64,000 bases of DNA. It comes from Caldinitratiruptor microaerophilus (GTDB taxonomy: Bacteria; Bacillota; Sulfobacillia; Symbiobacteriales; ZC4RG38). This document shows, piece by piece, positions 1 through 64,000 of this stretch. The DNA is taken from NCBI RefSeq assembly GCF_025999835.1, contig NZ_AP025628.1, positions 3,472,001 through 3,536,000 of the forward strand, given 5' to 3'. A program made the position numbers and the translations under genes. Position 1 is the stretch's first letter, and every line of letters starts with the position of its first letter. The notes beneath the pieces are model-generated. The model was not told the DNA's origin, searched no databases, and saw only the letters and a program-made list of their open reading frames with translations.

Positions 1-917
1 ACCGGCACCACGGCCAGGCGGAAGTAGAGGTCCTCCCGGAACGCGCCCCGGCGCACCTCCCGGAGCAGGTCGCGGTGCGTGGCGGCCAGGATGCGGACGT
101 CGACCGGCCGGCAGCGGCTGCTTCCCAGCGGGCACACCACCTTCTCCTCGATCACCCGCAGCAGCTTGGCCTGCAGGGGCAGCGGCATGTCCCCGATCTC
201 GTCCAGGAGGAGGGTCCCGCGGTGGGCCTGTTCGAACAGGCCCGTGCGGTTCGCCGTGGCCCCGGTGAACGCGCCCTTCTCGTGCCCGAAGAGCTCGCTC
301 TCCAGGAGCTGTTCCGGCAGCGCGGCGCAGTTGACCGCCACGAAGGGTCCCCCGGCCCGACGGCTCAGGGCGTGGATGGCCCGCGCGACCACTTCCTTTC
401 CGGCCCCGCTCTCCCCCTGGATGAGGACGTGCGCGTCCGTCGGGGCGATCCGGGCGACGGTCTCCCGCAGCGCGACGGTCGCGGGGCTGTTCCCGAGGAT
501 GTCGGCCCGCCCGGCTCCCGCGGCCGCCACCGGGTAGGCGTGGGCCCCGCCGGCACGCGCGCCGGCGAGCGCCTCTTGGATCGCGCTCTGCAGTTCCTGC
601 AGGGTGAACGGCTTCGAGAGGTAGGTGCAGGCGCCGAGCTTCATGGCTTCCACGGCGGTCTGGACCGAGGCGTACGCGGTCATGACGATGACCGGGAGAT
701 GAGGGTGGGCGTTCCGGAGTTCGGTCAGCAAGACAAGGCCGTCGGCGTCGGGGAGCCGGAGGTCGAGGAGCACGAGGTCCGGCAGCGCCCGCCGGAGCTC
801 CCGTCGCGCTTCGGAGGCGCTACGGGCCCCCCGAATGCGGTAGCGTTGCCCGATAGACTGCTCGAACAGCCAGAGCATGTTCGGCTCGTCGTCGACCACG
901 AGAAGCAGCGGTCGCAT
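1..917 (-). CDS. Sigma-54-dependent response regulator, NtrC family (3' end outside window)
   Basis: The ATG is at 915-917 and the frame stays open to the window edge, giving about 305 residues. A receiver domain fills residues 1-115, with acidic DDE near residue 9, phospho-acceptor Asp in [11 protein letters not shown] and Lys in LSKPF. A sigma-54 AAA+ domain follows, with Walker A GESGAGKE near 168, the sigma-54 contact loop GAFTGA near 215 and Walker [12 protein letters not shown] near 238. The C-terminal Fis-type DNA-binding domain lies beyond base 1. The gene starts 4 bases after the histidine kinase stop codon, so the two form a two-component pair. It should activate sigma-54 promoters; the target genes are not visible here. 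Confidence 0.93.
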
Positions 918-920
918 GGC

Positions 921-2639
921 TCACGCCACCCCCCTGCTGCCGGGACCCGGCCGCGCCGCCAGAGGAAGGCGGATCGTGAAGACCGCCCCGCTGCCCGGGC
1001 TCGACTCGACGTCCACGTACCCGCCGTGCTGGTCCACGATCCGCTGGACCAGCGGAAGGCCGAGGCCGGTGCCTCCGGGCTTCGTCGTGAAGAAGACGTC
1101 CCAGATCTTCGGGAGCACGTCTGCAGGGATGCCGGGGCCGTTGTCGGCCACCTGGACGCGGGCCGTGGCGTCGGGCTCCGACCGCAGGGTGACGCGCAGC
1201 TTGCCGCCGGCCCCTGTGCCGGCCAGCGCCTGGATGCTGTTGAGCAGCAGGTTCACAACTGCCTGTTGCAGGTGGTCGGCGTCGCCCGTCACAAGCACGC
1301 CCTGCTCGAGGTCGCTCTCGACCCGCACGCCGTGGCGCTCCCCGTACCACCGGACCAGGTCGGTGGCCCGGCGGACGACCTCGGTGAGGTCCAAGGCCTC
1401 GGCGCGGGGGGACGAGTAGTGAGCGAAGCTGACCAGCCCGTCGATGATACGGCTGACCCGGCGCAATTCCTCGGTGGCCACCCTCACCACCTGCCGGATG
1501 AAACCGGGCTCCTCGGCCCGTTCCGGTAGGAGCTCGAGGGAACCGAGCACCACGGTGAGCGGGTTCCGCACCTCGTGGGCGATCACCGCCGCCAGTTCCC
1601 CCGCCGCGGCCAGCCGGTTGGCGCGCTGGAGGTACTCGTCGAGTTCCCTGGCCCGGCGGAATTCCTCCAGGTAAAAGGCGTACCCGGCCTTGCCGGCGCC
1701 AGCGGCGCCGGCAGGCGCGCCGATCCCCACCACGGCCAGGTCGACCTCCGGCAGTCCCTGGCTTCCTGTCGCCACCAGCGGGCCGAAACGCCGGAGCTCC
1801 CCCGGCTGGGGCAACTCATCGGGGTCGGCCCGCCAGCCCGGCAGGAGTTGCTGGAGGACGCGGAACCAGGATGTACCCCGTCCGGGAGCCTGCGCCATGC
1901 CCAGCATCCGCATGGCCGTGCGGTTCAGATACAGGAGGGCGCCCGCGTGGTCCGTGATGGCGATGCCGATGTCGAGGCTCCCGAGGAAGAGATCGAGATA
2001 CTCCCGCATTCGTCGGAGCGGCTCGGACGCCGCCGGCTCGGAACTTTCGTGCGCGGCGAACCAGGCCGACGTCGCGGTGATCAAGAGCCCGAGCAGGCCG
2101 AGGAGGGGGCCAAACGCCTTCCAGTCGAACCGCCCTGAGGCGCGGGCGGAGATCTGCGCGTAGATGTCCGCCACCGTCTCGTTGGCAAAGGTGTACCCGA
2201 CGGCGCGGCCGTTTCGCAGGATGGGGTGCATGTAGTTGAGGATGTCGCCGCGCACCATGGTGCCTGCGGCCACGATGGGGCGGCCCCGCTCCATCACCTG
2301 GCGGCCCAGGTGCCACGGCGGGATCGTCACCCCGACGAGGCGGCCGAACTCACCGTGGGGCGCATAGGCGACGATGGCGTCGAGATCCCGCGCGTAGTAG
2401 CCCAGGGCCACGCCGGGGAACGCCTGAGCGATCTCGTCGGTCATGGGGGCGAGGGCGGCGTTGAGGGCTCGTATCCTCTCCTCCCGGCTGCGGCCGGAGG
2501 CCCGCTGCAGAGCCAGGAGCGCATCGAAGTCGGACTCGAGCCGCTGCTCGAGGAGGCGTGCCAGCCCGCCGAGTTTCGCCGCTTTTTCTTCCAGGAGAGC
2601 GGACTCCGCCCTCTGGAGCAGGGATGTGAGGCGGTACAT
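921..2639 (-). CDS. Sensor histidine kinase with one membrane segment and PAS domain
   Basis: 572 residues. The frame is open further upstream, but the ATG at 2637-2639 has an AGGGGG site about 7 bases before it and nothing recognisable lies upstream. Order: an N-terminal helical sensor-like region without an obvious first membrane helix, one hydrophobic segment near residue 180 (FGPLLGLLGLLITATSAW), a PAS domain at about 210-330, HisKA with phospho-acceptor His in AHEVRNPL near 354, then HATPase with N-box NLLLNSIQAL, DNGPGIP and GTGLGLPLV. It resembles AtoS/NtrB-type kinases and is paired with the NtrC-type regulator just downstream. The signal is unknown. A single membrane helix placed after the sensor region is unusual, since most such kinases have two. 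Confidence 0.9.
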   Translation of the reverse strand: MYRLTSLLQRAESALLEEKAAKLGGLARLLEQRLESDFDALLALQRASGRSREERIRALNAALAPMTDEIAQAFPGVALGYYARDLDAIVAYAPHGEFGRLVGVTIPPWHLGRQVMERGRPIVAAGTMVRGDILNYMHPILRNGRAVGYTFANETVADIYAQISARASGRFDWKAFGPLLGLLGLLITATSAWFAAHESSEPAASEPLRRMREYLDLFLGSLDIGIAITDHAGALLYLNRTAMRMLGMAQAPGRGTSWFRVLQQLLPGWRADPDELPQPGELRRFGPLVATGSQGLPEVDLAVVGIGAPAGAAGAGKAGYAFYLEEFRRARELDEYLQRANRLAAAGELAAVIAHEVRNPLTVVLGSLELLPERAEEPGFIRQVVRVATEELRRVSRIIDGLVSFAHYSSPRAEALDLTEVVRRATDLVRWYGERHGVRVESDLEQGVLVTGDADHLQQAVVNLLLNSIQALAGTGAGGKLRVTLRSEPDATARVQVADNGPGIPADVLPKIWDVFFTTKPGGTGLGLPLVQRIVDQHGGYVDVESSPGSGAVFTIRLPLAARPGPGSRGVA

Positions 2640-2824
2640 CCGGTTCCCCCTACCGGAACGCCGGTGCCGTATATGGCTGCGATGAGACAACGACCACGCA
2701 TGTGGGAATTTCGTCGGTTGAGAGACCGGCTCCTCTCGGGGCAGGCTCTCGGGTGCAGTGCCCGGCGACGGCGCGTCTCGGCCGGATAACATTTCGGGAG
2801 GAGATGGTGGGGACAACAAAGAAT

Positions 2825-2890
2825 GAGACCTCACCTGGTAGGTTGCGGTAGCAACCATCCCGACAAGGCCTGGTAATGGGTGAGGTCTCG
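2825..2890. repeat. Nested inverted repeats at the left end of the insertion sequence
   Basis: GAGACCTCACC at 2825-2835 is exactly complementary to GGTGAGGTCTC at 2879-2889. Inside it lies a perfect hairpin, GGTTGC-GGTA-GCAACC, at 2841-2856. The outer stem would enclose the terminal repeat and the ATG at 2876. Such structures in other insertion sequences hide the transposase start from read-through transcripts; that role is inferred here. Confidence 0.7.
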
Positions 2891-4376
2891 ATGTGGCTAG
2901 TTCGTGAGATCATGGACCTAATCCTGCTGCTGGTGCATGGGATCTCGGAGTTGCTGCGGACCCGCCACGACTTCATGGAACTGGAGAAGGGGATCTTCCG
3001 GCTGGTGCAGGAGGTGGCGCGACGGGCGCTGGTGCTGGCGTTGCACCGGCTGGACGACGAGCTGATGCGCCGGCGGGACGCGGCGCGATATGAGTTGGTG
3101 CACAGCAAGCCGCGGACGATCGTGACGCCGTTTGGGAAGGTGCAGGTGCGGCGGCGGTACTACCGGGACCGTCAGAGCGGGGAAGGCCATTTCCTGCTGG
3201 ACGAGGCGCTGGGGTGGACAGCCCGCCAGCGGCTGTCGCCGTGGGCCACAGAACTGGCGGTGGCGATGGCCGCGGAGATGCCGTACCACCGGGCGGCGGC
3301 GGTGCTGGCGAAGCTCACGCTGGGGGGCATGGATGTCCGAGCGATGAGCGTCTGGCGTGAGGTCCAGGAGGTGGGCGCTGTACGGGTGGAGCAAGCCGAA
3401 GCGCAGCGCCGTGCAGTGTTCGACCGTGGCGAGGTGCCGGCGGGGCAGCGGCGGACCGAGCGGTTGCGGATTGAGGTGGACGAGGTGGTGGTCCAAGGCC
3501 GTGGTCCCCGGGGAGCCCACAGGCACCTGGGGCTGAAGCTGGCGGTCGGCTATGAGGGCAAAGAGCAAGTCGGGCAAAACCGGTGGCAACTGGTAGAGCG
3601 CCGGGTGACCGCAGGCTTGGCCAGTGCGGAGGTCTTCTCGGAGCAGACGTATGCGGATTTCGGCAGCAAGTGGGATCTGAGTGCGGTACAGGACGTGGTG
3701 GTGGGCGGCGACGGTGCCCCGTGGGTGAAGCAGTGGGCGGGGACGTTTGCCGGAGCGAGGTACCAGCTGGACCCGTTCCACCTCCGCCGGGCGCTGCTGG
3801 AGGGTCTGTCGCATGACGAGGAGGCCTACCGGAAGGCGGTGGAGGCCCTGAAGGTCAAGGACTGGAGCCAGGTGGAGCAGGTGCTGGCGACGGCCGAGCG
3901 GGCCAGTCGTGGGGCGCAGCGCAAGCGTGTGGCAGGGCTGCGGAAGTACCTGCAGGAGAACTGGGACGGCATCTGCCGTTCCGGGGCCGCAGACAGTTTG
4001 GGCACCATTGAGGGGCAGGTGTTCCACCATGTCGCCCGACGGATGAAGCGCCATGGAGCGCAGTGGAGTGACAGGGGAGCGGACCATCTGGTGCGGCTGC
4101 TGGCGGCCCGGGCGAACGGGGAATTGGCGGTGATGGGGCGGCAGGCCTGGCCGATGCAGTCGGAGGTGTTGCGCCAGGCAACCGGCTCGACGGCGATTCG
4201 GGTGCAGCCCGGGGAACTGAATGATCCGGAGGCATGGCTGCGGGTGAACCTGCCGGCGCTCAGCGGACCAGCTGCCGGCTCGCCGTGGGTCAAGTACGTG
4301 CTACGTGAGCTTGTGAGGGCGCTGCCGCGGAGTGCATAACGAACCAAAAAATTCGGGCCTTGTCGGGTCACCTACC
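2837..4376 (+). mobile_element. ISLre2-family insertion sequence, about 1.54 kb
   Basis: One transposase gene is framed by imperfect inverted ends. CCCGACAAGGCC at 2859-2870 has its exact complement at 4356-4367, and GGTAGGT at 2837-2843 pairs with ACCTACC at 4370-4376. The spacing between the two blocks differs at the two ends, so exact termini are approximate and no target duplication could be fixed. The element sits between the histidine kinase promoter region and the tRNA-Val promoter without breaking a gene. Confidence 0.8.
2876..4339 (+). CDS. ISLre2-family (UPF0236) transposase
   Basis: 487 residues, full length for the family. The N-terminal region is helical. The central part holds conserved acidic blocks LRIEVDEVVVQ (near 200) and VVVGGDGAPWVKQ (near 280), and an FHLRRALLEGL segment follows, typical of this family's DDE-like transposases. 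The start may be ATG 2876 (MGEVSMW), which lies inside the outer inverted repeat, or ATG 2891 just after it. The gene is intact, so the element could still move. It is the only gene of the insertion sequence. Confidence 0.9.
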   Translation: MGEVSMWLVREIMDLILLLVHGISELLRTRHDFMELEKGIFRLVQEVARRALVLALHRLDDELMRRRDAARYELVHSKPRTIVTPFGKVQVRRRYYRDRQSGEGHFLLDEALGWTARQRLSPWATELAVAMAAEMPYHRAAAVLAKLTLGGMDVRAMSVWREVQEVGAVRVEQAEAQRRAVFDRGEVPAGQRRTERLRIEVDEVVVQGRGPRGAHRHLGLKLAVGYEGKEQVGQNRWQLVERRVTAGLASAEVFSEQTYADFGSKWDLSAVQDVVVGGDGAPWVKQWAGTFAGARYQLDPFHLRRALLEGLSHDEEAYRKAVEALKVKDWSQVEQVLATAERASRGAQRKRVAGLRKYLQENWDGICRSGAADSLGTIEGQVFHHVARRMKRHGAQWSDRGADHLVRLLAARANGELAVMGRQAWPMQSEVLRQATGSTAIRVQPGELNDPEAWLRVNLPALSGPAAGSPWVKYVLRELVRALPRSA

Positions 4377-4408
4377 GAAGCTTGACACGGCCGCGCGTCT
4401 CGGGGCCG

Positions 4409-4437
4409 TTGCGATCTGCCTCCCGGCGTGCTATAAT
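4409..4437 (+). promoter_or_regulatory. Sigma-A-type promoter of tRNA-Val
   Basis: TTGCGA at 4409-4414, 17 bases, then a perfect TATAAT at 4432-4437, ending 44 bases before the tRNA. It lies between the right end of the insertion sequence and the tRNA, so the tRNA keeps its own promoter. Confidence 0.75.
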
Positions 4438-4481
4438 CCATCTTGCTCGTCGGGGCCGGCGCCCCGGACGGTGTGGTGAGC

Positions 4482-4556
4482 GGGCGTGTAGCTCAGCGGG
4501 AGAGCGCTTGACTCACATTCAAGAGGTCCCAGGTTCGATCCCTGGCACGCCCACCA
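4482..4556 (+). tRNA. tRNA-Val (anticodon CAC)
   Basis: Acceptor arms GGGCGTG (4482-4488) and CACGCCC (4546-4552) pair, and an encoded ACCA end follows. The anticodon stem CTTGA/TCAAG encloses loop CTCACAT, giving anticodon CAC. The T arm has GGTTCGATCC. The 3' part from the anticodon loop onward is the integration site of the 15-kb element, and the integration leaves this copy complete. Confidence 0.95.
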
Positions 4557-4558
4557 GT
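4511..4558 (+). repeat. attL: 48-bp core of the integrated element
   Basis: Bases 4511-4558, from the tRNA-Val anticodon loop to two bases past the ACCA end, recur exactly at 19389-19436. After a 3-base mismatch a further 11 bases (GAAGCGGGTTT) also match. This is the classic signature of tyrosine-integrase insertion into a tRNA 3' half, and the integrase gene lies next to it. Confidence 0.93.
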
Positions 4559-4604
4559 CTGGAAGCGGGTTTCCGGGATCTGAAGATGTAAGGAACTGGG
4601 GTCT

Positions 4605-4624
4605 GTCAGTAACCGGTCAGTAAC
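4605..4624 (+). repeat. Left pair of GTCAGTAAC repeats (likely integrase arm sites)
   Basis: GTCAGTAAC occurs at 4605-4613 and 4616-4624, 11 bases apart, 46 bases inside attL. The same 9-mer occurs as a pair near attR. The integrase has an arm-binding-type N-terminus, so these are probable arm-type binding sites. Confidence 0.65.
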
Positions 4625-4659
4625 GGCTCCTCCGGTCGGGAACCCGCCGCAAAAGGTTT

Positions 4660-4683
4660 GGCCCCGGGTCGTTTCCCGGGGCC
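4660..4683 (-). terminator. Hairpin after the integrase gene
   Basis: GGCCCCGGG (4660-4668) and CCCGGGGCC (4675-4683) form a 9-bp stem with a 6-base loop, 13 bases past the integrase stop. On the minus strand it is followed by AAACCTTTTG, a weak T-containing tail. A near-identical hairpin follows the integrase relic at 19474-19497. Confidence 0.6.
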
Positions 4684-4696
4684 GGTTCGGTCAATT

Positions 4697-5923
4697 TCAA
4701 GCCCGGTTCTTCTTTTGAGCCGCCGTGAAGAGTGCGCCAAGCCTCTCCACGGCGTCTTTCTTTTGCCGGCGGAACACGTGCCGGTAGATGTCGGCCGTCA
4801 CCTGGACCTGGGAATGCCCGGCAAGTTCGCTGACCGTCTTCAGATCGACCCCGGCGTCGATCATGTTCGTGACGAAGGTGTGCCGCAGGTCGTGGAACCG
4901 GATCTTCGGCAGTCCAGCTTTCGCCAGGATCTCCGGGAGGTGGCGGTTCCGGACGTTCGACGGGTTGAGAGGCGTGCCAATCTCTGTCGTGAACACCAAT
5001 TCGGGTTCGCGCAGCCCGATCTTGAGGAGTTCCCGGGCCTGCTCGATTCGCCACTGCTTCAGGGCGGCGACGGCAGGCTCCGCCAGGTCGATGGTCCGCC
5101 GGGAGGTCCGGGTCTTTGGGGTGGAGAACACGGGCTTTCCGCCGATCCACTGGAGATTCTGAGCCACGGTGACGGTACCCGCTTCGAGGTCGATATCCCG
5201 CCAGCGAAGGCCAAAGAGTTCACCCTGGCGGAGGCCGGTATATACCGCAAGAGTGAACAGGGCGTGCAGTCGGTCGTCCCGGGCCGCTTCGAGGAATTGC
5301 GCCACTTGCTCCGGTGTGAGGGCGGCAGCTTCCTTCCGCTCCACCCGGGGCTTCTTCACCGCGTCGATGGGGTTGCGGGCCAGGAGCCCCCATTCTACGG
5401 CCTGTCGCAACGCCTTATGGAGGACGGCGTGAACGAGGGCCACCGTGCGGGGGCTCTTGCCAGCGCCCAGGAGGGTATGATAGAGGCCCTGCACCTGTGG
5501 CGGCGTGATTTTTTGGAGCGGAACGGCGCCGATGTGCGGGGCGATGTAAGCCCGCACAATATCCTGGTAGTTCTGGAGCGTGGTGGCCTTCACCTCGTGG
5601 GCGACCGTGGTTTCGAGCCATCGGGCCAGGAACTGCCCCAGTGTCTCCCGGGACGGCTCAACTAGGGTGCCTTCCCGGATCTTCTGCAAGGTTTCCAACT
5701 TCCAGTCCACGACCTTCGTCTTCAGCGGATCGGAGAACCGCGCCACCTTCCGCCGTGTCTTTGGCACCCCGTTCTCGTCCAGGACGGGCTTTCCGTCGGG
5801 GCCTATGACTTGTTCCCAGCCGATGGTCAGTTCGCAGTACCAGCGTTTCCGCTTCTCGTGATACCAGACGGAGCCTTCACCGTTGCCGGCCTTATCCTTC
5901 CTGGGGGCCGGTTTCCTGGGCAT
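4697..5923 (-). CDS. int: Tyrosine-family site-specific integrase
   Basis: 408 residues, usual size for phage integrases of Firmicutes. An N-terminal arm-binding-like domain (GSVWYHEKRKRWYCELTIG) is followed by a SAM-like core-binding domain at about 70-160 and a catalytic domain. Visible catalytic residues are Arg in TGLRQGELFGLRW, the H-x-x-R box HDLRHTF and the terminal LAGHS...YRHV tyrosine region. The gene lies next to the tRNA, pointing toward attL, as in most tRNA-integrated phages and islands. It should catalyse integration and, with the excisionase-like protein at 7002, excision. Confidence 0.95.
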   Translation of the reverse strand: MPRKPAPRKDKAGNGEGSVWYHEKRKRWYCELTIGWEQVIGPDGKPVLDENGVPKTRRKVARFSDPLKTKVVDWKLETLQKIREGTLVEPSRETLGQFLARWLETTVAHEVKATTLQNYQDIVRAYIAPHIGAVPLQKITPPQVQGLYHTLLGAGKSPRTVALVHAVLHKALRQAVEWGLLARNPIDAVKKPRVERKEAAALTPEQVAQFLEAARDDRLHALFTLAVYTGLRQGELFGLRWRDIDLEAGTVTVAQNLQWIGGKPVFSTPKTRTSRRTIDLAEPAVAALKQWRIEQARELLKIGLREPELVFTTEIGTPLNPSNVRNRHLPEILAKAGLPKIRFHDLRHTFVTNMIDAGVDLKTVSELAGHSQVQVTADIYRHVFRRQKKDAVERLGALFTAAQKKNRA

Positions 5924-6911
5924 GTTGTTCCCTCCTCTTGCGGTCCTCTGCGCGCTTCCGGCGTTGCCTCAGAACGGCGGCATGCCGGGGGCTACACGTT
6001 TTTTGGGCCGGGTGCACGGCGATATAGGGCGCACCGCACGTCGGCAACTCGCAAAGCCTGACTTGTTGCTCTTCTGTTGTCATGTTGATCAGGAGCATGA
6101 CTTGGGCGGCCTGAATCAGGGACTTAAACTCCCAGTTGAGTTGCAATTTGCCGTTGAAAACCAACCCAACCTGAATCGGCCCGGCAGTGATTCCCCGCAA
6201 CTCCCACTTCCATGGCACCCCACTCGGTGCCTCATCTTCCGGTGTAAAACCCCCGCGGCGGAACGTTTCCCAAAGCCGAACGTCATGCCATAACCAATTC
6301 GTCGCGTATCGGATATCCTGGATCGACTCGCTGTACCCGTGAAGAAAAGAGTCGGAGAACCAGTTTGTTCCTACAGGCGGTGGTTCGCCGTCAGGAAAAA
6401 ACCGCTTCGCGTACTTCACATATGGCACCGCAAGACCAAAAGGGTAGATAGAGCCGGGCTGCAGGTAGAGGACGAGTTCCTCGCCGCCCGACTCGGAGTG
6501 TTCGCGAGGAATGTAGTGGTCATAGCTAATATAATGGTGAAAAATTCCAAGAAGGCCATACCTGTCTGCGAAGCGGAGAACTGCCTTCGCCTTTGCTGTA
6601 TCCTGCCGCTGCATGAGGCGCCGGACGGCTTCGTCGTCGTTCGCTGCAGCGCTGATGGCCGCCAGCTCTTCCTGCGTCCGTTGTACCTCCCCCACCATGG
6701 CGAGAAAGTCACGCAAGAAATCACGCGGATGTTCAAGCGGCCTATACCAAGTGATCGTGGCTTCTGCGGCAGGCCGTACGTATGGCCAGCCATTAACACT
6801 TACGATTTCATACCGGGTGTGTTTGGGCCAGAGGCCCTCTCCGGCAAAAAGCCCAGGGCGTGGCCGCTCTTGCAGTTCATCCCCCAGCATGAAATTTTCC
6901 TCCCGCGTCAC
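5892..6911 (-). CDS. Hypothetical protein with C-terminal CGNR-like zinc motif
   Basis: 339 residues, GTG start at 6911. It overlaps the integrase start by 32 bases, so the two are co-transcribed leftward. The long N-terminal part has no recognised fold. The C-terminus carries CELPTCGAPY followed by CSPRHAAVLRQRRKRAEDRK, the layout of CGNR-type zinc fingers: two cysteine pairs followed by a basic helix. A nucleic-acid-binding or regulatory role in the lysogenic module is inferred. Base composition is clearly lower in GC than neighbouring genes, a sign of a different origin from the rest of the element. Confidence 0.7.
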   Translation of the reverse strand: MTREENFMLGDELQERPRPGLFAGEGLWPKHTRYEIVSVNGWPYVRPAAEATITWYRPLEHPRDFLRDFLAMVGEVQRTQEELAAISAAANDDEAVRRLMQRQDTAKAKAVLRFADRYGLLGIFHHYISYDHYIPREHSESGGEELVLYLQPGSIYPFGLAVPYVKYAKRFFPDGEPPPVGTNWFSDSFLHGYSESIQDIRYATNWLWHDVRLWETFRRGGFTPEDEAPSGVPWKWELRGITAGPIQVGLVFNGKLQLNWEFKSLIQAAQVMLLINMTTEEQQVRLCELPTCGAPYIAVHPAQKTCSPRHAAVLRQRRKRAEDRKRREQHAQETGPQEG

Positions 6912-7001
6912 TGGTTGTCATGCTTCCTGCGTGACTACCTGTACTGTATCATGCTGCCCAGGAAGCACGCAAGACGAAACCGTGCTACAAGGGGGCCGGA
7001 C
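6912..7001. promoter_or_regulatory. Divergent control region of the element with 9-bp inverted repeat
   Basis: This 90-base gap separates the leftward integrase/CGNR pair from the rightward excisionase/primase run, the usual place of a lysogeny switch. TGCTTCCTG at 6921-6929 is exactly complementary to CAGGAAGCA at 6959-6967. Between them lie AT-rich TGTACTGTATCAT sequences that could hold -10 elements. Operator function is inferred. Confidence 0.5.
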
Positions 7002-7211
7002 GTGTTGAACCGCACCGAAGAAGCCCTGTTGCTGAATGCGCCGGCCGTCGCACGCAAGCTGGGGATTGGCCGTGACACTGCCTACGGGCTCATTCGGGCC
7101 AAGGTTCTCCCCTCCGTGCGGGTCGGGCACAAGGTGCTTGTCCCGGCGCGCGCCGTCGATGAGCTGATCGCGCGGATCATGCGGGGCGAGATCACGCAGT
7201 TGGGGGCGTGA
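7002..7211 (+). CDS. xis: Excisionase/AlpA-like helix-turn-helix protein
   Basis: 69 residues from GTG 7002, which has AAGGGGG 8-9 bases upstream. The frame is open much further back, but that part overlaps the opposite-strand gene. The sequence NAPAVARKLGIGRDTAYGL followed by KVLPSVRVGHKVLVPARAVDELI is the classic MerR-like winged helix of excisionase and helix_turn_helix_17 proteins. It is the first rightward gene and overlaps the primase by 4 bases. Likely role: directing the integrase toward excision, or transcription control. The symbol xis is by role only. Confidence 0.85.
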   Translation: MLNRTEEALLLNAPAVARKLGIGRDTAYGLIRAKVLPSVRVGHKVLVPARAVDELIARIMRGEITQLGA

Positions 7212-9232
7212 CGGGTGCAGAAGCTCAGGACCATCCAGGCGTTCGCGCGGGAGGTGTGGCGGGGGTGACCGACGACCTCTTTCCGGCCATCCTCTCCGCT
7301 CTTCGCGGCGTCAAGGGTCCGGACGCCTCCGGCAACTACAGCGCCCGTTGCCCCTTCCACGACGACAAGCACGCCAGCCTGAGCCTCCACCCCGAACGGG
7401 GGTTCCGCTGCCATGCGGAGTCGTGCGGCCGGAGGGGTACTGTCCGCGCACTGGCCGAGCACCTGGGCCTGGAGACGCCACGGCGGCGAGACGGCCGGGA
7501 GGTCGTGGCGACTTACCCCTACCGGGACGAGAAGGGTCGGCTCCTCTATGAGGTGGTCCGGTTCCGGCCGAAGGACTTCCGTCAGCGGCGCCCGGACGGT
7601 AAGGGCGGCTACGTCTGGAACCTCGAAGGCGTGCGCCGGGTCCTCTACCGGCTGCCCGAACTGCTGGCGGCGGACCCATCGAAGCCCGTTTTCGTCCCCG
7701 AGGGCGAGAAGGATGTTGAGGCCCTCCGCTCCCGGGGCCTTGTGGCGACGTGCAACGTCATGGGCGCCGGGAAATGGCAACCGGAGTACGCCGAGCACCT
7801 GAAGGGCCGGCATGTCGTGGTCCTGCCGGATAACGACCAGCCCGGTCGGGACCATGCGGCCCGGGTGGTAGCCTCGCTTCGGGGCGTTGCGGCCTCCGTG
7901 CGGCTGATCGAGCTCCCGGGCCTTCCGGAGAAGGGAGACGTCTCGGACTGGTTCGCCCAGGGCCACAGCGCAGACGAACTGCTGGAACTGGTGCGGCAGA
8001 CGGCGCCCGTCTACGAGGACAAGCCCAGGTTCGTCCTGCGGTCGGCGGAGGAGATCGAGGCCCTTCCGCGGCCGCGGTGGCTCATCGAGAACCACATCGT
8101 GGCCGGAAGCCATGCCGTACTGTACGGCCCGAGCGGGAGCGGGAAGAGTTTCATCGCCCTGGACTGGGCCTTGTCCGTGGCGACGGGGAAGGGCTGGATG
8201 GGGTACGAGACCATGCCCGGGCCTGTCGTGTACGTGGCCGCCGAGGGCAGCGCCGGCCTGGGCGACCGTCTGCGGGCGTGGAAGGCTGTATACGGCCGGG
8301 AGACCGCAGGCCGGGTGCACTTCCTCACCGAGCCCGTCAACCTCATGTCCACGGACGACGTGAAGGAGTTCATCCGCACGCTCCGGCTCCTGCCGTCCCC
8401 GCCCGTCCTGGTGGTGGTGGACACCTTGGCCCGCTGCATGGTGGGGGGAGACGAGAACTCCGCCCGGGACGTGGGTCTGGCGAACGCCGGGGTGGACCGC
8501 ATCCGGCACGAGACCGGCGCCGCCGTCCTCATCGTCCACCACAGCGGCAAGCAGGGGACGCAGGAGCGGGGGTCGAGCGCGCTTCGTGCGGCGGCAGACA
8601 CCATGATCGAGCTTACGGACGACGAGGGCGCCATCACCCTGTCCTGCACGAAGCAGAAAGACGCCGAGCCGTTCCCGGCCCTGCCGCTGCGCCTACAGGC
8701 GGTGGAACTGGACGAGGAGCGGCGCTCGTGCGTGGTCCGGTTCGACACCGAGGACGACCGGCGCCGGGACCTGGAGCGGGCGGCATTCACTGCGAGCCAG
8801 AAGAAGATTCTGGATGCCATCCGTGTCCTGGACATCGGCGAGGGGGCCTCGCTGAAGGACATCATGCGGGTTGTGGCCCTGCCCGACCGGACGTTCTACG
8901 ACGCCAGAAGGGCCCTTCTGGATGCCGGCTACATCGTCAAGGACGGCAAGCGGTACCGGCTAACCAACAAAGGTTCGGAAGCCGTAAGGTTTACTGCGGA
9001 TACTGCGGTTGCAGTGCGGTCGCAGTTCCGCACTGCGGTTACTGCGGAGTGCGGGGCCCCTTATAGGGGCCCGCACCGCCGCAGTGCGGAACCGGCACTG
9101 CAAGCGGCTTTGAGAAATGGTACTGCGGAACCCGGAATTGCAGTTAACCTTCCGCCAAGCGAAAGGTCGGAATTAGCTCCAGACGATGACGACGAACTAC
9201 CCTGGCCCCCGGAGGACGAGGAGGAGGGCTGA
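7208..9232 (+). CDS. Phage/satellite primase-helicase (CHC2 zinc finger, TOPRIM, RepA-like ATPase)
   Basis: 674 residues from GTG 7208, overlapping the excisionase stop; GTG 7265 is an alternative start nearer the first domain. A CHC2-type zinc finger (CPFHDDKHA, then FRCHAESCG) lies near residues 48-80. A TOPRIM primase core is seen in FVPEGEKDVEAL and VVLPDNDQPGRDH (170-220). A RecA/RepA-like ATPase has Walker A LYGPSGSGKS near 305 and Walker B VLVVVDTLAR near 400. A winged-helix-like part follows at about 540-590, then an acidic tail. It should unwind and prime replication of the element. The 3' end carries an iteron-like repeat cluster. Confidence 0.9.
   Translation: MTGAEAQDHPGVRAGGVAGVTDDLFPAILSALRGVKGPDASGNYSARCPFHDDKHASLSLHPERGFRCHAESCGRRGTVRALAEHLGLETPRRRDGREVVATYPYRDEKGRLLYEVVRFRPKDFRQRRPDGKGGYVWNLEGVRRVLYRLPELLAADPSKPVFVPEGEKDVEALRSRGLVATCNVMGAGKWQPEYAEHLKGRHVVVLPDNDQPGRDHAARVVASLRGVAASVRLIELPGLPEKGDVSDWFAQGHSADELLELVRQTAPVYEDKPRFVLRSAEEIEALPRPRWLIENHIVAGSHAVLYGPSGSGKSFIALDWALSVATGKGWMGYETMPGPVVYVAAEGSAGLGDRLRAWKAVYGRETAGRVHFLTEPVNLMSTDDVKEFIRTLRLLPSPPVLVVVDTLARCMVGGDENSARDVGLANAGVDRIRHETGAAVLIVHHSGKQGTQERGSSALRAAADTMIELTDDEGAITLSCTKQKDAEPFPALPLRLQAVELDEERRSCVVRFDTEDDRRRDLERAAFTASQKKILDAIRVLDIGEGASLKDIMRVVALPDRTFYDARRALLDAGYIVKDGKRYRLTNKGSEAVRFTADTAVAVRSQFRTAVTAECGAPYRGPHRRSAEPALQAALRNGTAEPGIAVNLPPSERSELAPDDDDELPWPPEDEEEG
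8993..9128 (+). other. Iteron-like ACTGCGG repeat cluster with GC palindrome: candidate replication origin
   Basis: Within the 3' end of the primase gene ACTGCGG occurs at 8993, 9002, 9032, 9041 and 9122, with the reverse copy CCGCAGT at 9079 and variants AGTGCGG at 9013, 9048 and 9083. Two pairs are spaced exactly 9 bases apart. The centre holds GGGGCCCC-TTATA-GGGGCCC (9053-9072). Directly repeated initiator sites beside or within the initiator gene are typical of phage and satellite origins. Origin function is inferred. Confidence 0.55.
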
Positions 9233-9234
9233 CT

Positions 9235-9453
9235 ATGAGCGCACCGGCGCTGACGGAATGCCTGCGCCGGCAAATGCCCGACCTATGCCCAAGGTGCAAC
9301 CGCTTCCCGGCTGCGTTCCCCTTCGAGGTGAGCGAGGTCAACGCTGGGCGGACCCTCGAGGCGGTCTATCGCTGCAAACGGTGCGGGCATGTCTGGAACT
9401 GCTGGTGGGACGCGGAGGCCATCCGGCAACTGTCTGCCGTTGGGGGGGAGTGA
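9235..9453 (+). CDS. Small zinc-ribbon protein 1
   Basis: 72 residues, ATG start 2 bases after the primase stop. Two cysteine pairs, CPRC near residue 18 and CKRCGH near 47, make a treble-clef or zinc-ribbon fold about 30 residues apart. The family is not recognised. It is the first of several consecutive tiny cysteine-rich genes with overlapping or near-touching ends, so they are probably one transcript. RNA-polymerase, DNA or protein binding are all possible. Confidence 0.7.
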   Translation: MSAPALTECLRRQMPDLCPRCNRFPAAFPFEVSEVNAGRTLEAVYRCKRCGHVWNCWWDAEAIRQLSAVGGE

Positions 9454-9456
9454 CCC

Positions 9457-9660
9457 GTGCTCATGGAGGTCGCCAGAATCTGCCACGGCTGCGGCTACGT
9501 CGTGCGGCTCGAACTGGTCCCCGACGCGCGCTACGCCGAGACCCGGGCCAAGGCCCTGCGCGCCCGGGCGAAGGAGCGGCGAGGCCAGTGCCCCCGGTGC
9601 CGGAGCCGTGACGGGGAGATCGTGGCCCGGCCGGTTCCCAAGGGAGGCGGCGCCGCATGA
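9457..9660 (+). CDS. Small zinc-ribbon protein 2
   Basis: 67 residues from GTG 9457, with GGGGGAG 6 bases before it; ATG 9463 is an alternative. CHGC near residue 9 and CPRC near 45 form a zinc-ribbon pair around a basic, Arg-rich middle (ARYAETRAKALRARAKERR). The stop overlaps the next ATG. The function is not recognised; the basic linker suggests nucleic-acid contact. Confidence 0.7.
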   Translation: MLMEVARICHGCGYVVRLELVPDARYAETRAKALRARAKERRGQCPRCRSRDGEIVARPVPKGGGAA

Positions 9661-9986
9661 GCCCCCGCCGGCTGAATGCCCGGCCCGAGGAGGTGCCGCT
9701 GTACACCCGGGCCCAACGCCTGGAGGGCGCCGCCATGTTCATCGACCTGGCCTGCGAGGAGCTGGAGCGGGGCGGGGAGCACATCCTGATGAACTCCGCG
9801 TACGGCCTCCGAAACGAGGTGCTGGCCTGGCGGTTCCGGCTCCTGGATGAGGCGAAGGCGCGCGGCGAGGTGAGGCAGTGCGACGCCTGCGGCGGCTCAG
9901 GCAAGGCGCCGGACGGCTGGGCCTGCAAGGCGTGCGCCGGGGTTGGCCTCGTGAGCCGGGACGGCCTGCGGCTGCCGGGCGAGTGA
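9657..9986 (+). CDS. Small protein with DnaJ-like CxxCxGxG zinc motif
   Basis: 109 residues, ATG overlapping the previous stop, AAGGGAGG upstream. The C-terminal part has CDACGGSGKAPDG and CKACAGVG, the CxxCxGxG repeat of DnaJ zinc domains. The N-terminal part is helical. Similar short proteins occur in phage replication regions of Firmicutes but the role is unknown. It could act as a chaperone-like adaptor or simply a zinc-stabilised binding protein. Confidence 0.7.
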   Translation: MSPRRLNARPEEVPLYTRAQRLEGAAMFIDLACEELERGGEHILMNSAYGLRNEVLAWRFRLLDEAKARGEVRQCDACGGSGKAPDGWACKACAGVGLVSRDGLRLPGE

Positions 9987-9990
9987 AGCC

Positions 9991-10362
9991 ATGGCGGCAC
10001 CGATGAAGTCACCCTACTGCCCGACCTGCGGCGGCCCGCTCCGGCGGCGGGCTCCGGGGTGGTGGGACTGCCCGCAGGGCCACGGTGAGTGGCTCGGGGC
10101 GGAAGGCGAGGTGGGAGACGACGTGACGGAACTCATGGCCGTGGGCTCACTGCGGCCCGACCCGCCGGACCCGCCGGCGGACCCGCTCCATGCCCTGATA
10201 CCCTGGTTGCCCCGGAAGGCGGCGCGTGCGGCCGAGCCGGTGAGCCGGGCAGACGTGGGGACGAGGCGCAAGGGCGGAGGCCGGCGCGGCCGTGGGAAGA
10301 GCCCGCAGCAGCAGAAGATGGACGCCTGGCAGCGGCGGCGGAAAGGAGGCGGCGCAGCATGA
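9991..10362 (+). CDS. Small zinc-finger protein with basic tail
   Basis: 123 residues from ATG 9991. CPTCGGPL near residue 10 and DCPQGHGEW near 27 provide a CxxC...CxxxH zinc site. The middle is Pro/Asp-rich and the tail is strongly basic (TRRKGGGRRGRGKS), which suggests nucleic-acid binding. Its stop overlaps the next start by 4 bases. Family not recognised. Confidence 0.65.
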   Translation: MAAPMKSPYCPTCGGPLRRRAPGWWDCPQGHGEWLGAEGEVGDDVTELMAVGSLRPDPPDPPADPLHALIPWLPRKAARAAEPVSRADVGTRRKGGGRRGRGKSPQQQKMDAWQRRRKGGGAA

Positions 10363-10490
10363 ACCAGATCCTCGAGGCCCTGTTGGCGGCTGCCCTGGCC
10401 GCAGCGGTGCTGCAAAGCCTGGTGGGCTGGGCGTGGGCGGTCGCGACGGTGGTTCGGTGGGCGAGGCGACGGCGGGAGAGGAGGGCCTAA
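10359..10490 (+). CDS. 43-residue membrane peptide
   Basis: ATG 10359 overlaps the previous stop (ATGA) and has GGAGG 9 bases before it. The peptide is one hydrophobic helix (LLAAALAAAVLQSLVGWAW) followed by a basic end (RWARRRRERRA), so it should insert with its C-terminus in the cytoplasm. Function unknown. Holin-like or membrane-stress roles are possible, but one helix of this size is not diagnostic. Confidence 0.55.
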   Translation: MNQILEALLAAALAAAVLQSLVGWAWAVATVVRWARRRRERRA

Positions 10491-10493
10491 GCC

Positions 10494-10706
10494 ATGGGGC
10501 TGCTGCGGTCAACGCTGCGGTGCGGGGAGTGCGGCCAGGCGGTGGACGTGCTCACGAAGGCCCACGTCCGGCTGAGGCACGGCATGACCAAGCGGGAGTA
10601 CCTGCGGCTGCACCCCGAGCACGCGGACCCGACCTACTGGGGAACGGTGCCCTCCGTGGCGCAGCGGATGAAGCAGCGTGGCGAGGACGGGACGGATGCG
10701 GCATAG
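10494..10706 (+). CDS. Small MucR/Ros-like zinc-finger protein
   Basis: 70 residues from ATG 10494. CGECGQAV followed by LTKAHVRLRHGMTKREYLRLHPEH has the Cys2 plus HxxxH arrangement and the G-M-T-x-x-x-Y-x-x-x-x helix of MucR/Ros-type DNA-binding domains. It is much shorter than chromosomal MucR regulators (about 140 residues) and covers little more than the finger. It closes the run of small zinc proteins. Transcription control of the following genes is possible. Confidence 0.65.
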   Translation: MGLLRSTLRCGECGQAVDVLTKAHVRLRHGMTKREYLRLHPEHADPTYWGTVPSVAQRMKQRGEDGTDAA

Positions 10707-10746
10707 GGAGGCGTGAAGCGTGCCCCGCTGTCCCTTGGTGCTAGTG

Positions 10747-10989
10747 TCAATCGCAACGCCCTATGGTGCTCAGGGCCGTGACGATGAGCTGGATGACGCC
10801 CACGACTGCCAACACCCACGTCGCCCGTATCATCGCTTTCGACTGCTTTTCTGCGGCGGTCATCTGGTCGTACGCGACCTTGACCTGCAGTTGATGCTCA
10901 AACGTGCGTGCGTTGATGCCGTGATGATACCGGCCTTCAGCGATTCTCTTGAACAGTTCCTCGTACGACTCGGGTACCGGGTTTTCCAC
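10747..10989 (-). CDS. Small single-helix membrane protein on the opposite strand
   Basis: 80 residues from GTG 10989, with GGGGAGG 10 bases upstream. The N-terminal half is charged and helical. One membrane helix, ATWVLAVVGVIQLIVTAL, lies at about residues 57-74. It is the only minus-strand gene between the primase and the RHH gene and is less GC-rich than its neighbours. Its position between replication and packaging genes is typical of a lysogenic-conversion or anti-phage gene. No family recognised. Confidence 0.6.
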   Translation of the reverse strand: MENPVPESYEELFKRIAEGRYHHGINARTFEHQLQVKVAYDQMTAAEKQSKAMIRATWVLAVVGVIQLIVTALSTIGRCD

Positions 10990-11165
10990 GTGTACGATTC
11001 CTCCCCAAGCGGTATTGGAGGGGGACTTCGGCGAGGCGTTTCCTGCTCCTTCCTGAGAGGGGGTAGGGGGGTGTAAATTTCTGGTACCTGTCTGTCAGAG
11101 ACCGGGCGGGCGGCTCCGCGTGTGCGGCGTCAACCGAAATCCAATTTTTGCGGGAGGTGGTGGAC

Positions 11166-11636
11166 ATGCCCCGGCGGAAGCCCACGGCGCTGAAAGTGCT
11201 GTCGGGAACGGCGCGACCGGATCGGATGAAGAACGAGCCTAAGCCCCGACCGGTGGCTCCGCCGTGCCCCAAGGGACTGCCGAAGGAAGCCCGTCGGCTG
11301 TGGAAGGAAATGGCACCAAAGCTGGAGCGGCTCGGACTGCTTACTGAGACAGACGGGCCGGCCTTCGCCGATCTGTGCCTTTGCTGGGCACGGCTCAAAG
11401 AAGCCGAGCGAGACATCTCGGAGCGTGGCCTGCTCGTGGATGGCGAGCGTGGCAAGGTGAAGAACCCGGCAGCGCAACTGGCCCGCGAATACCGGGCCGC
11501 GGCGCAGAAGTGGGCGGCACGCTTCGGCCTGACACCGGCGGACCGCGGGGTGCTGGACCTGCCGCAGCAGGAAGACGAAGCGGACGATTTCCTTGAGTTC
11601 CTGTGGCAGAGGAAGAACCGGGGGAAGGACCTATGA
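11166..11636 (+). CDS. terS: Terminase small subunit, P27 family
   Basis: 156 residues from ATG 11166 (MPRRKPTALKVLSG), which has GGAGGTG 6 bases upstream. The N-terminal PTALKVLSGTARPDR and C-terminal AAQKWAARFGLTPADRG blocks are typical of P27-type small terminases, which recognise phage DNA and start packaging. A second related protein follows with a 4-base overlap. No large subunit gene follows, so packaging would need one supplied from elsewhere. Confidence 0.88.
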   Translation: MPRRKPTALKVLSGTARPDRMKNEPKPRPVAPPCPKGLPKEARRLWKEMAPKLERLGLLTETDGPAFADLCLCWARLKEAERDISERGLLVDGERGKVKNPAAQLAREYRAAAQKWAARFGLTPADRGVLDLPQQEDEADDFLEFLWQRKNRGKDL

Positions 11637-12001
11637 AGCCGCAGCCGCCGCCGGAGGGGTTGAGCGGCGAGGCCCAGCAGGTCTGGTGGCGGACACTCCG
11701 CTTCCTGCGGGACCTGGGCACGCTCGACCAAGTATCAGCGGAAGAACTCGCCGACTATTGCTGGGCGGTGGCTCGAATGCAGGAACACAGGGAACACGAC
11801 TCGTTCCTGCAGGACAGTCAAGTCATGCTGGCCTTCGCCAGGAAATATGGGCTGACACCTGCCTCACGCGCCCGGCTGGGCATCGTGTGGACGAACAAGG
11901 GATGGCGAAGGCTTCGGCGGAGGACACAAGAGCCCGGGGGAGTGGGCGAGACCGATACCGAAGGGGAGGATGCCTCCGATGGGGATGAACCGGACGAGTG
12001 A
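11633..12001 (+). CDS. Second terminase-small-subunit-like protein
   Basis: 122 residues from ATG 11633, overlapping the stop of the first terS. LSGEAQQVWWRTLRFL and MLAFARKYGLTPASRARLGI match the helical core and C-terminal FGLTPxSRARL block of P27 small terminases, but the N-terminal HTH segment PTALKVLSG is absent. An acidic tail (ETDTEGEDASDGDEPDE) ends it. It could be a partner, decoy or regulator of the first protein. Confidence 0.7.
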   Translation: MKPQPPPEGLSGEAQQVWWRTLRFLRDLGTLDQVSAEELADYCWAVARMQEHREHDSFLQDSQVMLAFARKYGLTPASRARLGIVWTNKGWRRLRRRTQEPGGVGETDTEGEDASDGDEPDE

Positions 12002-12203
12002 CACCGCCGAGTTGAAGGCCGAGATGGACGAGCTGCGCCGCCGGCGCGACGAGTTGAAGCGCCGATTCCAGGTGGCCCCGCCAGGAGGGGGCACCGCGCT
12101 ACCGGACGAGGGCGCGGAGGGGCTCCAGGCACCGGCCGAAGCGGGCGATGAAGCCGAGGGGGGCGAGGATGACGACGCCGCGGAGTGGACCGCTGAGGTC
12201 TGA
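11979..12203 (+). CDS. Small coiled-coil, acidic-tailed protein
   Basis: 74 residues from ATG 11979 (MGMNRTSD), 9 bases after AAGGGGAGG; ATG 11970 and 11985 are alternatives. A heptad-rich charged helix (AELKAEMDELRRRRDELKRR) is followed by a Gly/Pro/acid-rich tail. It overlaps the previous gene and the next one. It occupies the place where large terminase and portal genes would normally be. Possibly a scaffold-like or DNA-binding factor; not recognised. Confidence 0.5.
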   Translation: MGMNRTSDTAELKAEMDELRRRRDELKRRFQVAPPGGGTALPDEGAEGLQAPAEAGDEAEGGEDDDAAEWTAEV

Positions 12204-12408
12204 CACCACACCGCCGCTTCTGCGGGCGTACCACCTTCTCCTGGGACACGTGACCCAGCAGGGGCGGCCCATGACCGACGAGGAGCGGGAGGCGCTGCGG
12301 GCGATCCTGGACGCCCACGCGAAGCTCGAGCGTGACGCCCTGAAGCGGCGGGAGCGCGAGCTGCGCCGGAAGGCGAAGCGGCGGGCCGCCGGCGGGGGCT
12401 GGGCTTGA
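12169..12408 (+). CDS. Small basic helical protein
   Basis: 79 residues from ATG 12169, which has GAGGGGGG about 6 bases upstream; ATG 12148 is in the same frame. The sequence is helical and ends in a very basic stretch (KRRERELRRKAKRRAAG), consistent with nucleic-acid binding. It overlaps the previous gene by 35 bases. No family recognised. Confidence 0.5.
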   Translation: MTTPRSGPLRSDTTPPLLRAYHLLLGHVTQQGRPMTDEEREALRAILDAHAKLERDALKRRERELRRKAKRRAAGGGWA

Positions 12409-12510
12409 AGGCGGCAATGGAACGTGGTACCATTGAACCAGAAGACGTGCCCGGCCGAGAGCGCCGTTGGAGGTGCTGACGCCTGGGCCGAAATCCTGGA
12501 GCGCGTTGGA

Positions 12511-12560
12511 GCGCCCGGGAGACGTGGCAGGACTGCGCCCCTGCCATGTTTCCCGGGCGC
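12511..12560 (+). ncRNA. Perfect 21-bp hairpin upstream of the capsid gene
   Basis: Arms 12511-12531 (GCGCCCGGGA then GACGTGGCAGG) and 12540-12560 pair along all 21 positions, with two G-U pairs, around an 8-base loop ACTGCGCC. No T-run follows, so it is not a standard terminator. It lies 26 bases before the start of the next gene and could be an RNA-processing site, attenuator or protein-binding RNA. A smaller hairpin, CAATGG...CCATTG, precedes it near 12415-12435. Confidence 0.65.
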
Positions 12561-12585
12561 TTCGCGTTGAGAGGGGGTGTCAAGC

Positions 12586-12810
12586 ATGCGAAACGTGCAG
12601 GGCATCGAGTTCGCGGCCCATCCGCTGGCCTACCGTTACGGCGGGATGACCGCCCTGGCCGATGCCGCGCTGGCGGCGCAGATTCGGGCGCTCGGCTTCG
12701 TGGTGGAGGAGCTGGTCCGGCGGGTTGAGGCGAACGACGGGCGGCGGCGGCAGGTACCTGCGAGCCTTCAGGCGCGGCGACTGCGGCTCATGAACATGAC
12801 GGAGGTGTGA
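12586..12810 (+). CDS. Small hypothetical protein before the capsid gene
   Basis: 74 residues from ATG 12586, with GAGGGGGTG about 8 bases upstream; GTG 12577 in frame is too close to that site. The sequence is helical (MTALADAALAAQIRALGFVVEELVRRVE) with no cysteine or membrane segment. It ends just before the capsid start and shares its ribosome-binding region. Possibly a capsid-associated or scaffold-like factor; no family recognised. Confidence 0.6.
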   Translation: MRNVQGIEFAAHPLAYRYGGMTALADAALAAQIRALGFVVEELVRRVEANDGRRRQVPASLQARRLRLMNMTEV

Positions 12811-12812
12811 GC

Positions 12813-13967
12813 GTGCTTTCGGCGGTAGAACAGCGGGCACAGGTCCTGGCCCAGGCCCGCGCCATCATCGAAACGGCCGAACGGGAAGGGCGAGGCCTCA
12901 CCGAGAGCGAGCAGAGGCGATGGGACGGGCTCATGGCTGAGGCGGAGCGGCTGCGGGCCGTCGCCCGAGGAGACGATGCCCCACGGCCCCGGGTGCAGTT
13001 CCGGGAGAAGCGGCTCCTGAACCTGGGGCCGGAGTACCGGGCCGCCTTCGCACGGTACCTGGTGCAGGGGAACGAACTGCTCGGCCAGTCCGACCAGCGC
13101 GCCCTGGCGGCCGGCGAGTTCCCCCGCGGCGGATACCTGATCCCCCCGACCATGCTGGCCGAGGCCCAGGTGATCATGGCCGGCGTCAGCCCGCTCCGGA
13201 ACCTTGTCCGGACGTGGCCCCTCGAGCACGAGTACAGTCTGGGCGTCCCGACGGTCGATGTCGGCGACGATGCGGTGTGGTCCCCCGAAACCAGCATCGG
13301 CGCCGAGGACACCAGCGTGGTGTTCGGCAAGCGGGAGCTCCGCCCCCACGATCTGACGGCGTTCTTCAAGGTCTCGAACAAGCTCCTCCAGACCAGCCTG
13401 GCGGCGGAAGACGTGGTGCTGGCCGTGCTGGCGGAGAAGCTCGCCATGGCCCTGGAGAGGGCTTATCTCACTGGCGACGGGGTGCAGAAGCCGCTGGGCG
13501 TGTTCGTCGCGTCCTCGCAGGGCATCTCCACCGCCCGGGACGTGAGCGTGGGCACGGGGGCCATCACCTATGACGGCCTCGTGGCCATGAAGTACGCCCT
13601 GAAGGCGACGTACTGGCCCCGAGCCCGTTGGGTGATGCATCGCGACGTGGCGAAGGCCATCGCCCAGATCAAGGACACGGCCGGGCAGCCGATCTGGAAG
13701 GAGTCAACCCGCGCCGGTGAGCCGGACCGGCTCCTGGGCTTCCCCGTGATCCTGAGCGAGTACGCGCCGAACACGATCGCCACGGGGAACTACGTGGTGG
13801 TCCTCGGCGACTGGTACTGGTACTGGACCGCGGAGCGCCCGACAGTCTTCGTCCAGGTCCTGAGCCAGCTCTGGGCCGATCAGAACCTGACCGGCTACCT
13901 GACCCGCGGCGAGTTCGACGGTGGCCCGGCCCTGGAGGAAGCGTTCGTCCGGGGGAAGGTGTCGTGA
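12813..13967 (+). CDS. HK97-type major capsid protein
   Basis: 384 residues from GTG 12813, which sits 7 bases after GGAGGT; GTG 12807 is possible. Residues 1-60 are a short coiled-coil delta domain (VLAQARAIIETAEREGRGLTES). The HK97 fold follows, with the characteristic GGYLIPP at about 110, SPLRNLVRT, VFGKRELRPHDLTAFFKVS and GVFVASSQG blocks. HK97-type capsids normally need a protease to remove the delta domain; none is encoded in the element. It should form the icosahedral shell, alone or mixed with helper proteins. Confidence 0.92.
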   Translation: MLSAVEQRAQVLAQARAIIETAEREGRGLTESEQRRWDGLMAEAERLRAVARGDDAPRPRVQFREKRLLNLGPEYRAAFARYLVQGNELLGQSDQRALAAGEFPRGGYLIPPTMLAEAQVIMAGVSPLRNLVRTWPLEHEYSLGVPTVDVGDDAVWSPETSIGAEDTSVVFGKRELRPHDLTAFFKVSNKLLQTSLAAEDVVLAVLAEKLAMALERAYLTGDGVQKPLGVFVASSQGISTARDVSVGTGAITYDGLVAMKYALKATYWPRARWVMHRDVAKAIAQIKDTAGQPIWKESTRAGEPDRLLGFPVILSEYAPNTIATGNYVVVLGDWYWYWTAERPTVFVQVLSQLWADQNLTGYLTRGEFDGGPALEEAFVRGKVS

Positions 13968-13974
13968 TTCGAGA

Positions 13975-14001
13975 GGCGGGGCGTCTCCGTGGCGCCCCGC
14001 C
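13975..14001 (+). terminator. GC hairpin after the capsid gene
   Basis: GGCGGGGCG (13975-13983) and CGCCCCGCC (13993-14001) pair with a 9-base loop, followed by CATGCTATT. It begins 8 bases after the capsid stop and could reduce read-through or stabilise the capsid mRNA. Confidence 0.55.
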
Positions 14002-14024
14002 CATGCTATTGGGGGTAGAAGGCC

Positions 14025-14288
14025 ATGACGCTGACGAAACGCGGCAAAGCAGCCGTCAAGGCCCTTCTCCGTGGCGAGGGCGTGTCGATGAACGGCTGGC
14101 CCCGGGATGAGGTGCTGGCCGTGCTTGACGCTGCACTCACGGAGTTGGAGCGGATGCGAGAGCGGGGCCTGCGCTCTATCGCAAAGATGGAGGCGCTGAT
14201 TACCGAACTGCAGGGGCATGTCCGGGACTTCGAGGCGGACATCGCCAGGGTGAGGGAACTGCGCGCGCAGGTGGTGGGTGGCCAGTGA
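14025..14288 (+). CDS. Small coiled-coil protein between capsid and gp10-like genes
   Basis: 87 residues from ATG 14025 with TTGGGGGTAGAAGGCC upstream. A charged, heptad-like helix (LERMRERGLRSIAKMEALIT) runs to the end. It overlaps the gp10-like gene start. In complete HK97-like phages, head-tail connector genes sit here, but this protein does not look like one. Function unknown. Confidence 0.6.
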   Translation: MTLTKRGKAAVKALLRGEGVSMNGWPRDEVLAVLDAALTELERMRERGLRSIAKMEALITELQGHVRDFEADIARVRELRAQVVGGQ

Positions 14289-14710
14289 AGGCCGAGATCA
14301 AGGGCGCCAGGGAACTGATTCGCGCCTTCGACCGGCTCTCGGACGAGCTCAAGGGCCAGGTGCTGGCCGAGGCGGCCAAGGCGGGCGCCGAGGTGATCCG
14401 GGCCGAGGCCAGCAGACGGGCGCCGCGCAAGACCGGCGATCTGGCGCGGAGCATCGTGGCCGAGGTGCTTGAGCAAGCCCCGGGCAAGGTCACGGTCGGG
14501 GTGGGGCCGGACAAGGACCGTTTCTACGGCCGCTTCGTGGAGTTCGGCCACGCCCTCGTCCGGGGCGCCCGCAAGGCCGAGAAGAAGGTCGTCGGTCACG
14601 TCCCCCCGCATCCGTTTCTCCGCCCGGCCCTGGACGAGGGCGCGGAGCGGGCCAAGCAGGCCATCGCTGACGAGTTGAAGGCGGCCATCGAACGGGCCGC
14701 AAAGGGGTGA
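14285..14710 (+). CDS. HK97 gp10-family head-tail protein
   Basis: 141 residues from GTG 14285, overlapping the previous stop. The family pattern is clear: LIRAFDRLSDELKGQVLAEA, then RRAPRKTGDLARSIVAE near 45-60, FYGRFVEFG near 80 and HPFLRPALDEGAERA near 110. Proteins of this family act as tail-completion or tail-terminator factors between head and tail in siphophages. It is isolated from the connector and tail-tube genes that usually surround it. Confidence 0.85.
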   Translation: MKAEIKGARELIRAFDRLSDELKGQVLAEAAKAGAEVIRAEASRRAPRKTGDLARSIVAEVLEQAPGKVTVGVGPDKDRFYGRFVEFGHALVRGARKAEKKVVGHVPPHPFLRPALDEGAERAKQAIADELKAAIERAAKG

Positions 14711-14714
14711 GATC

Positions 14715-16712
14715 GTGGCGAACATCGGTAGCCTCACCGTGGCCGTGGTGGCGGAGACGAACGCCTTCACGGCGGCGATGAAGCAGATGCAGGACCAGGT
14801 GGCCGGGGTCGCGACGGCGGCTCAGAAACACTTCGACACGATCCGGGCGGCCATCGACCGGGCGACGCCGGCCTCGAACGTGCTCATGGGGGCCGTGGGC
14901 GCCGCGGCGGCGGCGATTGGAGGGCTCGGCGCCGCCGGCGTGAAGATGGCGGCCGAGATGGAGCAAAGCCGCATGGCGTTCACGACGCTCCTCGGCGACG
15001 CCAAGCGGGCGCAGGACTTCATCCAGGGCCTCTCCGACTTCGCGGCCAAGACCCCGTTCGAGCTGCCGGGCCTCATGGACGCCAGCCGGAAGCTCCTGGC
15101 CTTCGGCTTCGACGCGCAGAAGGTCATCCCCATGATGACGGCGATCGGGGACGCCGTGGCGGCTCTCGGCGGCGGTGCCGCAGAGATCGACCGCGTCACC
15201 TTTGCCCTCGGCCAGATGCAGGCCAAGGGGAAGGTCAGCGCGGAGGAGATGATGCAGCTCGCCGAACTGGGCATCCCGGCCTGGGAGATGCTGGCCTCGC
15301 AGATCGGCGTGTCGATCCCGGAGGCGATGAAGATGGCCGAGAAGGGGGCCATCGACGCCGGGACTGGCATCCAGGCCATCCTCGACGGGATGACGCAGCA
15401 CTTCGGCGGCGCCATGCAGCAGCAGGCGCAAACGATCCTCGGCCAGTGGTCCACCGCGAAGGACAACATGAGTTCGATCCTCCGCACCGTGGGCGAGGAG
15501 ATCATCAAGGCTTTCGACCTGGGCGGGGTGCTGACGAAGCTGAACGAGCAGCTCACAGCCCTGGCGGACGCCATTCAGGCGAAGGGGGTCCGGCAGGCGC
15601 TGCTCGACCTGATCCCCCCCGAAATGGAGACGACCATCGTCCTCGTGTCCGGGGCTATCGCCGGAGCCCTGGTGCCCGCCCTGTACTCGCTGGCGGCCGG
15701 GTTCATCGCCGCGACGGTGCCCCTCCTGCCGTTCATGGTAGCCGGGACCGCCCTGGCCGGGCTGGCCTACCTGGTGATCAAGAACTGGGGACCCATCACC
15801 GAGTTCTTCTCGAACCTGTGGTCGGGTGTGATGGAGGCCACGACGGGCGTCGTGGGCCGTGTCCGGGACTGGCTCGCCGATACCTGGGAGAGCATCCGCA
15901 GCACCGTGGCCAACGTGTGGAACGGGATCAAGGACTTCTTCGCCAGGTGGTGGGACGAGCTGCTGGTCATCTTCCTCGGCCCCGTCGGGCTGCTCATCGC
16001 CACGATCGCGAAGAACTGGGACCTCGTCCGCGCGGAGACGGAGAAGATCTGGATCGGGATCACGCACTTCCTGGACACGACCTGGACGCGGATCAAGGGC
16101 TACGCGCTGGCGGCGTGGAACGCCATCCACGACACGATTGCTGAGCCGGTGCGCCGGGTGAAGGAGAGCATCTCGAACGCCTTCAACGCCGCCCTGGACT
16201 GGCTCAAGGGCCAGGTGAAGCCCTGGCTGGACGCCGGGAAGAACCTCATCAAGGCCCTGATCGACGGGATCGCCAGCATCCGGATTCCGCTGCCCCGGTT
16301 CGAGATCGAGTGGGCGACCGGGCCGATGGGAATTCAGATCCCCAAGCTGAACTTCGGCATCTCGTGGCGGTCCCTGCGGGACTTCATCCCGTTCCTGGCG
16401 GAGGGCGGTATCGTGACGGCCCCGACGCTGGCGATGATCGGCGAGCGAGGCCCAGAGGCCGTGCTCCCGCTCACGGGGGCGGCCGGCGGCGGGCTGATCG
16501 CCGCCATCGAAGAGGCCGTGGCGCGGGGTACGTTCGAGGGCAACCGGCTGGCCGGGCAGATGAACCGCATCGAGGAACGGGGCTGGAACCAGCAACAGGA
16601 GATTGTCCTGCGCATCGACGGCACGGCGTTCGCCCGGCTGATCCTGCCGCACATCATCGCCGAGGGCCAGCGTCGGGGTCTACAACTGGTGGTGCGGCCG
16701 GCGGGAGTGTGA
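14715..16712 (+). CDS. Phage tape measure protein
   Basis: 665 residues from GTG 14715. A tape_meas domain (MEQSRMAFTTLLGDA, DFAAKTPFELPGLMDASRKL, GQMQAKGKVSAEEMMQLAE) fills about residues 75-270. Hydrophobic segments at about 305-355 and Trp-rich amphipathic helices (WNGIKDFFARWWDELL) follow. The C-terminus has GGIVTAPTLAMIGERGPEAV, common in tape measure ends. It sets tail length; with roughly 0.15 nm per residue a tail near 100 nm is predicted. The tail tube and chaperone genes that normally precede it are absent. Confidence 0.93.
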   Translation: MANIGSLTVAVVAETNAFTAAMKQMQDQVAGVATAAQKHFDTIRAAIDRATPASNVLMGAVGAAAAAIGGLGAAGVKMAAEMEQSRMAFTTLLGDAKRAQDFIQGLSDFAAKTPFELPGLMDASRKLLAFGFDAQKVIPMMTAIGDAVAALGGGAAEIDRVTFALGQMQAKGKVSAEEMMQLAELGIPAWEMLASQIGVSIPEAMKMAEKGAIDAGTGIQAILDGMTQHFGGAMQQQAQTILGQWSTAKDNMSSILRTVGEEIIKAFDLGGVLTKLNEQLTALADAIQAKGVRQALLDLIPPEMETTIVLVSGAIAGALVPALYSLAAGFIAATVPLLPFMVAGTALAGLAYLVIKNWGPITEFFSNLWSGVMEATTGVVGRVRDWLADTWESIRSTVANVWNGIKDFFARWWDELLVIFLGPVGLLIATIAKNWDLVRAETEKIWIGITHFLDTTWTRIKGYALAAWNAIHDTIAEPVRRVKESISNAFNAALDWLKGQVKPWLDAGKNLIKALIDGIASIRIPLPRFEIEWATGPMGIQIPKLNFGISWRSLRDFIPFLAEGGIVTAPTLAMIGERGPEAVLPLTGAAGGGLIAAIEEAVARGTFEGNRLAGQMNRIEERGWNQQQEIVLRIDGTAFARLILPHIIAEGQRRGLQLVVRPAGV

Positions 16713-16716
16713 CGGG

Positions 16717-16743
16717 AAGGGGGTGCATACTGAGCACCCCCTT
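16717..16743 (+). terminator. Rho-independent terminator after the tape measure gene
   Basis: AAGGGGGTGC (16717-16726) and GCACCCCCTT (16734-16743) form a 10-bp stem with a 7-base loop, followed by T and GGGTG. It starts 5 bases past the stop codon. Confidence 0.75.
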
Positions 16744-16769
16744 TGGGTGTCGGCCGTGGCGACGCCCTT

Positions 16770-17051
16770 GTTGCCAACGGCAACACCCTCAGCACTGCTG
16801 AGGGAAAGGGCCTGCGTTCAGCGCAGACCCCTGACTTGGACTCAGGGGTAGCCCGGAGTACCGGCGCACGCGCTTCCGCAAAGACCCGCCGCGGAGGCCG
16901 CTTCGGAAGCGGGCTCTACAGGGAGCCCACGGCGGGCGGGGCATCGTGTGCGGACGGCTGGGGCCGTAAACGCGCATGGACGTTTCGGGCACCGTGATAA
17001 ATCGATTGACCGCGCCCGGCGAGGTGGTTTCCACGGAATCCGGGGAAACCA
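16770..17051 (+). ncRNA. Hairpin-dense non-coding stretch
   Basis: No convincing gene lies between 16713 and 17073. Successive hairpins are GTTGCC/GGCAAC (16770-16784), CCCTCAGCA/TGCTGAGGG (16786-16804), CTGCG/CGCAG (16812-16826), ACCCCTGA/TCAGGGGT (16827-16849), CGCTTCCG/CGGAAGCG (16871-16911), GGGCTC/GAGCCC (16911-16928) and TGGTTTCC/GGAAACCA (17025-17051). The first four lie almost end to end. A structured RNA or a DNA packaging or recombination region is possible; orientation and function are unknown. Confidence 0.5.
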
Positions 17052-17073
17052 TCTGCTCCCATCTCTGCCATTC

Positions 17074-17277
17074 CTACCGGCCCGTCTGAGGCCCGGATTC
17101 GTCCTTCGGCAGGCGGCCGGCTTCACGCAGGACCTGCTCCAGGGCCTCCAGGACGACGGCTGCCAACGTAGTCTCCCGTTCTGCGGCCAGGATGCGAAGC
17201 TGGCGGTGCCACTCCCGGGGCAACCGCACGATGAGCTTGGACCACTTCTCGTCGTCCACCTTGTACACCTCCGCCAC
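17074..17277 (-). CDS. Ribbon-helix-helix DNA-binding protein
   Basis: 67 residues, ATG at 17277. SKLIVRLPREWHRQLRILAAERETTLAAVVLEALEQVL has the beta strand plus two helices of CopG/Arc-type RHH repressors. It is divergent from the three-paralogue operon at 17344 and shares a 66-base promoter region with palindromes, so it is probably a repressor of both itself and that operon. It could also serve as an antitoxin-like protein, but no toxin neighbour is recognised. Confidence 0.8.
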   Translation of the reverse strand: MAEVYKVDDEKWSKLIVRLPREWHRQLRILAAERETTLAAVVLEALEQVLREAGRLPKDESGPQTGR

Positions 17278-17294
17278 AAGTATAGCGATTCCTC

Positions 17295-17323
17295 TTGACT
17301 TGTCGACATGGCGATGCCATACT
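17295..17323 (+). promoter_or_regulatory. Divergent overlapping promoters with palindromic operators
   Basis: Plus strand: TTGACT (17295-17300), 17 bases, CATACT (17318-17323), reading into the gene at 17344. Minus strand: TATACT (complement of 17278-17283) with TCGACA about 16 bases upstream, reading into the RHH gene. The spacer holds the palindromes TGTCGACA (17301-17308) and ATGGC-GAT-GCCAT (17308-17320), suitable sites for an RHH dimer. Repressor binding is inferred. Confidence 0.6.
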
Positions 17324-17343
17324 CATGGCAGGAGGTGTTCCCC

Positions 17344-17631
17344 ATGATCCTCACCGGCGCGCCCAGCTTCAAAGAGCGCATCGAGGAGGTGGAGCGGCAG
17401 GCCATGGCCCTCTCGACGGGGCCGGTGGAGGTGGCCCACGCGGCGTACATGCTGGGCTACCGTGACGGCCTCATGGGAGCGGCGCTGCACCTGGAGAACG
17501 TCGCCATGCGGCTCCTGGCCGAGAACCGGCACATGCGGGAGGCATCGGACGGGCTGCGCACCCTGTGGCCGCTGCCGGAGGACGTGCTGAGTGCGAAGGA
17601 ACTGACCTACGGGGAGGGCGACGGCAAGTGA
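17344..17631 (+). CDS. Tandem paralogue A (unknown family)
   Basis: 95 residues from ATG 17344, with AGGAGGTG 7 bases upstream; ATG 17308 upstream is inside the promoter. The core AAYMLGYRDGLMGAALHLEN followed by AMRLLAENRH is shared with the next two proteins as [YF]xx-G-[YW]-xxG-xR-xA, then xxLA-xxPxV. It is helical, without membrane segments or cysteines. The stop overlaps the GTG of paralogue B. No family recognised; co-regulated by the divergent RHH gene. Confidence 0.65.
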   Translation: MILTGAPSFKERIEEVERQAMALSTGPVEVAHAAYMLGYRDGLMGAALHLENVAMRLLAENRHMREASDGLRTLWPLPEDVLSAKELTYGEGDGK

Positions 17632-17972
17632 GCGAGCGCTACATCGACTGGCACCAGGAGCTTCTGGACCGGGTGTTCGAGGCGGAACTGGCCCGCCGGG
17701 ACATCGAGATGGCCGGCATCATGCCGGGCGACGACGCGGACGTGTTCTTCTTCTTCGGCTACGTGGCGGGCTTCCGGGCGGCGCTCAACGAACTGGATCG
17801 CATCGCCGCGGTGATGGCGGAAAACCCCATCGTCCGCTTCTTCAACCGGCACGCCATCCACGAGGGCGGGGACCCGCGGGAGATCCTGATGTCCATCGTC
17901 CGCGACGGAGCGCCGAAGTTCCGGGCCAGGGCGCTTGCCCGGGCCGGTCAGGTCGAGGAGGTGCGGGCGTGA
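17628..17972 (+). CDS. Tandem paralogue B (unknown family)
   Basis: 114 residues from GTG 17628, overlapping paralogue A by 4 bases. The shared core is FFFFGYVAGFRAALNELDRI followed by AAVMAENPIVRFF at residues 40-72. The C-terminal third (GGDPREILMSIVRDGAPKFRARALARAG) is unique to this copy. It again overlaps the following gene by 4 bases. Function unknown. Confidence 0.65.
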   Translation: MSERYIDWHQELLDRVFEAELARRDIEMAGIMPGDDADVFFFFGYVAGFRAALNELDRIAAVMAENPIVRFFNRHAIHEGGDPREILMSIVRDGAPKFRARALARAGQVEEVRA

Positions 17973-18328
17973 GCATCCGGAGGAAGGATCTCAACCTGGC
18001 GCCGGGCGTCTACCTGCATGCGGACCTGGAGCTTCGGGTGAGTGACGTACTCGAGGCCGCCCGCAAGCTGGAGTTCGACTACGGCCCGACCAAGGCAGAA
18101 ACGGTGTACCTCGCCGGGTGGCTTGACGGGGTGCGCTGGGTCGCCGAGGAGATGGCGAAGGCTACCCTGCGCCTGGCCCAGCACCCGCTCGTCCAGAAGA
18201 TCGACGAACTCCTGCCGGAACCGTCGTTCGCCGGCATAGAGGACATCCTGGCGACCGTCGTGGTGAGTCCACCGGCCGGGGGTGACGATGACGAGCCGGA
18301 GGACGCCGGCGCCACGGCGGCGAAGTGA
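17969..18328 (+). CDS. Tandem paralogue C (unknown family)
   Basis: 119 residues from GTG 17969, overlapping paralogue B. The shared core is TVYLAGWLDGVRWVAEEMAK followed by ATLRLAQHPLVQKI at residues 46-79. The C-terminus is acidic (GGDDDEPEDAG). Three diverged copies of one fold in one operon suggest subunits of a hetero-oligomer or repeated duplication under selection. No family recognised. Confidence 0.65.
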   Translation: MSIRRKDLNLAPGVYLHADLELRVSDVLEAARKLEFDYGPTKAETVYLAGWLDGVRWVAEEMAKATLRLAQHPLVQKIDELLPEPSFAGIEDILATVVVSPPAGGDDDEPEDAGATAAK

Positions 18329-18396
18329 CCACAGGGCGCCAGGATTGCTGAGCCCCTGGGCCGGCGGCCCGGGGGCTTCGCATCGGGGGTGGCGGC

Positions 18397-18541
18397 ATGA
18401 GCCTGCGGAGCTTCCTCTACGCCCTGGCCCGGCTGCTGGGGCGACGTGAACGACGTTCGGCGGGGGATCGTGGGGAAGCGCATCGTCCGCCGGGTGGTGG
18501 GAAGGGCGACGGCAAGGGCGCTGTGGCGGTGGTTGAGGTAG
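18397..18541 (+). pseudogene. Small phage-type protein broken by a 1-base frameshift
   Basis: The ATG at 18397 opens MSLRSFLYALARLLG. Skipping one G in the GGGG run at 18440-18443 continues as GDVNDVRRGIVGKRIVRR and ends ...ARALWRWLR at TAG 18539-18541, about 47 residues. Short proteins of the form FLYxLARLLxDVNAV...GKRIxRRxxGRxTGR are, as far as I recall, common in Firmicute prophages. Either a true frameshift, a sequencing slip in the G-run or programmed slippage could explain it. The next GTG directly touches the restored stop, supporting this reading. Confidence 0.5.
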
Positions 18542-18730
18542 GTGCTGCCTTTGTCCTTGTCGGAGTTGTGGGCGGGTGAGTGGCTTACCGTTGCGTTTCG
18601 GACAGTATTATGGGCTATTCTCTTCTGGTTCCATGGGCAAGCTGTCACCAGTACAGATCGTGAAACCAGGTGGTTCTTTCACCTGCTGTTTGGTTTCCTT
18701 GTTGCCGGCATATGGACGGTTTCGCGGTGA
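18542..18730 (+). CDS. Small two-helix membrane protein
   Basis: 62 residues from GTG 18542, directly after the TAG of the frameshifted gene, so translation may be coupled. Two hydrophobic stretches, WLTVAFRTVLWAILFWF (14-30) and FFHLLFGFLVAGIWTV (45-60), flank a short charged loop. Holin-like size and topology, but no family recognised and no endolysin beside it. Confidence 0.5.
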   Translation: MLPLSLSELWAGEWLTVAFRTVLWAILFWFHGQAVTSTDRETRWFFHLLFGFLVAGIWTVSR

Positions 18731-18808
18731 GGCGTCCCAGGTGGTGGAAGAGCAATAGGGCGTTCACTGTGGCGGTGGCGTAGGTGAGTATCGAGGGGGG
18801 GGACGGGT

Positions 18809-19009
18809 TTGAGGCGGATCCTGACCGAAGAGGAGATTCACCGTCTCCACGGTCTCCTGGAGGAGCTAGACCAAGCCCGCGCGCGGTACGACGAGGCGGT
18901 AAGAAGGGGCGAAAGCCGGGACGTGCTGTGGGAACTCGTCCAAGATCTGATGGCGAAGGAGCGCCGCTTCTCGGAAGAATTACGGCCCTTTCTTCATCCG
19001 ATCCGTTAG
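18809..19009 (+). CDS. Small helical hypothetical protein
   Basis: 66 residues from TTG 18809, with a run of eight G 6 bases upstream acting as ribosome-binding site. Entirely charged amphipathic helices (LTEEEIHRLHGLLEELDQARARYDEAV). No cysteines or membrane parts. Unknown role; transcribed with the element's rightmost genes. Confidence 0.55.
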   Translation: MRRILTEEEIHRLHGLLEELDQARARYDEAVRRGESRDVLWELVQDLMAKERRFSEELRPFLHPIR

Positions 19010-19021
19010 GGGAGGCTCAAC

Positions 19022-19258
19022 ATGAGTCGCGCAAGGACGCTATTCAGGGGTCGAAACCGGGAGTGGTTGGCCGACTTTATCGAAAGAGGAGACGATGCAA
19101 GCGGAATAGTTTTGATTGTGGAACTGGTGACGCATCCGGGCGTTTATAACGGCACGATTCACGCCGGCAAGGACTGCCGGAACATCGAAGAAGCTTGGGC
19201 CTTTGCGGAGGCTTGGTTCGCGGAGCACCAGCGAGAGATCACCGAGGGGGAGTCCTGA
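19022..19258 (+). CDS. Small hypothetical protein at the right end of the element
   Basis: 78 residues from ATG 19022, with AGGGGAGG 8 bases upstream. A mixed alpha/beta pattern (SGIVLIVELVTHPGVYNGTI, then EEAWAFAEAWFAEHQREI) without known motifs. Lower GC than most of the window. It is the last gene before the right integrase arm-site pair and attR. Confidence 0.6.
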   Translation: MSRARTLFRGRNREWLADFIERGDDASGIVLIVELVTHPGVYNGTIHAGKDCRNIEEAWAFAEAWFAEHQREITEGES

Positions 19259-19262
19259 AGCG

Positions 19263-19283
19263 GTCAGTAACCGTGTCAGTAAC
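19263..19283 (+). repeat. Right pair of GTCAGTAAC repeats (likely integrase arm sites)
   Basis: GTCAGTAAC at 19263-19271 and 19275-19283, 12 bases apart and 105 bases inside attR. It mirrors the left pair at 4605-4624 in the same orientation, supporting arm-site function for the element's integrase. Confidence 0.65.
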
Positions 19284-19388
19284 GGGCATGGTTTGACTCG
19301 GTGGAGCACCGTATGGGACAGAATGCCAATCCCTACGGCGAAGCGGGTTGCAGGGCGGCGCGGTATGTGGTAGTATGGTCGCGCGGAA

Positions 19389-19436
19389 ACTCACATTCAA
19401 GAGGTCCCAGGTTCGATCCCTGGCACGCCCACCAGT
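19389..19436 (+). repeat. attR: 48-bp copy of the tRNA-Val 3' half
   Basis: Exact copy of 4511-4558, covering tRNA-Val from the anticodon loop to ACCAGT, without the 5' half. It is therefore not a functional tRNA but the right junction of the element. Confidence 0.93.
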
Positions 19437-19473
19437 TCCGAAGCGGGTTTTGGCAACCCGTCGCAAAAGGCTT

Positions 19474-19497
19474 GGCCCCGGGGGTACACCCGGGGCC
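19474..19497 (-). terminator. Hairpin belonging to the integrase relic
   Basis: GGCCCCGGG (19474-19482) and CCCGGGGCC (19489-19497) repeat the stem found after the intact integrase (4660-4683), at the same distance from the relic's stop. It shows that the whole integrase 3' end was duplicated, not only the coding part. Confidence 0.6.
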
Positions 19498-19510
19498 GGT
19501 TTCGTCGGTT

Positions 19511-19600
19511 TCAAGCCTGGTTGGTCTGCTCCAGAGACGCCGTGGAGAGCGCGCCCAGCCTCTCCACGGCGTCTCTCTTTGGCCGGCGGAAGCAACGGGC
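19511..19600 (-). pseudogene. Relic of a second, related integrase (C-terminal ~25 residues)
   Basis: Read on the minus strand from about 19595, the DNA encodes FRRPKRDAVERLGALSTA...NQA and a stop at 19511-19513. This matches the C-terminus of the intact integrase (FRRQKKDAVERLGALFTA...NRA). The rest of the gene is lost. It lies just outside attR, exactly where the integrase of an earlier occupant of the same tRNA would be. Confidence 0.8.
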
Positions 19601-19657
19601 TATACGGCCACGCGGCCCTTTCTGACGGCAGGACGTCGACGCTGAGTCCGCTTCCGG

Positions 19658-19721
19658 CTACGCGACCGCCCACGCCTGCGACAGGACCTCGGCCTGTTCC
19701 AGCACGGTCTGGGTGACCTTC
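19658..19721 (-). pseudogene. hsdR: 3' tip of a broken hsdR (type I restriction subunit) gene
   Basis: Minus-strand reading gives KVTQTVLEQAEVLSQAWAVA and a TAG at 19658-19660, the usual last residues of HsdR (DUF3387 region). The preceding HsdR part (...[12 protein letters not shown]) lies 3.4 kb away on the same strand at 23133-23355. Joining them at the shared KVTQ codons restores a continuous HsdR end. Confidence 0.6.
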
Positions 19722-19844
19722 AGGGCATGAGTGCTCCTCATGATGAATTGCTGCCACGCCAACCACATGAGATACTGATCTAGGTCGCTCTGTTTCGTTT
19801 TGACGTCTCATCTGTCGGATGGAGAGGCCAGGGGGGACACGACG

Positions 19845-20177
19845 GTGGAACAGGGCTCACCGCTGGCGGCCCTACAAGTCCTGTGGGAAGAGGCGGTACG
19901 GCGGCTGGGGGTGCACACCGTCCTCTTGATGGCGGAACGCATCCAGTGGGACCTGCAGGCCGTGTACCGAGAGGCGGACGACATCCGCTTTGGCCCCGAC
20001 GGGTGGGAGCTGTCGGCGCTACTGGCCCGGGAGCGGGGTGCTGAGGTGGCCGCCCGCATCGAGGAGTCCTTCCTCACGCTATACACAAACCTGATGGGCG
20101 AGGCTGCAGCCCACCACCTGCGCCAGCGGGTCCAGGAACGGCTGGCGGGCGGCAGCCCGGGCACGAGGGGGGCCTAG
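19845..20177 (+). CDS. Hypothetical protein upstream of the KaiC-like ATPase
   Basis: 110 residues from GTG 19845, with AGGGGGG 8 bases upstream. Helical, with VRRLGVHTVLLMAERIQWDL and ARIEESFLTLYTNLMGEAAA; no membrane segment or metal motif. It ends 4 bases before the KaiC-like gene, so it is probably co-transcribed and may be a partner. No family recognised. Confidence 0.6.
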   Translation: MEQGSPLAALQVLWEEAVRRLGVHTVLLMAERIQWDLQAVYREADDIRFGPDGWELSALLARERGAEVAARIEESFLTLYTNLMGEAAAHHLRQRVQERLAGGSPGTRGA

Positions 20178-20181
20178 GACC

Positions 20182-21579
20182 ATGGACGCCATCGAGCGCA
20201 TCGCCACGTCAGTGCCGGGGCTGGACCAGGTGCTGCAGGGCGGCATCCCCCGGTACGCCCTCACCCTGGTGTCGGGCGCCCCCGGGTCCGGTAAGACCAT
20301 CCTGGTGCAGCAAGTTCTCTTCGGCGCCGCCCGGCCTGAGGCACCGGCCGTGTACGCCACCACCCTGTCGGAGCCGCCCCTCAAGCTGGCCCGCTACCAG
20401 CGCACCCTCACCTTCTTCCAGCAGGACATGGTGGGGCGCAGCATTCACCTGCTGGACCTGGGGACGCCGCTCCGCCGCGGCGGCCTGGAGGCGGCGTTCG
20501 ACGCGCTGGACCAGGCGGTGCGGCAGCGCCGGCCGGCCCTCCTGGCCATCGACTCGTTCAAGGCCATGGGCGACATGGCCGCCGACGACCGGTCCTGGCG
20601 CACCTTCATCTTCGACCTGGCGGCCCGCCTCCCCATCTGGGGCGTCACCGCCTTCCTGGTGGGCGAGTACGAGGAGGCCGACCTGGTCTCGCGTCCCGAG
20701 TTCGCCGTCGCCGACTGCATCCTGCACCTGTACGGCACCGAGGACCACCGGCTGCAGCGGCGCCACCTGCGGGTGATGAAGCTGCGGGGGTCCGGCTTCC
20801 TCCGGGGCGAGCACCTGCTGTCCATCGGGCCCGACGGCATCCGGGTGTACCCCCGGCGGGACCTCCGGGACTACGCGCCGGTGGCGGCCCCCGGCGGCCG
20901 GGTGACCAGCGGCGTGCCAGGACTGGACGACCTGATGGGCGGCGGCCTGTTCCAAGGCAGTGTCGCCCTGTATGCCGGCCCCTCGGGCAGCGGCAAGACG
21001 GTGCTGGCCCTGTCCTTTGCCGCCGCCCAGGCGGCCGCCGGGCGGCCGGGGCTTTACGTGAGCTTCGAAGAGCCGGCGGACCATCTGAGAGAGTACGTTG
21101 CCCGACTGTCCCTCGATTCTGGCGATGGCGGCTGCCTGCACCTCCGGCACCTGTCGCCGGTGGAGCTGGACCTGGACATGCAGGCGGTGCAACTGCTGGA
21201 GGAGGTCCGGGCCGGCGGGTACACCTGGGTGGTGCTGGACGGCGTGGGTTCCTTGCGCGACTTGCCCGTCCACGCCAGGGGCTACCAGCTCTTCCTCTGG
21301 GACCTGGTGACCGCCTTGCGCCGCCTGGGGGTGGCCACCATCCTCACCCTGGACACGGGCGACCCCTTCGGCCGGGCGCACCTGTCGGACCAGATGCTGT
21401 CGGTGCTGGCCGACACGGTGATGGTCCTGCGTTACCTGCCGTCGGACCAGGAGCTGGCCCGGGGTCTCATGGTCATGAAGATGCGCGGCTCCGCCCACGA
21501 CACCCGCCTGGTGCGGTTCACCATCGGCGCTGGCGGGGTGAGCCTGGGGGCCGCCGTCGGAAGCGAGGAACTGCGATGA
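20182..21579 (+). CDS. KaiC-like double-domain ATPase (RAD55/KaiC family)
   Basis: 465 residues with two RecA-like KaiC domains. Domain 1 (about 5-225) has Walker A SGAPGSGKT near 32 and LLAIDSFKAMG as Walker B. Domain 2 (about 245-460) has Walker A AGPSGSGKT near 268, the catalytic pair in SFEEPADHL and Walker B TWVVLDGVGSLRDL. Domain 1 has SE in place of the EE pair, so it may be catalytically weaker. No kaiA or kaiB is present. Such proteins usually work in signalling; here the partner is a PocR-GAF-GGDEF protein whose start overlaps this stop. Confidence 0.88.
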   Translation: MDAIERIATSVPGLDQVLQGGIPRYALTLVSGAPGSGKTILVQQVLFGAARPEAPAVYATTLSEPPLKLARYQRTLTFFQQDMVGRSIHLLDLGTPLRRGGLEAAFDALDQAVRQRRPALLAIDSFKAMGDMAADDRSWRTFIFDLAARLPIWGVTAFLVGEYEEADLVSRPEFAVADCILHLYGTEDHRLQRRHLRVMKLRGSGFLRGEHLLSIGPDGIRVYPRRDLRDYAPVAAPGGRVTSGVPGLDDLMGGGLFQGSVALYAGPSGSGKTVLALSFAAAQAAAGRPGLYVSFEEPADHLREYVARLSLDSGDGGCLHLRHLSPVELDLDMQAVQLLEEVRAGGYTWVVLDGVGSLRDLPVHARGYQLFLWDLVTALRRLGVATILTLDTGDPFGRAHLSDQMLSVLADTVMVLRYLPSDQELARGLMVMKMRGSAHDTRLVRFTIGAGGVSLGAAVGSEELR

Positions 21580-23084
21580 GCCACGTGCCCAACCTGACGG
21601 TGGACCTGCACCTGGGCGCCTGGGTGGACTTCCAGCAGGCCCTCTCCCGCGCACTGGGGGTGGACCTCGCCCTCCTGGACACGCTGGGCGGCGTCGTCGC
21701 CGGCTCCCGGCCCGACCCGCTCCCCTGCGCCGCCCTCAACCCGGGCGGGGCCGTGCGCCACCCGGCCTGCGTCGCATTCTACGAGGCGGCGGCCCGTGGC
21801 AGGGCACCGGCGGTCGAGGGCGTCGCACCCGAGGACCCCCTGCGCTGCCCCTTCGGTCTCCTGGTGGCCTTGAGGCCCCTGCAGTCGGGCGACCGCCCCG
21901 TGGCCTTTCTGGCAGTGGGGCCTGCCCTGGCTTCCGCCGATGACGAGGCGCCGGTGCAGGCCGCCACCGGCGCCGGCCCGGGGGCGGTGGCGCCGGTGGT
22001 GCCGCCCGCCGACCTGAGCCGCCGGGCCGACGTGGCTGCCGCCGCCGCCCAGGAGACGCTGAGGGCCCTGGTGGAGCGGCGCCTCCTGGGCCTGGGGCGG
22101 CTGGAGTGGAGCGCCCTGTACCACCTGAGCCGCCTCGTCACCAGCGTCCACGACTCCGAGGCGGTGGTGGCCCTGGTGTTGAACAGCCTGATGCTGCTCT
22201 ACCAACCCCGGGCCCTGTGGCTGGCCCTGCGGGCCGGCGACGGCCTGGTGGTGACCCACGTGCGCGGCACCGACGCGGCCGAGCTGGCGGGCCGCGCCGT
22301 GCCCCTGTCGGTGCCGCCGCTGCGGGACGTGTGGCAGGCCCGGACTCCTGTCGTGGACCGGTCCGGAGCCGCCGTGGTCGCCATGGCGGGGGCGCCGCCG
22401 CCCGACGACGGCGGGGTTGCAGTGCTGCTGCCCCTGGCCAGCCCCACGGACCAGCTGGGGGTCATCGGCCTCCACTTGCCGGCACCTCCCGGCGACGACA
22501 GCCTGCGCAACATGGAGATCTTCGCCAGCTTCGCCGCCGTGGCCATGGAGAACGCCCGCCTGGTGAGCCTGCTTCGGGACCAGGCCAACACCGACCCGCT
22601 GACCGGCCTGTTCAACCGGGCCGGTTTCCTGGGCGTTCTGGATTAGCTCCTGTTCCACAGCCGGCGGATGGGGGAGCCCATCTGCCTGCTGATGGTCGAC
22701 CTGGACAACTTCAAGCAGCTCAACGACACTTACGGTCACCCTTACGGGGACCACGTGCTAAGGACCGTCGGCCACGTACTGCGCCAGCAGCTTCGCCGGT
22801 CAGACCGGGCCGGCCGCCTGGGGGGCGACGAGTTTGCTCTGGTGCTGCCGGGTACCGACCTGGCCCAGGTCCACCGGGTTTACCAGCGGCTGGTGGATTC
22901 CCTGTCCAGGCAGCCGTGGCCGCACGAGGGGCCCGTATTGTCGGCCGGAGCTGCCGAGGCGGGCGCCACCGACACGGCCGCCAGCCTCATCGCCCGGGCC
23001 GATGCCGCCCTGCTGGCCGCCAAGCGGGCCGGCAAGGGGCGCCTGATGCTGGACAGCGCGGTGGAGGCGGGTGGCGGGGAGTAA
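21576..23084 (+). pseudogene. PocR-GAF-GGDEF diguanylate cyclase interrupted by an in-frame TAG
   Basis: The first part (356 residues, ATG 21576 overlapping the ATPase stop) has a PocR-like sensor (two Cys at LPCAALN and HPACVAFY), a GAF domain at about 180-335 and the start of GGDEF (TDPLTGLFNRAGFLGVLD). A TAG at 22644-22646 follows. The same frame then resumes as LLFHSRRMGEPICLLMVDLD, with RLGGDEFALVLPG, to 23084. One base change from CAG or GAG would explain it. The active site is otherwise intact, so the loss is recent or the codon is suppressed. Confidence 0.8.
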
Positions 23085-23132
23085 TCGGGGCGGACCTGGG
23101 CCGGCGATCGGGGGGTGCTCGCTGCCGCGCCA

Positions 23133-23355
23133 TCTGGGTGACCTTCTCCTGCCTGTCAGGCGGATAACCGTGCCTGCGGAGGATATGGTTCACGAGCAGC
23201 CGCCGGTGGGCGCGCACGTTTACGCGCACCGCCCAGTCAATGGTGACGTTCGCGCGCACGGCGGCCACGGGCTCGCGGGCGATGGCGCGCAGGGTTTCGT
23301 CGCCCAGGACCTTCACTGCGCTGTCGTTGAGAGCCGGCCATTGTTCACATGACCT
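23133..23355 (-). pseudogene. hsdR: Fragment of hsdR C-terminal region
   Basis: Minus-strand frame reads ...[37 protein letters not shown] and [17 protein letters not shown], a close match to the DUF3387 end of type I restriction subunit R. It begins abruptly near 23355 and after KVTQ runs into unrelated sequence at the 14-bp repeat. No hsdM or hsdS remains nearby, so this is debris of a lost restriction system. Confidence 0.65.
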
Positions 23356-23477
23356 GTAGTCCACGGCCGCCAGCTCCGTCCGGAGCGGCCGCCTCGAAAA
23401 GCCCCTTGATCTATGACGCCCACCACGTGATATAATCACGGGGGCAACCGAGGAAACGGACGGCAAATGCAAACTCC

Positions 23478-23626
23478 GCAAGGGGAGTAGCCAGCCTGGG
23501 CTATACCAGGTGGTGTGGCCGTCATTACGGGGTTACCCCGGCTGCACCTGCCACCGGCGTGCGGGGGCACGGCAAGACCTTGGTTCCGCTACGGAACGGA
23601 AGGCTGCCGTGCCCCCTGTTTTGTTG
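23478..23626 (+). promoter_or_regulatory. yybP-ykoY manganese riboswitch with terminator platform
   Basis: The aptamer shows AAGGGGAGTAGCC at its 5' side and GGCCGTCATTACGGGG in the middle, the conserved elements of the yybP-ykoY class. A strong terminator follows: GGGGGCACGGCA (23563-23574) pairs with TGCCGTGCCCCC (23605-23616), then TGTTTTGTTG. Mn2+ binding should favour antitermination and expression of the downstream exporter genes. A TATAAT at 23431-23436 lies upstream. The class almost always precedes TerC/Alx/MntP-type genes, as here. Confidence 0.85.
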
Positions 23627-23659
23627 CGAGCGGGCCGGTACCGTGCAAGGGAGGATGTC

Positions 23660-24133
23660 ATGGCGGACAGTATCCTGGCGGTCCTGGCGACAGTGGGTGT
23701 TTCGATAGTGCCTGTGCTGGAACTCCGGGCGGGCATTCCGCTAGGCCTGCTCCTGGGCCTGCCGCCCGCTGTGGCCACGGCGGCAGCCATCTTCGGCAAT
23801 ATCCTTCAGATTCAGGCTGCCCTCGCGGTTGTCGCTGCGGTGCGCCGGTATGGTGGCCGATTCACCGGGTTGGCCCGGTGGCTGGAGCGCGTGGAGAGGC
23901 GGGCAACCCACCATGCATCGCTTCTCAACCGTTATGGATGGATTGGCCTGGCCGCCTTTGTCCTGCTGCCGCTCCCCGGCACCGGTGTTTGGGGCGGAGT
24001 CGTGCTCGCCCGTCTGCTGCAACTGGGTGCCGGGGTAACCTGGCTGGGTCTCGGCATCGGCGTCGCCCTGTCGGGTCTCTTCTTCGGACTGGGATGGGGC
24101 GGTGTCCTGGCCGGCCTCGGGTTCTTGCGGTAA
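23660..24133 (+). CDS. Small multidrug-export-like membrane protein (PF06695 family)
   Basis: 157 residues from ATG 23660, with AAGGGAGG upstream. About four membrane segments, with signature VSIVPVLELRAGIPLGL near the start and LLPLPGTGVWGGVVLARLLQL near 110-130, both typical of the Sm_multidrug_ex family. It is the first gene after the Mn2+ riboswitch, and TerC follows 91 bases later. Manganese export or homeostasis is a more likely role here than drug export; that is inferred from context. Confidence 0.85.
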   Translation: MADSILAVLATVGVSIVPVLELRAGIPLGLLLGLPPAVATAAAIFGNILQIQAALAVVAAVRRYGGRFTGLARWLERVERRATHHASLLNRYGWIGLAAFVLLPLPGTGVWGGVVLARLLQLGAGVTWLGLGIGVALSGLFFGLGWGGVLAGLGFLR

Positions 24134-24224
24134 CCCGGCAGCGGCCCGCGGGCGCACAGTGCCCGGCCTCTCGCCTGCGGAGTGAGCGGGGCAATATACC
24201 GAACGGTAGGAGGATGGGCGATCG

Positions 24225-25157
24225 GTGGACGGAAACCAACTGCTACTCTGGGTCGGATTCAACCTCTTTGTGCTGGCCATGCTGGCCCTCGACCTGGGTG
24301 TCTTTCACCGCCAGGCCCATGCGGTCACCATCAAGGAAGCCACCGTCTGGAGCACGGTCTGGATCGCCCTGGCGCTGGCGTTCAACGTCGGGGTGTACCT
24401 CTGGCGGGGGCCGGAGACCGCCCTTGAATTCTTGACGGGCTACCTGATCGAGAAATCGCTGAGCGTCGACAACATCTTTGTCTTTCTGATGATCTTCTCG
24501 TACTTCAGCGTTCCGGCCGCTCTGCAGCACCGGGTGCTGTTCTGGGGGATCATCGGGGCCCTCATCATGCGGGGCATCTTCATCGCCGTGGGGGCCACGC
24601 TACTGGCCAAGTTCCACTGGATCATCTACGTGTTCGGCGGGTTCCTGGTCCTGACGGGTATCAAGATGGGCGTGCAAAAGGACACAGACATTCACCCCGA
24701 AAGGAATCCCGTCCTCCGGTTCTTCCGGCAGTGGATGCCCATCACCGAGGGGTACGACGGGGAGCACTTCCTCGTCCGCCGGGCGGGGCGCCTGTTCGCC
24801 ACGCCGCTGTTCCTGGTACTGCTGATGGTGGAGACCACGGACCTGATCTTCGCCCTGGATTCGATCCCGGCGATCTTTGCCGTCACCCGGGACCCCTTCA
24901 TCGTTTACACCTCGAATGTCTTTGCCATCCTGGGCCTGCGCTCGCTCTTCTTCCTGCTGGCAGGGATCATGGGCCTGTTCCGCTACCTGAAGCTGGGTCT
25001 GGCGGTGGTGCTGGTCTTCGTGGGCGTCAAGATGATGATCGTCGAGATCTACAAGATCCCCATCGCCGCCTCGCTCGGGGTCGTGTTTGGGGTTCTGGCC
25101 ATCTCGGTGCTGGCCTCGGTGCTGATCCCGCACCACACGGGGAAGACGGAGCCCTGA
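24225..25157 (+). CDS. TerC/Alx-family integral membrane protein, probable Mn2+ exporter
   Basis: 310 residues from GTG 24225, with AGGAGG 11 bases upstream. About nine membrane helices. The family signatures EKSLSVDNIFVFLMIFSYF (near 80) and TTDLIFALDSIPAIFAVTRD (near 205) with their acidic residues are intact, as is NVFAILGLRSLFFLL. Bacterial TerC/Alx proteins export Mn2+, and the upstream riboswitch supports that job. A bidirectional hairpin terminator follows. Confidence 0.92.
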   Translation: MDGNQLLLWVGFNLFVLAMLALDLGVFHRQAHAVTIKEATVWSTVWIALALAFNVGVYLWRGPETALEFLTGYLIEKSLSVDNIFVFLMIFSYFSVPAALQHRVLFWGIIGALIMRGIFIAVGATLLAKFHWIIYVFGGFLVLTGIKMGVQKDTDIHPERNPVLRFFRQWMPITEGYDGEHFLVRRAGRLFATPLFLVLLMVETTDLIFALDSIPAIFAVTRDPFIVYTSNVFAILGLRSLFFLLAGIMGLFRYLKLGLAVVLVFVGVKMMIVEIYKIPIAASLGVVFGVLAISVLASVLIPHHTGKTEP

Positions 25158-25160
25158 GTA

Positions 25161-25193
25161 CGCAAGACCCCGGGGTATCCCCGGGGTCCTGCG
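25161..25193. terminator. Bidirectional terminator between terC and rbsB
   Basis: CGCA and GACCCCGGGG (25166-25175), loop TAT, CCCCGGGGTC (25179-25188) and TGCG. It separates two convergent genes and can serve both. Confidence 0.7.
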
Positions 25194-25225
25194 TCTGCGC
25201 GCGGCACGGGTACTGACCCGAGCGC

Positions 25226-26197
25226 CTACTTCTTCACGAGTTCGAGACCGACCGGGATGAACTCATCCACCTTCTCGCCCTTGAGCACCTTCACGGCGGT
25301 CTCCACGGCGATCCGGCCCATGTCCCGCGGCTTCTGCGCCACGGTGGCGGTCATCTCGCCGGCCTCGACCGCCTTGCGGGCGTCGGCGGTGGCGTCGAAG
25401 CCCACCACGATGACGCCCTTCTTGCCGGCGGCCTTCAGGGCCTCGATGGCGCCGAGGGCCATCTCGTCGTTGTGGGCGAAGACGGCCTGGACGTCGGGGT
25501 GGGCCTGGAGCAGGTTCTCCATGACCGAGAGCCCCTTGGCCCGGTTGAAGTCGGCGGGCTGCTTCGCCACGACCTCGATGCCCTTCACGCCGTCGACGGC
25601 CTCATGGAAGCCCTTGCCCCGGTCGCGGGCGGCCGAGGTGCCGGGGATGCCCTCGAGCTCGATCACCTTGCCCTGACCCTTCAGCAGGTCGACGATCAGC
25701 TGGCCCGCCATCTTGCCGCCGGCCACGTTGTCGGAGGCGATGTGGCTGACCACCTTGCCGCCGCCGGCCCCGCGGTCCACCGTGATGACGGGGATGTTGG
25801 CCTTGTTGGCCGCCTCGACGGCGGGAACCACCGCCTGGGAGTCGGTGGGGTTCACGATGATCAGGTCGACCTTCTTCGTGATCAGGTCCTCGATGCCGGA
25901 TACCTGCTTGGCAGTGTCATCCTGGGCGTCCGTGATCTCCAGCTTGACGCCGGCGGCCTTGGCGGCCTCCTCGGCCCCCTCCTTCAGGTCCACGAAGAAG
26001 GGGTTGTTGAGCGTGCTGATGGCGAGCCCCAGGGTGAATTCCTTCTGAGCTGGCTGCTGTGCGGCCCCGCTCTGCCCCTGGGTCTGGGCCTGGGGGGCTG
26101 GCTGGGCGGCCGGCTCCTCTTTCTTGGCGCCGCCGCAGCCGGCCAGGAGGCCAAGGCCCAGGACAGCCGCCAGTAGCACGCCGAGACGCCGTTTCAT
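25226..26197 (-). CDS. rbsB: Ribose-type ABC transporter substrate-binding lipoprotein
   Basis: 323 residues, ATG 26197 after GAGGAGGTACC. Lipoprotein signal MKRRLGVLLAAVLGLGLLAGC with the lipobox LAGC, a Pro/Gln/Ala linker, then a periplasmic-binding-protein fold (LGLAISTLNNPFFVDLKEGA, VNPTDSQAVVPAV, DRGAGGGKVVSHIASDN, HNDEMALGAIEAL, VGFDATADARKAV), all typical RbsB blocks. It should capture ribose outside the membrane. It is the last gene of the cluster, after rbsC, and has its own LacI-type operator upstream, so it may be made in larger amounts. Confidence 0.95.
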   Translation of the reverse strand: MKRRLGVLLAAVLGLGLLAGCGGAKKEEPAAQPAPQAQTQGQSGAAQQPAQKEFTLGLAISTLNNPFFVDLKEGAEEAAKAAGVKLEITDAQDDTAKQVSGIEDLITKKVDLIIVNPTDSQAVVPAVEAANKANIPVITVDRGAGGGKVVSHIASDNVAGGKMAGQLIVDLLKGQGKVIELEGIPGTSAARDRGKGFHEAVDGVKGIEVVAKQPADFNRAKGLSVMENLLQAHPDVQAVFAHNDEMALGAIEALKAAGKKGVIVVGFDATADARKAVEAGEMTATVAQKPRDMGRIAVETAVKVLKGEKVDEFIPVGLELVKK

Positions 26198-26252
26198 GGA
26201 CGGGTACCTCCTCGCTCGCGTGGGTTGGGTTCCAAGCGGCCGGATGGATAGT

Positions 26253-26268
26253 ATGGAACCGTTTCCAT
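26253..26268. promoter_or_regulatory. LacI-type operator upstream of rbsB
   Basis: ATGGAA-CCGT-TTCCAT at 26253-26268, a palindrome with the same GGAA...TTCC arms and central CG as the operator in front of rbsR. RbsR is the obvious binder. Confidence 0.75.
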
Positions 26269-26363
26269 CGGTGGGGGAGCCACGATCCCCCCCGCACCAC
26301 CTCCCCCGGGGGTTTTCGGTCCGGGGCCGGCAACACGCCGGCAGGGCGGGCGCCCGGGCGGGC

Positions 26364-27296
26364 CTACTTCTTGGCCCGGTCGAGGAGCACCGCCAGCAGG
26401 ATCACCAGCCCCTTGACCACTTGCTGGTAGAACGAGGAGACGCCGAGCAGGTTGAGCCCGTTGTCCAAGACGCCGATGATCAGGGCGCCGACGAGGGTGC
26501 CCATGACGCCCCCGCTGCCGCCGGCGAGGCTGGTGCCGCCCAGGACCACCGCGGCGATGGCATCGAGTTCGTAGCCCAGACCGGCGGTGGGCTGCGCGGA
26601 GTTCAGCCGGGAGGTCAGGATCACCCCGGCGAGGCCAGCGGCCAGGCCCGAGAGCACGTAGACCAGCGTTTCGTACGGGGCCGTCGGCACCCCGGCGACG
26701 CGCACGGCCTCCCGGTTGCTGCCGATGGCGTAGACGTAGCGGCCGGGGCGGGTATGGGAAAGGAACACCCAGGCGGTGGCGAAGACCAGGGCCATGATCG
26801 CCACGGGAACCGGGATGCCCAGGAGGTAGCCGCCGCCGATGGCCCGGAACGAATCCGTGAGACCGGTGATGGGCCGGCCCCCGGTGTAGGTCAGCGTGAG
26901 GCCCCGCAGGGCGGTCATGGTGCCCAGGGTCGCGATGAACGCGGGGATCCGCCCCCGGGTCACCAGGAGGCCGTTCACGAGCCCTGCCACCACGCCGACC
27001 CCCAGCCCCGTCATCACCCCGACCGGCACCGGCCGTCCGGCGGCGATGGTGCCGGCCGTGAGCGCACCGGCCAGGGCGAGGATGGAGCCGACGGACAGGT
27101 CGATGCCGCCGGTGAGGATGACCGCCGTCATGCCGGCGGCGATGATCGCGTTGATCGAGATCTGCCGTGCCACGTTGAGCAGGTTGCTGACCGTCAGGAA
27201 CCGGTCGCTCAAGAGGCTCAGGGCCAGAGCCAGGGCGAGGAACCCGGCGAACGGCCCGAGCCGGCGGAAGAGCCGACCGGGGTACCACCCGTGCAT
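26364..27296 (-). CDS. rbsC: Ribose ABC transporter permease
   Basis: 310 residues, ATG 27296. About 8-10 membrane helices, with family blocks NLLNVARQISINAIIAAGMTAV, GGIDLSVGSILALAGAL, NGLLVTRGRIPAFIATLGTM, GSNREAVRVAGV (EAA-like coupling loop) and LGGTSLAGGSGGVMGTLVGA. It forms the membrane channel that works with RbsA and RbsB. It follows rbsA by 12 bases. Confidence 0.95.
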   Translation of the reverse strand: MHGWYPGRLFRRLGPFAGFLALALALSLLSDRFLTVSNLLNVARQISINAIIAAGMTAVILTGGIDLSVGSILALAGALTAGTIAAGRPVPVGVMTGLGVGVVAGLVNGLLVTRGRIPAFIATLGTMTALRGLTLTYTGGRPITGLTDSFRAIGGGYLLGIPVPVAIMALVFATAWVFLSHTRPGRYVYAIGSNREAVRVAGVPTAPYETLVYVLSGLAAGLAGVILTSRLNSAQPTAGLGYELDAIAAVVLGGTSLAGGSGGVMGTLVGALIIGVLDNGLNLLGVSSFYQQVVKGLVILLAVLLDRAKK

Positions 27297-27308
27297 CGCG
27301 CGTCGCCC

Positions 27309-28823
27309 CTAACCGCGCGCCGCGCCGGTCGCGCAGCGCATGATCGCTTCCTGAGTCGCCGTTTCCCGGGCAAACTCCCCCACCAGCCGGCCCTTCCGCA
27401 TGACCAGGATCCGGTCGCACATCCCCAGGAGCTCGGGCAGTTCCGACGAGATCATGAGGATCGCCTTCCCGGCCTCCGCCAGCCGGTTGATGAGGCGGTA
27501 GATCTCGGCCTTGGCCCCGACGTCGACGCCCCGGGTCGGCTCGTCCAGGATCAGCACCTGGGGGTCCACCGCCAGCCAGCGGCCGAGCACCACCTTCTGC
27601 TGGTTCCCGCCGGAGAGGGTGTTCACGGGGACCTCGCTGCCCGGCGTCCGGATGGCCAGGTCGCGGATGAGCCGGCCCGCGAGCTGCCGCTCAGCCCGGC
27701 GGGGGAGCCAGCCCGCTCGCCCCAGGCGCTTCAGGCTGGAGAAGGTCAGGTTCTCGCGCACGCTCCGGTTGAGCCAAAGCCCCTGCGCCTTGCGGTCTTC
27801 GGGTACGAAGGCCATCCCGGCGGCCAGCGCGGCCTGCGGATCGCCCGGGCGCAACCGGACGCCGAGCACCGTGACCTCTCCGGCGTCGACGGGGTCGAGC
27901 CCCATGATGGCCCTGGCCAGCTCGGTCCGGCCGGCGCCCATCAGGCCGGCCACCCCGACGACCTTGCCCCGTCGCACCGTCAGGGAGACGTCCCGCAGCA
28001 CCTTGCCCCGGCTCAGGTGGCGCACTACCAGGGCTTCGCCGTCCACGCGGGCCCGGCGCCCGGGGAAACGGTCCCGGAGAGGCCGGCCCACCATGGCCTG
28101 GACCAGTTCCGCCTCGTTGGTGTCGGGGAGGGGGTAGGTGCCGACGTAGGTCCCGTCGCGCAGGACCGTCACGCGGTCGCAGAGGCGGTAGAACTCCTCC
28201 AGCCGGTGGCTGATGTAAAGGATCGCGACCCCGCGCGCCCGCAGCCCCTCGAGCACGGCGAAGAGGTGCTCGACCTCCGCCTCGGTCAGGGCCGCGGTGG
28301 GTTCGTCCAGGATGAGGACCCGGGCGTCGACCGCCAGGGCGCGGGCAATCTCGACCAGCTGCTGGCTTCCGACCCCCAGGTCGCCCACCCGTGCCGCCGG
28401 ATCGATGGCGACTCCGAGCCGGCCGAGTGCTTCCCGGGCCCCGGCGGCCATGGCGCGGCGGTCCACGAGCCGGAGCGGCCCCCGGACCGGCTCCCGGCCC
28501 AGGGCGATGTTCTCCATCACCGTGAGGTGCGGCGCCAGGCTGAGTTCCTGGTGGATCGTGGCGATTCCCGCCCGGATGGCGTCCCGCGGGCTCAGCAGCT
28601 GCACCTCCCGGCCCTCGAGGCGGATGACCCCCCGGTCGGGCCGGTGGATCCCGGCCAGGCACTTGATGAGCGTCGACTTTCCCGCGCCGTTCTCGCCCAG
28701 GAGTCCGTGGATCTCGCCGCGCCGCACCTCCAGGCTCACGCCTTGCAGGGCCCTGACCCCGGGGAACTCCTTGTGCAGGCCGATGGCCTCGAGAACGGGG
28801 CCGGCCGCCGTCGGCGCGCCCAT
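27309..28823 (-). CDS. rbsA: Ribose ABC transporter ATP-binding protein (two ABC domains)
   Basis: 504 residues, ATG 28823. The first ABC domain has Walker A GENGAGKST near 43, signature LGVGSQQLVEIARAL and Walker B VLILDEPTAAL. In the second the P-loop is degenerate (GLMGAGRTEL), with signature LSGGNQQKVVLGRWL and LILDEPTRGVDV, as usual for this family. It energises sugar uptake by RbsC. It begins one base after the rbsD stop. Confidence 0.96.
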   Translation of the reverse strand: MGAPTAAGPVLEAIGLHKEFPGVRALQGVSLEVRRGEIHGLLGENGAGKSTLIKCLAGIHRPDRGVIRLEGREVQLLSPRDAIRAGIATIHQELSLAPHLTVMENIALGREPVRGPLRLVDRRAMAAGAREALGRLGVAIDPAARVGDLGVGSQQLVEIARALAVDARVLILDEPTAALTEAEVEHLFAVLEGLRARGVAILYISHRLEEFYRLCDRVTVLRDGTYVGTYPLPDTNEAELVQAMVGRPLRDRFPGRRARVDGEALVVRHLSRGKVLRDVSLTVRRGKVVGVAGLMGAGRTELARAIMGLDPVDAGEVTVLGVRLRPGDPQAALAAGMAFVPEDRKAQGLWLNRSVRENLTFSSLKRLGRAGWLPRRAERQLAGRLIRDLAIRTPGSEVPVNTLSGGNQQKVVLGRWLAVDPQVLILDEPTRGVDVGAKAEIYRLINRLAEAGKAILMISSELPELLGMCDRILVMRKGRLVGEFARETATQEAIMRCATGAARG

Positions 28824-28824
28824 C

Positions 28825-29220
28825 TCAGAACGTGACCCCCGCCTTCAGGACGACGTTCGCGTACGGGGTGTGCTCCCCCGTGCGGACGACCGCGACCGCC
28901 CGGGCGGAGAGCGCCTTCAGCTCCTCGTGGGTGATGGTGCGGACCGGGATGGGCCCCAGGGCATCCCTGAGCCCGGCCCCCACGTGGGGGCTCACCTGCC
29001 AGGTCTCCCCGGCGACCAGGGCCTCCTCGACCTGCAGTTCGGTGAGCACGGCCCGGACCACGTCGAGGAACCGGGGCACGTCCCGGGTCACCGCGAGGTC
29101 GATCCGCCGGGTGGCCGGCGGGATCGGCAGCCCGGCGTCGCCGATGACGAGGAGGTCGCCATGACCCATGCCGGCGATGACCTCCGAGAGGGGTTGGTTG
29201 ATCAGGGTGGCCTTCTTCAC
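28825..29220 (-). CDS. rbsD: D-ribose pyranase
   Basis: 131 residues, GTG 29220 overlapping the rbsK stop by 3 bases. MKKATLINQPLSEVIAGMGH contains the catalytic His of the family, with VIGDAGLPIPP and the C-terminal HTPYANVVLKAGV also conserved. It converts the beta-pyranose form of imported ribose to the furanose form used by ribokinase. Size is normal. Confidence 0.95.
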   Translation of the reverse strand: MKKATLINQPLSEVIAGMGHGDLLVIGDAGLPIPPATRRIDLAVTRDVPRFLDVVRAVLTELQVEEALVAGETWQVSPHVGAGLRDALGPIPVRTITHEELKALSARAVAVVRTGEHTPYANVVLKAGVTF

Positions 29221-30176
29221 GGGCTAGCGCTCCTTTCCCTCAGGAAGCCCTCGAACTCGTCCCGCATGGGCATGGCTTCCTGGGCGCCCGGCCGCGTCGC
29301 CGCCAGGGCCCCGGCCGCGCAGCCCCAGGTCAGCGCCTCGCCGGCGGGCATCCCCCGGTGCAGGGCCGCGGCCAGGCCCCCCGCGAAGGCGTCGCCGGCG
29401 GCGGTGGTGTCGACGGCGTCGACGCGGAACCCCGGGTGGCGGAACTCCCCCTCCGGGCCCAGCAGGTAGGCCCCGCGGGCTCCCAGCTTGATCAGCGCCC
29501 GGCGGGCGCCCCGGCGGAGGAGGGCCTCGGCCACCGGCCGGGGATCGTCGGGGTTCACCGGCAGGCCCGTCAGGGCGGCGGCCTCACTCTCGTTCGGCGT
29601 GACGTAGTCCGCCAGCGCCAGGAGTTCCGGGGGGAGTGGACGGTCCGGCGGCGGGGCCGGCGCGGGGTCCAGGAGCACCGTCAGGCCGTGCTCACGCCCC
29701 AGGCGGGCGGCTGCCATCACGGCGGGGAGGGGGATCTCGAGCTGCAGGAGCATCACCCTCGCCGCGCGGATCGCCGGCGTGGCCCGGGCGACCTGCTCCG
29801 GGTCGACCAGGCCGTTGGCCCCCGGGATCACGATGATGCTGTTCTCGGCCTGATCGTCGACGGTGATGAGGGCGACCCCGGTCCCGCTCCCCGCCCGGCG
29901 CTCGACCCAGCGAGTCTCGACCCCGTCGCGCCGCAGCGAGGCGAGGAGCGCGTCGCCGAAGCCGTCCGCCCCCACGGCGCCCACCATGGCGACCCGGGCA
30001 CCGAGGCGAGCGGCCGCCACGGCCTGGTTGGCCCCCTTGCCGCCGGGGTGTTGTTCGAGCGCCGACCCGAGGACGGTCTCGCCGGGCAGCGGCCGGCGGG
30101 GCACCCGGGCCACCAGGTCCAGGTTGAGGCTCCCCACGACGACGATCTCCGGGAGGATCCGGGCTTCCCTTTTCAC
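29217..30176 (-). CDS. rbsK: Ribokinase
   Basis: 319 residues from GTG 30176, which overlaps the rbsR stop and has GGGAGG 8 bases upstream. PfkB-family blocks: VVGSLNLDLVARV, HPGGKGANQAVAAARLGA, anion-hole and catalytic base DTTAAGDAFAGGLAAAL near residue 250. It phosphorylates ribose to ribose 5-phosphate, feeding the pentose phosphate pathway. The order rbsR-K-D-A-C with overlaps indicates one transcript. Confidence 0.95.
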   Translation of the reverse strand: MKREARILPEIVVVGSLNLDLVARVPRRPLPGETVLGSALEQHPGGKGANQAVAAARLGARVAMVGAVGADGFGDALLASLRRDGVETRWVERRAGSGTGVALITVDDQAENSIIVIPGANGLVDPEQVARATPAIRAARVMLLQLEIPLPAVMAAARLGREHGLTVLLDPAPAPPPDRPLPPELLALADYVTPNESEAAALTGLPVNPDDPRPVAEALLRRGARRALIKLGARGAYLLGPEGEFRHPGFRVDAVDTTAAGDAFAGGLAAALHRGMPAGEALTWGCAAGALAATRPGAQEAMPMRDEFEGFLRERSASP

Positions 30177-31186
30177 TGTCCGTCCCTCCCCGCGCCGCAC
30201 GATCGCCGGACCACCAGGCGGGCCGGCAGGACGACCCGGCGCGGCTCCGGCGGCGCCTTGCCGGCGAGACGCTCGAGGAGCATCCGGGCGGCCCGCTCGC
30301 CCATCTCATAGGTCGGCTGGGCGACGGTCGTGAGGGGTGGGTTCAGCATGCCCGCGAGGGGGATATCGTCGTAGCCCACCACCGCCACGTCGTCGGGTAC
30401 CCGCAGGCCCAGTTCCGCGGCCGCCCGCAGGACGCCGATCGCCATGAGGTCGTTGGCCGCCACCACGGCCGTCGGCCGGTCGGGAGAGCCCAGGAGGGCT
30501 CGCCCGGCCGCGTAGCCGCCGTCGTACGTGAAGTCGCCGGCCCGGATGTGGCCCGGGTCGGGGTTCAACCCCGCCTCGGCGAGGGCCGCCAGGTAGCCGG
30601 CGAGGCGGTCCTCGGACGTACCCGACCCCGCCGAACCGCCCACGAAGGCGATCCGGCGGTGGCCCAGGCCGAGAAGGTGCCGGGTGGCGGTGCGGACCCC
30701 CTCCCGGTTGTCCACCACCACGGCGTCGGCCTCGGCGCCCGGGGGCACCCGGTCGACGAAGACTACCGCGGGGAAGTCGGCCCGGGCGATCCGGTGCCCG
30801 ACCGCCGCGCTCGAAGCGATGAGGACCAGGCCGTCCACCTGCCGCTGGCGGAGGATCGCGAGGTAGTGCTCCTCGTGGGCCGGGTCCCGGTCCGTGTTGC
30901 AGAGGATGACGGCGTAGCCGGCCCGGGCGGCGGCGTCCTCGACGCCCCGGGCGATGGCCGGGAAGAACGGGTTCGTGATGTCCGGCAGCAGAAGCCCCAG
31001 GGTGTGCGTGGCCTTGGAGACGAGGCTTCGGGCCACGTGGCTGGGGCGGAAGTGGAGCTGGGCGGCCGCGGCCAGCACGCGCGCCCGGGTAGCGGGACTG
31101 ACGTACCCGCTGCCGTTCAGCGCGCGGGAGACCGTGGACTGGCTGACCCCGGCTGCTCGCGCCACGTCCCGGATGGTGGCTGCCAC
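30173..31186 (-). CDS. rbsR: LacI-family ribose operon repressor
   Basis: 337 residues from GTG 31186 (VAATIRDVARAAGVSQSTVS) after GGGGGG. The upstream in-frame ATG at 31222 lies inside the operator, so it is unlikely to be the start. LacI HTH with ARSLVSKATHTLGLLLPDI hinge, then a sugar-binding domain (ITNPFFPAIARGVEDAA, NDLMAIGVLRAAAELGLRVPDDV). It should repress its own operon and rbsB through two palindromic sites; ribose is the expected inducer. Confidence 0.93.
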   Translation of the reverse strand: MAATIRDVARAAGVSQSTVSRALNGSGYVSPATRARVLAAAAQLHFRPSHVARSLVSKATHTLGLLLPDITNPFFPAIARGVEDAAARAGYAVILCNTDRDPAHEEHYLAILRQRQVDGLVLIASSAAVGHRIARADFPAVVFVDRVPPGAEADAVVVDNREGVRTATRHLLGLGHRRIAFVGGSAGSGTSEDRLAGYLAALAEAGLNPDPGHIRAGDFTYDGGYAAGRALLGSPDRPTAVVAANDLMAIGVLRAAAELGLRVPDDVAVVGYDDIPLAGMLNPPLTTVAQPTYEMGERAARMLLERLAGKAPPEPRRVVLPARLVVRRSCGAGRDGQ

Positions 31187-31205
31187 GATCGGGCCCCCCT
31201 GCGGA

Positions 31206-31223
31206 TGTGGAACCGATTCCACA
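31206..31223. promoter_or_regulatory. LacI-type operator upstream of rbsR
   Basis: TGTGGAA-CCGA-TTCCACA at 31206-31223, a perfect palindrome apart from its centre and with a central CG, 20 bases before the rbsR GTG. It matches the site before rbsB. Autoregulation is inferred. Confidence 0.8.
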
Positions 31224-31454
31224 GGATCGCCTCAATGTTTCGCAGGGGGCCTGCGCCTTTCCTGCCGTCAGACCGTCGCTGCGACCCGTCGATTTCTGCC
31301 AGCGAGGGGACCCACCGGGTGCCGGCACCGGGGGGAGCCTGCCGGCGCCCGATTGCCGGTTGGGCCTGGTCCTGTCCAGGGTTGTGTGCCGGTCCTTTGT
31401 ACGGAAGAAGGAATTGCGTCCGGCGCCGAGAATATACCAAAGTCGATATCAAAT

Positions 31455-31462
31455 CGTATACG
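31455..31462. promoter_or_regulatory. Possible GntR/FCD operator upstream of the FAH gene
   Basis: The perfect palindrome CGTATACG (inside ATCGTATACGG) lies about 110 bases before the FAH start. FadR/FCD-type GntR proteins often bind GTATAC-centred palindromes, and such a regulator is encoded two genes downstream. The rest of 31224-31570 shows only a short CCAGC-TTGT-GCTGG hairpin at about 31479-31493. Confidence 0.4.
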
Positions 31463-31570
31463 GAGGTGGTGGACTGCAGTTGGCCCAGCTTGTGGCTGGG
31501 AGAGGCGCAGGTGGGTGCGGAATCTGCTTTGGATTCTGATCCTTTATCCAACACGTGAGGGTAGCACAAG

Positions 31571-32326
31571 ATGAAATTCATGCGGTTTCTGACGCCAGAC
31601 GGCCCGCGGTTCGGCCTCGTGGCCGGTGACGAGCTGCGCGAGCTGGACGGGGACATCTTCGGCGGGTGGCGCGAGACCGGGCGCACGTTCGACGCCCGCA
31701 ACGTGAAGGTCCTTCCGCCGGTGGTGCCCGGCAAGGTGATCGCGATCGGCCTCAACTACCTCGCGCACGCTCAGGAGAAGTCCCGCGATGTCCCCGAGGA
31801 GCCCATGATGTTCATGGTCTCGCCGACGGCGATCGTGGCGCACGACGAACCGGTCGTGCTGAAGCACCCGGAACACGTGACCGAGCACGAGGCGGAGCTC
31901 GTCGTGGTGATCGGGAAGGAAGGCCGGGACATCCCGGAGGAACGGGCGCTCGAGCACGTCTTCGGGTACACCATCGGCAACGACGTGTCCGACCGGACCC
32001 TGCAGTACAAGGACAAGCAGTTCACCCGGGCCAAGTCCTTCCACACGTACAAGCCGCTCGGGCCGGTGATCGAGACCGAGGTCGACCCCACCGACCTCGG
32101 GATCCGCCTCTGGCTGAACGGCGAGCTCAGGCAGGACTCCCGCACTTCGCTTCTCATCCACGGTGTTCCGAAGCTGATCCGCGTCATCTCGGAGGTCATG
32201 ACCCTCTATCCCGGGGACCTGATCTTCACCGGGACGCCGGCCGGCGTGAGCCCCATCAAGGCCGGAGACGTGATGGAGATCGAGATCGAGGGGATCGGCC
32301 GGCTGCGCAATCCGGTGAGAGCCTGA
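31571..32326 (+). CDS. Fumarylacetoacetate hydrolase family protein
   Basis: 251 residues from ATG 31571. FAH-fold blocks: KVIAIGLNYLAHAQE near 55, the metal-binding acidic cluster EHEAELVVVIGK near 100, GYTIGNDVSDRTLQ near 137 and TLYPGDLIFTGTPAGVSPIK near 215. Members cleave or hydrate 2-oxo acids and related C-C bonds (acylpyruvase, oxaloacetate decarboxylase, 2-hydroxyhepta-diene-dioate isomerase); the substrate cannot be told from sequence. A GntR regulator follows, suggesting control by a catabolite. Confidence 0.9.
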   Translation: MKFMRFLTPDGPRFGLVAGDELRELDGDIFGGWRETGRTFDARNVKVLPPVVPGKVIAIGLNYLAHAQEKSRDVPEEPMMFMVSPTAIVAHDEPVVLKHPEHVTEHEAELVVVIGKEGRDIPEERALEHVFGYTIGNDVSDRTLQYKDKQFTRAKSFHTYKPLGPVIETEVDPTDLGIRLWLNGELRQDSRTSLLIHGVPKLIRVISEVMTLYPGDLIFTGTPAGVSPIKAGDVMEIEIEGIGRLRNPVRA

Positions 32327-32397
32327 ACGTGCCGCCCGCCGGTTCGCCAGGCAGTGCCTCGGCAAGACCCGGGCGGGAGGTGGCGGGCGACGCACCG

Positions 32398-33066
32398 ATG
32401 TCCAAGCAGGAGCGAGCGTACCAGGTGATCCGGGAACGGATCCTGGGTGGCGTCTACGGCCCGGGGTTCCGGCTCGTGATCAACCAGCTGGCCAGGGAGA
32501 TGGGCCTGAGCCCCATCCCGGTGCGAGAGGCGATCCGGCGGATGGAGGCGGAGGGCCTCGTCCTCTTCAACCGGAACACGGGCGCCGTCGTGGCTCCGAT
32601 GGACCCGAGCGCGTACGTGGAGACCCTGGAGGCCCTTGCGGTGATCGAGGGCTACGCGACCCGCGTGAGCGCGCCGCACCTGGGGGCGCCCGACCTCGCG
32701 CGGCTGCGCGACATCAACGCCCGGATGCGGCAGGCCATGGAGTCGCTGGACTTCGTCAGCTTCGGCCGGCTCAACCGGGAGTTCCACTCGGCCATCTACG
32801 AGCGGTGTCCCAACGCGTACCTGGTCGACATGATCCGTCGTGCCTGGCAGCGCATGGACCAGGTGCGGCACAGCACGTTCGGCTTCATTCCCGGGCGCGC
32901 CCGGAACTCGGTGGAGGAGCACGACCTCCTCGTCCGCGAGCTCGAGGCCGGGGCACCCGGGGAAGTGATCGAGGAGCTCGTCCGGGAGCACAAGATGAAC
33001 ACGATGCGGTACTTCCGCGAGTGGGCCAGCCGGAATCTCCACGCCCCCGCCGGCCCGGGAGCGTGA
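32398..33066 (+). CDS. GntR-family (FadR/FCD) transcription regulator
   Basis: 222 residues from ATG 32398; the upstream GTG codons 32329 and 32380 in the same frame sit closer to ribosome-binding-like sequences and are possible. Winged helix QVIRERILGGVYGPGFRLVI...LSPIPVREAIRRMEAEGLV at residues 8-60, then an all-helical FCD domain with metal-ligand-like positions in NREFHSAIYERC and VEEHDLLVREL. It probably senses a carboxylic acid and controls the FAH gene. Confidence 0.9.
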   Translation: MSKQERAYQVIRERILGGVYGPGFRLVINQLAREMGLSPIPVREAIRRMEAEGLVLFNRNTGAVVAPMDPSAYVETLEALAVIEGYATRVSAPHLGAPDLARLRDINARMRQAMESLDFVSFGRLNREFHSAIYERCPNAYLVDMIRRAWQRMDQVRHSTFGFIPGRARNSVEEHDLLVRELEAGAPGEVIEELVREHKMNTMRYFREWASRNLHAPAGPGA

Positions 33067-33085
33067 GCCCCACGGCGGCCGGCGC

Positions 33086-33412
33086 CTAACCGGGCGGCCG
33101 GTTCTGCGCCTGGGCCTCCGGGGCGGACGGCGGAGGGGGGGCCGGCGGGGCGTCACCCGCCTCCGCCTCCCGGACGGGGACACGGCGGGCGAGCTCCTGG
33201 GAGAACTCGTACCGGGCTTCCGCCAGCACGTTGTCGACCTCCTCGCGCACCTCGGCGGCCAGCGTCTGGGCTCGCTCGCTGGCGATCAGCATGGCCACGA
33301 TCCCGCGCCGGAGCGCGGCGCGAAGACCCTTGCGCACCGCCGGCCACAGGGCGCCCCCCACCGCGCCCGCTCCCAGGCCGAGGAGGAAGAGACCGAGGTC
33401 GCGCCGGTTCAC
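33086..33412 (-). CDS. Small membrane-anchored hypothetical protein
   Basis: 108 residues, ATG 33412 overlapping the stop of the upstream P-type ATPase. N-terminal helix LFLLGLGAGAVGGALW, a basic segment, an amphipathic helix (AEVREEVDNVLAEARYEFSQEL) and a Pro-rich end. It resembles short DUF5132/YtxH-type proteins; the first gene of this operon encodes another protein of this type. A helper or regulator of the ATPases is possible. Confidence 0.6.
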   Translation of the reverse strand: MNRRDLGLFLLGLGAGAVGGALWPAVRKGLRAALRRGIVAMLIASERAQTLAAEVREEVDNVLAEARYEFSQELARRVPVREAEAGDAPPAPPPPSAPEAQAQNRPPG

Positions 33413-36315
33413 TCGGCTCGCCTCCCGAACTGTCCAGTGGCTACCTGCCTAGCCTCACCCCGCCACGTGTCCCTTATGCGAGTCGGGGGCGGGTGCGCGG
33501 GCCGGTGGCCCACGGCCGCCTCGCAGGCTGTCCCGAGCCAGGCGGCGGCCAGCACCGCCAGCCAGTCGGCCAGTCCCAGAGGGGCAAGACCGAAGGCGCT
33601 GCGGAGGGACGGCAGGTAGATGGGCGCCAGCACCACGGTGGACGCGGACCCGTACGCGACGCGCAGGAGCGGGCTCGTCGGCAGTCTCAGAGGCCGCCCG
33701 TCAGGACCCGACGCCCGCAGGTCGCGGGCGTACCGGAGCTTGGCCGTCGCCAGCGCTGCCAGGGCGAGGGAGTGCGCCTTCGCCGCGCCCAGGCCGAGCG
33801 CCAGGGCGCCTGCGTGCAGCGCCACCACGCCCAGGCCGATCCCGATCGCCCGCGCCAGGATCCGCCGGCGGACCGGAGGCGGAAGGACGTCCTCCCGGGG
33901 ATCGGCCGGTGACCGGTCGAGGGCGGCGGGGTCCGGACCGTCGATGGCGAGGGCGAGGCTGACCAGCCCGTCGCAGGCCACGTTGGACCAGAGGAGGAGC
34001 GCCGGGGGAATCGGCAGCGGCAGCCCGGCCGCCAGCGGCACCAGGCTCGCCAGTGCCTCGCCGGCGTTGGTGGCGAGGCTGTAGCGGACCGAACGGCCGA
34101 TGTTGTCGTGCGCGGACCGCCCGAGCTGCAAGGCCCGGACGATGGCGGGGAACTGGTCGTCGACCAGGACCAGCTGAGCCGCGCCGCGTGTGACGTCGGT
34201 TCCGCCGCGGCCCATCGCGATGCCGGCGTCGGCCGCGTGGATGGCTGGCGCGTCGTTCACGCCGTCGCCGGTCATGGCGACGACCTCCCCCCGGGCCTGC
34301 AGTGCCCGCACCACCCGCAACTTGTGTTCCGGGGCCACACGGGCACACACGGCCAGCCGCTCCCCGCAGGCGGAGAGCTCGGCGTCGGACATCCGCTCGA
34401 TCTCCGTCCCGGTGAGCACGAGCCCCCCGTCTGCGAGCAGGCCCGTTTCCTCGGCGATGGCGCGGGCGGTCGCGGGGTGGTCGCCGGTGAGCATGACGAC
34501 CCGCACCCCCGCCCGGCGGCACGCCGCCAACGCCTCAGGGACGCCGGGGCGGGGCGGGTCCGCCAGGCCCACAAGACCCAGCAGGATCAGATCTCGCTCG
34601 ATGTCATCGGCCACCGGGGGACCGGTGTAGCGCTCGAGGGGCCGGCACGCGACGGCGAGCACCCGCAGGGCCCGCTGCGCCATCGCGTCGGCCGCCTCCT
34701 GGGCCGCAGCCCGCGCCGCCCCGTCCAGGCCCACGACCTCCCCATCCCGCAGCTCCTGCGTGCACCGCGCGAGGACAGCTTCCGGCGCGCCCTTGACGAA
34801 CACCTGCACCCCCTGACCGTCGCGGCATACCACCGTCATGCGGCGCCGGCCCGACGAGAAGGGAATCTCGCCGATACGGGGGTGGCGGGCGCGCACGGCC
34901 CCCGGGTCGACCCCCACGGCCGCCGCGGCGGTGACCAGCGCCGCCTCGGTCGAATCGCCCGTCACGCCGTTCCCCCCGGGGGGGACGTGGGCGTCGCTGG
35001 CCAGGCAGGCCGCGCGGAGAAGCGGCAGGAGACGGTCTCGATCTGCCGGGGCGCAGGGGAAGTCCAGCATCTGCCCGCCTGCGTAGGCGGCCCGCAGGGT
35101 CATCTCGTTCCGGGTGAGGGTCCCCGTCTTGTCGGTGCAGATGACCGTCGTGGCACCGAGGCTTTCCACTGCCGAGAGCCGGCGGGCGAGCGCGCCTGCG
35201 CCGGCCATGCGGCTCACGGCGGCCGAAAGGGCGATGGTGACGGTGATGGGCAGGCCCTGCGGGATGCTGGCCACCGCGCTCGAAAGTGCAGGCACCAACG
35301 CCTCGCGGGCCCCGGAGCCCCGGGCTACGGCCGCCACCACTCCCGCGCCCCCGAGAACCAGCACGGCGAGGATGAGCACCCGCACGAGGCGCTGAAGGCG
35401 CAACTGGAGGAACGGCACCTCCGTGGCGACGGCGTCGAGCACGGCCGCGATGCGCCCCATCTCGGTCCGCATCCCCGTCGCGACGACGATGGCCCGAGCG
35501 CGCCCGCCGGTGACGAGCGTGCCCATGAACACGAGGTTGGCCCGGTCCCCCACCGGGGTCGCCCGGGGGCACAGCACCCCCGGGTCCTTGGCGACTGGAG
35601 CCGACTCACCGGTCAGCGAGCTCTCGTCGACCGTGAGGTCGGAGGCCAGGACCAACCGGGCGTCCGCCGGTACCCGCTCGCCCGCCTGGAGGAGGATCAG
35701 GTCGCCGGGGACCAGGTCGGCCGCGGGGACCACGACTTCCCGCCCGTCCCGCTGAACCCGGGCGACGGGGGCCTCCATCCGGGTCAGGAGTTCCGCGGCC
35801 CGTCCCGCCCGCAGTTCCTGCCGGATCCCGATGCCCGACGTGACGCAGGCGATGGCGATGCTGCTCGCTGCCTCGAGGGCCTGGCCGAGCGCCAGCGACG
35901 CGCCCCCGGCGCCCAGCAGGAGGAGGACGACGGGGTTGCGCAACTGCCGGGTGGCGAGCTGCCACACCCCCGGCCGCGGCCGGGTGCGGATGCGGTTCGG
36001 ACCCCACGCCGCCAGGCGGCGCCGCGCCTCGGCCCGGGACAGTCCCCCGGGCGACTCGACGTCCAGCGCGGCGAGGAGGTCTGGCAGCGGGAGGGCGTGC
36101 CACGGCTGCCCGGGCGGCGTCTCGGGCGGGCCGGCGGTCTCCGGGGGCGCGACGGCCGGTGCCTCCGGGGGTGCTCCGGCATAAGTCTCCGGAGTATCCG
36201 GAGCCGGGCGCCAGGGCGCCCCCGTCGCCCGGAGCAGCACGTCGAGGGCCAACGCCGAGGCGTCGTAGAGCACCAGCACACGCCCCGTGCGGGGATTGGG
36301 CCGGACGTCGGCCAC
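33409..36315 (-). CDS. Cation-transporting P-type ATPase 2 (N-terminus uncertain)
   Basis: 968 residues from GTG 36315. Actuator motif SLTGESAPV, phosphorylation site ICTDKTGTLT, KGAPE in the nucleotide domain and hinge MTGDGVNDAPAI are all present, as in Ca2+-type (P2) pumps. The M4 motif is IPQGLP where the usual P2 motif is PEGLP, so one cation-ligand glutamate is Gln. Homology to the upstream ATPase continues before the GTG (PFGWSPDRRYHSLPGRLLIR, 36366-36440), back to the previous gene's stop, but no standard start codon exists there. Its substrate is not determined. Confidence 0.88.
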   Translation of the reverse strand: MADVRPNPRTGRVLVLYDASALALDVLLRATGAPWRPAPDTPETYAGAPPEAPAVAPPETAGPPETPPGQPWHALPLPDLLAALDVESPGGLSRAEARRRLAAWGPNRIRTRPRPGVWQLATRQLRNPVVLLLLGAGGASLALGQALEAASSIAIACVTSGIGIRQELRAGRAAELLTRMEAPVARVQRDGREVVVPAADLVPGDLILLQAGERVPADARLVLASDLTVDESSLTGESAPVAKDPGVLCPRATPVGDRANLVFMGTLVTGGRARAIVVATGMRTEMGRIAAVLDAVATEVPFLQLRLQRLVRVLILAVLVLGGAGVVAAVARGSGAREALVPALSSAVASIPQGLPITVTIALSAAVSRMAGAGALARRLSAVESLGATTVICTDKTGTLTRNEMTLRAAYAGGQMLDFPCAPADRDRLLPLLRAACLASDAHVPPGGNGVTGDSTEAALVTAAAAVGVDPGAVRARHPRIGEIPFSSGRRRMTVVCRDGQGVQVFVKGAPEAVLARCTQELRDGEVVGLDGAARAAAQEAADAMAQRALRVLAVACRPLERYTGPPVADDIERDLILLGLVGLADPPRPGVPEALAACRRAGVRVVMLTGDHPATARAIAEETGLLADGGLVLTGTEIERMSDAELSACGERLAVCARVAPEHKLRVVRALQARGEVVAMTGDGVNDAPAIHAADAGIAMGRGGTDVTRGAAQLVLVDDQFPAIVRALQLGRSAHDNIGRSVRYSLATNAGEALASLVPLAAGLPLPIPPALLLWSNVACDGLVSLALAIDGPDPAALDRSPADPREDVLPPPVRRRILARAIGIGLGVVALHAGALALGLGAAKAHSLALAALATAKLRYARDLRASGPDGRPLRLPTSPLLRVAYGSASTVVLAPIYLPSLRSAFGLAPLGLADWLAVLAAAWLGTACEAAVGHRPAHPPPTRIRDTWRGEARQVATGQFGRRAE

Positions 36316-36474
36316 CCCCGCCAGGCCCCGGAGGCGGCTCTTCAGCTCGGCTCCCAGGGCCGGGTTACGGTAGAGGCCGTCAACCCGGATGAGGAGCCGC
36401 CCCGGCAGGCTGTGGTAGCGACGGTCCGGGCTCCACCCGAACGGGGCCGCCTGTTCGATTTGCGGCTGCGTGGG

Positions 36475-39456
36475 TCATCCCTCCTGCTGTGGCGAAGGCC
36501 GGGGCGGTGCCGGCGGGCCCGCTTCGAACAGACGTCCGACCAGGTGCTGCGCGGCGACCAGGCCGCCGATCGGCGCCCACCGGGCCGGGGCGAGCGGGAC
36601 CGTCCCGAAGATCCTGCCCACGCCCGGCACGTACAGGGTCGCCAGGAGCAGCGCCCCCGACGCCGCTGTGGAGGCCCGGAGCAGCCGGTTCGGCGGCGGG
36701 GCCGCCCCGGTGCGCGGGTCCCGCCGGCACCCGGACAGGTACGCCAGCTTCGTGAGCACGAGGGCGGCCAGCGCCCCCGTGCGCGCGGCCGCCAGACCCG
36801 CCCCGTGTCGGAGGAGCAGCGCGAAGGTGCCCAGCATGCCCGCGCCGGCCAGGAGGCCCTGAAGCAGCAGGGAGCGGGCCGCTCCGGGTTCGAGCAGGCT
36901 CTCCCCTGGTGGGACGGGGGGCCGGGTCATGAGGTCCGGGCCCGGGCGGTCGACGGCCAGGGCCAGCGCGGGGAGCCCGTCGCAGACGAGGTTCACCCAC
37001 AGCAGCTGCACCGGCAGCAGTGGCGGGGGCAGGCCCAGGGCGACGGCGCCGACCATCGCGGCGACTTCGGCCGCATTCGTCACCAGCGTGTAACGCACGG
37101 TGCGGCGGATGTTCTGGAAGGCCGCCCTGCCCTCCTCGACGGCGGCGACGATGCTGGCGAAGTTGTCGTCGAGCAGGGTGAGGTCGGCCGCGGCCCGGGT
37201 GATGTCCGTCCCGGAGCGGCCCATGGCGATGCCCGTGTCCGCGGCCCGGACGGCCGGCGCGTCGTTCACGCCGTCCCCGGTCATCGCCACCGCGAGCCCG
37301 AGGCGCTGCAGCGCCCGAACCACCCGCAGCTTGTGGTGCGGGGTGACCCGGGCGCAGACCTGCAGGCGCCCTGCCACGGCGGCGAGGGTGCCGTCGTCCA
37401 TCCGGTCGATCTCCGTCCCCGTGAGCAGCACGCCTCCGCCGTCAAGGATGCCCAGCCGCCGCCCCAGGGTCCGGGCCGTCTCCGGGTGGTCGCCGGTGAG
37501 CATCACCACCCGGATACCCGCCTCCCGGCAGCGCCGGAGCGCCTCCGGGACCTCGGGCCGGGGCGGGTCCCACAGGCCGGCGATCCCTGCCAGCACGAGC
37601 TCGTCCTCCGGGAGGTGCGCCGGCCGGTAGGCGAGCGCCAGCACCCGCAGACCGGCCCGGGCCATCTGGCGTACCGCCCGCGCCGCGGCCGCGCGTCCCG
37701 CGGGGCCCAGGGGCACCTCCTCGCCGCCGACCCGCTCCCGGCTCAGGCGGGGGAGGACATCCTCCGGCGCCCCCTTGACGTACAGCGCGGGCCCGCCGTC
37801 GGGCTCGCGGCACAGCACCGCCATCTGGCGGGAGTCGGATGAGAACGGCCACTCCCGCAGGCGGGGGCAACCGATCCGCTCCCGGGTGATATCCAGCCCC
37901 ACGGCCTGGGCGGCTTGAAGGAGGGCGACCTCCGTCGGGTCGCCGTCGGCGGGCGGCATTGCGGCCAGACGGGTATCGCTGCACAGGATGCCCACCCGCA
38001 GGGCGAATCGGAGGTCGTCCGCTCCCGCCTGGACCGGCTCGGGGCCGGCGCGGGCGAACCCCGCCGGAACGCCGCCCGGACCGGACGGTCCTGAGCGCAG
38101 CCAGAACGTTCCCGCCGCGTACACGGCCTCGACCGACATGCGCCCGGTCGTGAGAGTCCCCGTCTTGTCCGTGCAGATGACCTGGCAGCTGCCCAGCGTC
38201 TCCACCGCTGCAGGCTGTCGGGCCACCGCCAGTCGTCCCCCCATGCGGTACGCGGCCGCCGCGGTCGCCACACTGACGGAGACGGGGAGTCCCTCCGGCA
38301 GGGCGGCCACGGCCGTGGACAGGCTGGCGAGCAGCATGGCGCCGGCGGGCGTACCCCGCAGGAGCCCCAACCCGAAGAGGACCGCGGCCGCCGCCACGGT
38401 CGCCCGGACGATCGGCGCCACGAGCCGCTGCATCCGCTGCTGGAGGAGGAGGGGGGCCGGGGCGGCGCCGGCCAGGAGGGCGGCGATGCGGCCCATCTCC
38501 GTCGCCATACCGGTGGCCACCACCACGCCCCGGCCCCGCCCGGCGGTCACGTGGGTGCCCATGAAGAGGAGGGGGCTGCGCTCGGCCAGCGGCGTGCACA
38601 CCGGCACCGGTCGAGTCCCCTTCGGCACCGGAGCCGGCTCACCGGTGAGCGCGGCCTCCTCGGCCGCCAGGCCGGTCGCACGCAGGAGCCGGAGGTCGGC
38701 CGGGACCCGGTCGCCGGCCCGGACCGCCACCACGTCGCCCGGGACAAGCATTTCCGCCGGCACGACCTCGAGCCGTCCCTCACGCACGACTCGGGCGACG
38801 GGCGCCGAGAGACGCTCCAGGTGGGCGAGGGCCTCGGCCGCCCTCCCCTCCTGCAGGGCGCCGATCACCCCGTTGACCACCACGATTCCCACGACGACGA
38901 CGGCGTCGAGCACCTGCCCCAGCGCGGCCGACAGGCCGGCGACCCCGAGCAGCAGAGCGACCATGGGCTCGTTCAGCTGGCGGAGGAACCGCTGCCACGC
39001 CCCCGGCGGATCCTCCGGGCGGATCGCGTTGGGACCGGTGCGGCGGAGGCGCCAGGCCGCCTCCGCCCGGGTGAGCCCGAGGCGGGGGTGTGTCCGGAGG
39101 TCCGCCACGACCGCGTCCGCGGGCCGCGCGTGCCAGGCCGGAAGGGGCCGGCCGGCGGCGCCCGCCGGAGGAGCCGGCTCCCCGCTCAGGATCTGCGCCA
39201 GCAGGCGGTCGATGTCGTCGGGCCCCGTGGCGTCCGGGTCGTAGTACACGAGGAGCCGCCCGGTCCGGGGGTTCGTCCGGGCCGAGCGGGCCCCAGGCAG
39301 CCCCAGGACCAGGCGCTCCACCCGGGCGCGCAGCACGCCGTCCGGGCCAGCTTCGGGGATACGCACCAGGTACCTGCCCGGTACGTGGTGCGACCGTCCG
39401 TCCGCGCTCCAGCCGATGGGCCGCAGGGTGGCCGCGCCGCCGGGCCGCCCCGTCAC
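36475..39456 (-). CDS. Cation-transporting P-type ATPase 1
   Basis: 993 residues from GTG 39456, overlapping the stop of the hydrolase gene; the much longer open frame upstream is a shadow of that gene. N-terminal ferredoxin-like part (RLLVYYDPDATGPDD) then a P2-type pump: actuator ALTGEPAPV (Pro replaces the usual Ser of TGES), M4 PEGLP, ICTDKTGTLT, KGAPED, MTGDGVNDAPAV, M5 TNAAEV and M6 WVNLVCDGLPALALA with Asn and Asp ligands. Ca2+, Mn2+ or another divalent cation is likely. It is a tandem paralogue of ATPase 2. Confidence 0.9.
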   Translation of the reverse strand: MTGRPGGAATLRPIGWSADGRSHHVPGRYLVRIPEAGPDGVLRARVERLVLGLPGARSARTNPRTGRLLVYYDPDATGPDDIDRLLAQILSGEPAPPAGAAGRPLPAWHARPADAVVADLRTHPRLGLTRAEAAWRLRRTGPNAIRPEDPPGAWQRFLRQLNEPMVALLLGVAGLSAALGQVLDAVVVVGIVVVNGVIGALQEGRAAEALAHLERLSAPVARVVREGRLEVVPAEMLVPGDVVAVRAGDRVPADLRLLRATGLAAEEAALTGEPAPVPKGTRPVPVCTPLAERSPLLFMGTHVTAGRGRGVVVATGMATEMGRIAALLAGAAPAPLLLQQRMQRLVAPIVRATVAAAAVLFGLGLLRGTPAGAMLLASLSTAVAALPEGLPVSVSVATAAAAYRMGGRLAVARQPAAVETLGSCQVICTDKTGTLTTGRMSVEAVYAAGTFWLRSGPSGPGGVPAGFARAGPEPVQAGADDLRFALRVGILCSDTRLAAMPPADGDPTEVALLQAAQAVGLDITRERIGCPRLREWPFSSDSRQMAVLCREPDGGPALYVKGAPEDVLPRLSRERVGGEEVPLGPAGRAAAARAVRQMARAGLRVLALAYRPAHLPEDELVLAGIAGLWDPPRPEVPEALRRCREAGIRVVMLTGDHPETARTLGRRLGILDGGGVLLTGTEIDRMDDGTLAAVAGRLQVCARVTPHHKLRVVRALQRLGLAVAMTGDGVNDAPAVRAADTGIAMGRSGTDITRAAADLTLLDDNFASIVAAVEEGRAAFQNIRRTVRYTLVTNAAEVAAMVGAVALGLPPPLLPVQLLWVNLVCDGLPALALAVDRPGPDLMTRPPVPPGESLLEPGAARSLLLQGLLAGAGMLGTFALLLRHGAGLAAARTGALAALVLTKLAYLSGCRRDPRTGAAPPPNRLLRASTAASGALLLATLYVPGVGRIFGTVPLAPARWAPIGGLVAAQHLVGRLFEAGPPAPPRPSPQQEG

Positions 39457-40112
39457 GGGCTCGCCACCGGCTGGACCCCAGCCGTCCGGGCGACCGCCCG
39501 CAGGTCCGGGTTCGTCCGCAGCTCCGTGGCGAGGTCCGTCGGCATGCCATGCCCAGGCAGAATCCGGGTCGACGGCGGCAACGGCAGGATTCGCTCGCGC
39601 AGGCTGCGGGCGAGTGCCTGGCGGTCGCTTCCGGGGAGGTCGGTGCGCCCGAGCTTGCCCGCCTCCAGGGTGTCCCCGGTGAAGAGGAGGTCCCCCAACC
39701 GGTAGCAAACGCTGCCGGGGCTGTGGCCCGGCGTGTGCAGCACCTCGATGGTCTGACCCAGAAAGTTCAGCGTCTCTCCGCCCCGCAAGGTGACATCCGG
39801 GTCGGGTGCGACCACCCGGAGGACCGGCAACAGGCTGAGATTCAGTTGCGGGTCCCCCAGCAAGAGGGCGTCGTCCGCGTGAACGTGCACCGGCGCCCCC
39901 GTGAGCGAGCGCAGCGTTCCCACCCCGGCAATGTGGTCGAAGTGCCCGTGGGTGAGGAGCACGGCCTCTACCCGGACGTCCTGCAGTACGTGAAGAAGCG
40001 GCGTGACGCCGAGCCCGGGGTCGATCACCACGGCCCGCCGCGCCCCCGTGTCGAGGAGGACGTAGCAGTTCACCCGCAGCACGCTGAGAGGGAATCCCAG
40101 CACCCGGATCAC
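39453..40112 (-). CDS. Metallo-beta-lactamase-fold hydrolase (glyoxalase II-like)
   Basis: 219 residues, ATG 40112. The zinc-binding signature THGHFDHIAG near residue 54, then HTPGHSPGSVCY near 132, TGDTLEAG near 150 and LPGHGMPTD near 190 give a complete binuclear site. Closest in style to YcbL/GloB-like hydrolases acting on thioesters. It lies inside the ATPase operon with 4-base overlaps on both sides, an unusual companion for cation pumps. Confidence 0.9.
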   Translation of the reverse strand: MIRVLGFPLSVLRVNCYVLLDTGARRAVVIDPGLGVTPLLHVLQDVRVEAVLLTHGHFDHIAGVGTLRSLTGAPVHVHADDALLLGDPQLNLSLLPVLRVVAPDPDVTLRGGETLNFLGQTIEVLHTPGHSPGSVCYRLGDLLFTGDTLEAGKLGRTDLPGSDRQALARSLRERILPLPPSTRILPGHGMPTDLATELRTNPDLRAVARTAGVQPVASP

Positions 40113-40438
40113 GTCGGGCCACCTGTCCCGGTCTCGACCGGGATCGACGGCACCTGGGCGACCCGTGCCGCCAGGTGGATCGCGGGAGTGGCCGCCCGGG
40201 CCTCAGCGAGGATCTGTGTCCAGCTCTGCCGGGTCCGGGACGCCATGTTCCACAGGACGTCCTGGAAGCGCAACCCGGCGCGGGCGGCCCCGACGGCGGC
40301 GCCGCGCAAGAGCTTCCGGCCCTGTCGGGTTCCGGCCAGGAGGGCGATCCCGGCGGCCGCCGCGCCGAGAACGGTCGGGTTCGCCTCCGCCGCGGCGCTC
40401 ACCCATTCCTCCATCCGCATCCCGATCACCCCGGCCAT
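40109..40438 (-). CDS. Small membrane-associated hypothetical protein
   Basis: 109 residues from ATG 40438 (MAGVIGMRMEEW). A glycine/alanine helix (LGAAAAGIALLAGTRQG), a basic region and amphipathic helices follow (WTQILAEARAATPAI). The layout resembles DUF5132-type proteins and the last gene of this operon. Its stop overlaps the hydrolase start. First gene of a five-gene run joined throughout by 4-base overlaps. Confidence 0.6.
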   Translation of the reverse strand: MAGVIGMRMEEWVSAAAEANPTVLGAAAAGIALLAGTRQGRKLLRGAAVGAARAGLRFQDVLWNMASRTRQSWTQILAEARAATPAIHLAARVAQVPSIPVETGTGGPT

Positions 40439-40851
40439 TAGTATCCGCGGCGGTGCGGCGGCGAACCGGCGAGGCAGGCGCGTGGCAGTGACTGACAGAG
40501 AGCCAGGAAAACCGTGGCATCGCGTCGAATCCCGGGGAGCGCGTTCATCACGCGGTCCCCGGAATGTACCGGGGCGGAATGATGCGGGCAGGTCCGGTGG
40601 CAGTGAAGGCGCCGCGTCCCAACCGGGGCTGTCGGAACGGTCCGGTGAGTGCGCCCGTCCGTCGCTGATTTTTTCGCCAAAACGGTCGTGTCCGGAAGGG
40701 ACCGGGGTATCGCAGCGAGAACGGGGAAATGGCCGGTTTTCGGAGCAGGCCAAGGACGGACGGGGACCCCGTGGGAGCGGGGGAGCGTCCGCGGATCCCA
40801 TCGCAGCTTCAACCATCGCGCATCAGGTAGACAGCGGCGGGGGGCGATGGC
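40439..40851. other. Divergent intergenic region, 413 bases
   Basis: Separates the leftward ATPase operon from the rightward response regulator. GGTCCGGTG occurs at about 40591 and 40642, and related GTCCGGAA and GACCGG follow near 40688-40703. A T-run (GATTTTTTCG) lies near 40670. No clear promoter pair or gene is visible. Confidence 0.4.
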
Positions 40852-41556
40852 ATGGGGCTCAGGGTCGTCCTGGTCGAAGACCAGCTACTGATGCGGCAGG
40901 GGCTCAAGGCGATCATCGAGGCAGAACCGGATATCGAGGTGGTCGGGGAGGCCTCGACGGGGACGGAGGCCGTCCGGCTCGTCCGGGAACTGTGCCCGGA
41001 CGTGGTGCTGATGGACATCAGCCTGCCGATGCTCGATGGCATCGGCGCCACCCGGCAGGTGGTGGAGCGGTGTCCCCAGACGGCGGTCCTCATCCTGACG
41101 ATGCATGATCGAGACGAGTACGTGCTCGCGGCGGTCAAGGCGGGGGCGCGCGGGTACCTCCTCAAGGACGCGCCGGCCCGGGACGTGATCGCTGCCATCC
41201 GCAACGCAGCGTCCGGTGGTGCGTGGCTGCACCCGAACGTGGCGCGGTTCCTTCTCGACGTGGTGGCACGGGGGCGCCAGAACGAGCCGCGCCACGAACA
41301 GGCGCTCACGGATCGGGAACGGGAGGTTCTCCGGCTCGTCGCGCGGGGTGCGAGGAACCGTGACGTGGCCCGGGCCCTGGCCATGTCCGAGAAGACGGTC
41401 AAGCAGCATGTCACCAACATCTTCCGCAAGCTCGGGGTCACTTCCCGATCCCAGGTGGTGGTGTACGCGATCGAGCACGGGCTCGTGGACATCGCGGAAC
41501 CCGGTTCGGCCATCCGGCCGCGGAAGGAAACCGAACCGCCGTCCGCCGGGCTCTGA
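40852..41556 (+). CDS. NarL/FixJ-type response regulator
   Basis: 234 residues from ATG 40852. Receiver domain with acidic ED near residue 10, phospho-acceptor in [13 protein letters not shown] near 55 and Lys in [12 protein letters not shown] near 105. A LuxR-type HTH follows ([41 protein letters not shown]) at about 150-205. No histidine kinase lies beside it, so it is an orphan or is paired with a distant kinase. It may control the ATPase operon across the divergent gap. Confidence 0.92.
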
Positions 41557-41672
41557 GCCTGCTCGTTCGACGTGGATCGTTCGGCTTCATCTTGTTGGGG
41601 CCGCGTGATTCGTGCTAAGGTAGTGAGCGGTACGATCCGCCGGGACGGGCGCCGCTCGCGCCCGGCGGTGCA

Positions 41673-41757
41673 GGCGATGGAGCTCGCCGGAACCGCTGCC
41701 GGCGCAGGCCGGCAGCTGATGGCTCCTACCCCGTCCGGGGTGGGGGCGTTTCTGTTT
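41673..41757 (+). promoter_or_regulatory. Fluoride riboswitch (crcB motif) with terminator
   Basis: GGCGATGGAGCTCGCC (41673-41688), then GGAACCGCTGCC, then GGCAGCTGATGGCTCCTACC (41711-41730), match the conserved crcB motif, including the pseudoknot-forming parts. A hairpin CCCCG-TC-CGGGG with GGGGGCGTTTCTGTTT follows, the likely expression platform. The next gene is fluC/crcB, the standard target. Fluoride binding should prevent termination. Confidence 0.9.
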
Positions 41758-41819
41758 CGGGCCGGCCGCGCGCCCGGCTCGGGTGCGAGCCGGCCCGGAA
41801 GTTGCGGGAGGGCGAGTAG

Positions 41820-42194
41820 TTGGAGAGCTACCTCTTTGTGGCGATCGGCGGCGTGTTCGGCACGGTCACGCGGTACTGGCTGGGTGGGCTGCTGTCGGAG
41901 AAGTGGCCGGTGGCGTTCCCGATCGGGACGCTGGTGATCAACGTGACGGGGGCGTTCCTCCTCGGGTTCCTCACGAGTGCGGGCGCCGAGCAGGGCCTCA
42001 TCTCGCAGCCGTGGCGGCTGGCGTTCGGGGTCGGGTTTCTGGGCGCGTACACCACGTTCTCGACCTGGCAGGTGGAGACCCTGCGCCTTCTCCAGCAGGG
42101 CAGCATCTGGCTGGGGATCGGGAACGTGGCGGCGAGCCTCACGCTCGGGCTTCTCGCGGCCTGGCTGGGCTACTGGCTCGGCCGGGCCCTCTGA
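41820..42194 (+). CDS. crcB: Fluoride ion channel FluC/CrcB
   Basis: 124 residues starting at TTG 41820. Four membrane helices with signatures GGVFGTVTRYWLG, GTLVINVTGAFLLGF and GFLGAYTTFSTWQVET, including the Asn and Phe residues that line the fluoride pore. Full length. Works as a dual-topology dimer exporting fluoride. The riboswitch upstream ties its expression to fluoride. Confidence 0.95.
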   Translation: MESYLFVAIGGVFGTVTRYWLGGLLSEKWPVAFPIGTLVINVTGAFLLGFLTSAGAEQGLISQPWRLAFGVGFLGAYTTFSTWQVETLRLLQQGSIWLGIGNVAASLTLGLLAAWLGYWLGRAL

Positions 42195-42230
42195 CGGACG
42201 GCGCCGGACGAACGAAGGGAGGACAGGCCC

Positions 42231-42605
42231 GTGAAGGTGGAGACCCAGGGCGTGCTCCTGCGCATGTTCATCGGGGAGTCCGACCAGTACAGGGGCATGC
42301 CGCTCTACCATGCCATCGTCCTGAAGATCCGTGAGCTGGGGATGTCCGGGGCCACCGTGCTGCGCGGGGTGGAGGGCTTCGGCGCCCACAGCCGCATCCA
42401 CACCGCGAACATCCTCCGGCTGTCGCAGGACCTGCCCATCGTCATCGAAGTGATCGACACCGAGGAACGCATCCGGCGTCTGGTCGAGTACCTCGACCGG
42501 ATGGTGCCGGAGGGCCTTCTCATGACGGTCGAAGGGGTGCGGATCATCCGCTACGCCCGCACCCCCGGGGAGGGAAAGGGGACGCCCGGCCAGGAGAAAG
42601 GCTGA
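42231..42605 (+). CDS. DUF190 family protein
   Basis: 124 residues from GTG 42231, after GGGAGGACAGG. LRMFIGESDQYRGMPLYHAI and GMSGATVLRGVEGFGAHSRIH are hallmark DUF190 blocks, a PII-like fold. It is often found beside crcB, so a role as sensor or regulator of the fluoride channel is plausible. Its 3' end overlaps the convergent feoC-like gene by 62 bases. Confidence 0.9.
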   Translation: MKVETQGVLLRMFIGESDQYRGMPLYHAIVLKIRELGMSGATVLRGVEGFGAHSRIHTANILRLSQDLPIVIEVIDTEERIRRLVEYLDRMVPEGLLMTVEGVRIIRYARTPGEGKGTPGQEKG

Positions 42606-42945
42606 ACCGGGGACTGCCGGCCGCCGCCCGGGTGGCGAACGCCCGGCCCCGGGCCGTGAGCACCCAGGCGGTCGGGCCGGATGCCCCGAAACCGGAGGCG
42701 GCAACGGGACAGCCGGCCGGCGCGCCGGACAGCGGGCAGGACGCGCAGGCTCCGGCAGAAGTACCGGCGCGCTCCGGTGGGCACCCTGCTGGAGCGATGT
42801 AGCCGAGGGCGGAGAGCCGCTCGACCACCCGCGCCAGCGCCTCCCGGTCGAGCCCCAGCCGGGCGGCCATCTCGGGGCCGGTCAAGACGCCGGCCCGGAC
42901 CAGCTCGCGCAGGAGCGCGGCATGCGGGTGCGGCGTGGTGCGCAT
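42544..42945 (-). CDS. feoC: FeoC-like winged-helix protein with cysteine cluster
   Basis: 133 residues from ATG 42945, 6 bases after feoB. Winged-helix part LLRELVRAGVLTGPEMAARLGL...VVERLSALGYIAP (10-55), then a four-cysteine group in GCPPER...ACASCPLSGAPAGCP that could hold an iron-sulfur cluster, as in FeoC. The C-terminal 50 residues are extra and of low complexity, running antisense into the DUF190 gene. Probably an iron- or oxygen-sensing regulator of FeoB. Confidence 0.75.
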   Translation of the reverse strand: MRTTPHPHAALLRELVRAGVLTGPEMAARLGLDREALARVVERLSALGYIAPAGCPPERAGTSAGACASCPLSGAPAGCPVAASGFGASGPTAWVLTARGRAFATRAAAGSPRFSLSPGRASPFPPRGCGRSG

Positions 42946-42950
42946 CGCCT

Positions 42951-44993
42951 TCAGCCTCCGAGCAGGAGCGCGGCCCGGTACACCACGAGCGCCAGCACAC
43001 CGGCCACGACCAGCCCGTAACCGATGCTGAAGTACATCCATCGGGAGGAGCCGGTCTCGTTGCGGATCGTCACGGCCGTGGCCAGGCAGGGGCTGTAGAA
43101 CGAGTAGAAAACGAGGAAGGACAGGGCCTGCGGCACCGTCACCGCGGCCCGGAGAGCCGGGCCGAGGCCCGCCCCGGCGGCGTGGCCGTACAGGACGGCG
43201 AGCGTCGAGAGCGTGCCCTCCTTGGCCAGGAAGCCGGTGAACAGGCTCACGACCATCCGCCAGTCGAGGCCGAGCGGCGCTCCCAGGGGCGCCAGCGTCC
43301 GGCCGAGCCAGCCGACGGGGCTCCGGCCGATCTCCCCGGCCGGAAACCACGACAGTGCCCAGATGAGGGTGGTCATCGGAGCGATCACGGTGAGGGCCCG
43401 GTGCAGGTAGTGCCAGGTGTTCTGCCAGGCGTACAGGAGCACGTTGCGCAGGATGGGCCGGCGGTACGGCGGCAGTTCGATGAAGAAGGGCTCGTCGCCG
43501 CCCGGCAGGAGAGTGCGGCGGAAGAGGCGGCTCATCGCCAGGACCAGTCCGACCCCCAGGACGTAGATGCCCACCAGGACCCAGGCCCCGGTCCCCGCGG
43601 GGAAGAAGGCGGTGGCGAAGAAACTGATCACGACCAGCCGGGCGGAACAGATGACGAGCGGCGAGAGCAGGACGCTCAACAGGCGGTCGGCCTCCGAGGG
43701 GGCGGTGCGGGCGGCCATCGCCGCCGGCACGTTGCACCCGTAGCCGATCATGAGCCCGATCGCCGCCTTGCCGTGCAGGCCGGCGCGGGCCAGCAGGCGG
43801 TCGAGGACGAAGGCGGCCCGGGCGAAGTAGCCCGAATCCTCGAGCAGGCCGAGGAACAGGAAGAAGCCGGCGATGAGGGGGGCGAAGGCCGCCACCGCGC
43901 CCAAGCCCGCGATCACCCCATCCCGCACCAGCGGCCCGGCCCAGGCCGGTCCCCGTGGTCCGAGCCATCCGGCCGCCATCTGGCCCAGGTCGGCGAAGGC
44001 GCGGCCGATCCAGTCCTGCACCGGCGCCGTCAGGCGGAAGGTGCCCCAGATGCCCAGCCCGAGCGTCAGGATCGTGATCGGGACGCCGAGGACGGGGTGG
44101 GTGACCACCCGGTCGACCCGGTCGCTGGGGGTCATTTTCAGTCCGACCGGCCGTGCAGCCGTCGCCTCCCGGACGGCGCGCGCCACCCAGGCGTAGCGCT
44201 CGTCGGCGAGGACGACGGGGGCATCCGGCAGCGCCGCGGCGATCTCGTCCTGAAGGCGGTCCCAGTCCGCCCCGACCCGGTGGCGCACGCGCGCCGTGAT
44301 CTCCGGGTCCTCCTCGGCCAGCTTGATCGCCACCCAGCGGGGCGGCAAGAGCGGCATCGGCGGGAGGAGCCGGGCGATCCGTTCGAGGCCCGCCTCGACC
44401 TCGGGACTGAAGTGAAAGCCGGCCGGGTTCGAACCGGCCTTGCGGGCGATCTCGCCCCGTGCCGCCCGCGCGATGAGGGATCGCAGTTCGGCGAGCCCCT
44501 CGCCCCGCGAGGCGACCACCGGGACCACCGGCACCCCGAGGGCGCGGGCGAGCCGATCCGGATCGATCCGCCACCCCTGCGCCGCCGCCATGTCCGCCAT
44601 GTTCAGGGCGATGACGACGGGGCACGGCAGGTCGAGCAGTTCGGTGGTCAGGTAGAGGTTGCGCTCGAGGTTGGCCGCGTCGACGACGTTGACGACCAGG
44701 TCCGCGCCCCCGGCGAGGAGGAAATCCCGGGCCACGACCTCCTCGAGCGAGTGGGCGCTGAGGGAGTAGGTGCCCGGCAGATCAGTGACCGCCACCTGAA
44801 GCCCGTCCACGGTGAGGTGGCCGTCCCGCCGCTCGATCGTCTTGCCGGGCCAGTTGCCGACGTGCTGCTGCAGCCCTGTCAGGAGGTTGAAGAGGCTCGT
44901 CTTGCCCACGTTGGGGTTCCCGGCCAGCGCGACCGTGAAGGTGCGGGGGCCGGCGAGCACAGCGGGCCCGGCCCCGTGGCAGGAGGCGCTCAC
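42951..44993 (-). CDS. feoB: Ferrous iron transporter FeoB
   Basis: 680 residues from GTG 44993, overlapping the feoA stop. N-terminal G domain: G1 GNPNVGKTS near 26, G2-G3 VTDLPGTYSLS, G4 NMAD near 130. The membrane part has the two Gate motifs, FARAAFVLDRLL...GYGCNVPAAMAARTAP and FLAKEGTLSTLAVLYG, with the conserved Cys in GYGCNVPA. Full length. Imports Fe2+ across the membrane. Confidence 0.96.
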   Translation of the reverse strand: MSASCHGAGPAVLAGPRTFTVALAGNPNVGKTSLFNLLTGLQQHVGNWPGKTIERRDGHLTVDGLQVAVTDLPGTYSLSAHSLEEVVARDFLLAGGADLVVNVVDAANLERNLYLTTELLDLPCPVVIALNMADMAAAQGWRIDPDRLARALGVPVVPVVASRGEGLAELRSLIARAARGEIARKAGSNPAGFHFSPEVEAGLERIARLLPPMPLLPPRWVAIKLAEEDPEITARVRHRVGADWDRLQDEIAAALPDAPVVLADERYAWVARAVREATAARPVGLKMTPSDRVDRVVTHPVLGVPITILTLGLGIWGTFRLTAPVQDWIGRAFADLGQMAAGWLGPRGPAWAGPLVRDGVIAGLGAVAAFAPLIAGFFLFLGLLEDSGYFARAAFVLDRLLARAGLHGKAAIGLMIGYGCNVPAAMAARTAPSEADRLLSVLLSPLVICSARLVVISFFATAFFPAGTGAWVLVGIYVLGVGLVLAMSRLFRRTLLPGGDEPFFIELPPYRRPILRNVLLYAWQNTWHYLHRALTVIAPMTTLIWALSWFPAGEIGRSPVGWLGRTLAPLGAPLGLDWRMVVSLFTGFLAKEGTLSTLAVLYGHAAGAGLGPALRAAVTVPQALSFLVFYSFYSPCLATAVTIRNETGSSRWMYFSIGYGLVVAGVLALVVYRAALLLGG

Positions 44994-45418
44994 CGCCCGT
45001 CCTCCTCCGGCACCACCCAGACCCGGCGGGCGACCTCTCGCCCCAGGGCCAGGCGGGTCGTCCGCACGGCGACGATCGCCGGTCCGCCCACGTTCGAGAC
45101 GAGCCACAGCCGGGTGCCCGGAGTCAGCCCGAGCGCCAGGAGCCGCCGCTGCAGCCGCCGGCCGGCGTCCACCCCCACCAGGCGTGCCGCCTGCCCGGGC
45201 GCCAACGTGACGAGGGGTACTGCTCCCGACCCGCCGCTGACACGGCGGAACTCGGGCAATACCGCTGTCCCGGCCCCGGCCGGTTGAGACTCGCTCGCAT
45301 CCCCGTGGAGACGAGTGGCAGGGGGATGAACTGCCGGCGCCGCACCAGTGGCCGGCCCTGGCGGCCCTCCTGCCGGCGGGCGCCGCAGCCGGGCGAGAAT
45401 CGTTCTCAACAGAGTCAT
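44990..45418 (-). CDS. feoA: Ferrous iron transport protein FeoA
   Basis: 142 residues from ATG 45418. The SH3-like FeoA domain is the C-terminal 75 residues (LAPGQAARLVGVDAGRRLQRR, ALGLTPGTRLWLVSN, AVRTTRLALGREVARRVWV). The N-terminal 65 residues are a variable Pro/Ala-rich extension; most FeoA are 75-90 residues, so a later start cannot be excluded. TGAGAAC-G-ATTCTCG, a partial match to the Fur consensus, sits just inside the predicted start. Confidence 0.85.
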   Translation of the reverse strand: MTLLRTILARLRRPPAGGPPGPATGAAPAVHPPATRLHGDASESQPAGAGTAVLPEFRRVSGGSGAVPLVTLAPGQAARLVGVDAGRRLQRRLLALGLTPGTRLWLVSNVGGPAIVAVRTTRLALGREVARRVWVVPEEDGR

Positions 45419-45801
45419 GCAGGACACCACCGGCTTCTCATGCTGACATGGGGGGCCAAGGTTGTCCATCCGGCTGCGCACCGGGTGCTGCCCGGGGTGG
45501 GGGCCAGCGCTCGCGGAGCAGGTTCGGCCGCGAGCCGGCGGCCGGTCATAAGCCTTCATTAATCTGGCGATCGGACTGTTCGGGAAGACATCGATTCACT
45601 TCGCTCGCCGCTGCCGTTTCCCTGCCCGCTCTGCGACTGGCCCGGTCGGTCCGCCCGGGCTGGTGTCAGTCGGGCTGGCCATCGCAGGTGCCGCCGGCAC
45701 GGTCAGGCGGATTTGCCTCGAACCGGGGCTTGCAAACTTCAGGGGTGCCGTGCTATCATTCGATGTGCTGAAGCGCCCGGACGGGCGCAGCTAGTTCGGT
45801 T
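45419..45801. other. Intergenic region between feoA and the tRNA cluster
   Basis: 383 bases without a convincing gene on either strand. It must contain the leftward feo promoter and the rightward tRNA promoter. ATTAATCTGGCG near 45559-45570 and GCTATCATTC near 45748-45757 are the most AT-rich, promoter-like spots. Confidence 0.4.
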
Positions 45802-45877
45802 GGGGCTATAGCTCAGTTGGGAGAGCGCCAGAATCGCACTCTGGAGGTCAGGGGTTCGAATCCCCTTAGCTCCACCA
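45802..45877 (+). tRNA. tRNA-Ala (anticodon CGC)
   Basis: Acceptor GGGGCTA/TAGCTCC with one G-U pair, encoded ACCA. Anticodon stem CCAGA/TCTGG, loop ATCGCAC, anticodon CGC. T loop GGTTCGAATCC. First of eight tRNAs in one direction. Confidence 0.95.
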
Positions 45878-46004
45878 GCGGACGGGGGTGAGCCCGGGAG
45901 GCGCTGGACCCGTCGCCGAAGATGCACGGGGGTCCGGCGCCAGGGCTCACGGACCGGCAGGCCGGCCGGCGGTCCTGTGGACGGGACGCCGGCGACATCG
46001 GAGC

Positions 46005-46081
46005 GGAGGCGTGGTGTAGAGGCCTAACATACCGGCCTGTCACGCCGGAGACCGCGGGTTCGAATCCCGTCGCCTCCGCCA
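46005..46081 (+). tRNA. tRNA-Asp (anticodon GTC)
   Basis: Acceptor GGAGGCG/CGCCTCC followed by GCCA. Anticodon stem CCGGC/GCCGG, loop CTGTCAC, anticodon GTC. T loop GGTTCGAATCC. Confidence 0.95.
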
Positions 46082-46084
46082 ATT

Positions 46085-46158
46085 TGGGGATTGGGGTAAC
46101 GGTAGCCCGCCTGACTCTGGATCAGGTAGTCCTGGTTCGAATCCAGGATCCCCAGCCA
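46085..46158 (+). tRNA. tRNA-Gln (anticodon CTG)
   Basis: Acceptor TGGGGAT/ATCCCCA with GCCA end. Anticodon stem CCTGA/TCAGG, loop CTCTGGA, anticodon CTG. Starts 3 bases after tRNA-Asp. Confidence 0.95.
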
Positions 46159-46163
46159 GGTGG

Positions 46164-46239
46164 GGCCCCATCGTCTAGAGGCCTAGGACACCGCCCTCTC
46201 AAGGCGGAAACCCGGGTTCGAATCCCGGTGGGGTCACCA
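46164..46239 (+). tRNA. tRNA-Glu (anticodon CTC)
   Basis: Acceptor GGCCCCA/TGGGGTC with ACCA. Anticodon stem CCGCC/GGCGG, loop CTCTCAA, anticodon CTC. Confidence 0.95.
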
Positions 46240-46245
46240 ACGCGT

Positions 46246-46332
46246 GCGGATGTGGCGGAACTGGCAGACGCGCTAGATTCAGGGTCTAGTGGCCGCAAGG
46301 TCGTGGGGGTTCAAATCCCTCCATCCGCACCA
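46246..46332 (+). tRNA. tRNA-Leu (anticodon CAG)
   Basis: Acceptor GCGGATG/CATCCGC with ACCA. Class II tRNA with a long variable arm (TGGCCGCAAGGTCGT). Anticodon stem CTAGA/TCTAG, loop TTCAGGG, anticodon CAG. Confidence 0.95.
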
Positions 46333-46362
46333 CGAGGCGGACAGAAGACGTCCGCCCTACAC

Positions 46363-46438
<76 letters not shown>

Positions 46439-46447
46439 GGTTCGGTT

Positions 46448-46524
<77 letters not shown>

Positions 46525-46586
46525 GACAACCGATCCGGCTGCCGACCGGCCGGCCGTGCCGTATCGGCCGGCCGTGTCGGTGCCAG

Positions 46587-46663
46587 CGGGGCGTGGCGCA
46601 GCTTGGTAGCGCGCTTGGTTCGGGACCAAGAGGTCGCTGGTTCAAATCCAGTCGCCCCGACCA
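46587..46663 (+). tRNA. tRNA-Pro (anticodon CGG)
   Basis: Acceptor CGGGGCG/CGCCCCG with ACCA. Anticodon stem CTTGG/CCAAG, loop TTCGGGA, anticodon CGG. Last of the cluster; a terminator follows 51 bases later. Confidence 0.95.
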
Positions 46664-46713
46664 ACGAAGGCCGCTTGCAGGGCTGGACCGGGCAAGCGGA
46701 CCACAAAGTTCAA

Positions 46714-46742
46714 GGGCGCCGGTGCTGCCCGCACCGGCGCCC
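46714..46742 (+). terminator. Terminator of the tRNA cluster
   Basis: GGGCGCCGGTGC (46714-46725) and GCACCGGCGCCC (46731-46742) form a 12-bp stem with a 5-base loop, then ACGACTTTT. A second small hairpin CCACGA-CTTT-TCGTGG (46741-46756) overlaps its end. The DNA from 46757 to 47059 shows no gene. Confidence 0.8.
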
Positions 46743-47059
46743 ACGACTTTTCGTGGATTGGACCATCGAGGTCGGCTGTGTGATCGATGGAGGCAGTCAG
46801 GAGCGAGTCCGTGCGCCTGGCTGCCTTTCTCTTGTCGTGCTGCCGACCGTGGCCGGGGCGGCGCCATACCCACCTGTCGCGGCGCACTCCTCCGGGTGAA
46901 CTGCGCCGGCGACGCAGGCAGGTGTTTCCAGCTACGAGCGGGGGCGATGCCACGGTGGCCCCCGGCGAGTTCCTCGCCCGCCTCGGCCCGTCCGGCATGT
47001 GTCACGAATTGGTGCGGTGGCGGCCCGGTGTGACAGGATTGTTAACGAAACCTAACAGA

Positions 47060-47087
47060 TAATCTTGCCATCCGCATGGTAAGATTA
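47060..47087. repeat. 28-base AT-rich palindrome upstream of the CodY-like gene
   Basis: TAATCTTGCCAT (47060-47071) and ATGGTAAGATTA (47076-47087) pair along 12 positions, with one G-T wobble, around CCGC. It stands out in GC-rich DNA and lies 21 bases before the -35 element of the next promoter. An operator, possibly for the neighbouring HTH protein, is the likeliest role. Confidence 0.6.
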
Positions 47088-47107
47088 CATGCTGCTGACA
47101 CAAACAA

Positions 47108-47136
47108 TTGACCAGTGCCAGTCGATACGTTACGAT
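47108..47136 (+). promoter_or_regulatory. Probable sigma-A promoter of the CodY-like gene
   Basis: TTGACC (47108-47113), 17 bases, TACGAT (47131-47136). This leaves an untranslated leader of about 105 bases before the GTG at 47251. Confidence 0.5.
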
Positions 47137-47250
47137 ACGGCTACCAAGACGGTGGCCATCCGGCACGAGCACAGGCGAACAGGCCGGTGCGACCGGCGGA
47201 ACGGGAAGACCTCCTCATCGGTACGCCGGGTAGAAGGGAGGATGGATCAA

Positions 47251-47559
47251 GTGCGTTACCCGATGGCAGTAATGAACGAAAAGGTTAAGAACGTCTTATC
47301 GGTGCTTACCTTTTCCGAGGAAGAGGTGCTCCACAAGGTCATCGAGGCCTTGTCTGAGACCCGCGCGACGGTCGTCACTTCCTCTCGGCTGACCGATAAC
47401 GGCAGGATCACTCGAAGCGTCGTACTCAGCCTGTTCCGCCTCCTGGCGGCCGCCGGCATCATCCGGTTCCGGTCCGCGGGGGCGAAGGGGACCCGGGTCG
47501 GCGTCGTCGACACCGAGGCGTGGCAGAGCCTCCGCGAAGCCCTGGCGCGCCGGCGCTGA
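47251..47559 (+). CDS. CodY-like winged-helix protein lacking the GAF domain
   Basis: 102 residues from GTG 47251, 9 bases after AAGGGAGG; ATG 47242 is too close to that site. The segment ATVVTSSRLTDNGRITRSVV followed by LFRLLAAAGIIRFRSAGAKGTRV closely matches the DNA-binding end of CodY ([20 protein letters not shown]...RSLGMKGTY). The effector-binding GAF domain of CodY is absent and replaced by a short helical part. It may be a small repressor of related DNA specificity. It precedes threonine synthase by about 110 bases. Confidence 0.75.
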   Translation: MRYPMAVMNEKVKNVLSVLTFSEEEVLHKVIEALSETRATVVTSSRLTDNGRITRSVVLSLFRLLAAAGIIRFRSAGAKGTRVGVVDTEAWQSLREALARRR

Positions 47560-47671
47560 CGCCTCCGCATTGCCTCGCGAGCCGACCCGGGTCCGGTGCG
47601 CCACGGCAGGAACCCGTGCTACCCGGGAGGAACCACGTGGAGGGAGTGATCTGCGGGCGGAGGTGCAAGAG

Positions 47672-48901
47672 TTGGAATCGTACGTGACGGGTCTGCGGTG
47701 CGCCGGCTGTGGGCACGGGCTCCCGGTGCAGTACGCCCTGAGCTGCCCCCGGTGTGGCGGGCTGCTCGAGCTGGAGTACGACCTGGAGCGGATGGCCGGA
47801 CTCCCGCGGGACCGTCTGAGCGGTCCCGGCATCTGGCGGTACGCGTTCGCCTTGCCTGTCCGGGACCCCGCACACCGGGTGAGCCTGGGCGAGGGGAACA
47901 CGCCCCTGTACGACTGCCCGCGGCTGGCAGAGGCCATCGGTGTGAGAAAGCTGTGGCTGAAGTTCGAGGGGACGAATCCGACCGGAACGGTGAAGGATCG
48001 GACGTCGGCCACCGCGGTCTCGGCGGCGCGGGAGTTCGGGTACAAGGCCATCGGCGTCGTCAGCACCGGGAACGCCGGCTCCTCCCTGGCCACCTACGGC
48101 ACCCGGGCCGGACTCCGGACCTTCATCTTCTGCTATGAGCGGGGCAGCCAGCCGAAGCTGAACCACATGGCGGCCTGCGCCTCCGACCTGGTCTTCTACC
48201 GGGGCGTCTACGACGACATGATCGGCGTGTTCGACCGCCTGGTCGACGAGGGGCTGGTCTTCGACGGCGGTGCCTCCCGCAACCCGTTCAAGCATGAGGG
48301 AAAGAAGACCATCGCCTACGAGGTGGCGGAGCAGCTCGGCTGGGCGGTACCCGACTTCTTCGTGGCCCCTGTCGGGGTGGGGGAGACGTTCATCGCCAGC
48401 TACCGGGGCTTCCGGGAGCTGGCGGCGATGGGTTGGACGGCGGGCGTGCCACGCATGGTCGCGGCGCAGTCGGCCGTGGCCAACCCCATCGTGCGGGCGT
48501 GGCGCGAGGGCGGCGACCTGGTGCCGCAGCGGATCGGGTACACGGTGGCCGAAGGCGTCGCCGTGGGGAACCCGGATGCGAAGGGTCGCTACGTCCTCGA
48601 CATCCTCCGGCGGGAAGGCGGGCTCGCAGGGGATGCCGCCGACGCCGACATCGTCGCCGCACAGAAGCTCGTCGCCCGCACGGAGGGCATCTGGGCCGGG
48701 CCCACCGGGGTCGTCACGGTCGCCGTCCTGCGGAACCTCGTCCGGGCGGGTCAGGTGCCGTCGGCCGCCCGGGTTGTTTGCATGGTCACGGAGACGGGGC
48801 TCAAGGGGGAGTACCCACCCATCCACCCGGAGGGGATCGTGCCAGACTATGAAGCGGTGAAGAAACTGGTGATGGCACGGTTAGGCGGGTTCCCCGCGTG
48901 A
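47672..48901 (+). CDS. thrC: Threonine synthase
   Basis: 409 residues from TTG 47672, which has GGAGGTG 6 bases upstream; the frame is open back to 47570. N-terminal zinc-ribbon-like part (LRCAGCGHGL, LSCPRCGGLLELEY), then a PLP fold: SLGEGNTPLYDCPRL, FEGTNPTGTVKDRTSATAVS containing the PLP lysine, STGNAGSSLATYGTRAG for phosphate binding, and VGVGETFIASYRGF. Converts O-phosphohomoserine to threonine. A hairpin terminator follows. Confidence 0.9.
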   Translation: MESYVTGLRCAGCGHGLPVQYALSCPRCGGLLELEYDLERMAGLPRDRLSGPGIWRYAFALPVRDPAHRVSLGEGNTPLYDCPRLAEAIGVRKLWLKFEGTNPTGTVKDRTSATAVSAAREFGYKAIGVVSTGNAGSSLATYGTRAGLRTFIFCYERGSQPKLNHMAACASDLVFYRGVYDDMIGVFDRLVDEGLVFDGGASRNPFKHEGKKTIAYEVAEQLGWAVPDFFVAPVGVGETFIASYRGFRELAAMGWTAGVPRMVAAQSAVANPIVRAWREGGDLVPQRIGYTVAEGVAVGNPDAKGRYVLDILRREGGLAGDAADADIVAAQKLVARTEGIWAGPTGVVTVAVLRNLVRAGQVPSAARVVCMVTETGLKGEYPPIHPEGIVPDYEAVKKLVMARLGGFPA

Positions 48902-48919
48902 GGACCCGTGGGAGCAGTG

Positions 48920-48945
48920 AACCCGGGCCGGGAGCGGCCCGGGTT
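48920..48945 (+). terminator. Terminator after threonine synthase
   Basis: AACCCGGGCC and GGCCCGGGTT form a 10-bp stem with a 6-base loop, followed by CTTG. Confidence 0.7.
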
Positions 48946-48977
48946 CTTGCGCCACGGTGTAAGCAATCCTCACTGTC

Positions 48978-49019
48978 TTGAAGGGATTGCGCGACCGGGC
49001 ATAGTATGTAGAGCTATGC
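48978..49019 (+). promoter_or_regulatory. Promoter with overlapping palindrome upstream of the IclR gene
   Basis: TTGAAG (48978-48983), 18 bases, TAGTAT (49002-49007). The inverted repeat GCATAG (48999-49004)...CTATGC (49014-49019) covers the -10 box, a good position for repression by the IclR protein encoded next. Function inferred. Confidence 0.5.
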
Positions 49020-49096
49020 GCGCATTGTAAACCGCCTTTCCACATCGTGGACCAGCGAGAGGGGGGAGATGAATCCGTTCTCGAGGCGCAGGCGCC

Positions 49097-49852
49097 GTGG
49101 AGAAGGCCCTGGCCCTTCTATCCCTCTTCGAGTCCCACCCGGAGCTGAGCCTGACGGAGGTGAGCAACCTCAGCGGTCTGCCCAAGGCGACCGCCCATCG
49201 CCTGCTCCGGGCCCTGGAGCGGGCGGGCTTGGTCCAGCAGCGGGCAGATCGGCGTTATCGCCTGGGGCTCCGTCTCCTGCGGCTGGCGAGCACCGTCGCC
49301 GAGCGTCTGGAGGTGCGTGAGGTGGCGCTGCCCCACATGCGCTGGCTCCGGGACCGGACCGGCCAGTCGGTGCAGCTGGTGGTGGTCGACGGGTACGAAG
49401 GGGTCTACGTGGAGCGAGTCGAAGGGACTGCCCCTGTCCGCCTGTACATCGCTCTCGGCCGCCGAGGACCCCTTTACGCCGGGGCGTCCACACGGCTGCT
49501 CCTCGCCTACCTGTCGCCCGAGCAGCAGGAGGCCATCTTGGCCCGCAATCCGCCGCAGCGCCATACCCCGAACACGATCACGGACCTCGGGCGCCTGCGT
49601 GAGGTATTGCGGGAGACCCGGGAGAAGGGCTGGACGATCAGCTACGGGGAGCTGCAGGAGGGCAGCGCCGAGATGGCAGCGCCGATCTGGAACCACCGGG
49701 GCGAGGTGGTGGCGGCACTCTCGATCGCGGGGGCCGATTCCCAGTACACGCCAGCCCATCTCGAGCAGTACCTGCCTCTCCTCCGGCAGGCTTCCCTGGC
49801 GATCTCGAGGGAACTGGGCTACCACCCGGCGCTGCAGGAAGCGAATGGATGA
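49097..49852 (+). CDS. IclR-family transcription regulator
   Basis: 251 residues from GTG 49097; a TGA at 49070-49072 closes the frame upstream. Winged helix EKALALLSLFESHPELSLTEV, LPKATAHRLLRALERAGLV at residues 1-60, then the effector-binding domain (QLVVVDGYEGVYVERVEG, GASTRLLLAYLSPEQQEAIL, GELQEGSAEMAAPIW). The start lacks a good ribosome-binding site. First gene of the 5-oxoproline/transport cluster, so it probably controls it. Confidence 0.9.
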   Translation: MEKALALLSLFESHPELSLTEVSNLSGLPKATAHRLLRALERAGLVQQRADRRYRLGLRLLRLASTVAERLEVREVALPHMRWLRDRTGQSVQLVVVDGYEGVYVERVEGTAPVRLYIALGRRGPLYAGASTRLLLAYLSPEQQEAILARNPPQRHTPNTITDLGRLREVLRETREKGWTISYGELQEGSAEMAAPIWNHRGEVVAALSIAGADSQYTPAHLEQYLPLLRQASLAISRELGYHPALQEANG

Positions 49853-49903
49853 TCCGGCCGTACGGTGCCGGGCCGGCGGTATCGAGGTGAGGGGGAACGG
49901 CGG

Positions 49904-50680
49904 TTGGACCGACCGGTGGACATCAACTGCGACATGGGGGAGAGCTTCGGCCCCTGGAAGATGGGCCGGGACGCCGAGATCATGCCGTTCATCACCGCCG
50001 CGAACATCGCGTGCGGGTTTCACGCCGGAGACCCCCTGGTCATGGCGCAGACGATCACTCTGGCACAGCGTCACGGCGTCGCCGTGGGGGCGCACCCGGG
50101 CTACCGGGACCTGCATGGGTTCGGGCGCCGGCCCATGGACTGCTCGGAAGAGGAGGTCTACGGGGACGTCCTGTACCAGCTGGGGGCCATCGACGCGTTC
50201 TGCCGGGCGCAGGGGGTGCGGCTGCGCCACGTGAAGCCCCACGGCGCGCTGTACAACGTGGCGGCGCGAGACGAGCGCACCGCCCGGGGCATCGTCCGGG
50301 CCATCCGAGCCTTCGATCCGGATCTCATCCTTTACGCCTTGCCCGGCGGCCAGCTGGCCCGGGAAGGGGAGAAGTCCGGGCTCCGGGTGGCCTACGAGGT
50401 CTTTGCCGATCGGAACTACAACCCGGACGGTACGCTGGTGAGCCGGCGCCTGGGCGACGCCTTCGTGCACGACCCGGAGCAGGCGGCCGAGCGGGTCCTC
50501 CGCATGGTGACGGAGGGCAAGGTCCGGGCGGTGGACGGCAGCGACGTGCCGGTCCGCGCGGACACGGTGTGCATCCACGGTGACGGTCCCATGGCCGTGG
50601 AGATCGCGCGGGCCGTGAGGCAGCGGCTGGAGGCGGCGGGGTTGACCGTGGCGCCACTGGGGGGTGGAGCCGGTGTCTGA
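49904..50680 (+). CDS. pxpA: 5-oxoprolinase subunit A (LamB/YcsF family)
   Basis: 258 residues from TTG 49904 ([16 protein letters not shown]), with GAGGGGG about 9 bases upstream. Family signatures [53 protein letters not shown] and CIHGDGP are complete. With PxpB and PxpC it opens the 5-oxoproline ring using ATP. The partner subunits are encoded as one fused protein at 56275, after the transporter genes. Confidence 0.95.
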
Positions 50681-51479
50681 GGCGGGGTTGCGTGAACCCG
50701 ACTTCAAGACTCCAGCCGCTGTCCGGCAGGCGTGCCGGGAGGGGCGCTGGGACAAGCCCACGGCAGGTCTTGCTCCGGGATACGCCCAGGCGAACCTCGT
50801 GGTGCTCCCGAGGGAGGATGCCTTCGACTTCCTGCGCTTCTGCCAGCGCAACCCCAAGCCCACGCCGCTCCTGGAGGTGCTCGATCCTGGTGACCCGCAG
50901 CCCAGGCTCGTGGCCCCGGGGGCCGACCTGCGCACGGACCTGCCGCGCTACCGGGTCTACCGGCGGGGGGAACTGGTGGAGGAACGGACGGACATCCGCG
51001 ACCTGTGGCACGACGGCCTCGTGGCATTTCTCATCGGCTGCAGCTTCACCTTCGAGCAGGCCCTCCTGTCGGCCGGTGTGCCCGTACGCCATCTGGAGTG
51101 TGGCTGCAACGTCCCGATGTACCGCACCAACATCCCCACCGTGCCGGCGGGGAAGTTCCACGGGCCGCTGGTGGTGACCATGCGGCCGATCCCGGGGCAC
51201 CTGGTGGCGAAGGCGGTGCTGGTGACAGCGCGAGTCCCGGCAGTCCACGGGGCCCCGGTGCACATCGGGGACCCGGAGGCGATCGGCATCCGAGACCTGC
51301 AGAAGCCGGACTGGGGCGACCCGGTGCCGGTCCGCCCGGGCGAGGTGCCCGTGTTCTGGGCCTGCGGGGTCACGCCCCAGGCCGTGGCCATGGAGAGCCG
51401 GCCGGACCTCATGATCACGCACGCCCCCGGCCACATGTTCGTGACGGACCTGCGCGACCAGGATCTCCTGCAGATGTGA
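50673..51479 (+). CDS. DUF1445/YcsI-family putative hydro-lyase
   Basis: 268 residues from GTG 50673, overlapping the pxpA stop. Signatures [58 protein letters not shown] and [12 protein letters not shown] mark the family, related to D-glutamate cyclase. Such genes often stand beside pxpABC; conversion between 5-oxoproline and glutamate-type compounds would fit. Substrate not proven. Confidence 0.9.
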
Positions 51480-51532
51480 CGAGACACCCGCGGTTACCAG
51501 CCTGTACCAATTCCATGCGAGGGGGTACCCAC

Positions 51533-52879
51533 ATGCAGCGGAAGGCCCGCACCACGGCTGTCTCCCTTCTCGCCGCCGCGGCGATGCTCGTGCTCGCCGC
51601 CTGCGGCAAGGGGCCGGCGCCCGCACCCGGCGCGCAGGGCGGCAGCACCCCGGCTCAGCCGTCCCAGCAGGCAGGAGGGGCGGCGGCCGAGGTCAAGGAG
51701 GTGCGCATCGGGGCCATCTACCCGGTGACCGGCACCTCGGCGGTGGCCGGCACGGACCTGTCCAACGGCGTCAAGCTGGCGGCGGAGATCATCAACGGCG
51801 AGTTCCCCGACCTCAACCTGCCGCTGGCGAAGACGAAGGGCCTCCCCGGTCTTGGCGGGGCGCAGGTGAAGGTGATCTTCGCCGACCACCAGGCCGACCC
51901 GAACAAGGGAAAGGCCGAGGCTGAGCGGCTCGTGACCCAGGAGAAGGTGGCCGCCCTCTTCGGCGCCTACAACAGCTCGGTCACCGGGGCGATCGCGCCC
52001 GTGGCGGAGCGCTACCAGATCCCGTTCCTCAACGCGGAGTCGTCCTCGCCTACCCTGACCGAGCTCGGCTTCAAGTGGTTCTTCCGGACCACGCCCCACG
52101 ACGGGATCTTCGCCGAGAACTTCTTCCAGTTCCTCGAGGACCTGAAGAAGCAGGGCAAGCTGCAGAACCCGACGATCGCCCTGGTCAACGAGAACGGCCT
52201 CTTCGGCCAGGACGCCACCAAGCAGGAGAAGAAGTACGCCGAGCAGTACGGTTACCAGATCGTCGAGGAGATCGCCTACTCGGCCAAGGCGACGAACGTC
52301 ACCGCGGAGGTGCAGCGCCTCAAGGCGAAGCAGCCCGACGTCATCTTCCACGCCTCGTACGGTCCGGACGCGATCCTTTACATGAAGACTTATAAGGAGT
52401 TCGACCTGGCGCCGAAGATCATCCTGGCCCAGGACGCCGGCTTCGTGGACTCGCAGTTCCTCAAGAACCTCGGGAAGGACGGGGAGTACGTCTTCAGCCG
52501 GGAGGTCTGGTCCCTCGACCTGGCCAAGAACAACCCCCAGATCGCCAAGGTCAACGACATGTACAAGGAACGGTTCGGCACGGACATGAACGGCAACTCG
52601 GCCCGGGCGTTCACCGGCCTGCTGGTGCTGGCCGACGCCATCAACCGCGCCGGGTCCACCGAGCCGGAGAAGATCCGCCAGGCCCTGCAGGAGACCCGCA
52701 TCGGTCCGGAGCAGCTGATCATGCCCTGGAAGGGCGTCCAGTTCGACGAGAAGGGCCAGAACACCCTGGGCACCGGGATCATCGTCCAGGTGCAGAACCA
52801 GAAGTACGTGACCGTGTGGCCCTTCGACCTCGCCTCGGCCGAGCCCATCGTGCCGATGCCCGCCTGGAGCCAGCGTTAA
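51533..52879 (+). CDS. Branched-chain-amino-acid-type ABC transporter substrate-binding lipoprotein
   Basis: 448 residues from ATG 51533, with GAGGGGG 7 bases upstream. Signal peptide with lipobox LAAC at about 21-24, a Pro/Gln/Gly linker, then a Peripla_BP_6 domain (IGAIYPVTGTSAVAGTDLSNG, VIFADHQADPNKGKAEAERL, AAYNSSVTGAI-type GAYNSSVTGAIAPVAE, EIAYSAKATNVTAEVQRLKA). The ligand in this family may be an amino acid, amide or urea. Context between pxpA and pxpBC suggests a cyclic amide such as 5-oxoproline. Confidence 0.93.
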   Translation: MQRKARTTAVSLLAAAAMLVLAACGKGPAPAPGAQGGSTPAQPSQQAGGAAAEVKEVRIGAIYPVTGTSAVAGTDLSNGVKLAAEIINGEFPDLNLPLAKTKGLPGLGGAQVKVIFADHQADPNKGKAEAERLVTQEKVAALFGAYNSSVTGAIAPVAERYQIPFLNAESSSPTLTELGFKWFFRTTPHDGIFAENFFQFLEDLKKQGKLQNPTIALVNENGLFGQDATKQEKKYAEQYGYQIVEEIAYSAKATNVTAEVQRLKAKQPDVIFHASYGPDAILYMKTYKEFDLAPKIILAQDAGFVDSQFLKNLGKDGEYVFSREVWSLDLAKNNPQIAKVNDMYKERFGTDMNGNSARAFTGLLVLADAINRAGSTEPEKIRQALQETRIGPEQLIMPWKGVQFDEKGQNTLGTGIIVQVQNQKYVTVWPFDLASAEPIVPMPAWSQR

Positions 52880-52968
52880 CCCCGGCGGGATCCCGGGTCT
52901 GACCGGCACCGGGGCACCACGTGTCCCCGGTGCCGGGAGGACCTGAGCCAGCGCGAGGAGGTGCGCCG

Positions 52969-53835
52969 TTGACCGCGGCGGTCCTGGCCCAGTCCATCGT
53001 CTCGGGCCTCCTGTGGGGGGCGGTGTTCGCCCTCATCGCCCTCGGTCTATCGCTGATCTTCGGCGTGGTCGACATCGTGAACTTCGCGCACGGCGAGTTC
53101 CTGATGGTCGCCATGTACCTGGCGTGGGTCTTGAACGCGTTCTGGGGCTGGGACCCGCTCCTGACCCTGCCGCTCGGGGCTGCCGCGCTCTTCGGCCTCG
53201 GCGTCCTGACATACCGGCTACTCATCCGCCGGGTGCTGGACGCGCCGATGCTCGCCCAGATCATCGTCACGTTCGGGCTCATGGTGTTCCTGCGCAGCCT
53301 GGCCCACCTGATCTTCCGGGCGGACTACCGCAGCGTCCAGGACCCGCTCGTTCAAGGGACCTTCACGCTCTTCGGCGTGCACGTGACGTGGCCGCAGGCG
53401 GTTGCCGGACTGGGTGCCCTGATCATCACCGGCCTCCTTTACTGGTTCCTCTACCGCACCGAAACCGGCTGGGCGCTGCAGGCGGTGGCCCAGAACAAGC
53501 AGGCGGCCGCCTTGATGGGGATCGACCCGGACCGGTTCTATTCGCTGGCGTGGGGGATCGGCTCCGCCAGCGTGGGGATCGCGGGTATCCTCCTGTCGAA
53601 CTTCTACTACATCCACCCGGAGGTCGGGGCGATCTTCGGGACCCTGGCCTACGTCACCGTGGCGCTCGGGGGCTTCGGCTCGGTGCCCGGGGCGCTGGTG
53701 GCCGGCATCCTCATCGGTCTGGCCGAGTCTCTGGCGGGCGTGTTCATCGATCCGAAGCTCAAGTACGCCGTGGTCTTCTCGCTCTACCTCGTCGTCGTCT
53801 TCGTACGCCCGCGGGGTCTCATGGGCAGGGTCTGA
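52969..53835 (+). CDS. livH: ABC transporter permease, LivH type
   Basis: 288 residues from TTG 52969, after GAGGAGGTG. About eight membrane helices, with ALIALGLSLIFGVVDIVNFAHG near the start and QAVAQNKQAAALMGIDPDRF as the ABC-coupling loop, and VALGGFGSVPGALVAGILIG near the end. One of two permeases of the transporter. LivM follows within 20 bases. Confidence 0.93.
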   Translation: MTAAVLAQSIVSGLLWGAVFALIALGLSLIFGVVDIVNFAHGEFLMVAMYLAWVLNAFWGWDPLLTLPLGAAALFGLGVLTYRLLIRRVLDAPMLAQIIVTFGLMVFLRSLAHLIFRADYRSVQDPLVQGTFTLFGVHVTWPQAVAGLGALIITGLLYWFLYRTETGWALQAVAQNKQAAALMGIDPDRFYSLAWGIGSASVGIAGILLSNFYYIHPEVGAIFGTLAYVTVALGGFGSVPGALVAGILIGLAESLAGVFIDPKLKYAVVFSLYLVVVFVRPRGLMGRV

Positions 53836-53854
53836 ACGCCGGGAAGGTGTGTGG

Positions 53855-54835
53855 ATGCGCTTGCGCAGGCATGGCTTTTTGGCAGTGGGGGTCCTGGTCA
53901 CGCTCGGCATCCCGCTGGTCGTTCGGGATCCCCACGCCCTCCACGTCCTGATCATGATCTTCCTGTACGCGTTCCTGGGCACGGGCTGGAACATCCTGGG
54001 CGGGTACGCCGGGCAGGTGTCGCTGGGCCACAGCGTGTACTTCGGGATCGGCGCCTACACGGCGACCCTTCTCATGATGAAGGCCGGCGTCAGCCCGCTG
54101 ATCGGGATGTTCGTCGGGGGGCTGCTGGCCGCGCTCGTCTCCCTGGTCGTCGGTTGGGGGTGCTTCCGCCTGGCCGGGCACTACTTCGCGATCGCGACCC
54201 TGGCGGTGGCGGAGATCGCTGTGGTGCTGGCGACCAACTGGGAGTACATCGGGGCCGCAGTCGGAGTCTACGTCCCCATTGACCGCGCCGGCAACTGGCT
54301 GAGGACGCTCCAGTTCACGACCAAGACAGGCTATTACTACGTGGCGCTGACCCTGCTGGCGCTGGGCATGTCGCTCGCTGCCTACATCGAGCGCAGCCGC
54401 CCCGGGTTCTACTTCCGGGCCATCAAGGCAGACCCGGAGTCGGCGCGGGCGCTCGGCGTCGACATCTTCCGGCAGAAGCTGTACGCCATGGCGCTCTCGG
54501 CGTTCTTGGTCGCCCTGGGCGGTGCCGTCTACGCCCAGTACGTCCTGTTCATCGACCCGGAGAGCGTGCTGGGCGCCGCCCTGTCCATCCAGATCGCACT
54601 GATTCCCGTTCTGGGTGGGGTCGGTTCGCTGTGGGGGCCTCTCATCGGGGCACTGGTGCTGGTTCCCCTCTCGGAGTACACGCGGCTCTACTTCGGCGGA
54701 ACAGGAAGCGGCCTGGACCTCGTGATCTACGGACTGCTCATCATGCTGGTCGCGACCTACCAGCCTGCAGGGCTCATGGGCCTGTTGGAGGCGCGAAGGG
54801 AAAGGAGCAAGCCGGGTGCCGCTCTTGGTCGTTGA
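53855..54835 (+). CDS. livM: ABC transporter permease, LivM type
   Basis: 326 residues from ATG 53855; GTG 53849 in frame is an alternative. Family blocks LGTGWNILGGYAGQVSLGHSV, LRAIKADPESARALGVDI-type coupling loop (FRAIKADPESARALGVDIF) and ALIPVLGGVGSLWGPLIGAL. It pairs with LivH. Its 3' end overlaps livG by 20 bases. Confidence 0.93.
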   Translation: MRLRRHGFLAVGVLVTLGIPLVVRDPHALHVLIMIFLYAFLGTGWNILGGYAGQVSLGHSVYFGIGAYTATLLMMKAGVSPLIGMFVGGLLAALVSLVVGWGCFRLAGHYFAIATLAVAEIAVVLATNWEYIGAAVGVYVPIDRAGNWLRTLQFTTKTGYYYVALTLLALGMSLAAYIERSRPGFYFRAIKADPESARALGVDIFRQKLYAMALSAFLVALGGAVYAQYVLFIDPESVLGAALSIQIALIPVLGGVGSLWGPLIGALVLVPLSEYTRLYFGGTGSGLDLVIYGLLIMLVATYQPAGLMGLLEARRERSKPGAALGR

Positions 54836-55547
54836 GGGGATCACGAAGCGATTTGGCGGCGTCGTCGCCAACGACGGTGTTTCCCTGACGGTGGAGAAGG
54901 GGGAGCTTCTGGGGCTGATCGGTCCGAACGGGGCCGGGAAGTCCACGTTCTTCGCCACCATCTCCGGCTTCCTGCGCCCCGACGGCGGGCGCGTCCTGTT
55001 CGACGGCGAGGACGTGACCGGGCTGCCGGCCGAGGTGCTGTGCCGGAAGGGGATGACCCGGACGTTCCAGATCGTCCGTCCCTTCCATGATCTCACGGTG
55101 CTGGAGAACGTAATGGTGGGCGCCCTCCTGCGCCACCCCCGTGCGGCCGAGGCGCGCCGCAAGGCGGAGGAGGTCCTCGAGTTCACCGGGCTCGCCCCGC
55201 AAGCCGCCTTCCGGGCGGGAAACCTCACCATTGCCGACAAGAAGCGCCTGGAGATCGCCCGGGGGCTTGCCACCGAGCCTCGCCTCCTGATGCTGGACGA
55301 GACCATGGCCGGGCTCACGCCGGCGGAAACCCAGGAGGCCATCGACCTGATCCGCCGGATCCGGGAACGGGGGGTCACGATCATCCTCGTGGAACACGTG
55401 ATGGAAGTCGTCATGTCGCTGTCGGACCGGGTCGTCGTGCTCGACATGGGGCGGAAGATCGCCGAGGGCAAACCGGAGGACGTCGTCCGGGATCCCGCCG
55501 TGATTCAGGCCTACCTTGGGGAGAAGTACCATGCTCGAGGTGCATGA
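54816..55547 (+). CDS. livG: ABC transporter ATP-binding protein, LivG type
   Basis: 243 residues from GTG 54816. Walker A GPNGAGKSTFF near 37, Q-loop region RTFQIVRPF, signature replaced by NLTIADKKRLEIARGLA (usual in LivG proteins, which lack a canonical LSGGQ) and Walker B LLMLDETMAGLTP, with Thr where Pro is usual. It ends overlapping livF. Confidence 0.93.
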   Translation: MPLLVVEGITKRFGGVVANDGVSLTVEKGELLGLIGPNGAGKSTFFATISGFLRPDGGRVLFDGEDVTGLPAEVLCRKGMTRTFQIVRPFHDLTVLENVMVGALLRHPRAAEARRKAEEVLEFTGLAPQAAFRAGNLTIADKKRLEIARGLATEPRLLMLDETMAGLTPAETQEAIDLIRRIRERGVTIILVEHVMEVVMSLSDRVVVLDMGRKIAEGKPEDVVRDPAVIQAYLGEKYHARGA

Positions 55548-56235
55548 TCTCCACGCCGGGTATCGGGGAACGCTCGTGCTGCAGGGGGTCAGCCTCGAGG
55601 TCCGGCAGGGCGAGGTCGTCGCGCTCCTGGGCAGCAACGGGACCGGGAAGTCGACCCTGGTCCGGGCGGTGAGCGGGGTGATTCGCCCCGCACGGGGGAC
55701 CATCACCTTCCGCGGCGAGCGGATCGACGGCCTTCCGGCCCACCGCATCGTCGGGAAGGGGATCGCCCACGTCCCGGAGGGGCGCCTCGTGTTCCCACGG
55801 CTCACGGTTGAGCAGAACCTGCTGCTCGGGGCATACACGAAGAAGGACCCGCAGCGCCGCCGGGTCGCGCTGGAGCGCGTCTTCGCCCTGTTCCCCCGGC
55901 TTCAGGAGCGGCGGCGCCAGCTCGCCGGCACGCTCTCCGGCGGCGAGCAGCAGATGCTGGCCATCGCGCGGGGACTCATGTCGGAGCCTCAGCTGCTCAT
56001 GCTGGACGAGCCCTCTCTGGGGGTCATGCCCAAGCTGGTGACGGAGATCCTGGAGATGGTCCGGCGCATCGCCCGGGAAGGGACCACGGTGCTCCTGGTC
56101 GAGCAGAACGTGCGTGAAGCGCTGGAGATCGCAGACAGAGCTTACGTGCTGCAGACGGGCCGGATCGTGCTCGAGGGGACAGGAGCCGAGCTCCTGGACA
56201 GTGAACTTGTGAGGAAAGCGTACCTGGGCCTGTAG
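55531..56235 (+). CDS. livF: ABC transporter ATP-binding protein, LivF type
   Basis: 234 residues from ATG 55531, which overlaps livG by 17 bases. Walker A GSNGTGKSTLV near 34, VPEGRLVFPRLTVEQNLLLG, signature LSGGEQQMLAIARGLM and Walker B LLMLDEPSLGVMP. Completes a five-part transporter with the genes before it. Confidence 0.94.
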   Translation: MLEVHDLHAGYRGTLVLQGVSLEVRQGEVVALLGSNGTGKSTLVRAVSGVIRPARGTITFRGERIDGLPAHRIVGKGIAHVPEGRLVFPRLTVEQNLLLGAYTKKDPQRRRVALERVFALFPRLQERRRQLAGTLSGGEQQMLAIARGLMSEPQLLMLDEPSLGVMPKLVTEILEMVRRIAREGTTVLLVEQNVREALEIADRAYVLQTGRIVLEGTGAELLDSELVRKAYLGL

Positions 56236-56274
56236 CCAGCGGCCGGGCCCAGCCGAAGGTGTGGAAGCCATCCC

Positions 56275-58221
56275 GTGAAGGTTCATGGAGCCGTCGTCCC
56301 TGCAGGCGACCGGGCCGCGCTCGTTCGCCTCGGCAACCGTCTCGATCCCGAACTGAACGCCCGGGTGCACGCCCTGGCCCGCCACCTGGCGAACCTCCGG
56401 CATCCCGCGATCCTCGAGGTGATCCCTGCCTACACCACGGTCCTGGTGGAGTACGACCCGCTCCGGCTGCCGTGGCGCAAGCTCGTGCCGCTGCTCCGGG
56501 CGGCGATGCGCGAGGCTCGCCCCGACGCGGGCGCTGGCCGGGTGGTGGAGATCCCGGTCGTGTACGGAGGCGAGGCCGGCCCAGACCTCGCCGACGTGGC
56601 GCGGCACGCCGGGATCACAGAGGAGGAGGCGGTCCGCCGGCACGCGGGGCGGGAGTACCGGGTGTACTGCATCGGTTTCAGCCCGGGGTTCTGCTACCTG
56701 GGAGACCTCGACCCCGCGCTGGTCACCCCCCGCCTGGCCACCCCGCGGGTGTCTGTGCCCGCCGGCAGCGTGGCGATCGGCGGTGCCCAGACAGGCATCT
56801 ACTCCCGCACCACCCCCGGCGGCTGGCGGATCCTCGGCCGTACGCCGGCGGTGCTCTTCGACCCCCGTCGTGACCCGCCGTCGCTCCTGTCACCCGGCGA
56901 CACGGTCCGGTTCGTGCCGGTATCCCCGGAGGCCGCGGCCGCCGGTGCCGCAGGGGACACCAGGGAGGGCGGCCTCGCTGCGACCGGCGAGACCGGGGCG
57001 CCGGCCAATCTCACCGAGGTCCCGGGGCGCACCGGCGTCCGAATCGTCCGGCCGGGGCTTCTGACCACGGTGCAGGACATGGGCCGGCGCGGCTACCAGG
57101 CGCTGGGCGTGCCCCAGGCAGGGGCCGCCGACCGCTGGGCCCTGCGGCTCGGGAACTGGCTCGTCGGCAACCCGGAGGACGCCGCGGCCCTGGAGATCAC
57201 GCTGGAGGGGCCGGAGGTCGAGTTCACCGGCCCGGTCACCTTCGCGCTCGCCGGCGCGCCTTTCCCGGCGGAACTGATCCCGGAGGGCGGCGGGTCACCT
57301 CGCCCGGTCCGGACCTGGGAAGCCGTGCTGGCGGGGCCGGGGGACCGGCTGCGGATCGGCGTCGCCCCGGTCGGGGCACGCGTGTACCTGTGCGTGGCCG
57401 GGGGGATCGACCTGCCCCCCGTGCTGGGCAGCTGCTCGGAGGACCTGTTCGGCGGCATCGGCCCCGTCGGGCGGGCCCTGCGGGAGGGCGACTGGCTGCC
57501 GGTCGGCGTCCCCCTGCTGCCCCCCGCCGACCTCGCCGGCCGCCGCCTGCCACCCGACATGCAGCCCCGGTACCAGGGCTCCCTGCGCGTCCGGGTGATC
57601 GCCGGGCCCCAGGCCGGCGCGTTCACGGCAGAGGGCCTCGAGACGTTCCTCGGTGCCGAGTACCGGGTCTCCGGCCGCTCGGACCGGCAGGGGCTGCGGC
57701 TCGAGGGGCCCGCGATCCGGCACCGGCGCAGCGCGGACATCCTCTCCGAGGGCATCCCCTTCGGCGCGATCCAGGTGCCTGCCGACGGGCGGCCCATCCT
57801 GCTCCTCACGGGGCGCCACACGATCGGCGGCTACACCAAGATCGCCGTCGCCCTGTCCGGTGATGCCCTGCGGGCCGCGCAGCTGCGGCCCGGGGACCGG
57901 GTCCGGTTCCAGCAGGTCGACCTCGCGGAGGCGCACCGGATCCTGCGCGCCGAGGCCCGCCGGCTGATCGAGATCCGGCACTTCCTGTTCCGGGCCGGAG
58001 CGCGCGGCGCGCCGCCGCTGCCGGCAGCGGCCCCGCCGGAGACCCCATGGGAGGCACGAGCGGTCGCGCAGGGGGGAGCCGTGCCGGCGGCCACCCTGCC
58101 TGCGGCCGGAGCGGAACCGGCGCCGCCCCCGGGGCCGGCGGCCGGCGTGCGGCACTACCGGATCAGGGTGGCCGGGCGCGAGTTTCTCGTGCAGGTCGAA
58201 GAAGTCCCTCCCGGGCGGTGA
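56275..58221 (+). CDS. pxpBC: Fused 5-oxoprolinase subunits B and C (KipI-KipA type) with a BCCP-like tail
   Basis: 648 residues from GTG 56275. PxpB/KipI domain at about 1-220 (VIPAYTTVLVEYDP, YCIGFSPGFCYLGDLD, TPRVSVPAGSVAIGGAQTGIY). PxpC/KipA domain at about 255-575 (VRPGLLTTVQDMGRRGYQALG, GSCSEDLFGGIG, GPQAGAFTAEGLETFL, SDRQGLRLEGPAI, DGRPILLLTGRHTIGGY). The C-terminus, HYRIRVAGREFLVQVEEV, resembles the first strands of biotin carboxyl carrier domains but stops before any biotinylation motif. Works with PxpA in ATP-driven ring opening of 5-oxoproline. Symbol pxpBC denotes the fusion. Confidence 0.93.
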   Translation: MKVHGAVVPAGDRAALVRLGNRLDPELNARVHALARHLANLRHPAILEVIPAYTTVLVEYDPLRLPWRKLVPLLRAAMREARPDAGAGRVVEIPVVYGGEAGPDLADVARHAGITEEEAVRRHAGREYRVYCIGFSPGFCYLGDLDPALVTPRLATPRVSVPAGSVAIGGAQTGIYSRTTPGGWRILGRTPAVLFDPRRDPPSLLSPGDTVRFVPVSPEAAAAGAAGDTREGGLAATGETGAPANLTEVPGRTGVRIVRPGLLTTVQDMGRRGYQALGVPQAGAADRWALRLGNWLVGNPEDAAALEITLEGPEVEFTGPVTFALAGAPFPAELIPEGGGSPRPVRTWEAVLAGPGDRLRIGVAPVGARVYLCVAGGIDLPPVLGSCSEDLFGGIGPVGRALREGDWLPVGVPLLPPADLAGRRLPPDMQPRYQGSLRVRVIAGPQAGAFTAEGLETFLGAEYRVSGRSDRQGLRLEGPAIRHRRSADILSEGIPFGAIQVPADGRPILLLTGRHTIGGYTKIAVALSGDALRAAQLRPGDRVRFQQVDLAEAHRILRAEARRLIEIRHFLFRAGARGAPPLPAAAPPETPWEARAVAQGGAVPAATLPAAGAEPAPPPGPAAGVRHYRIRVAGREFLVQVEEVPPGR

Positions 58222-58233
58222 CACCCGGGAGGG
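58206..58233. terminator. Terminator after pxpBC
   Basis: CCCTCCCGGG (58206-58215) and CCCGGGAGGG (58224-58233) form a 10-bp stem overlapping the stop codon region. It lies between convergent genes and may act in both directions. Confidence 0.65.
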
Positions 58234-58279
58234 CATTCCGTATCGCTGCGGCGCGTGGTAAGGTAGCAGGGTGTGCGGG

Positions 58280-58768
58280 TCACCCCTCGGACCTGGGGGT
58301 GGCACTGCCTTCCTCCGCATGCCGGGCGCCGGAGGCCAGTTCCCGGGTGAGGGTCGCCGCCAGGCCGGCCGGGGCGGCGAGGAACTTGCCGTGGGCCTCG
58401 GCGAGCACCTCGCCGGCGGCGTCTCGAAGCCGACCGCTGGCGAGGAACAGGCGGCTGTTCCGGGCGGCGTCCACGCTGGCCTCGACCCGGAGGTCCGTCC
58501 CCACGGGTACGGGCTTCTTGTACCGCACGGAGATGTCCGCGGTCATCGTGATGACCTCGCGCTGGGCGTAGATGGCCCACCACATCGCGTCGTCGAGGAG
58601 GCCGCAGACCACGCCGCCGTGCAGCACGCCCGAGAAACCCTGGAAGTGGGCCTGTGGGCGCACCGTGGCCTCCACGCCCGTCGGAGTGCGCCGGAACTGG
58701 ATGTGCAGTCCCACCGGGTTGTCGCGTCCACAAACGATGCAGCCCCGCGACATCGGCAGGTCAGACAA
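58280..58768 (-). CDS. Hotdog-fold thioesterase (PaaI/YiiD-like)
   Basis: 162 residues. CIVCGRDNPVGLHIQF at the N-terminus and FQGFSGVLHGGVVCGLLDDAMWW with the HGG motif near 50 are typical of hotdog thioesterases of this class. ADISVRYKKPVPVGTDLRV completes the fold. Acts on acyl-CoA or similar thioesters; substrate unknown. Divergent from the DUF2179 gene across 134 bases. Confidence 0.88.
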   Translation of the reverse strand: MSDLPMSRGCIVCGRDNPVGLHIQFRRTPTGVEATVRPQAHFQGFSGVLHGGVVCGLLDDAMWWAIYAQREVITMTADISVRYKKPVPVGTDLRVEASVDAARNSRLFLASGRLRDAAGEVLAEAHGKFLAAPAGLAATLTRELASGARHAEEGSATPRSEG

Positions 58769-58902
58769 GCCGCCGCACCGACCTTTCGCAGTGACGTTGG
58801 CGCCCGGCCGCCATTCCGGGTCTTACACAGATTACGGCACCGCCGGCGTGGGTCCTGCCGGCCGGCGGGCTTGGAGCGAACCGCCTGAAGGGGGCACAGG
58901 GC

Positions 58903-59436
58903 GTGGCCACGATGCTGCCACTCTTGGGCGACTACCTCTTCGTCTTCGTCGCCCGCCTGACGGACGTGAGCCTCTCCACCGTCCGCTTCATGTTGATGAT
59001 GCGGGGCAAGCGCCTGGTGGCGGCGGCGATCGGTCTCGTCGAGATCGCCGTGTGGGTGACGGCGCTCGGGCGGGTCCTGGCGTCCCTCGACAACCCCCTC
59101 AAGGTCGTATTCTATTGCCTCGGCTTCGCCTCGGGGATCTACGTCGGGCAGATCATCGAGGAGAAGCTGGCAGTCGGGCTGTCGACCGTCCAGATCATCC
59201 CCTCTTCCCATGATGCGGCCGACCTCTTGACCGACCGCCTGCGTGCCGCCGGCCACGGGGTCACCGTGCTCACCGGCGAAGGGCTCCACGGCCCGCGCAA
59301 GGTCCTGCTCGTCACGGTGCAGCGCAAGGGGCTCGGGTCGGTCATGGACATCGCCCGCAAGACGGACCCCGGCCTCTTCGTGACCGTCCTCGACGCCCGC
59401 ACCGCCCTGGGCGGCACGATGCGGCTGAGGAAGTAG
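58903..59436 (+). CDS. DUF2179/UPF0316 membrane protein
   Basis: 177 residues from GTG 58903. Two or three N-terminal membrane helices (YLFVFVARLTDVSLSTVRFM, VEIAVWVTALGRVLASL), then FASGIYVGQIIEEKLAVGLS and a soluble DUF2179 domain (GHGVTVLTGEGLHGPRKVLL). Typical length. Function of the family is not established; the C-terminal domain resembles those of YitT-type proteins. Confidence 0.9.
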   Translation: MATMLPLLGDYLFVFVARLTDVSLSTVRFMLMMRGKRLVAAAIGLVEIAVWVTALGRVLASLDNPLKVVFYCLGFASGIYVGQIIEEKLAVGLSTVQIIPSSHDAADLLTDRLRAAGHGVTVLTGEGLHGPRKVLLVTVQRKGLGSVMDIARKTDPGLFVTVLDARTALGGTMRLRK

Positions 59437-59478
59437 GGACCGTCGCGCGCCGGTCACCCACTTGGGCCGCGAAAACCG

Positions 59479-59511
59479 CACGCGGAGCAGGAGGCGTGCC
59501 TGCTCCGCGTG
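59479..59511 (+). terminator. 13-bp hairpin after the DUF2179 gene
   Basis: CACGCGGAGCAGG (59479-59491) and CCTGCTCCGCGTG (59499-59511) pair perfectly around a 7-base loop. No T-run follows directly. The rest of 59437-59620 shows no gene. Confidence 0.55.
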
Positions 59512-59620
59512 ATGGGAAAGGAAGATACCGTTTTTGTTGAGTAAGGTACCAGATCGCCGAAGTTTCTATCCATCCGGCCCGGACTGGATTTCACATCCTG
59601 CCGGATAGGGTGTTGGCCCG

Positions 59621-60268
59621 GTGCTCGTGACCCGGTTCGGCGAGGAGGGGCGAGAGGTGCGCACCGGTGCGGATCTGGCCGGGATGAAGCAGGTCCTGAC
59701 GCGGCTTCCGGCCTACGGCCGGCTGGCCTGGGCGTTGTGGAGGGATCGGCGCCTGGCGGCCGGCGACAGGGCGGTGCTGCTCCTGGCGGTCGCGTACAGC
59801 GTCTCGCCGGTCGACCTCATCCCCGGCTTCCTCCCGGTGGCGGGGCAGGTCGACGACCTCCTCGTCCTCCTGAGCGGGATCCGCCGCGCGCTGCGGCACC
59901 TCCCACCTGCGGCCCGCAACGAGCATCTCCGGACAGTGGGGGTCACCCTTGACGACCTCGACGCCGACCATCGCCGCGTGCAGGCGGCGATCGCCGCGCT
60001 GGCCGGCCGCACGGCCCGGCTCGGGGGCCGGCTCGCCCTGGCCGGCCTGCGGCTGGGGCGCCGCGCCGCCTTGTTCGGCCTGCGCACCGGCGGCCGGATC
60101 GCTCGGGCGGGGCTGAGGGCGGTCGCCCGGGCGGTGCCGCGGGGGGCGGCGGGAGGCTGGCGCCCCCGGTCCTCAGCCCACTCGCCGGAGCACGGCGGCG
60201 AGGACCGCGTCGGACACGTTCGCCCCGCTCACCCTCACCACGACCACGACCCGCCGGCCCGTCCCTGA
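59621..60268 (+). CDS. DUF1232 (YkvA-type) membrane protein
   Basis: 215 residues from GTG 59621; ATG 59684 (MKQVLTRLP) is a later option. DUF1232 core near residues 45-85: RAVLLLAVAYSVSPVDLIPGFLPVAGQVDDLLVL. The C-terminal 100 residues are Ala/Arg/Gly-rich helices and may partly reflect read-through into a relic. Role of DUF1232 proteins is not known. Confidence 0.8.
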   Translation: MLVTRFGEEGREVRTGADLAGMKQVLTRLPAYGRLAWALWRDRRLAAGDRAVLLLAVAYSVSPVDLIPGFLPVAGQVDDLLVLLSGIRRALRHLPPAARNEHLRTVGVTLDDLDADHRRVQAAIAALAGRTARLGGRLALAGLRLGRRAALFGLRTGGRIARAGLRAVARAVPRGAAGGWRPRSSAHSPEHGGEDRVGHVRPAHPHHDHDPPARP

Positions 60269-60340
60269 CTCCTCGAACGCGGCGGCGAGGGCGGCCGCGC
60301 CGGCGGGTTCGCGACAGCCGCCCAGCTCGGCAAGCAAACA
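60173..60340 (-). pseudogene. Possible 3' relic of a PLP-dependent enzyme
   Basis: Minus-strand frame ending at TGA 60173-60175 reads LLAELGGCREPAGAAALAAA, then RRVVVVVRVSGANVSDAVLA. EPAGAAALA and VVVVxSGANV are typical of the C-terminal end of threonine dehydratase or threonine synthase-like enzymes. Nothing upstream continues the gene, and the DUF1232 tail overlaps it. Confidence 0.35.
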
Positions 60341-60434
60341 TGGGCATAGATGAAGAGTTCGGCTCGTGGTGCAGTGCGGGTCCCTTGGGGGACACCAGGT
60401 GGGTGGTCCAGGCTACGCAGCGTGAGCGGCGCCG

Positions 60435-60693
60435 ATGAGAAGAATCGTCCCGGACACCAACGTGCTCGTGGCGGCAGTCCTCACGCCATTCGGGGCACCG
60501 GCGCGGGTCGCAGATCTGGTGCTCTCGCGACAGGTCCGGGTGCTTTTCGTTCGTGGAAGTCGCCGTGGACGGCCGGGCCGACGCGATCGCAACGGGGAAG
60601 AAGGGGCACTTCCCGTCGCCTGCTTGCCACGGCGTCCCGGTCGTGTTCCCTGCGGAGTTCCTGGCCGTGTGGCCGTCAGGTCCGGGCACCTGA
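60435..60693 (+). pseudogene. PIN-domain toxin gene with internal deletion and frame change
   Basis: The ATG at 60435 opens MRRIVPDTNVLVAAVLTPFG and ARVADLVLSRQVRVL, a PIN-domain start with the first catalytic Asp. In another frame the DNA continues VEVAVDGRADAIATGKKGHF then HGVPVVFPAEFLAVW to TGA 60691-60693, the normal end of this toxin family. The middle (about 60 residues) is missing, so no active nuclease is expected. No antitoxin gene is seen. Confidence 0.7.
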
Positions 60694-60708
60694 CGGCGAC
60701 CACATGAA

Positions 60709-60727
60709 GCCCCGGCCAAGCCGGGGC
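60709..60727 (+). terminator. GC hairpin between the PIN relic and the thioesterase pair
   Basis: GCCCCGGC-CAA-GCCGGGGC, an 8-bp stem, followed by CTCACGGTT. Weak tail, so termination is uncertain. Confidence 0.5.
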
Positions 60728-60936
60728 CTCACGGTTATGTGCACGGCATGAGTGCTGCCGGATGTGGCAGCGTTGCGGAACCCCGATCAAGATCTCCGAC
60801 GACCGGCCGGCTGCCTGCCGACCGGTCGGAAGAAAATGCGGCAGGAGTCCGGCCCGCACTGTCCAACAAGGGACAGGTGCGGGGGGATGGGGCCTGGCGG
60901 GCAGGGGCATCATCCTCCGCAGCGGGGGTGGGATGG

Positions 60937-61428
60937 ATGCGGGAGCCGATCGTGGAGCGGTTCCTTCTCAGGAAGCTGACGAAAGAAGCCCTGGATGCGA
61001 TCAACGAGATGCCCTACATCCGGTGGGCCGGGCTGCGGTTCACGGAGGCAGGCCCCGGCTACAGCCGGATGGAGCTCAGAGTGCAGCCCCACCACTTGGG
61101 CGGCGGGGGTACCGTGGCCGTGAACGGGGGGATCCTGGCCTACATGGTGGACATCAGCGCCGGCCTCACGCTGATGACCACGTGGACCGAGGAGGATCGG
61201 TCTCAGGTCACGATCAACATCCACGTGCAGTATCTCAAGCCGGCTTACGGCGACCTCATCGTGGCGGAAAGCCGCGTCCTCGGCAGGGGCAAGACAGTGG
61301 GGACGGTGGAGACCGAGATACGGGACCCCCAGGGTGAGGTGTGCACGAAGGCCATCTCGACGTACCGGATCTTTCCCAGGCCTGTGGGCGTCCCGATCGG
61401 GCCGCAGGTACAGGGGATGGACACATGA
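60937..61428 (+). CDS. PaaI-family hotdog thioesterase
   Basis: 163 residues from ATG 60937, after GGGGGTGGGATGG; the frame is open upstream without recognisable protein. EMPYIRWAGLRFTEAGPGYS, NGGILAYMVDISAGLTLM and INIHVQYLKPAYGDLIVAES match PaaI-type thioesterases. Its stop overlaps the next gene's ATG, and that gene is another thioesterase, so the two may form a functional pair. Confidence 0.88.
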   Translation: MREPIVERFLLRKLTKEALDAINEMPYIRWAGLRFTEAGPGYSRMELRVQPHHLGGGGTVAVNGGILAYMVDISAGLTLMTTWTEEDRSQVTINIHVQYLKPAYGDLIVAESRVLGRGKTVGTVETEIRDPQGEVCTKAISTYRIFPRPVGVPIGPQVQGMDT

Positions 61429-61898
61429 CCGGGAGCGAGAACGCGGCTGGCCGCCCCCCGGATGCGGTGGACCGGGAGTGGGAGGTCACGTGGGGCGATT
61501 GCGACCCCGCGGGGATCGTCTACAATCCCCGCTACCTCGAGTGGTTCACGCTCGGACGGATCACGTACCTCCGGAAGTGGGGGGTGCCTTACGGTGAGGC
61601 CTTCCGGGCGGCCGGGGTCGAGGCCGTCGTTTACGAGGCGCACCTTCGCATCCTGCGGCCATCCCGTCCGGAAGACCGTGTGCTCATCCGGACATGGATC
61701 GCCGAGCTCAGCAGGAGCCGGCTGAGGTTCTCGTACCAGGTCCTTGACCCGGACGGGCAGGTCCTGGCCGAAGGCTACACGACCCATGCGTACGTGGACG
61801 CCTCGGGGCGGCCGTTCGACCTGGCCAAGCGAGCCCCGGCGCTGTGGGAGCGGCTGAGCCGCCTGCCTGTCTCCCCACCCGTCACCACGTTGAAGTGA
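61425..61898 (+). CDS. Acyl-CoA thioesterase, 4HBT family
   Basis: 157 residues from ATG 61425, overlapping the previous stop. VTWGDCDPAGIVYNPRYLEWF is the hallmark 4-hydroxybenzoyl-CoA thioesterase motif with the catalytic Asp, and RSRLRFSYQVLDPDGQVLAEG follows. Substrate unknown. Transcribed with the preceding thioesterase; it converges on the DsbA-like gene across 239 bases without recognised content. Confidence 0.9.
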   Translation: MTGSENAAGRPPDAVDREWEVTWGDCDPAGIVYNPRYLEWFTLGRITYLRKWGVPYGEAFRAAGVEAVVYEAHLRILRPSRPEDRVLIRTWIAELSRSRLRFSYQVLDPDGQVLAEGYTTHAYVDASGRPFDLAKRAPALWERLSRLPVSPPVTTLK

Positions 61899-62137
61899 CA
61901 CAGGCCGAGCCTGGTCCTACGGGTTCGCCGGGTGCAGGGCCGGTGGTCGGGGTTGCCGGCTGCGGCGCCCGCGCGTCGCTCTCCTGGGGGAGGACGGCGG
62001 CGTTGGACGAGCAAAGCCCCGCGGCCCTGGATTTCTACAGGATCCGGGCGTGCTGGTCGAGCGCACTGCCCGAGAGCGATCCGCGAGTGACGTCGGGCCT
62101 GGCCCCCCTGACGGCCGCCGCGGCCGGGGAGGAGCGC

Positions 62138-62773
62138 TCACCGCTTCTTCACACGGGTCGCCCAGGCTTCCAGTTCTCCATACGGCCGGGCGCCGGAAAG
62201 CACGTGGCGGCCGTCGGCCACCAGAGTGGGCACCGCGTGGACCCCGTAGAGGAGTGCCCGAGCGCGGTCGCGCTCGACCGCCTCCCGCACCGCCGGGCTC
62301 TGGACGTCCTCCTGCCATCTCCGGACGTCCAGGCCGACTTCCGTCGCGCACATCGTCAGGACCTCCGGGTCCGTGATGTCGAGGCACTCCGTCAGGTGCG
62401 CCCGCTGCACCCGGTCGAACATGGCCCAGTGCCCCTCCTGCCCGCCCTGTACCTCCGCGGCCTTGCAGGCGAGGAGGCCGGGCATGGAGTGCGGGTAGGG
62501 GTGTATGCGCGCCGCCATGCGGTCGGCGTCGATCCGGTGGTCGTCGTCGTACCGGTTCGCCGCCCGCCAGTGCCCGAGGATCTCCTCCTTGGCCTGGGCG
62601 GCCGAGCCGAACATGCGCACCAGGTCCTCCGGCGACGGCGCGAGGGCGAACGCGCGGTGCACCACCTCGACCTCCGGGTGCCCGGCGACGAGGCGGCGTA
62701 CCCGGGGTGACAGGACGTAGCACCAGGCGCACAGGACATCGTGAAAGAACTCAACCACGATCCGGTGCTCCAC
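62138..62773 (-). CDS. DsbA-family dithiol oxidoreductase (FrnE-like)
   Basis: 211 residues, GTG or ATG start at 62773, overlapping the HxlR gene. Thioredoxin-fold active site HDVLCAWCYVLSPRVRRL with CxxC, DADRMAARIHPYPHSM, and GVHAVPTLVADGRHVLSGA with the cis-Pro. No signal peptide, so cytoplasmic like FrnE. The link with a redox-type HxlR regulator suggests a thiol-stress or electrophile response. Confidence 0.9.
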   Translation of the reverse strand: MEHRIVVEFFHDVLCAWCYVLSPRVRRLVAGHPEVEVVHRAFALAPSPEDLVRMFGSAAQAKEEILGHWRAANRYDDDHRIDADRMAARIHPYPHSMPGLLACKAAEVQGGQEGHWAMFDRVQRAHLTECLDITDPEVLTMCATEVGLDVRRWQEDVQSPAVREAVERDRARALLYGVHAVPTLVADGRHVLSGARPYGELEAWATRVKKR

Positions 62774-63164
62774 CGGTCTCTCCCTCCCCAGGGCCGCGTG
62801 CCGGGGCGCCGGCGCCGACGCCGCCCGCCGTGCCGGCGAGAAGCCACCGGGTCCCGTACTGCCGCATCGCCTCCAGCACGGAGACGAGTCCTCTTCCTTT
62901 TTCGGTGAGCTCGTACTCCACGCGGGGCGGGATCTCGGGGTAGGCGGTGCGGCGGACGATGCCCTCGACCTCCAGCCGGCGAAGCCGGTCGCTGAGGGTC
63001 CGGGAGTTGGCGCGGACGGATCGGGCGAGCTCGCCGAAACGCCGCGGCCCTTTGGCCAGATCGCGCACGATGAGGAGGACGTACACGTCGCCGATCAACT
63101 CGGCCGTCCGGGCGATGGGGCAGAAGTCCTCCACATTCACCGCACCCCTTTCTGCGCCTATCAT
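62751..63164 (-). CDS. HxlR-family redox-type regulator
   Basis: 137 residues from ATG 63164; GTG 63140 is an alternative. The conserved cysteine in VEDFCPIARTAELIGD and winged helix KGPRRFGELARSVRANSRTL...LRRLEVEGIVRR follow the HxlR/HypR/YodB pattern, in which that Cys senses electrophiles or oxidants. It is divergent from the DoxX gene; CAAGT...ACTTG within 63171-63187 is a possible operator. Confidence 0.9.
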   Translation of the reverse strand: MIGAERGAVNVEDFCPIARTAELIGDVYVLLIVRDLAKGPRRFGELARSVRANSRTLSDRLRRLEVEGIVRRTAYPEIPPRVEYELTEKGRGLVSVLEAMRQYGTRWLLAGTAGGVGAGAPARGPGEGETGGAPDRG

Positions 63165-63249
63165 AGTACAAGTTCAAGCCACTTGCCAAATGGAAGTCGG
63201 TATCCTAGAATTAGCGATACGACGTGGCGAAAGTCTGCTACAGGAGGGG

Positions 63250-63630
63250 ATGTCGGTGCAAGTCGTCTTCGACGTTGCCCGGGTGGTGCTCGCCCTGTAC
63301 TTCCTGTTCAACGGCGTCAACCATTTCGCCCAGTGGAAGGGCATGACCCAGTACGCCGCGTACAAGAAGGTTCCGGCGGCCGGTTTCATGGTCATCCTGA
63401 CCGGTGTGATGCTGCTGGCGGGCGGGGCCTCGATCCTCTTTGGCTATTCGGTGACGGCCGGTGCCGTGATCCTCGCCGTGTTCCTCGTGCCCACGGCGTT
63501 CTTGATGCACAACTTCTGGGCCGAGGAGGACACGATGTCGCGGATGAACCAGATGGCGCACTTCCTGAAGAACATCGCCCTGGCCGCGGCGGTCCTGCTC
63601 CTTCCCGCGATCGCCGACTGGTCCTGGTGA
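63250..63630 (+). CDS. DoxX-family membrane protein
   Basis: 126 residues from ATG 63250, or GTG 63256, which is better spaced from GGAGGGG. Four membrane helices: VARVVLALYFLFNGVNHFAQW, FMVILTGVMLLAGGASILFG, GAVILAVFLVPTAFLMHNFW and FLKNIALAAAVLLLP, the DoxX/YphA layout. Likely controlled by the divergent HxlR regulator. DoxX proteins often join quinone- or thiol-stress operons, and the next gene is a pirin, which fits. Confidence 0.9.
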   Translation: MSVQVVFDVARVVLALYFLFNGVNHFAQWKGMTQYAAYKKVPAAGFMVILTGVMLLAGGASILFGYSVTAGAVILAVFLVPTAFLMHNFWAEEDTMSRMNQMAHFLKNIALAAAVLLLPAIADWSW

Positions 63631-63703
63631 CGAAGAACGCCCCGGCGGCACGAAACGCAGTCTGCCGCTGGGGCGCCGCCTTCGTGGCGAAAGGGGAGCG
63701 ATC

Positions 63704-64000
63704 ATGCCGAACGCTCAAGCCGTCGTCACGGCCGAGCCGATGGCCGAAGGAGCCGGCGCGCGAGTGCGCCGTGCGTTCCCGACCCCGCGGCTTCGCACGG
63801 CCGACCCGTTCGTCCTCCTCGACGAGTTCTTCGTCGAGCCGCCGGCCGGTTTCCCGGAGCACCCGCACCGCGGATTCGAGATCATCACGTACATGCTCGA
63901 CGGGGCCTTCCGGCACCGCGACAGTCTGGGCAACGACCGCACGATCCCGGCGGGGGGGCTGCAGCGTATCACGGCCGGGCGCGGCATCTGGCACGCGGAG
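63704..64000 (+). CDS. Pirin-family protein (3' end outside window)
   Basis: 99 residues visible from ATG 63704, after AAGGGGAG. Cupin metal-site motif FPEHPHRGFEIITYMLDGAF with His residues near 55, followed by DSLGNDRTIPAGGLQRITAG and GIWHAE, the second metal-binding stretch. Pirins are Fe-dependent quercetinase-like or redox proteins. Same direction and 73 bases from the DoxX gene, so probably one operon. Confidence 0.92.
   Translation, partial: MPNAQAVVTAEPMAEGAGARVRRAFPTPRLRTADPFVLLDEFFVEPPAGFPEHPHRGFEIITYMLDGAFRHRDSLGNDRTIPAGGLQRITAGRGIWHAE

Follow-up and report, generated by a model that had tools for sequence, protein, structure and literature searches.

Genes and features of the locus

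The analysed window is a stretch of 64,000 nucleotides from the genome of Caldinitratiruptor microaerophilus, a single contig of 3,599,694 bp. This window contains a remnant of the restriction gene hsdR, with the right end of a tRNA-Val prophage to its left and a pair of small multidrug-export/TerC genes to its right. A segment that carries signalling genes splits the remnant in two. The features of the locus are as follows.

19658-19721, minus strand: left-hand (3') hsdR piece, about 20 codons, KVTQTVLEQAEVLSQAWAVA followed by a stop (PF11867 and alignment)
19708-19721, no strand: left 14-bp repeat TCTGGGTGACCTTC (exact match; 2 copies in genome)
19722-23132, no strand: inserted segment of 3411 bp; no terminal inverted repeats
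19839-20177, plus strand: small ORF, about 112 aa, start codon unsettled, no family match
20182-21579, plus strand: double KaiC-domain ATPase, 465 aa, two GSGKT motifs (PF06745, E 5e-63, two stretches)
21576-22646, plus strand: N-terminal part of a sensor/diguanylate-cyclase gene with GAF and possibly PocR, cut off by an in-frame TAG (GAF_3, E 5e-6)
22647-23084, plus strand: GGDEF remainder after the TAG, likely part of a pseudogene (PF00990, E 4e-31, profile 31-160)
23133-23146, no strand: right 14-bp repeat TCTGGGTGACCTTC (exact match; 2 copies in genome)
23147-23330, minus strand: right-hand (5') hsdR piece, some 62 codons from the C-terminal domain, with an approximate 5' limit (PF11867 253-314 and alignment)

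The prophage is bracketed by two identical 48-bp copies of the tRNA-Val 3' end, located at 4511-4558 and 19389-19436 (attL and attR); at the right copy, the 5' half of the tRNA is missing. Behind both copies lie 83%-identical segments (4695-4774 and 19509-19591) with an inverted-repeat, terminator-like sequence, which gives the impression that two islands alike in their ends integrated here. On the other side of the locus, a structured-looking leader (about 23440-23640) precedes the small multidrug-export/TerC genes. By eye it resembles a manganese (yybP-ykoY) riboswitch, and a comparison with Rfam gave no match.

Cargo of the segment

The original prediction described the cargo as a hypothetical gene, a double KaiC-like ATPase and a PocR-GAF-GGDEF protein. 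Its first two items hold: a small ORF is followed by an ATPase with two PF06745 domains, both with Walker A motifs. This ATPase reaches 140.8 bits with the clock KaiC model TIGR02655, against a curated equivalog cut-off of 546.25 bits. The third item stands only in part, as the PocR match of the sensor gene remains below threshold (14.5 bits versus the Pfam cut-off of 23.9) and the diguanylate-cyclase gene is split within GGDEF by an in-frame TAG at 22644-22646. Read from the next ATG, the part behind this TAG misses the first 30 positions of the GGDEF profile; barring a wrong base call at the TAG, the diguanylate-cyclase output is therefore probably dead. Judged by gene neighbours, the module presumably serves in sensing and couples the KaiC ATPase to a GGDEF or kinase output.

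At the edges of the insert, non-coding sequence measures about 117 bp ahead of the first ORF and 48 bp behind the last one, too little to accommodate a recombinase. No sigma-70-type promoter was detected by consensus scan.

The 14-bp repeat and the interrupted gene

One copy of TCTGGGTGACCTTC is located at each edge of the segment. The bases flanking the two copies are unlike on either side, so that the repeat is exactly 14 bp long. An exact search of the whole genome returned these two edge copies and nothing else (controls, 0), in agreement with the claim that a 14-bp duplication borders a 3.4-kb segment. Both copies contain GGTGACC, a GGTNACC dyad, at 19711-19717 and 23136-23142.

On the minus strand, the interval 23143-23481 matches positions 253-314 of the 329 in the Pfam profile PF11867 (T1RH-like_C) with an E-value of 5e-19; homology of the right piece to HsdR ends near 23320-23330. 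When the segment and one copy of TCTGGGTGACCTTC are excised, the two HsdR pieces fuse in frame and without a gap against intact HsdR of relatives from the same class. The profile match is then continuous across the joined flanks, the tail from the left flank running on to position 328, and the fused product aligns gaplessly with the HsdR ends of two class relatives, at 69-70% identity. The predicted restoration of an in-frame HsdR end upon joining of the flanks was thus confirmed. This in-frame, gap-free fusion establishes that the 3.4-kb segment is a real insertion with a 14-bp duplication of target type. Two copies of hsdR would be expected to give a bigger overlap, or a gap between the pieces; the pieces overlap by the repeat alone, as expected of a gene parted by an insertion with target duplication.

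The interrupted gene itself differs from the ordinary hsdR with a normal end that had been envisaged. It is a remnant of about the last 80 codons, whose 5' part is missing too, and a search for the HsdR C-terminus in the rest of the genome yielded no further trace, the only matches being these two pieces.

The frame of the hsdR tail is open for 49 codons into the insert, the last 29 of them lying inside it (19722-19809, in the AT-richer left end). These inner 29 codons have no significant family match. The whole 49-codon frame has no match in plasmids and only weak ones in relatives, the HsdR tail itself among them. This open frame fits the view that there was no insertion at all, that the left piece comes from another gene or a second hsdR copy and that the repeat arose by chance; mono-nucleotide shuffling of the flanks also produced a 14-bp match, in 1 of 200 trials. 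We consider such an origin extremely improbable, because the repeat is exactly the stretch that the pieces share, because one domain profile runs through both of them uninterrupted, and because the inner codons have no significant match. Derivation of the left piece from another gene or a second hsdR copy is largely refuted by the repeat-only overlap together with the continuous PF11867 match.

Relatives and distribution of the module

No full-length relative of the double-KaiC protein was found in the two genomes of the same family. A search of 154 genomes of the class gave full-length matches in four others, with 29-41% identity. Since the two same-family genomes have no full-length relative and only these four others of the class do, the module appears to have been acquired horizontally. 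The best relatives are 36-41% identical and come from a few genomes of the class and from proteobacterial plasmids; 66 plasmid records, Proteobacteria foremost, contain a relative, as does a Gemmatimonadetes contig (36% identity). Searches of phages and of viral contigs gave no relative.

Neighbours of these relatives vary. In genome G031, a GAF-PAS histidine kinase and two receiver-like ORFs (recognized by eye) lie beside KaiC, with a DDE transposase nearby, and in G098 KaiC is located beside a sensor with PAS and HisKA domains, downstream of a Tn5-type transposase. G034 has a small ORF, split KaiC frames and a PAS-histidine kinase. A small ORF and KaiC are accompanied by a diguanylate cyclase in Caballeronia, and by an HWE kinase and a response regulator in Paracoccus; in Sphingobium, Skermanella and Cupriavidus, KaiC occurs with a response regulator. 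The module, which was expected to recur with other flanks, does so both in class genomes and on plasmids, and its differing neighbours mark it as a recurrent type of operon with varied outputs. The small ORFs preceding double-KaiC genes are alike in position and C-terminal pattern only; their homology across modules is suggested.

Ends of the segment

Within 80 bp of the segment ends there are no terminal inverted repeats, the best local match being reached in 336 of 1000 shuffles. Neither the segment nor either of its ends has a second copy in the genome, where only hits with 2-3 mismatches were obtained, the same as for controls; no resident insertion sequence thus shares the segment ends. 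Comparable repeats around other copies of the module were also looked for. At nine modules, all of them distant relatives, none of 14 bp was present and the longest measured 10 bp, with gene ends taken as edges, 400 bp searched per side and simple shuffles used for comparison.

According to the original prediction, a cargo module inserted into hsdR may have been moved by an unknown or trans-acting mechanism. The insertion is real; the proposed mechanism draws no support from a segment that lacks inverted repeats, has unique ends and belongs to a module that is not bracketed by repeats elsewhere. The view of the segment as a mobile element of its own is not supported.

Origin of the insertion

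We propose, tentatively and with a probability of about 0.4, that the 3' end of hsdR received, in a single event, a three-gene signalling operon of horizontal origin, which entered at a staggered break, possibly by end joining. A staggered cut in hsdR would have left overhangs of about 14 nt, a foreign linear fragment would have entered the cut site, and fill-in of the overhangs with ligation, possibly Ku-dependent, would have completed the process. Such a route needs no transposase and no terminal inverted repeats, yet would leave a direct repeat. Ku is encoded in the genome (E 1e-51), so end joining is available to the cell, although the presence of Ku is no sign of its action at hsdR. Two points weigh against this reading: end joining does not usually act on 14-nt staggered breaks, and a clean duplication would more typically be left by an integrase or a transposase.

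Site-specific integration is a rather unlikely account. Here attL and attR would share the 14-bp repeat as their core, and the segment would be a small tyrosine-recombinase element that either has lost its integrase or was served by one acting in trans. Identical cores about 14 bp long are usual for tyrosine integrases, terminal inverted repeats, absent here, are dispensable for them, and a prophage with 48-bp att copies in tRNA-Val lies next door. However, the segment has no integrase gene and scant non-coding space, its 14-mer is absent from the rest of the genome and the core of the adjoining prophage is a different one; moreover, the site lies within an ordinary protein gene whose end is not restored. 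Microhomology would give the same outcome without any module-specific enzyme, if the 14-mer was already present on a circular or linear donor and recombination took place between it and its counterpart in hsdR. We regard this as improbable, as the donor must have carried a 14-mer otherwise absent from the genome.

Also improbable is mobilization in the manner of mobile insertion cassettes, in which a transposase encoded outside the segment would have moved it and made a 14-bp target duplication. Long or variable duplications are known from the IS4 group (10-13 bp) and from IS1549/IS1634 (8-514 bp), and IS231-group elements with passenger genes have been described (PMC2266710); these precedents speak for it, as do the DDE transposase genes near two of the double-KaiC relatives. 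Yet insertion sequences with long duplications have recognisable ends, whereas this segment lacks terminal inverted repeats, its ends match nothing else in the genome and similar repeats are missing at other copies of the module. It is very improbable that the segment represents a transposase-free signalling cassette whose genes travel together by a route not yet described, one that generates 14-bp duplications without requiring terminal inverted repeats. If the same ends occurred elsewhere with another duplication, they would point to an unknown route of mobilization; so far there is one event only. What the locus records is the gain of a KaiC-type signalling operon at the site of a dead restriction gene, in a genome whose nearest sequenced relatives lack this operon.

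Comparison with known systems

The remnant resembles the Type I restriction enzyme HsdR (PF11867) in its gapless alignment with the HsdR ends of class relatives, and differs in that some 80 codons are left, with no other C-terminal match in the genome. Like mobile insertion cassettes with IS231/IS4-type ends, the segment places transposase-less cargo between direct repeats; unlike them, it is single-copy, lacks terminal inverted repeats and has no resident element with matching ends. The ATPase scores far below the cut-offs of clock KaiC. Its closest counterparts are the double-domain KaiC-like ATPases outside cyanobacteria (surveyed in PMC5520375), although it shares only 36-41% identity with the best of them and its output gene is broken. 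With these ATPases it has in common two KaiC domains, a patchy distribution and signalling genes as neighbours; the relatives examined adjoin a kinase, a response regulator or a diguanylate cyclase.
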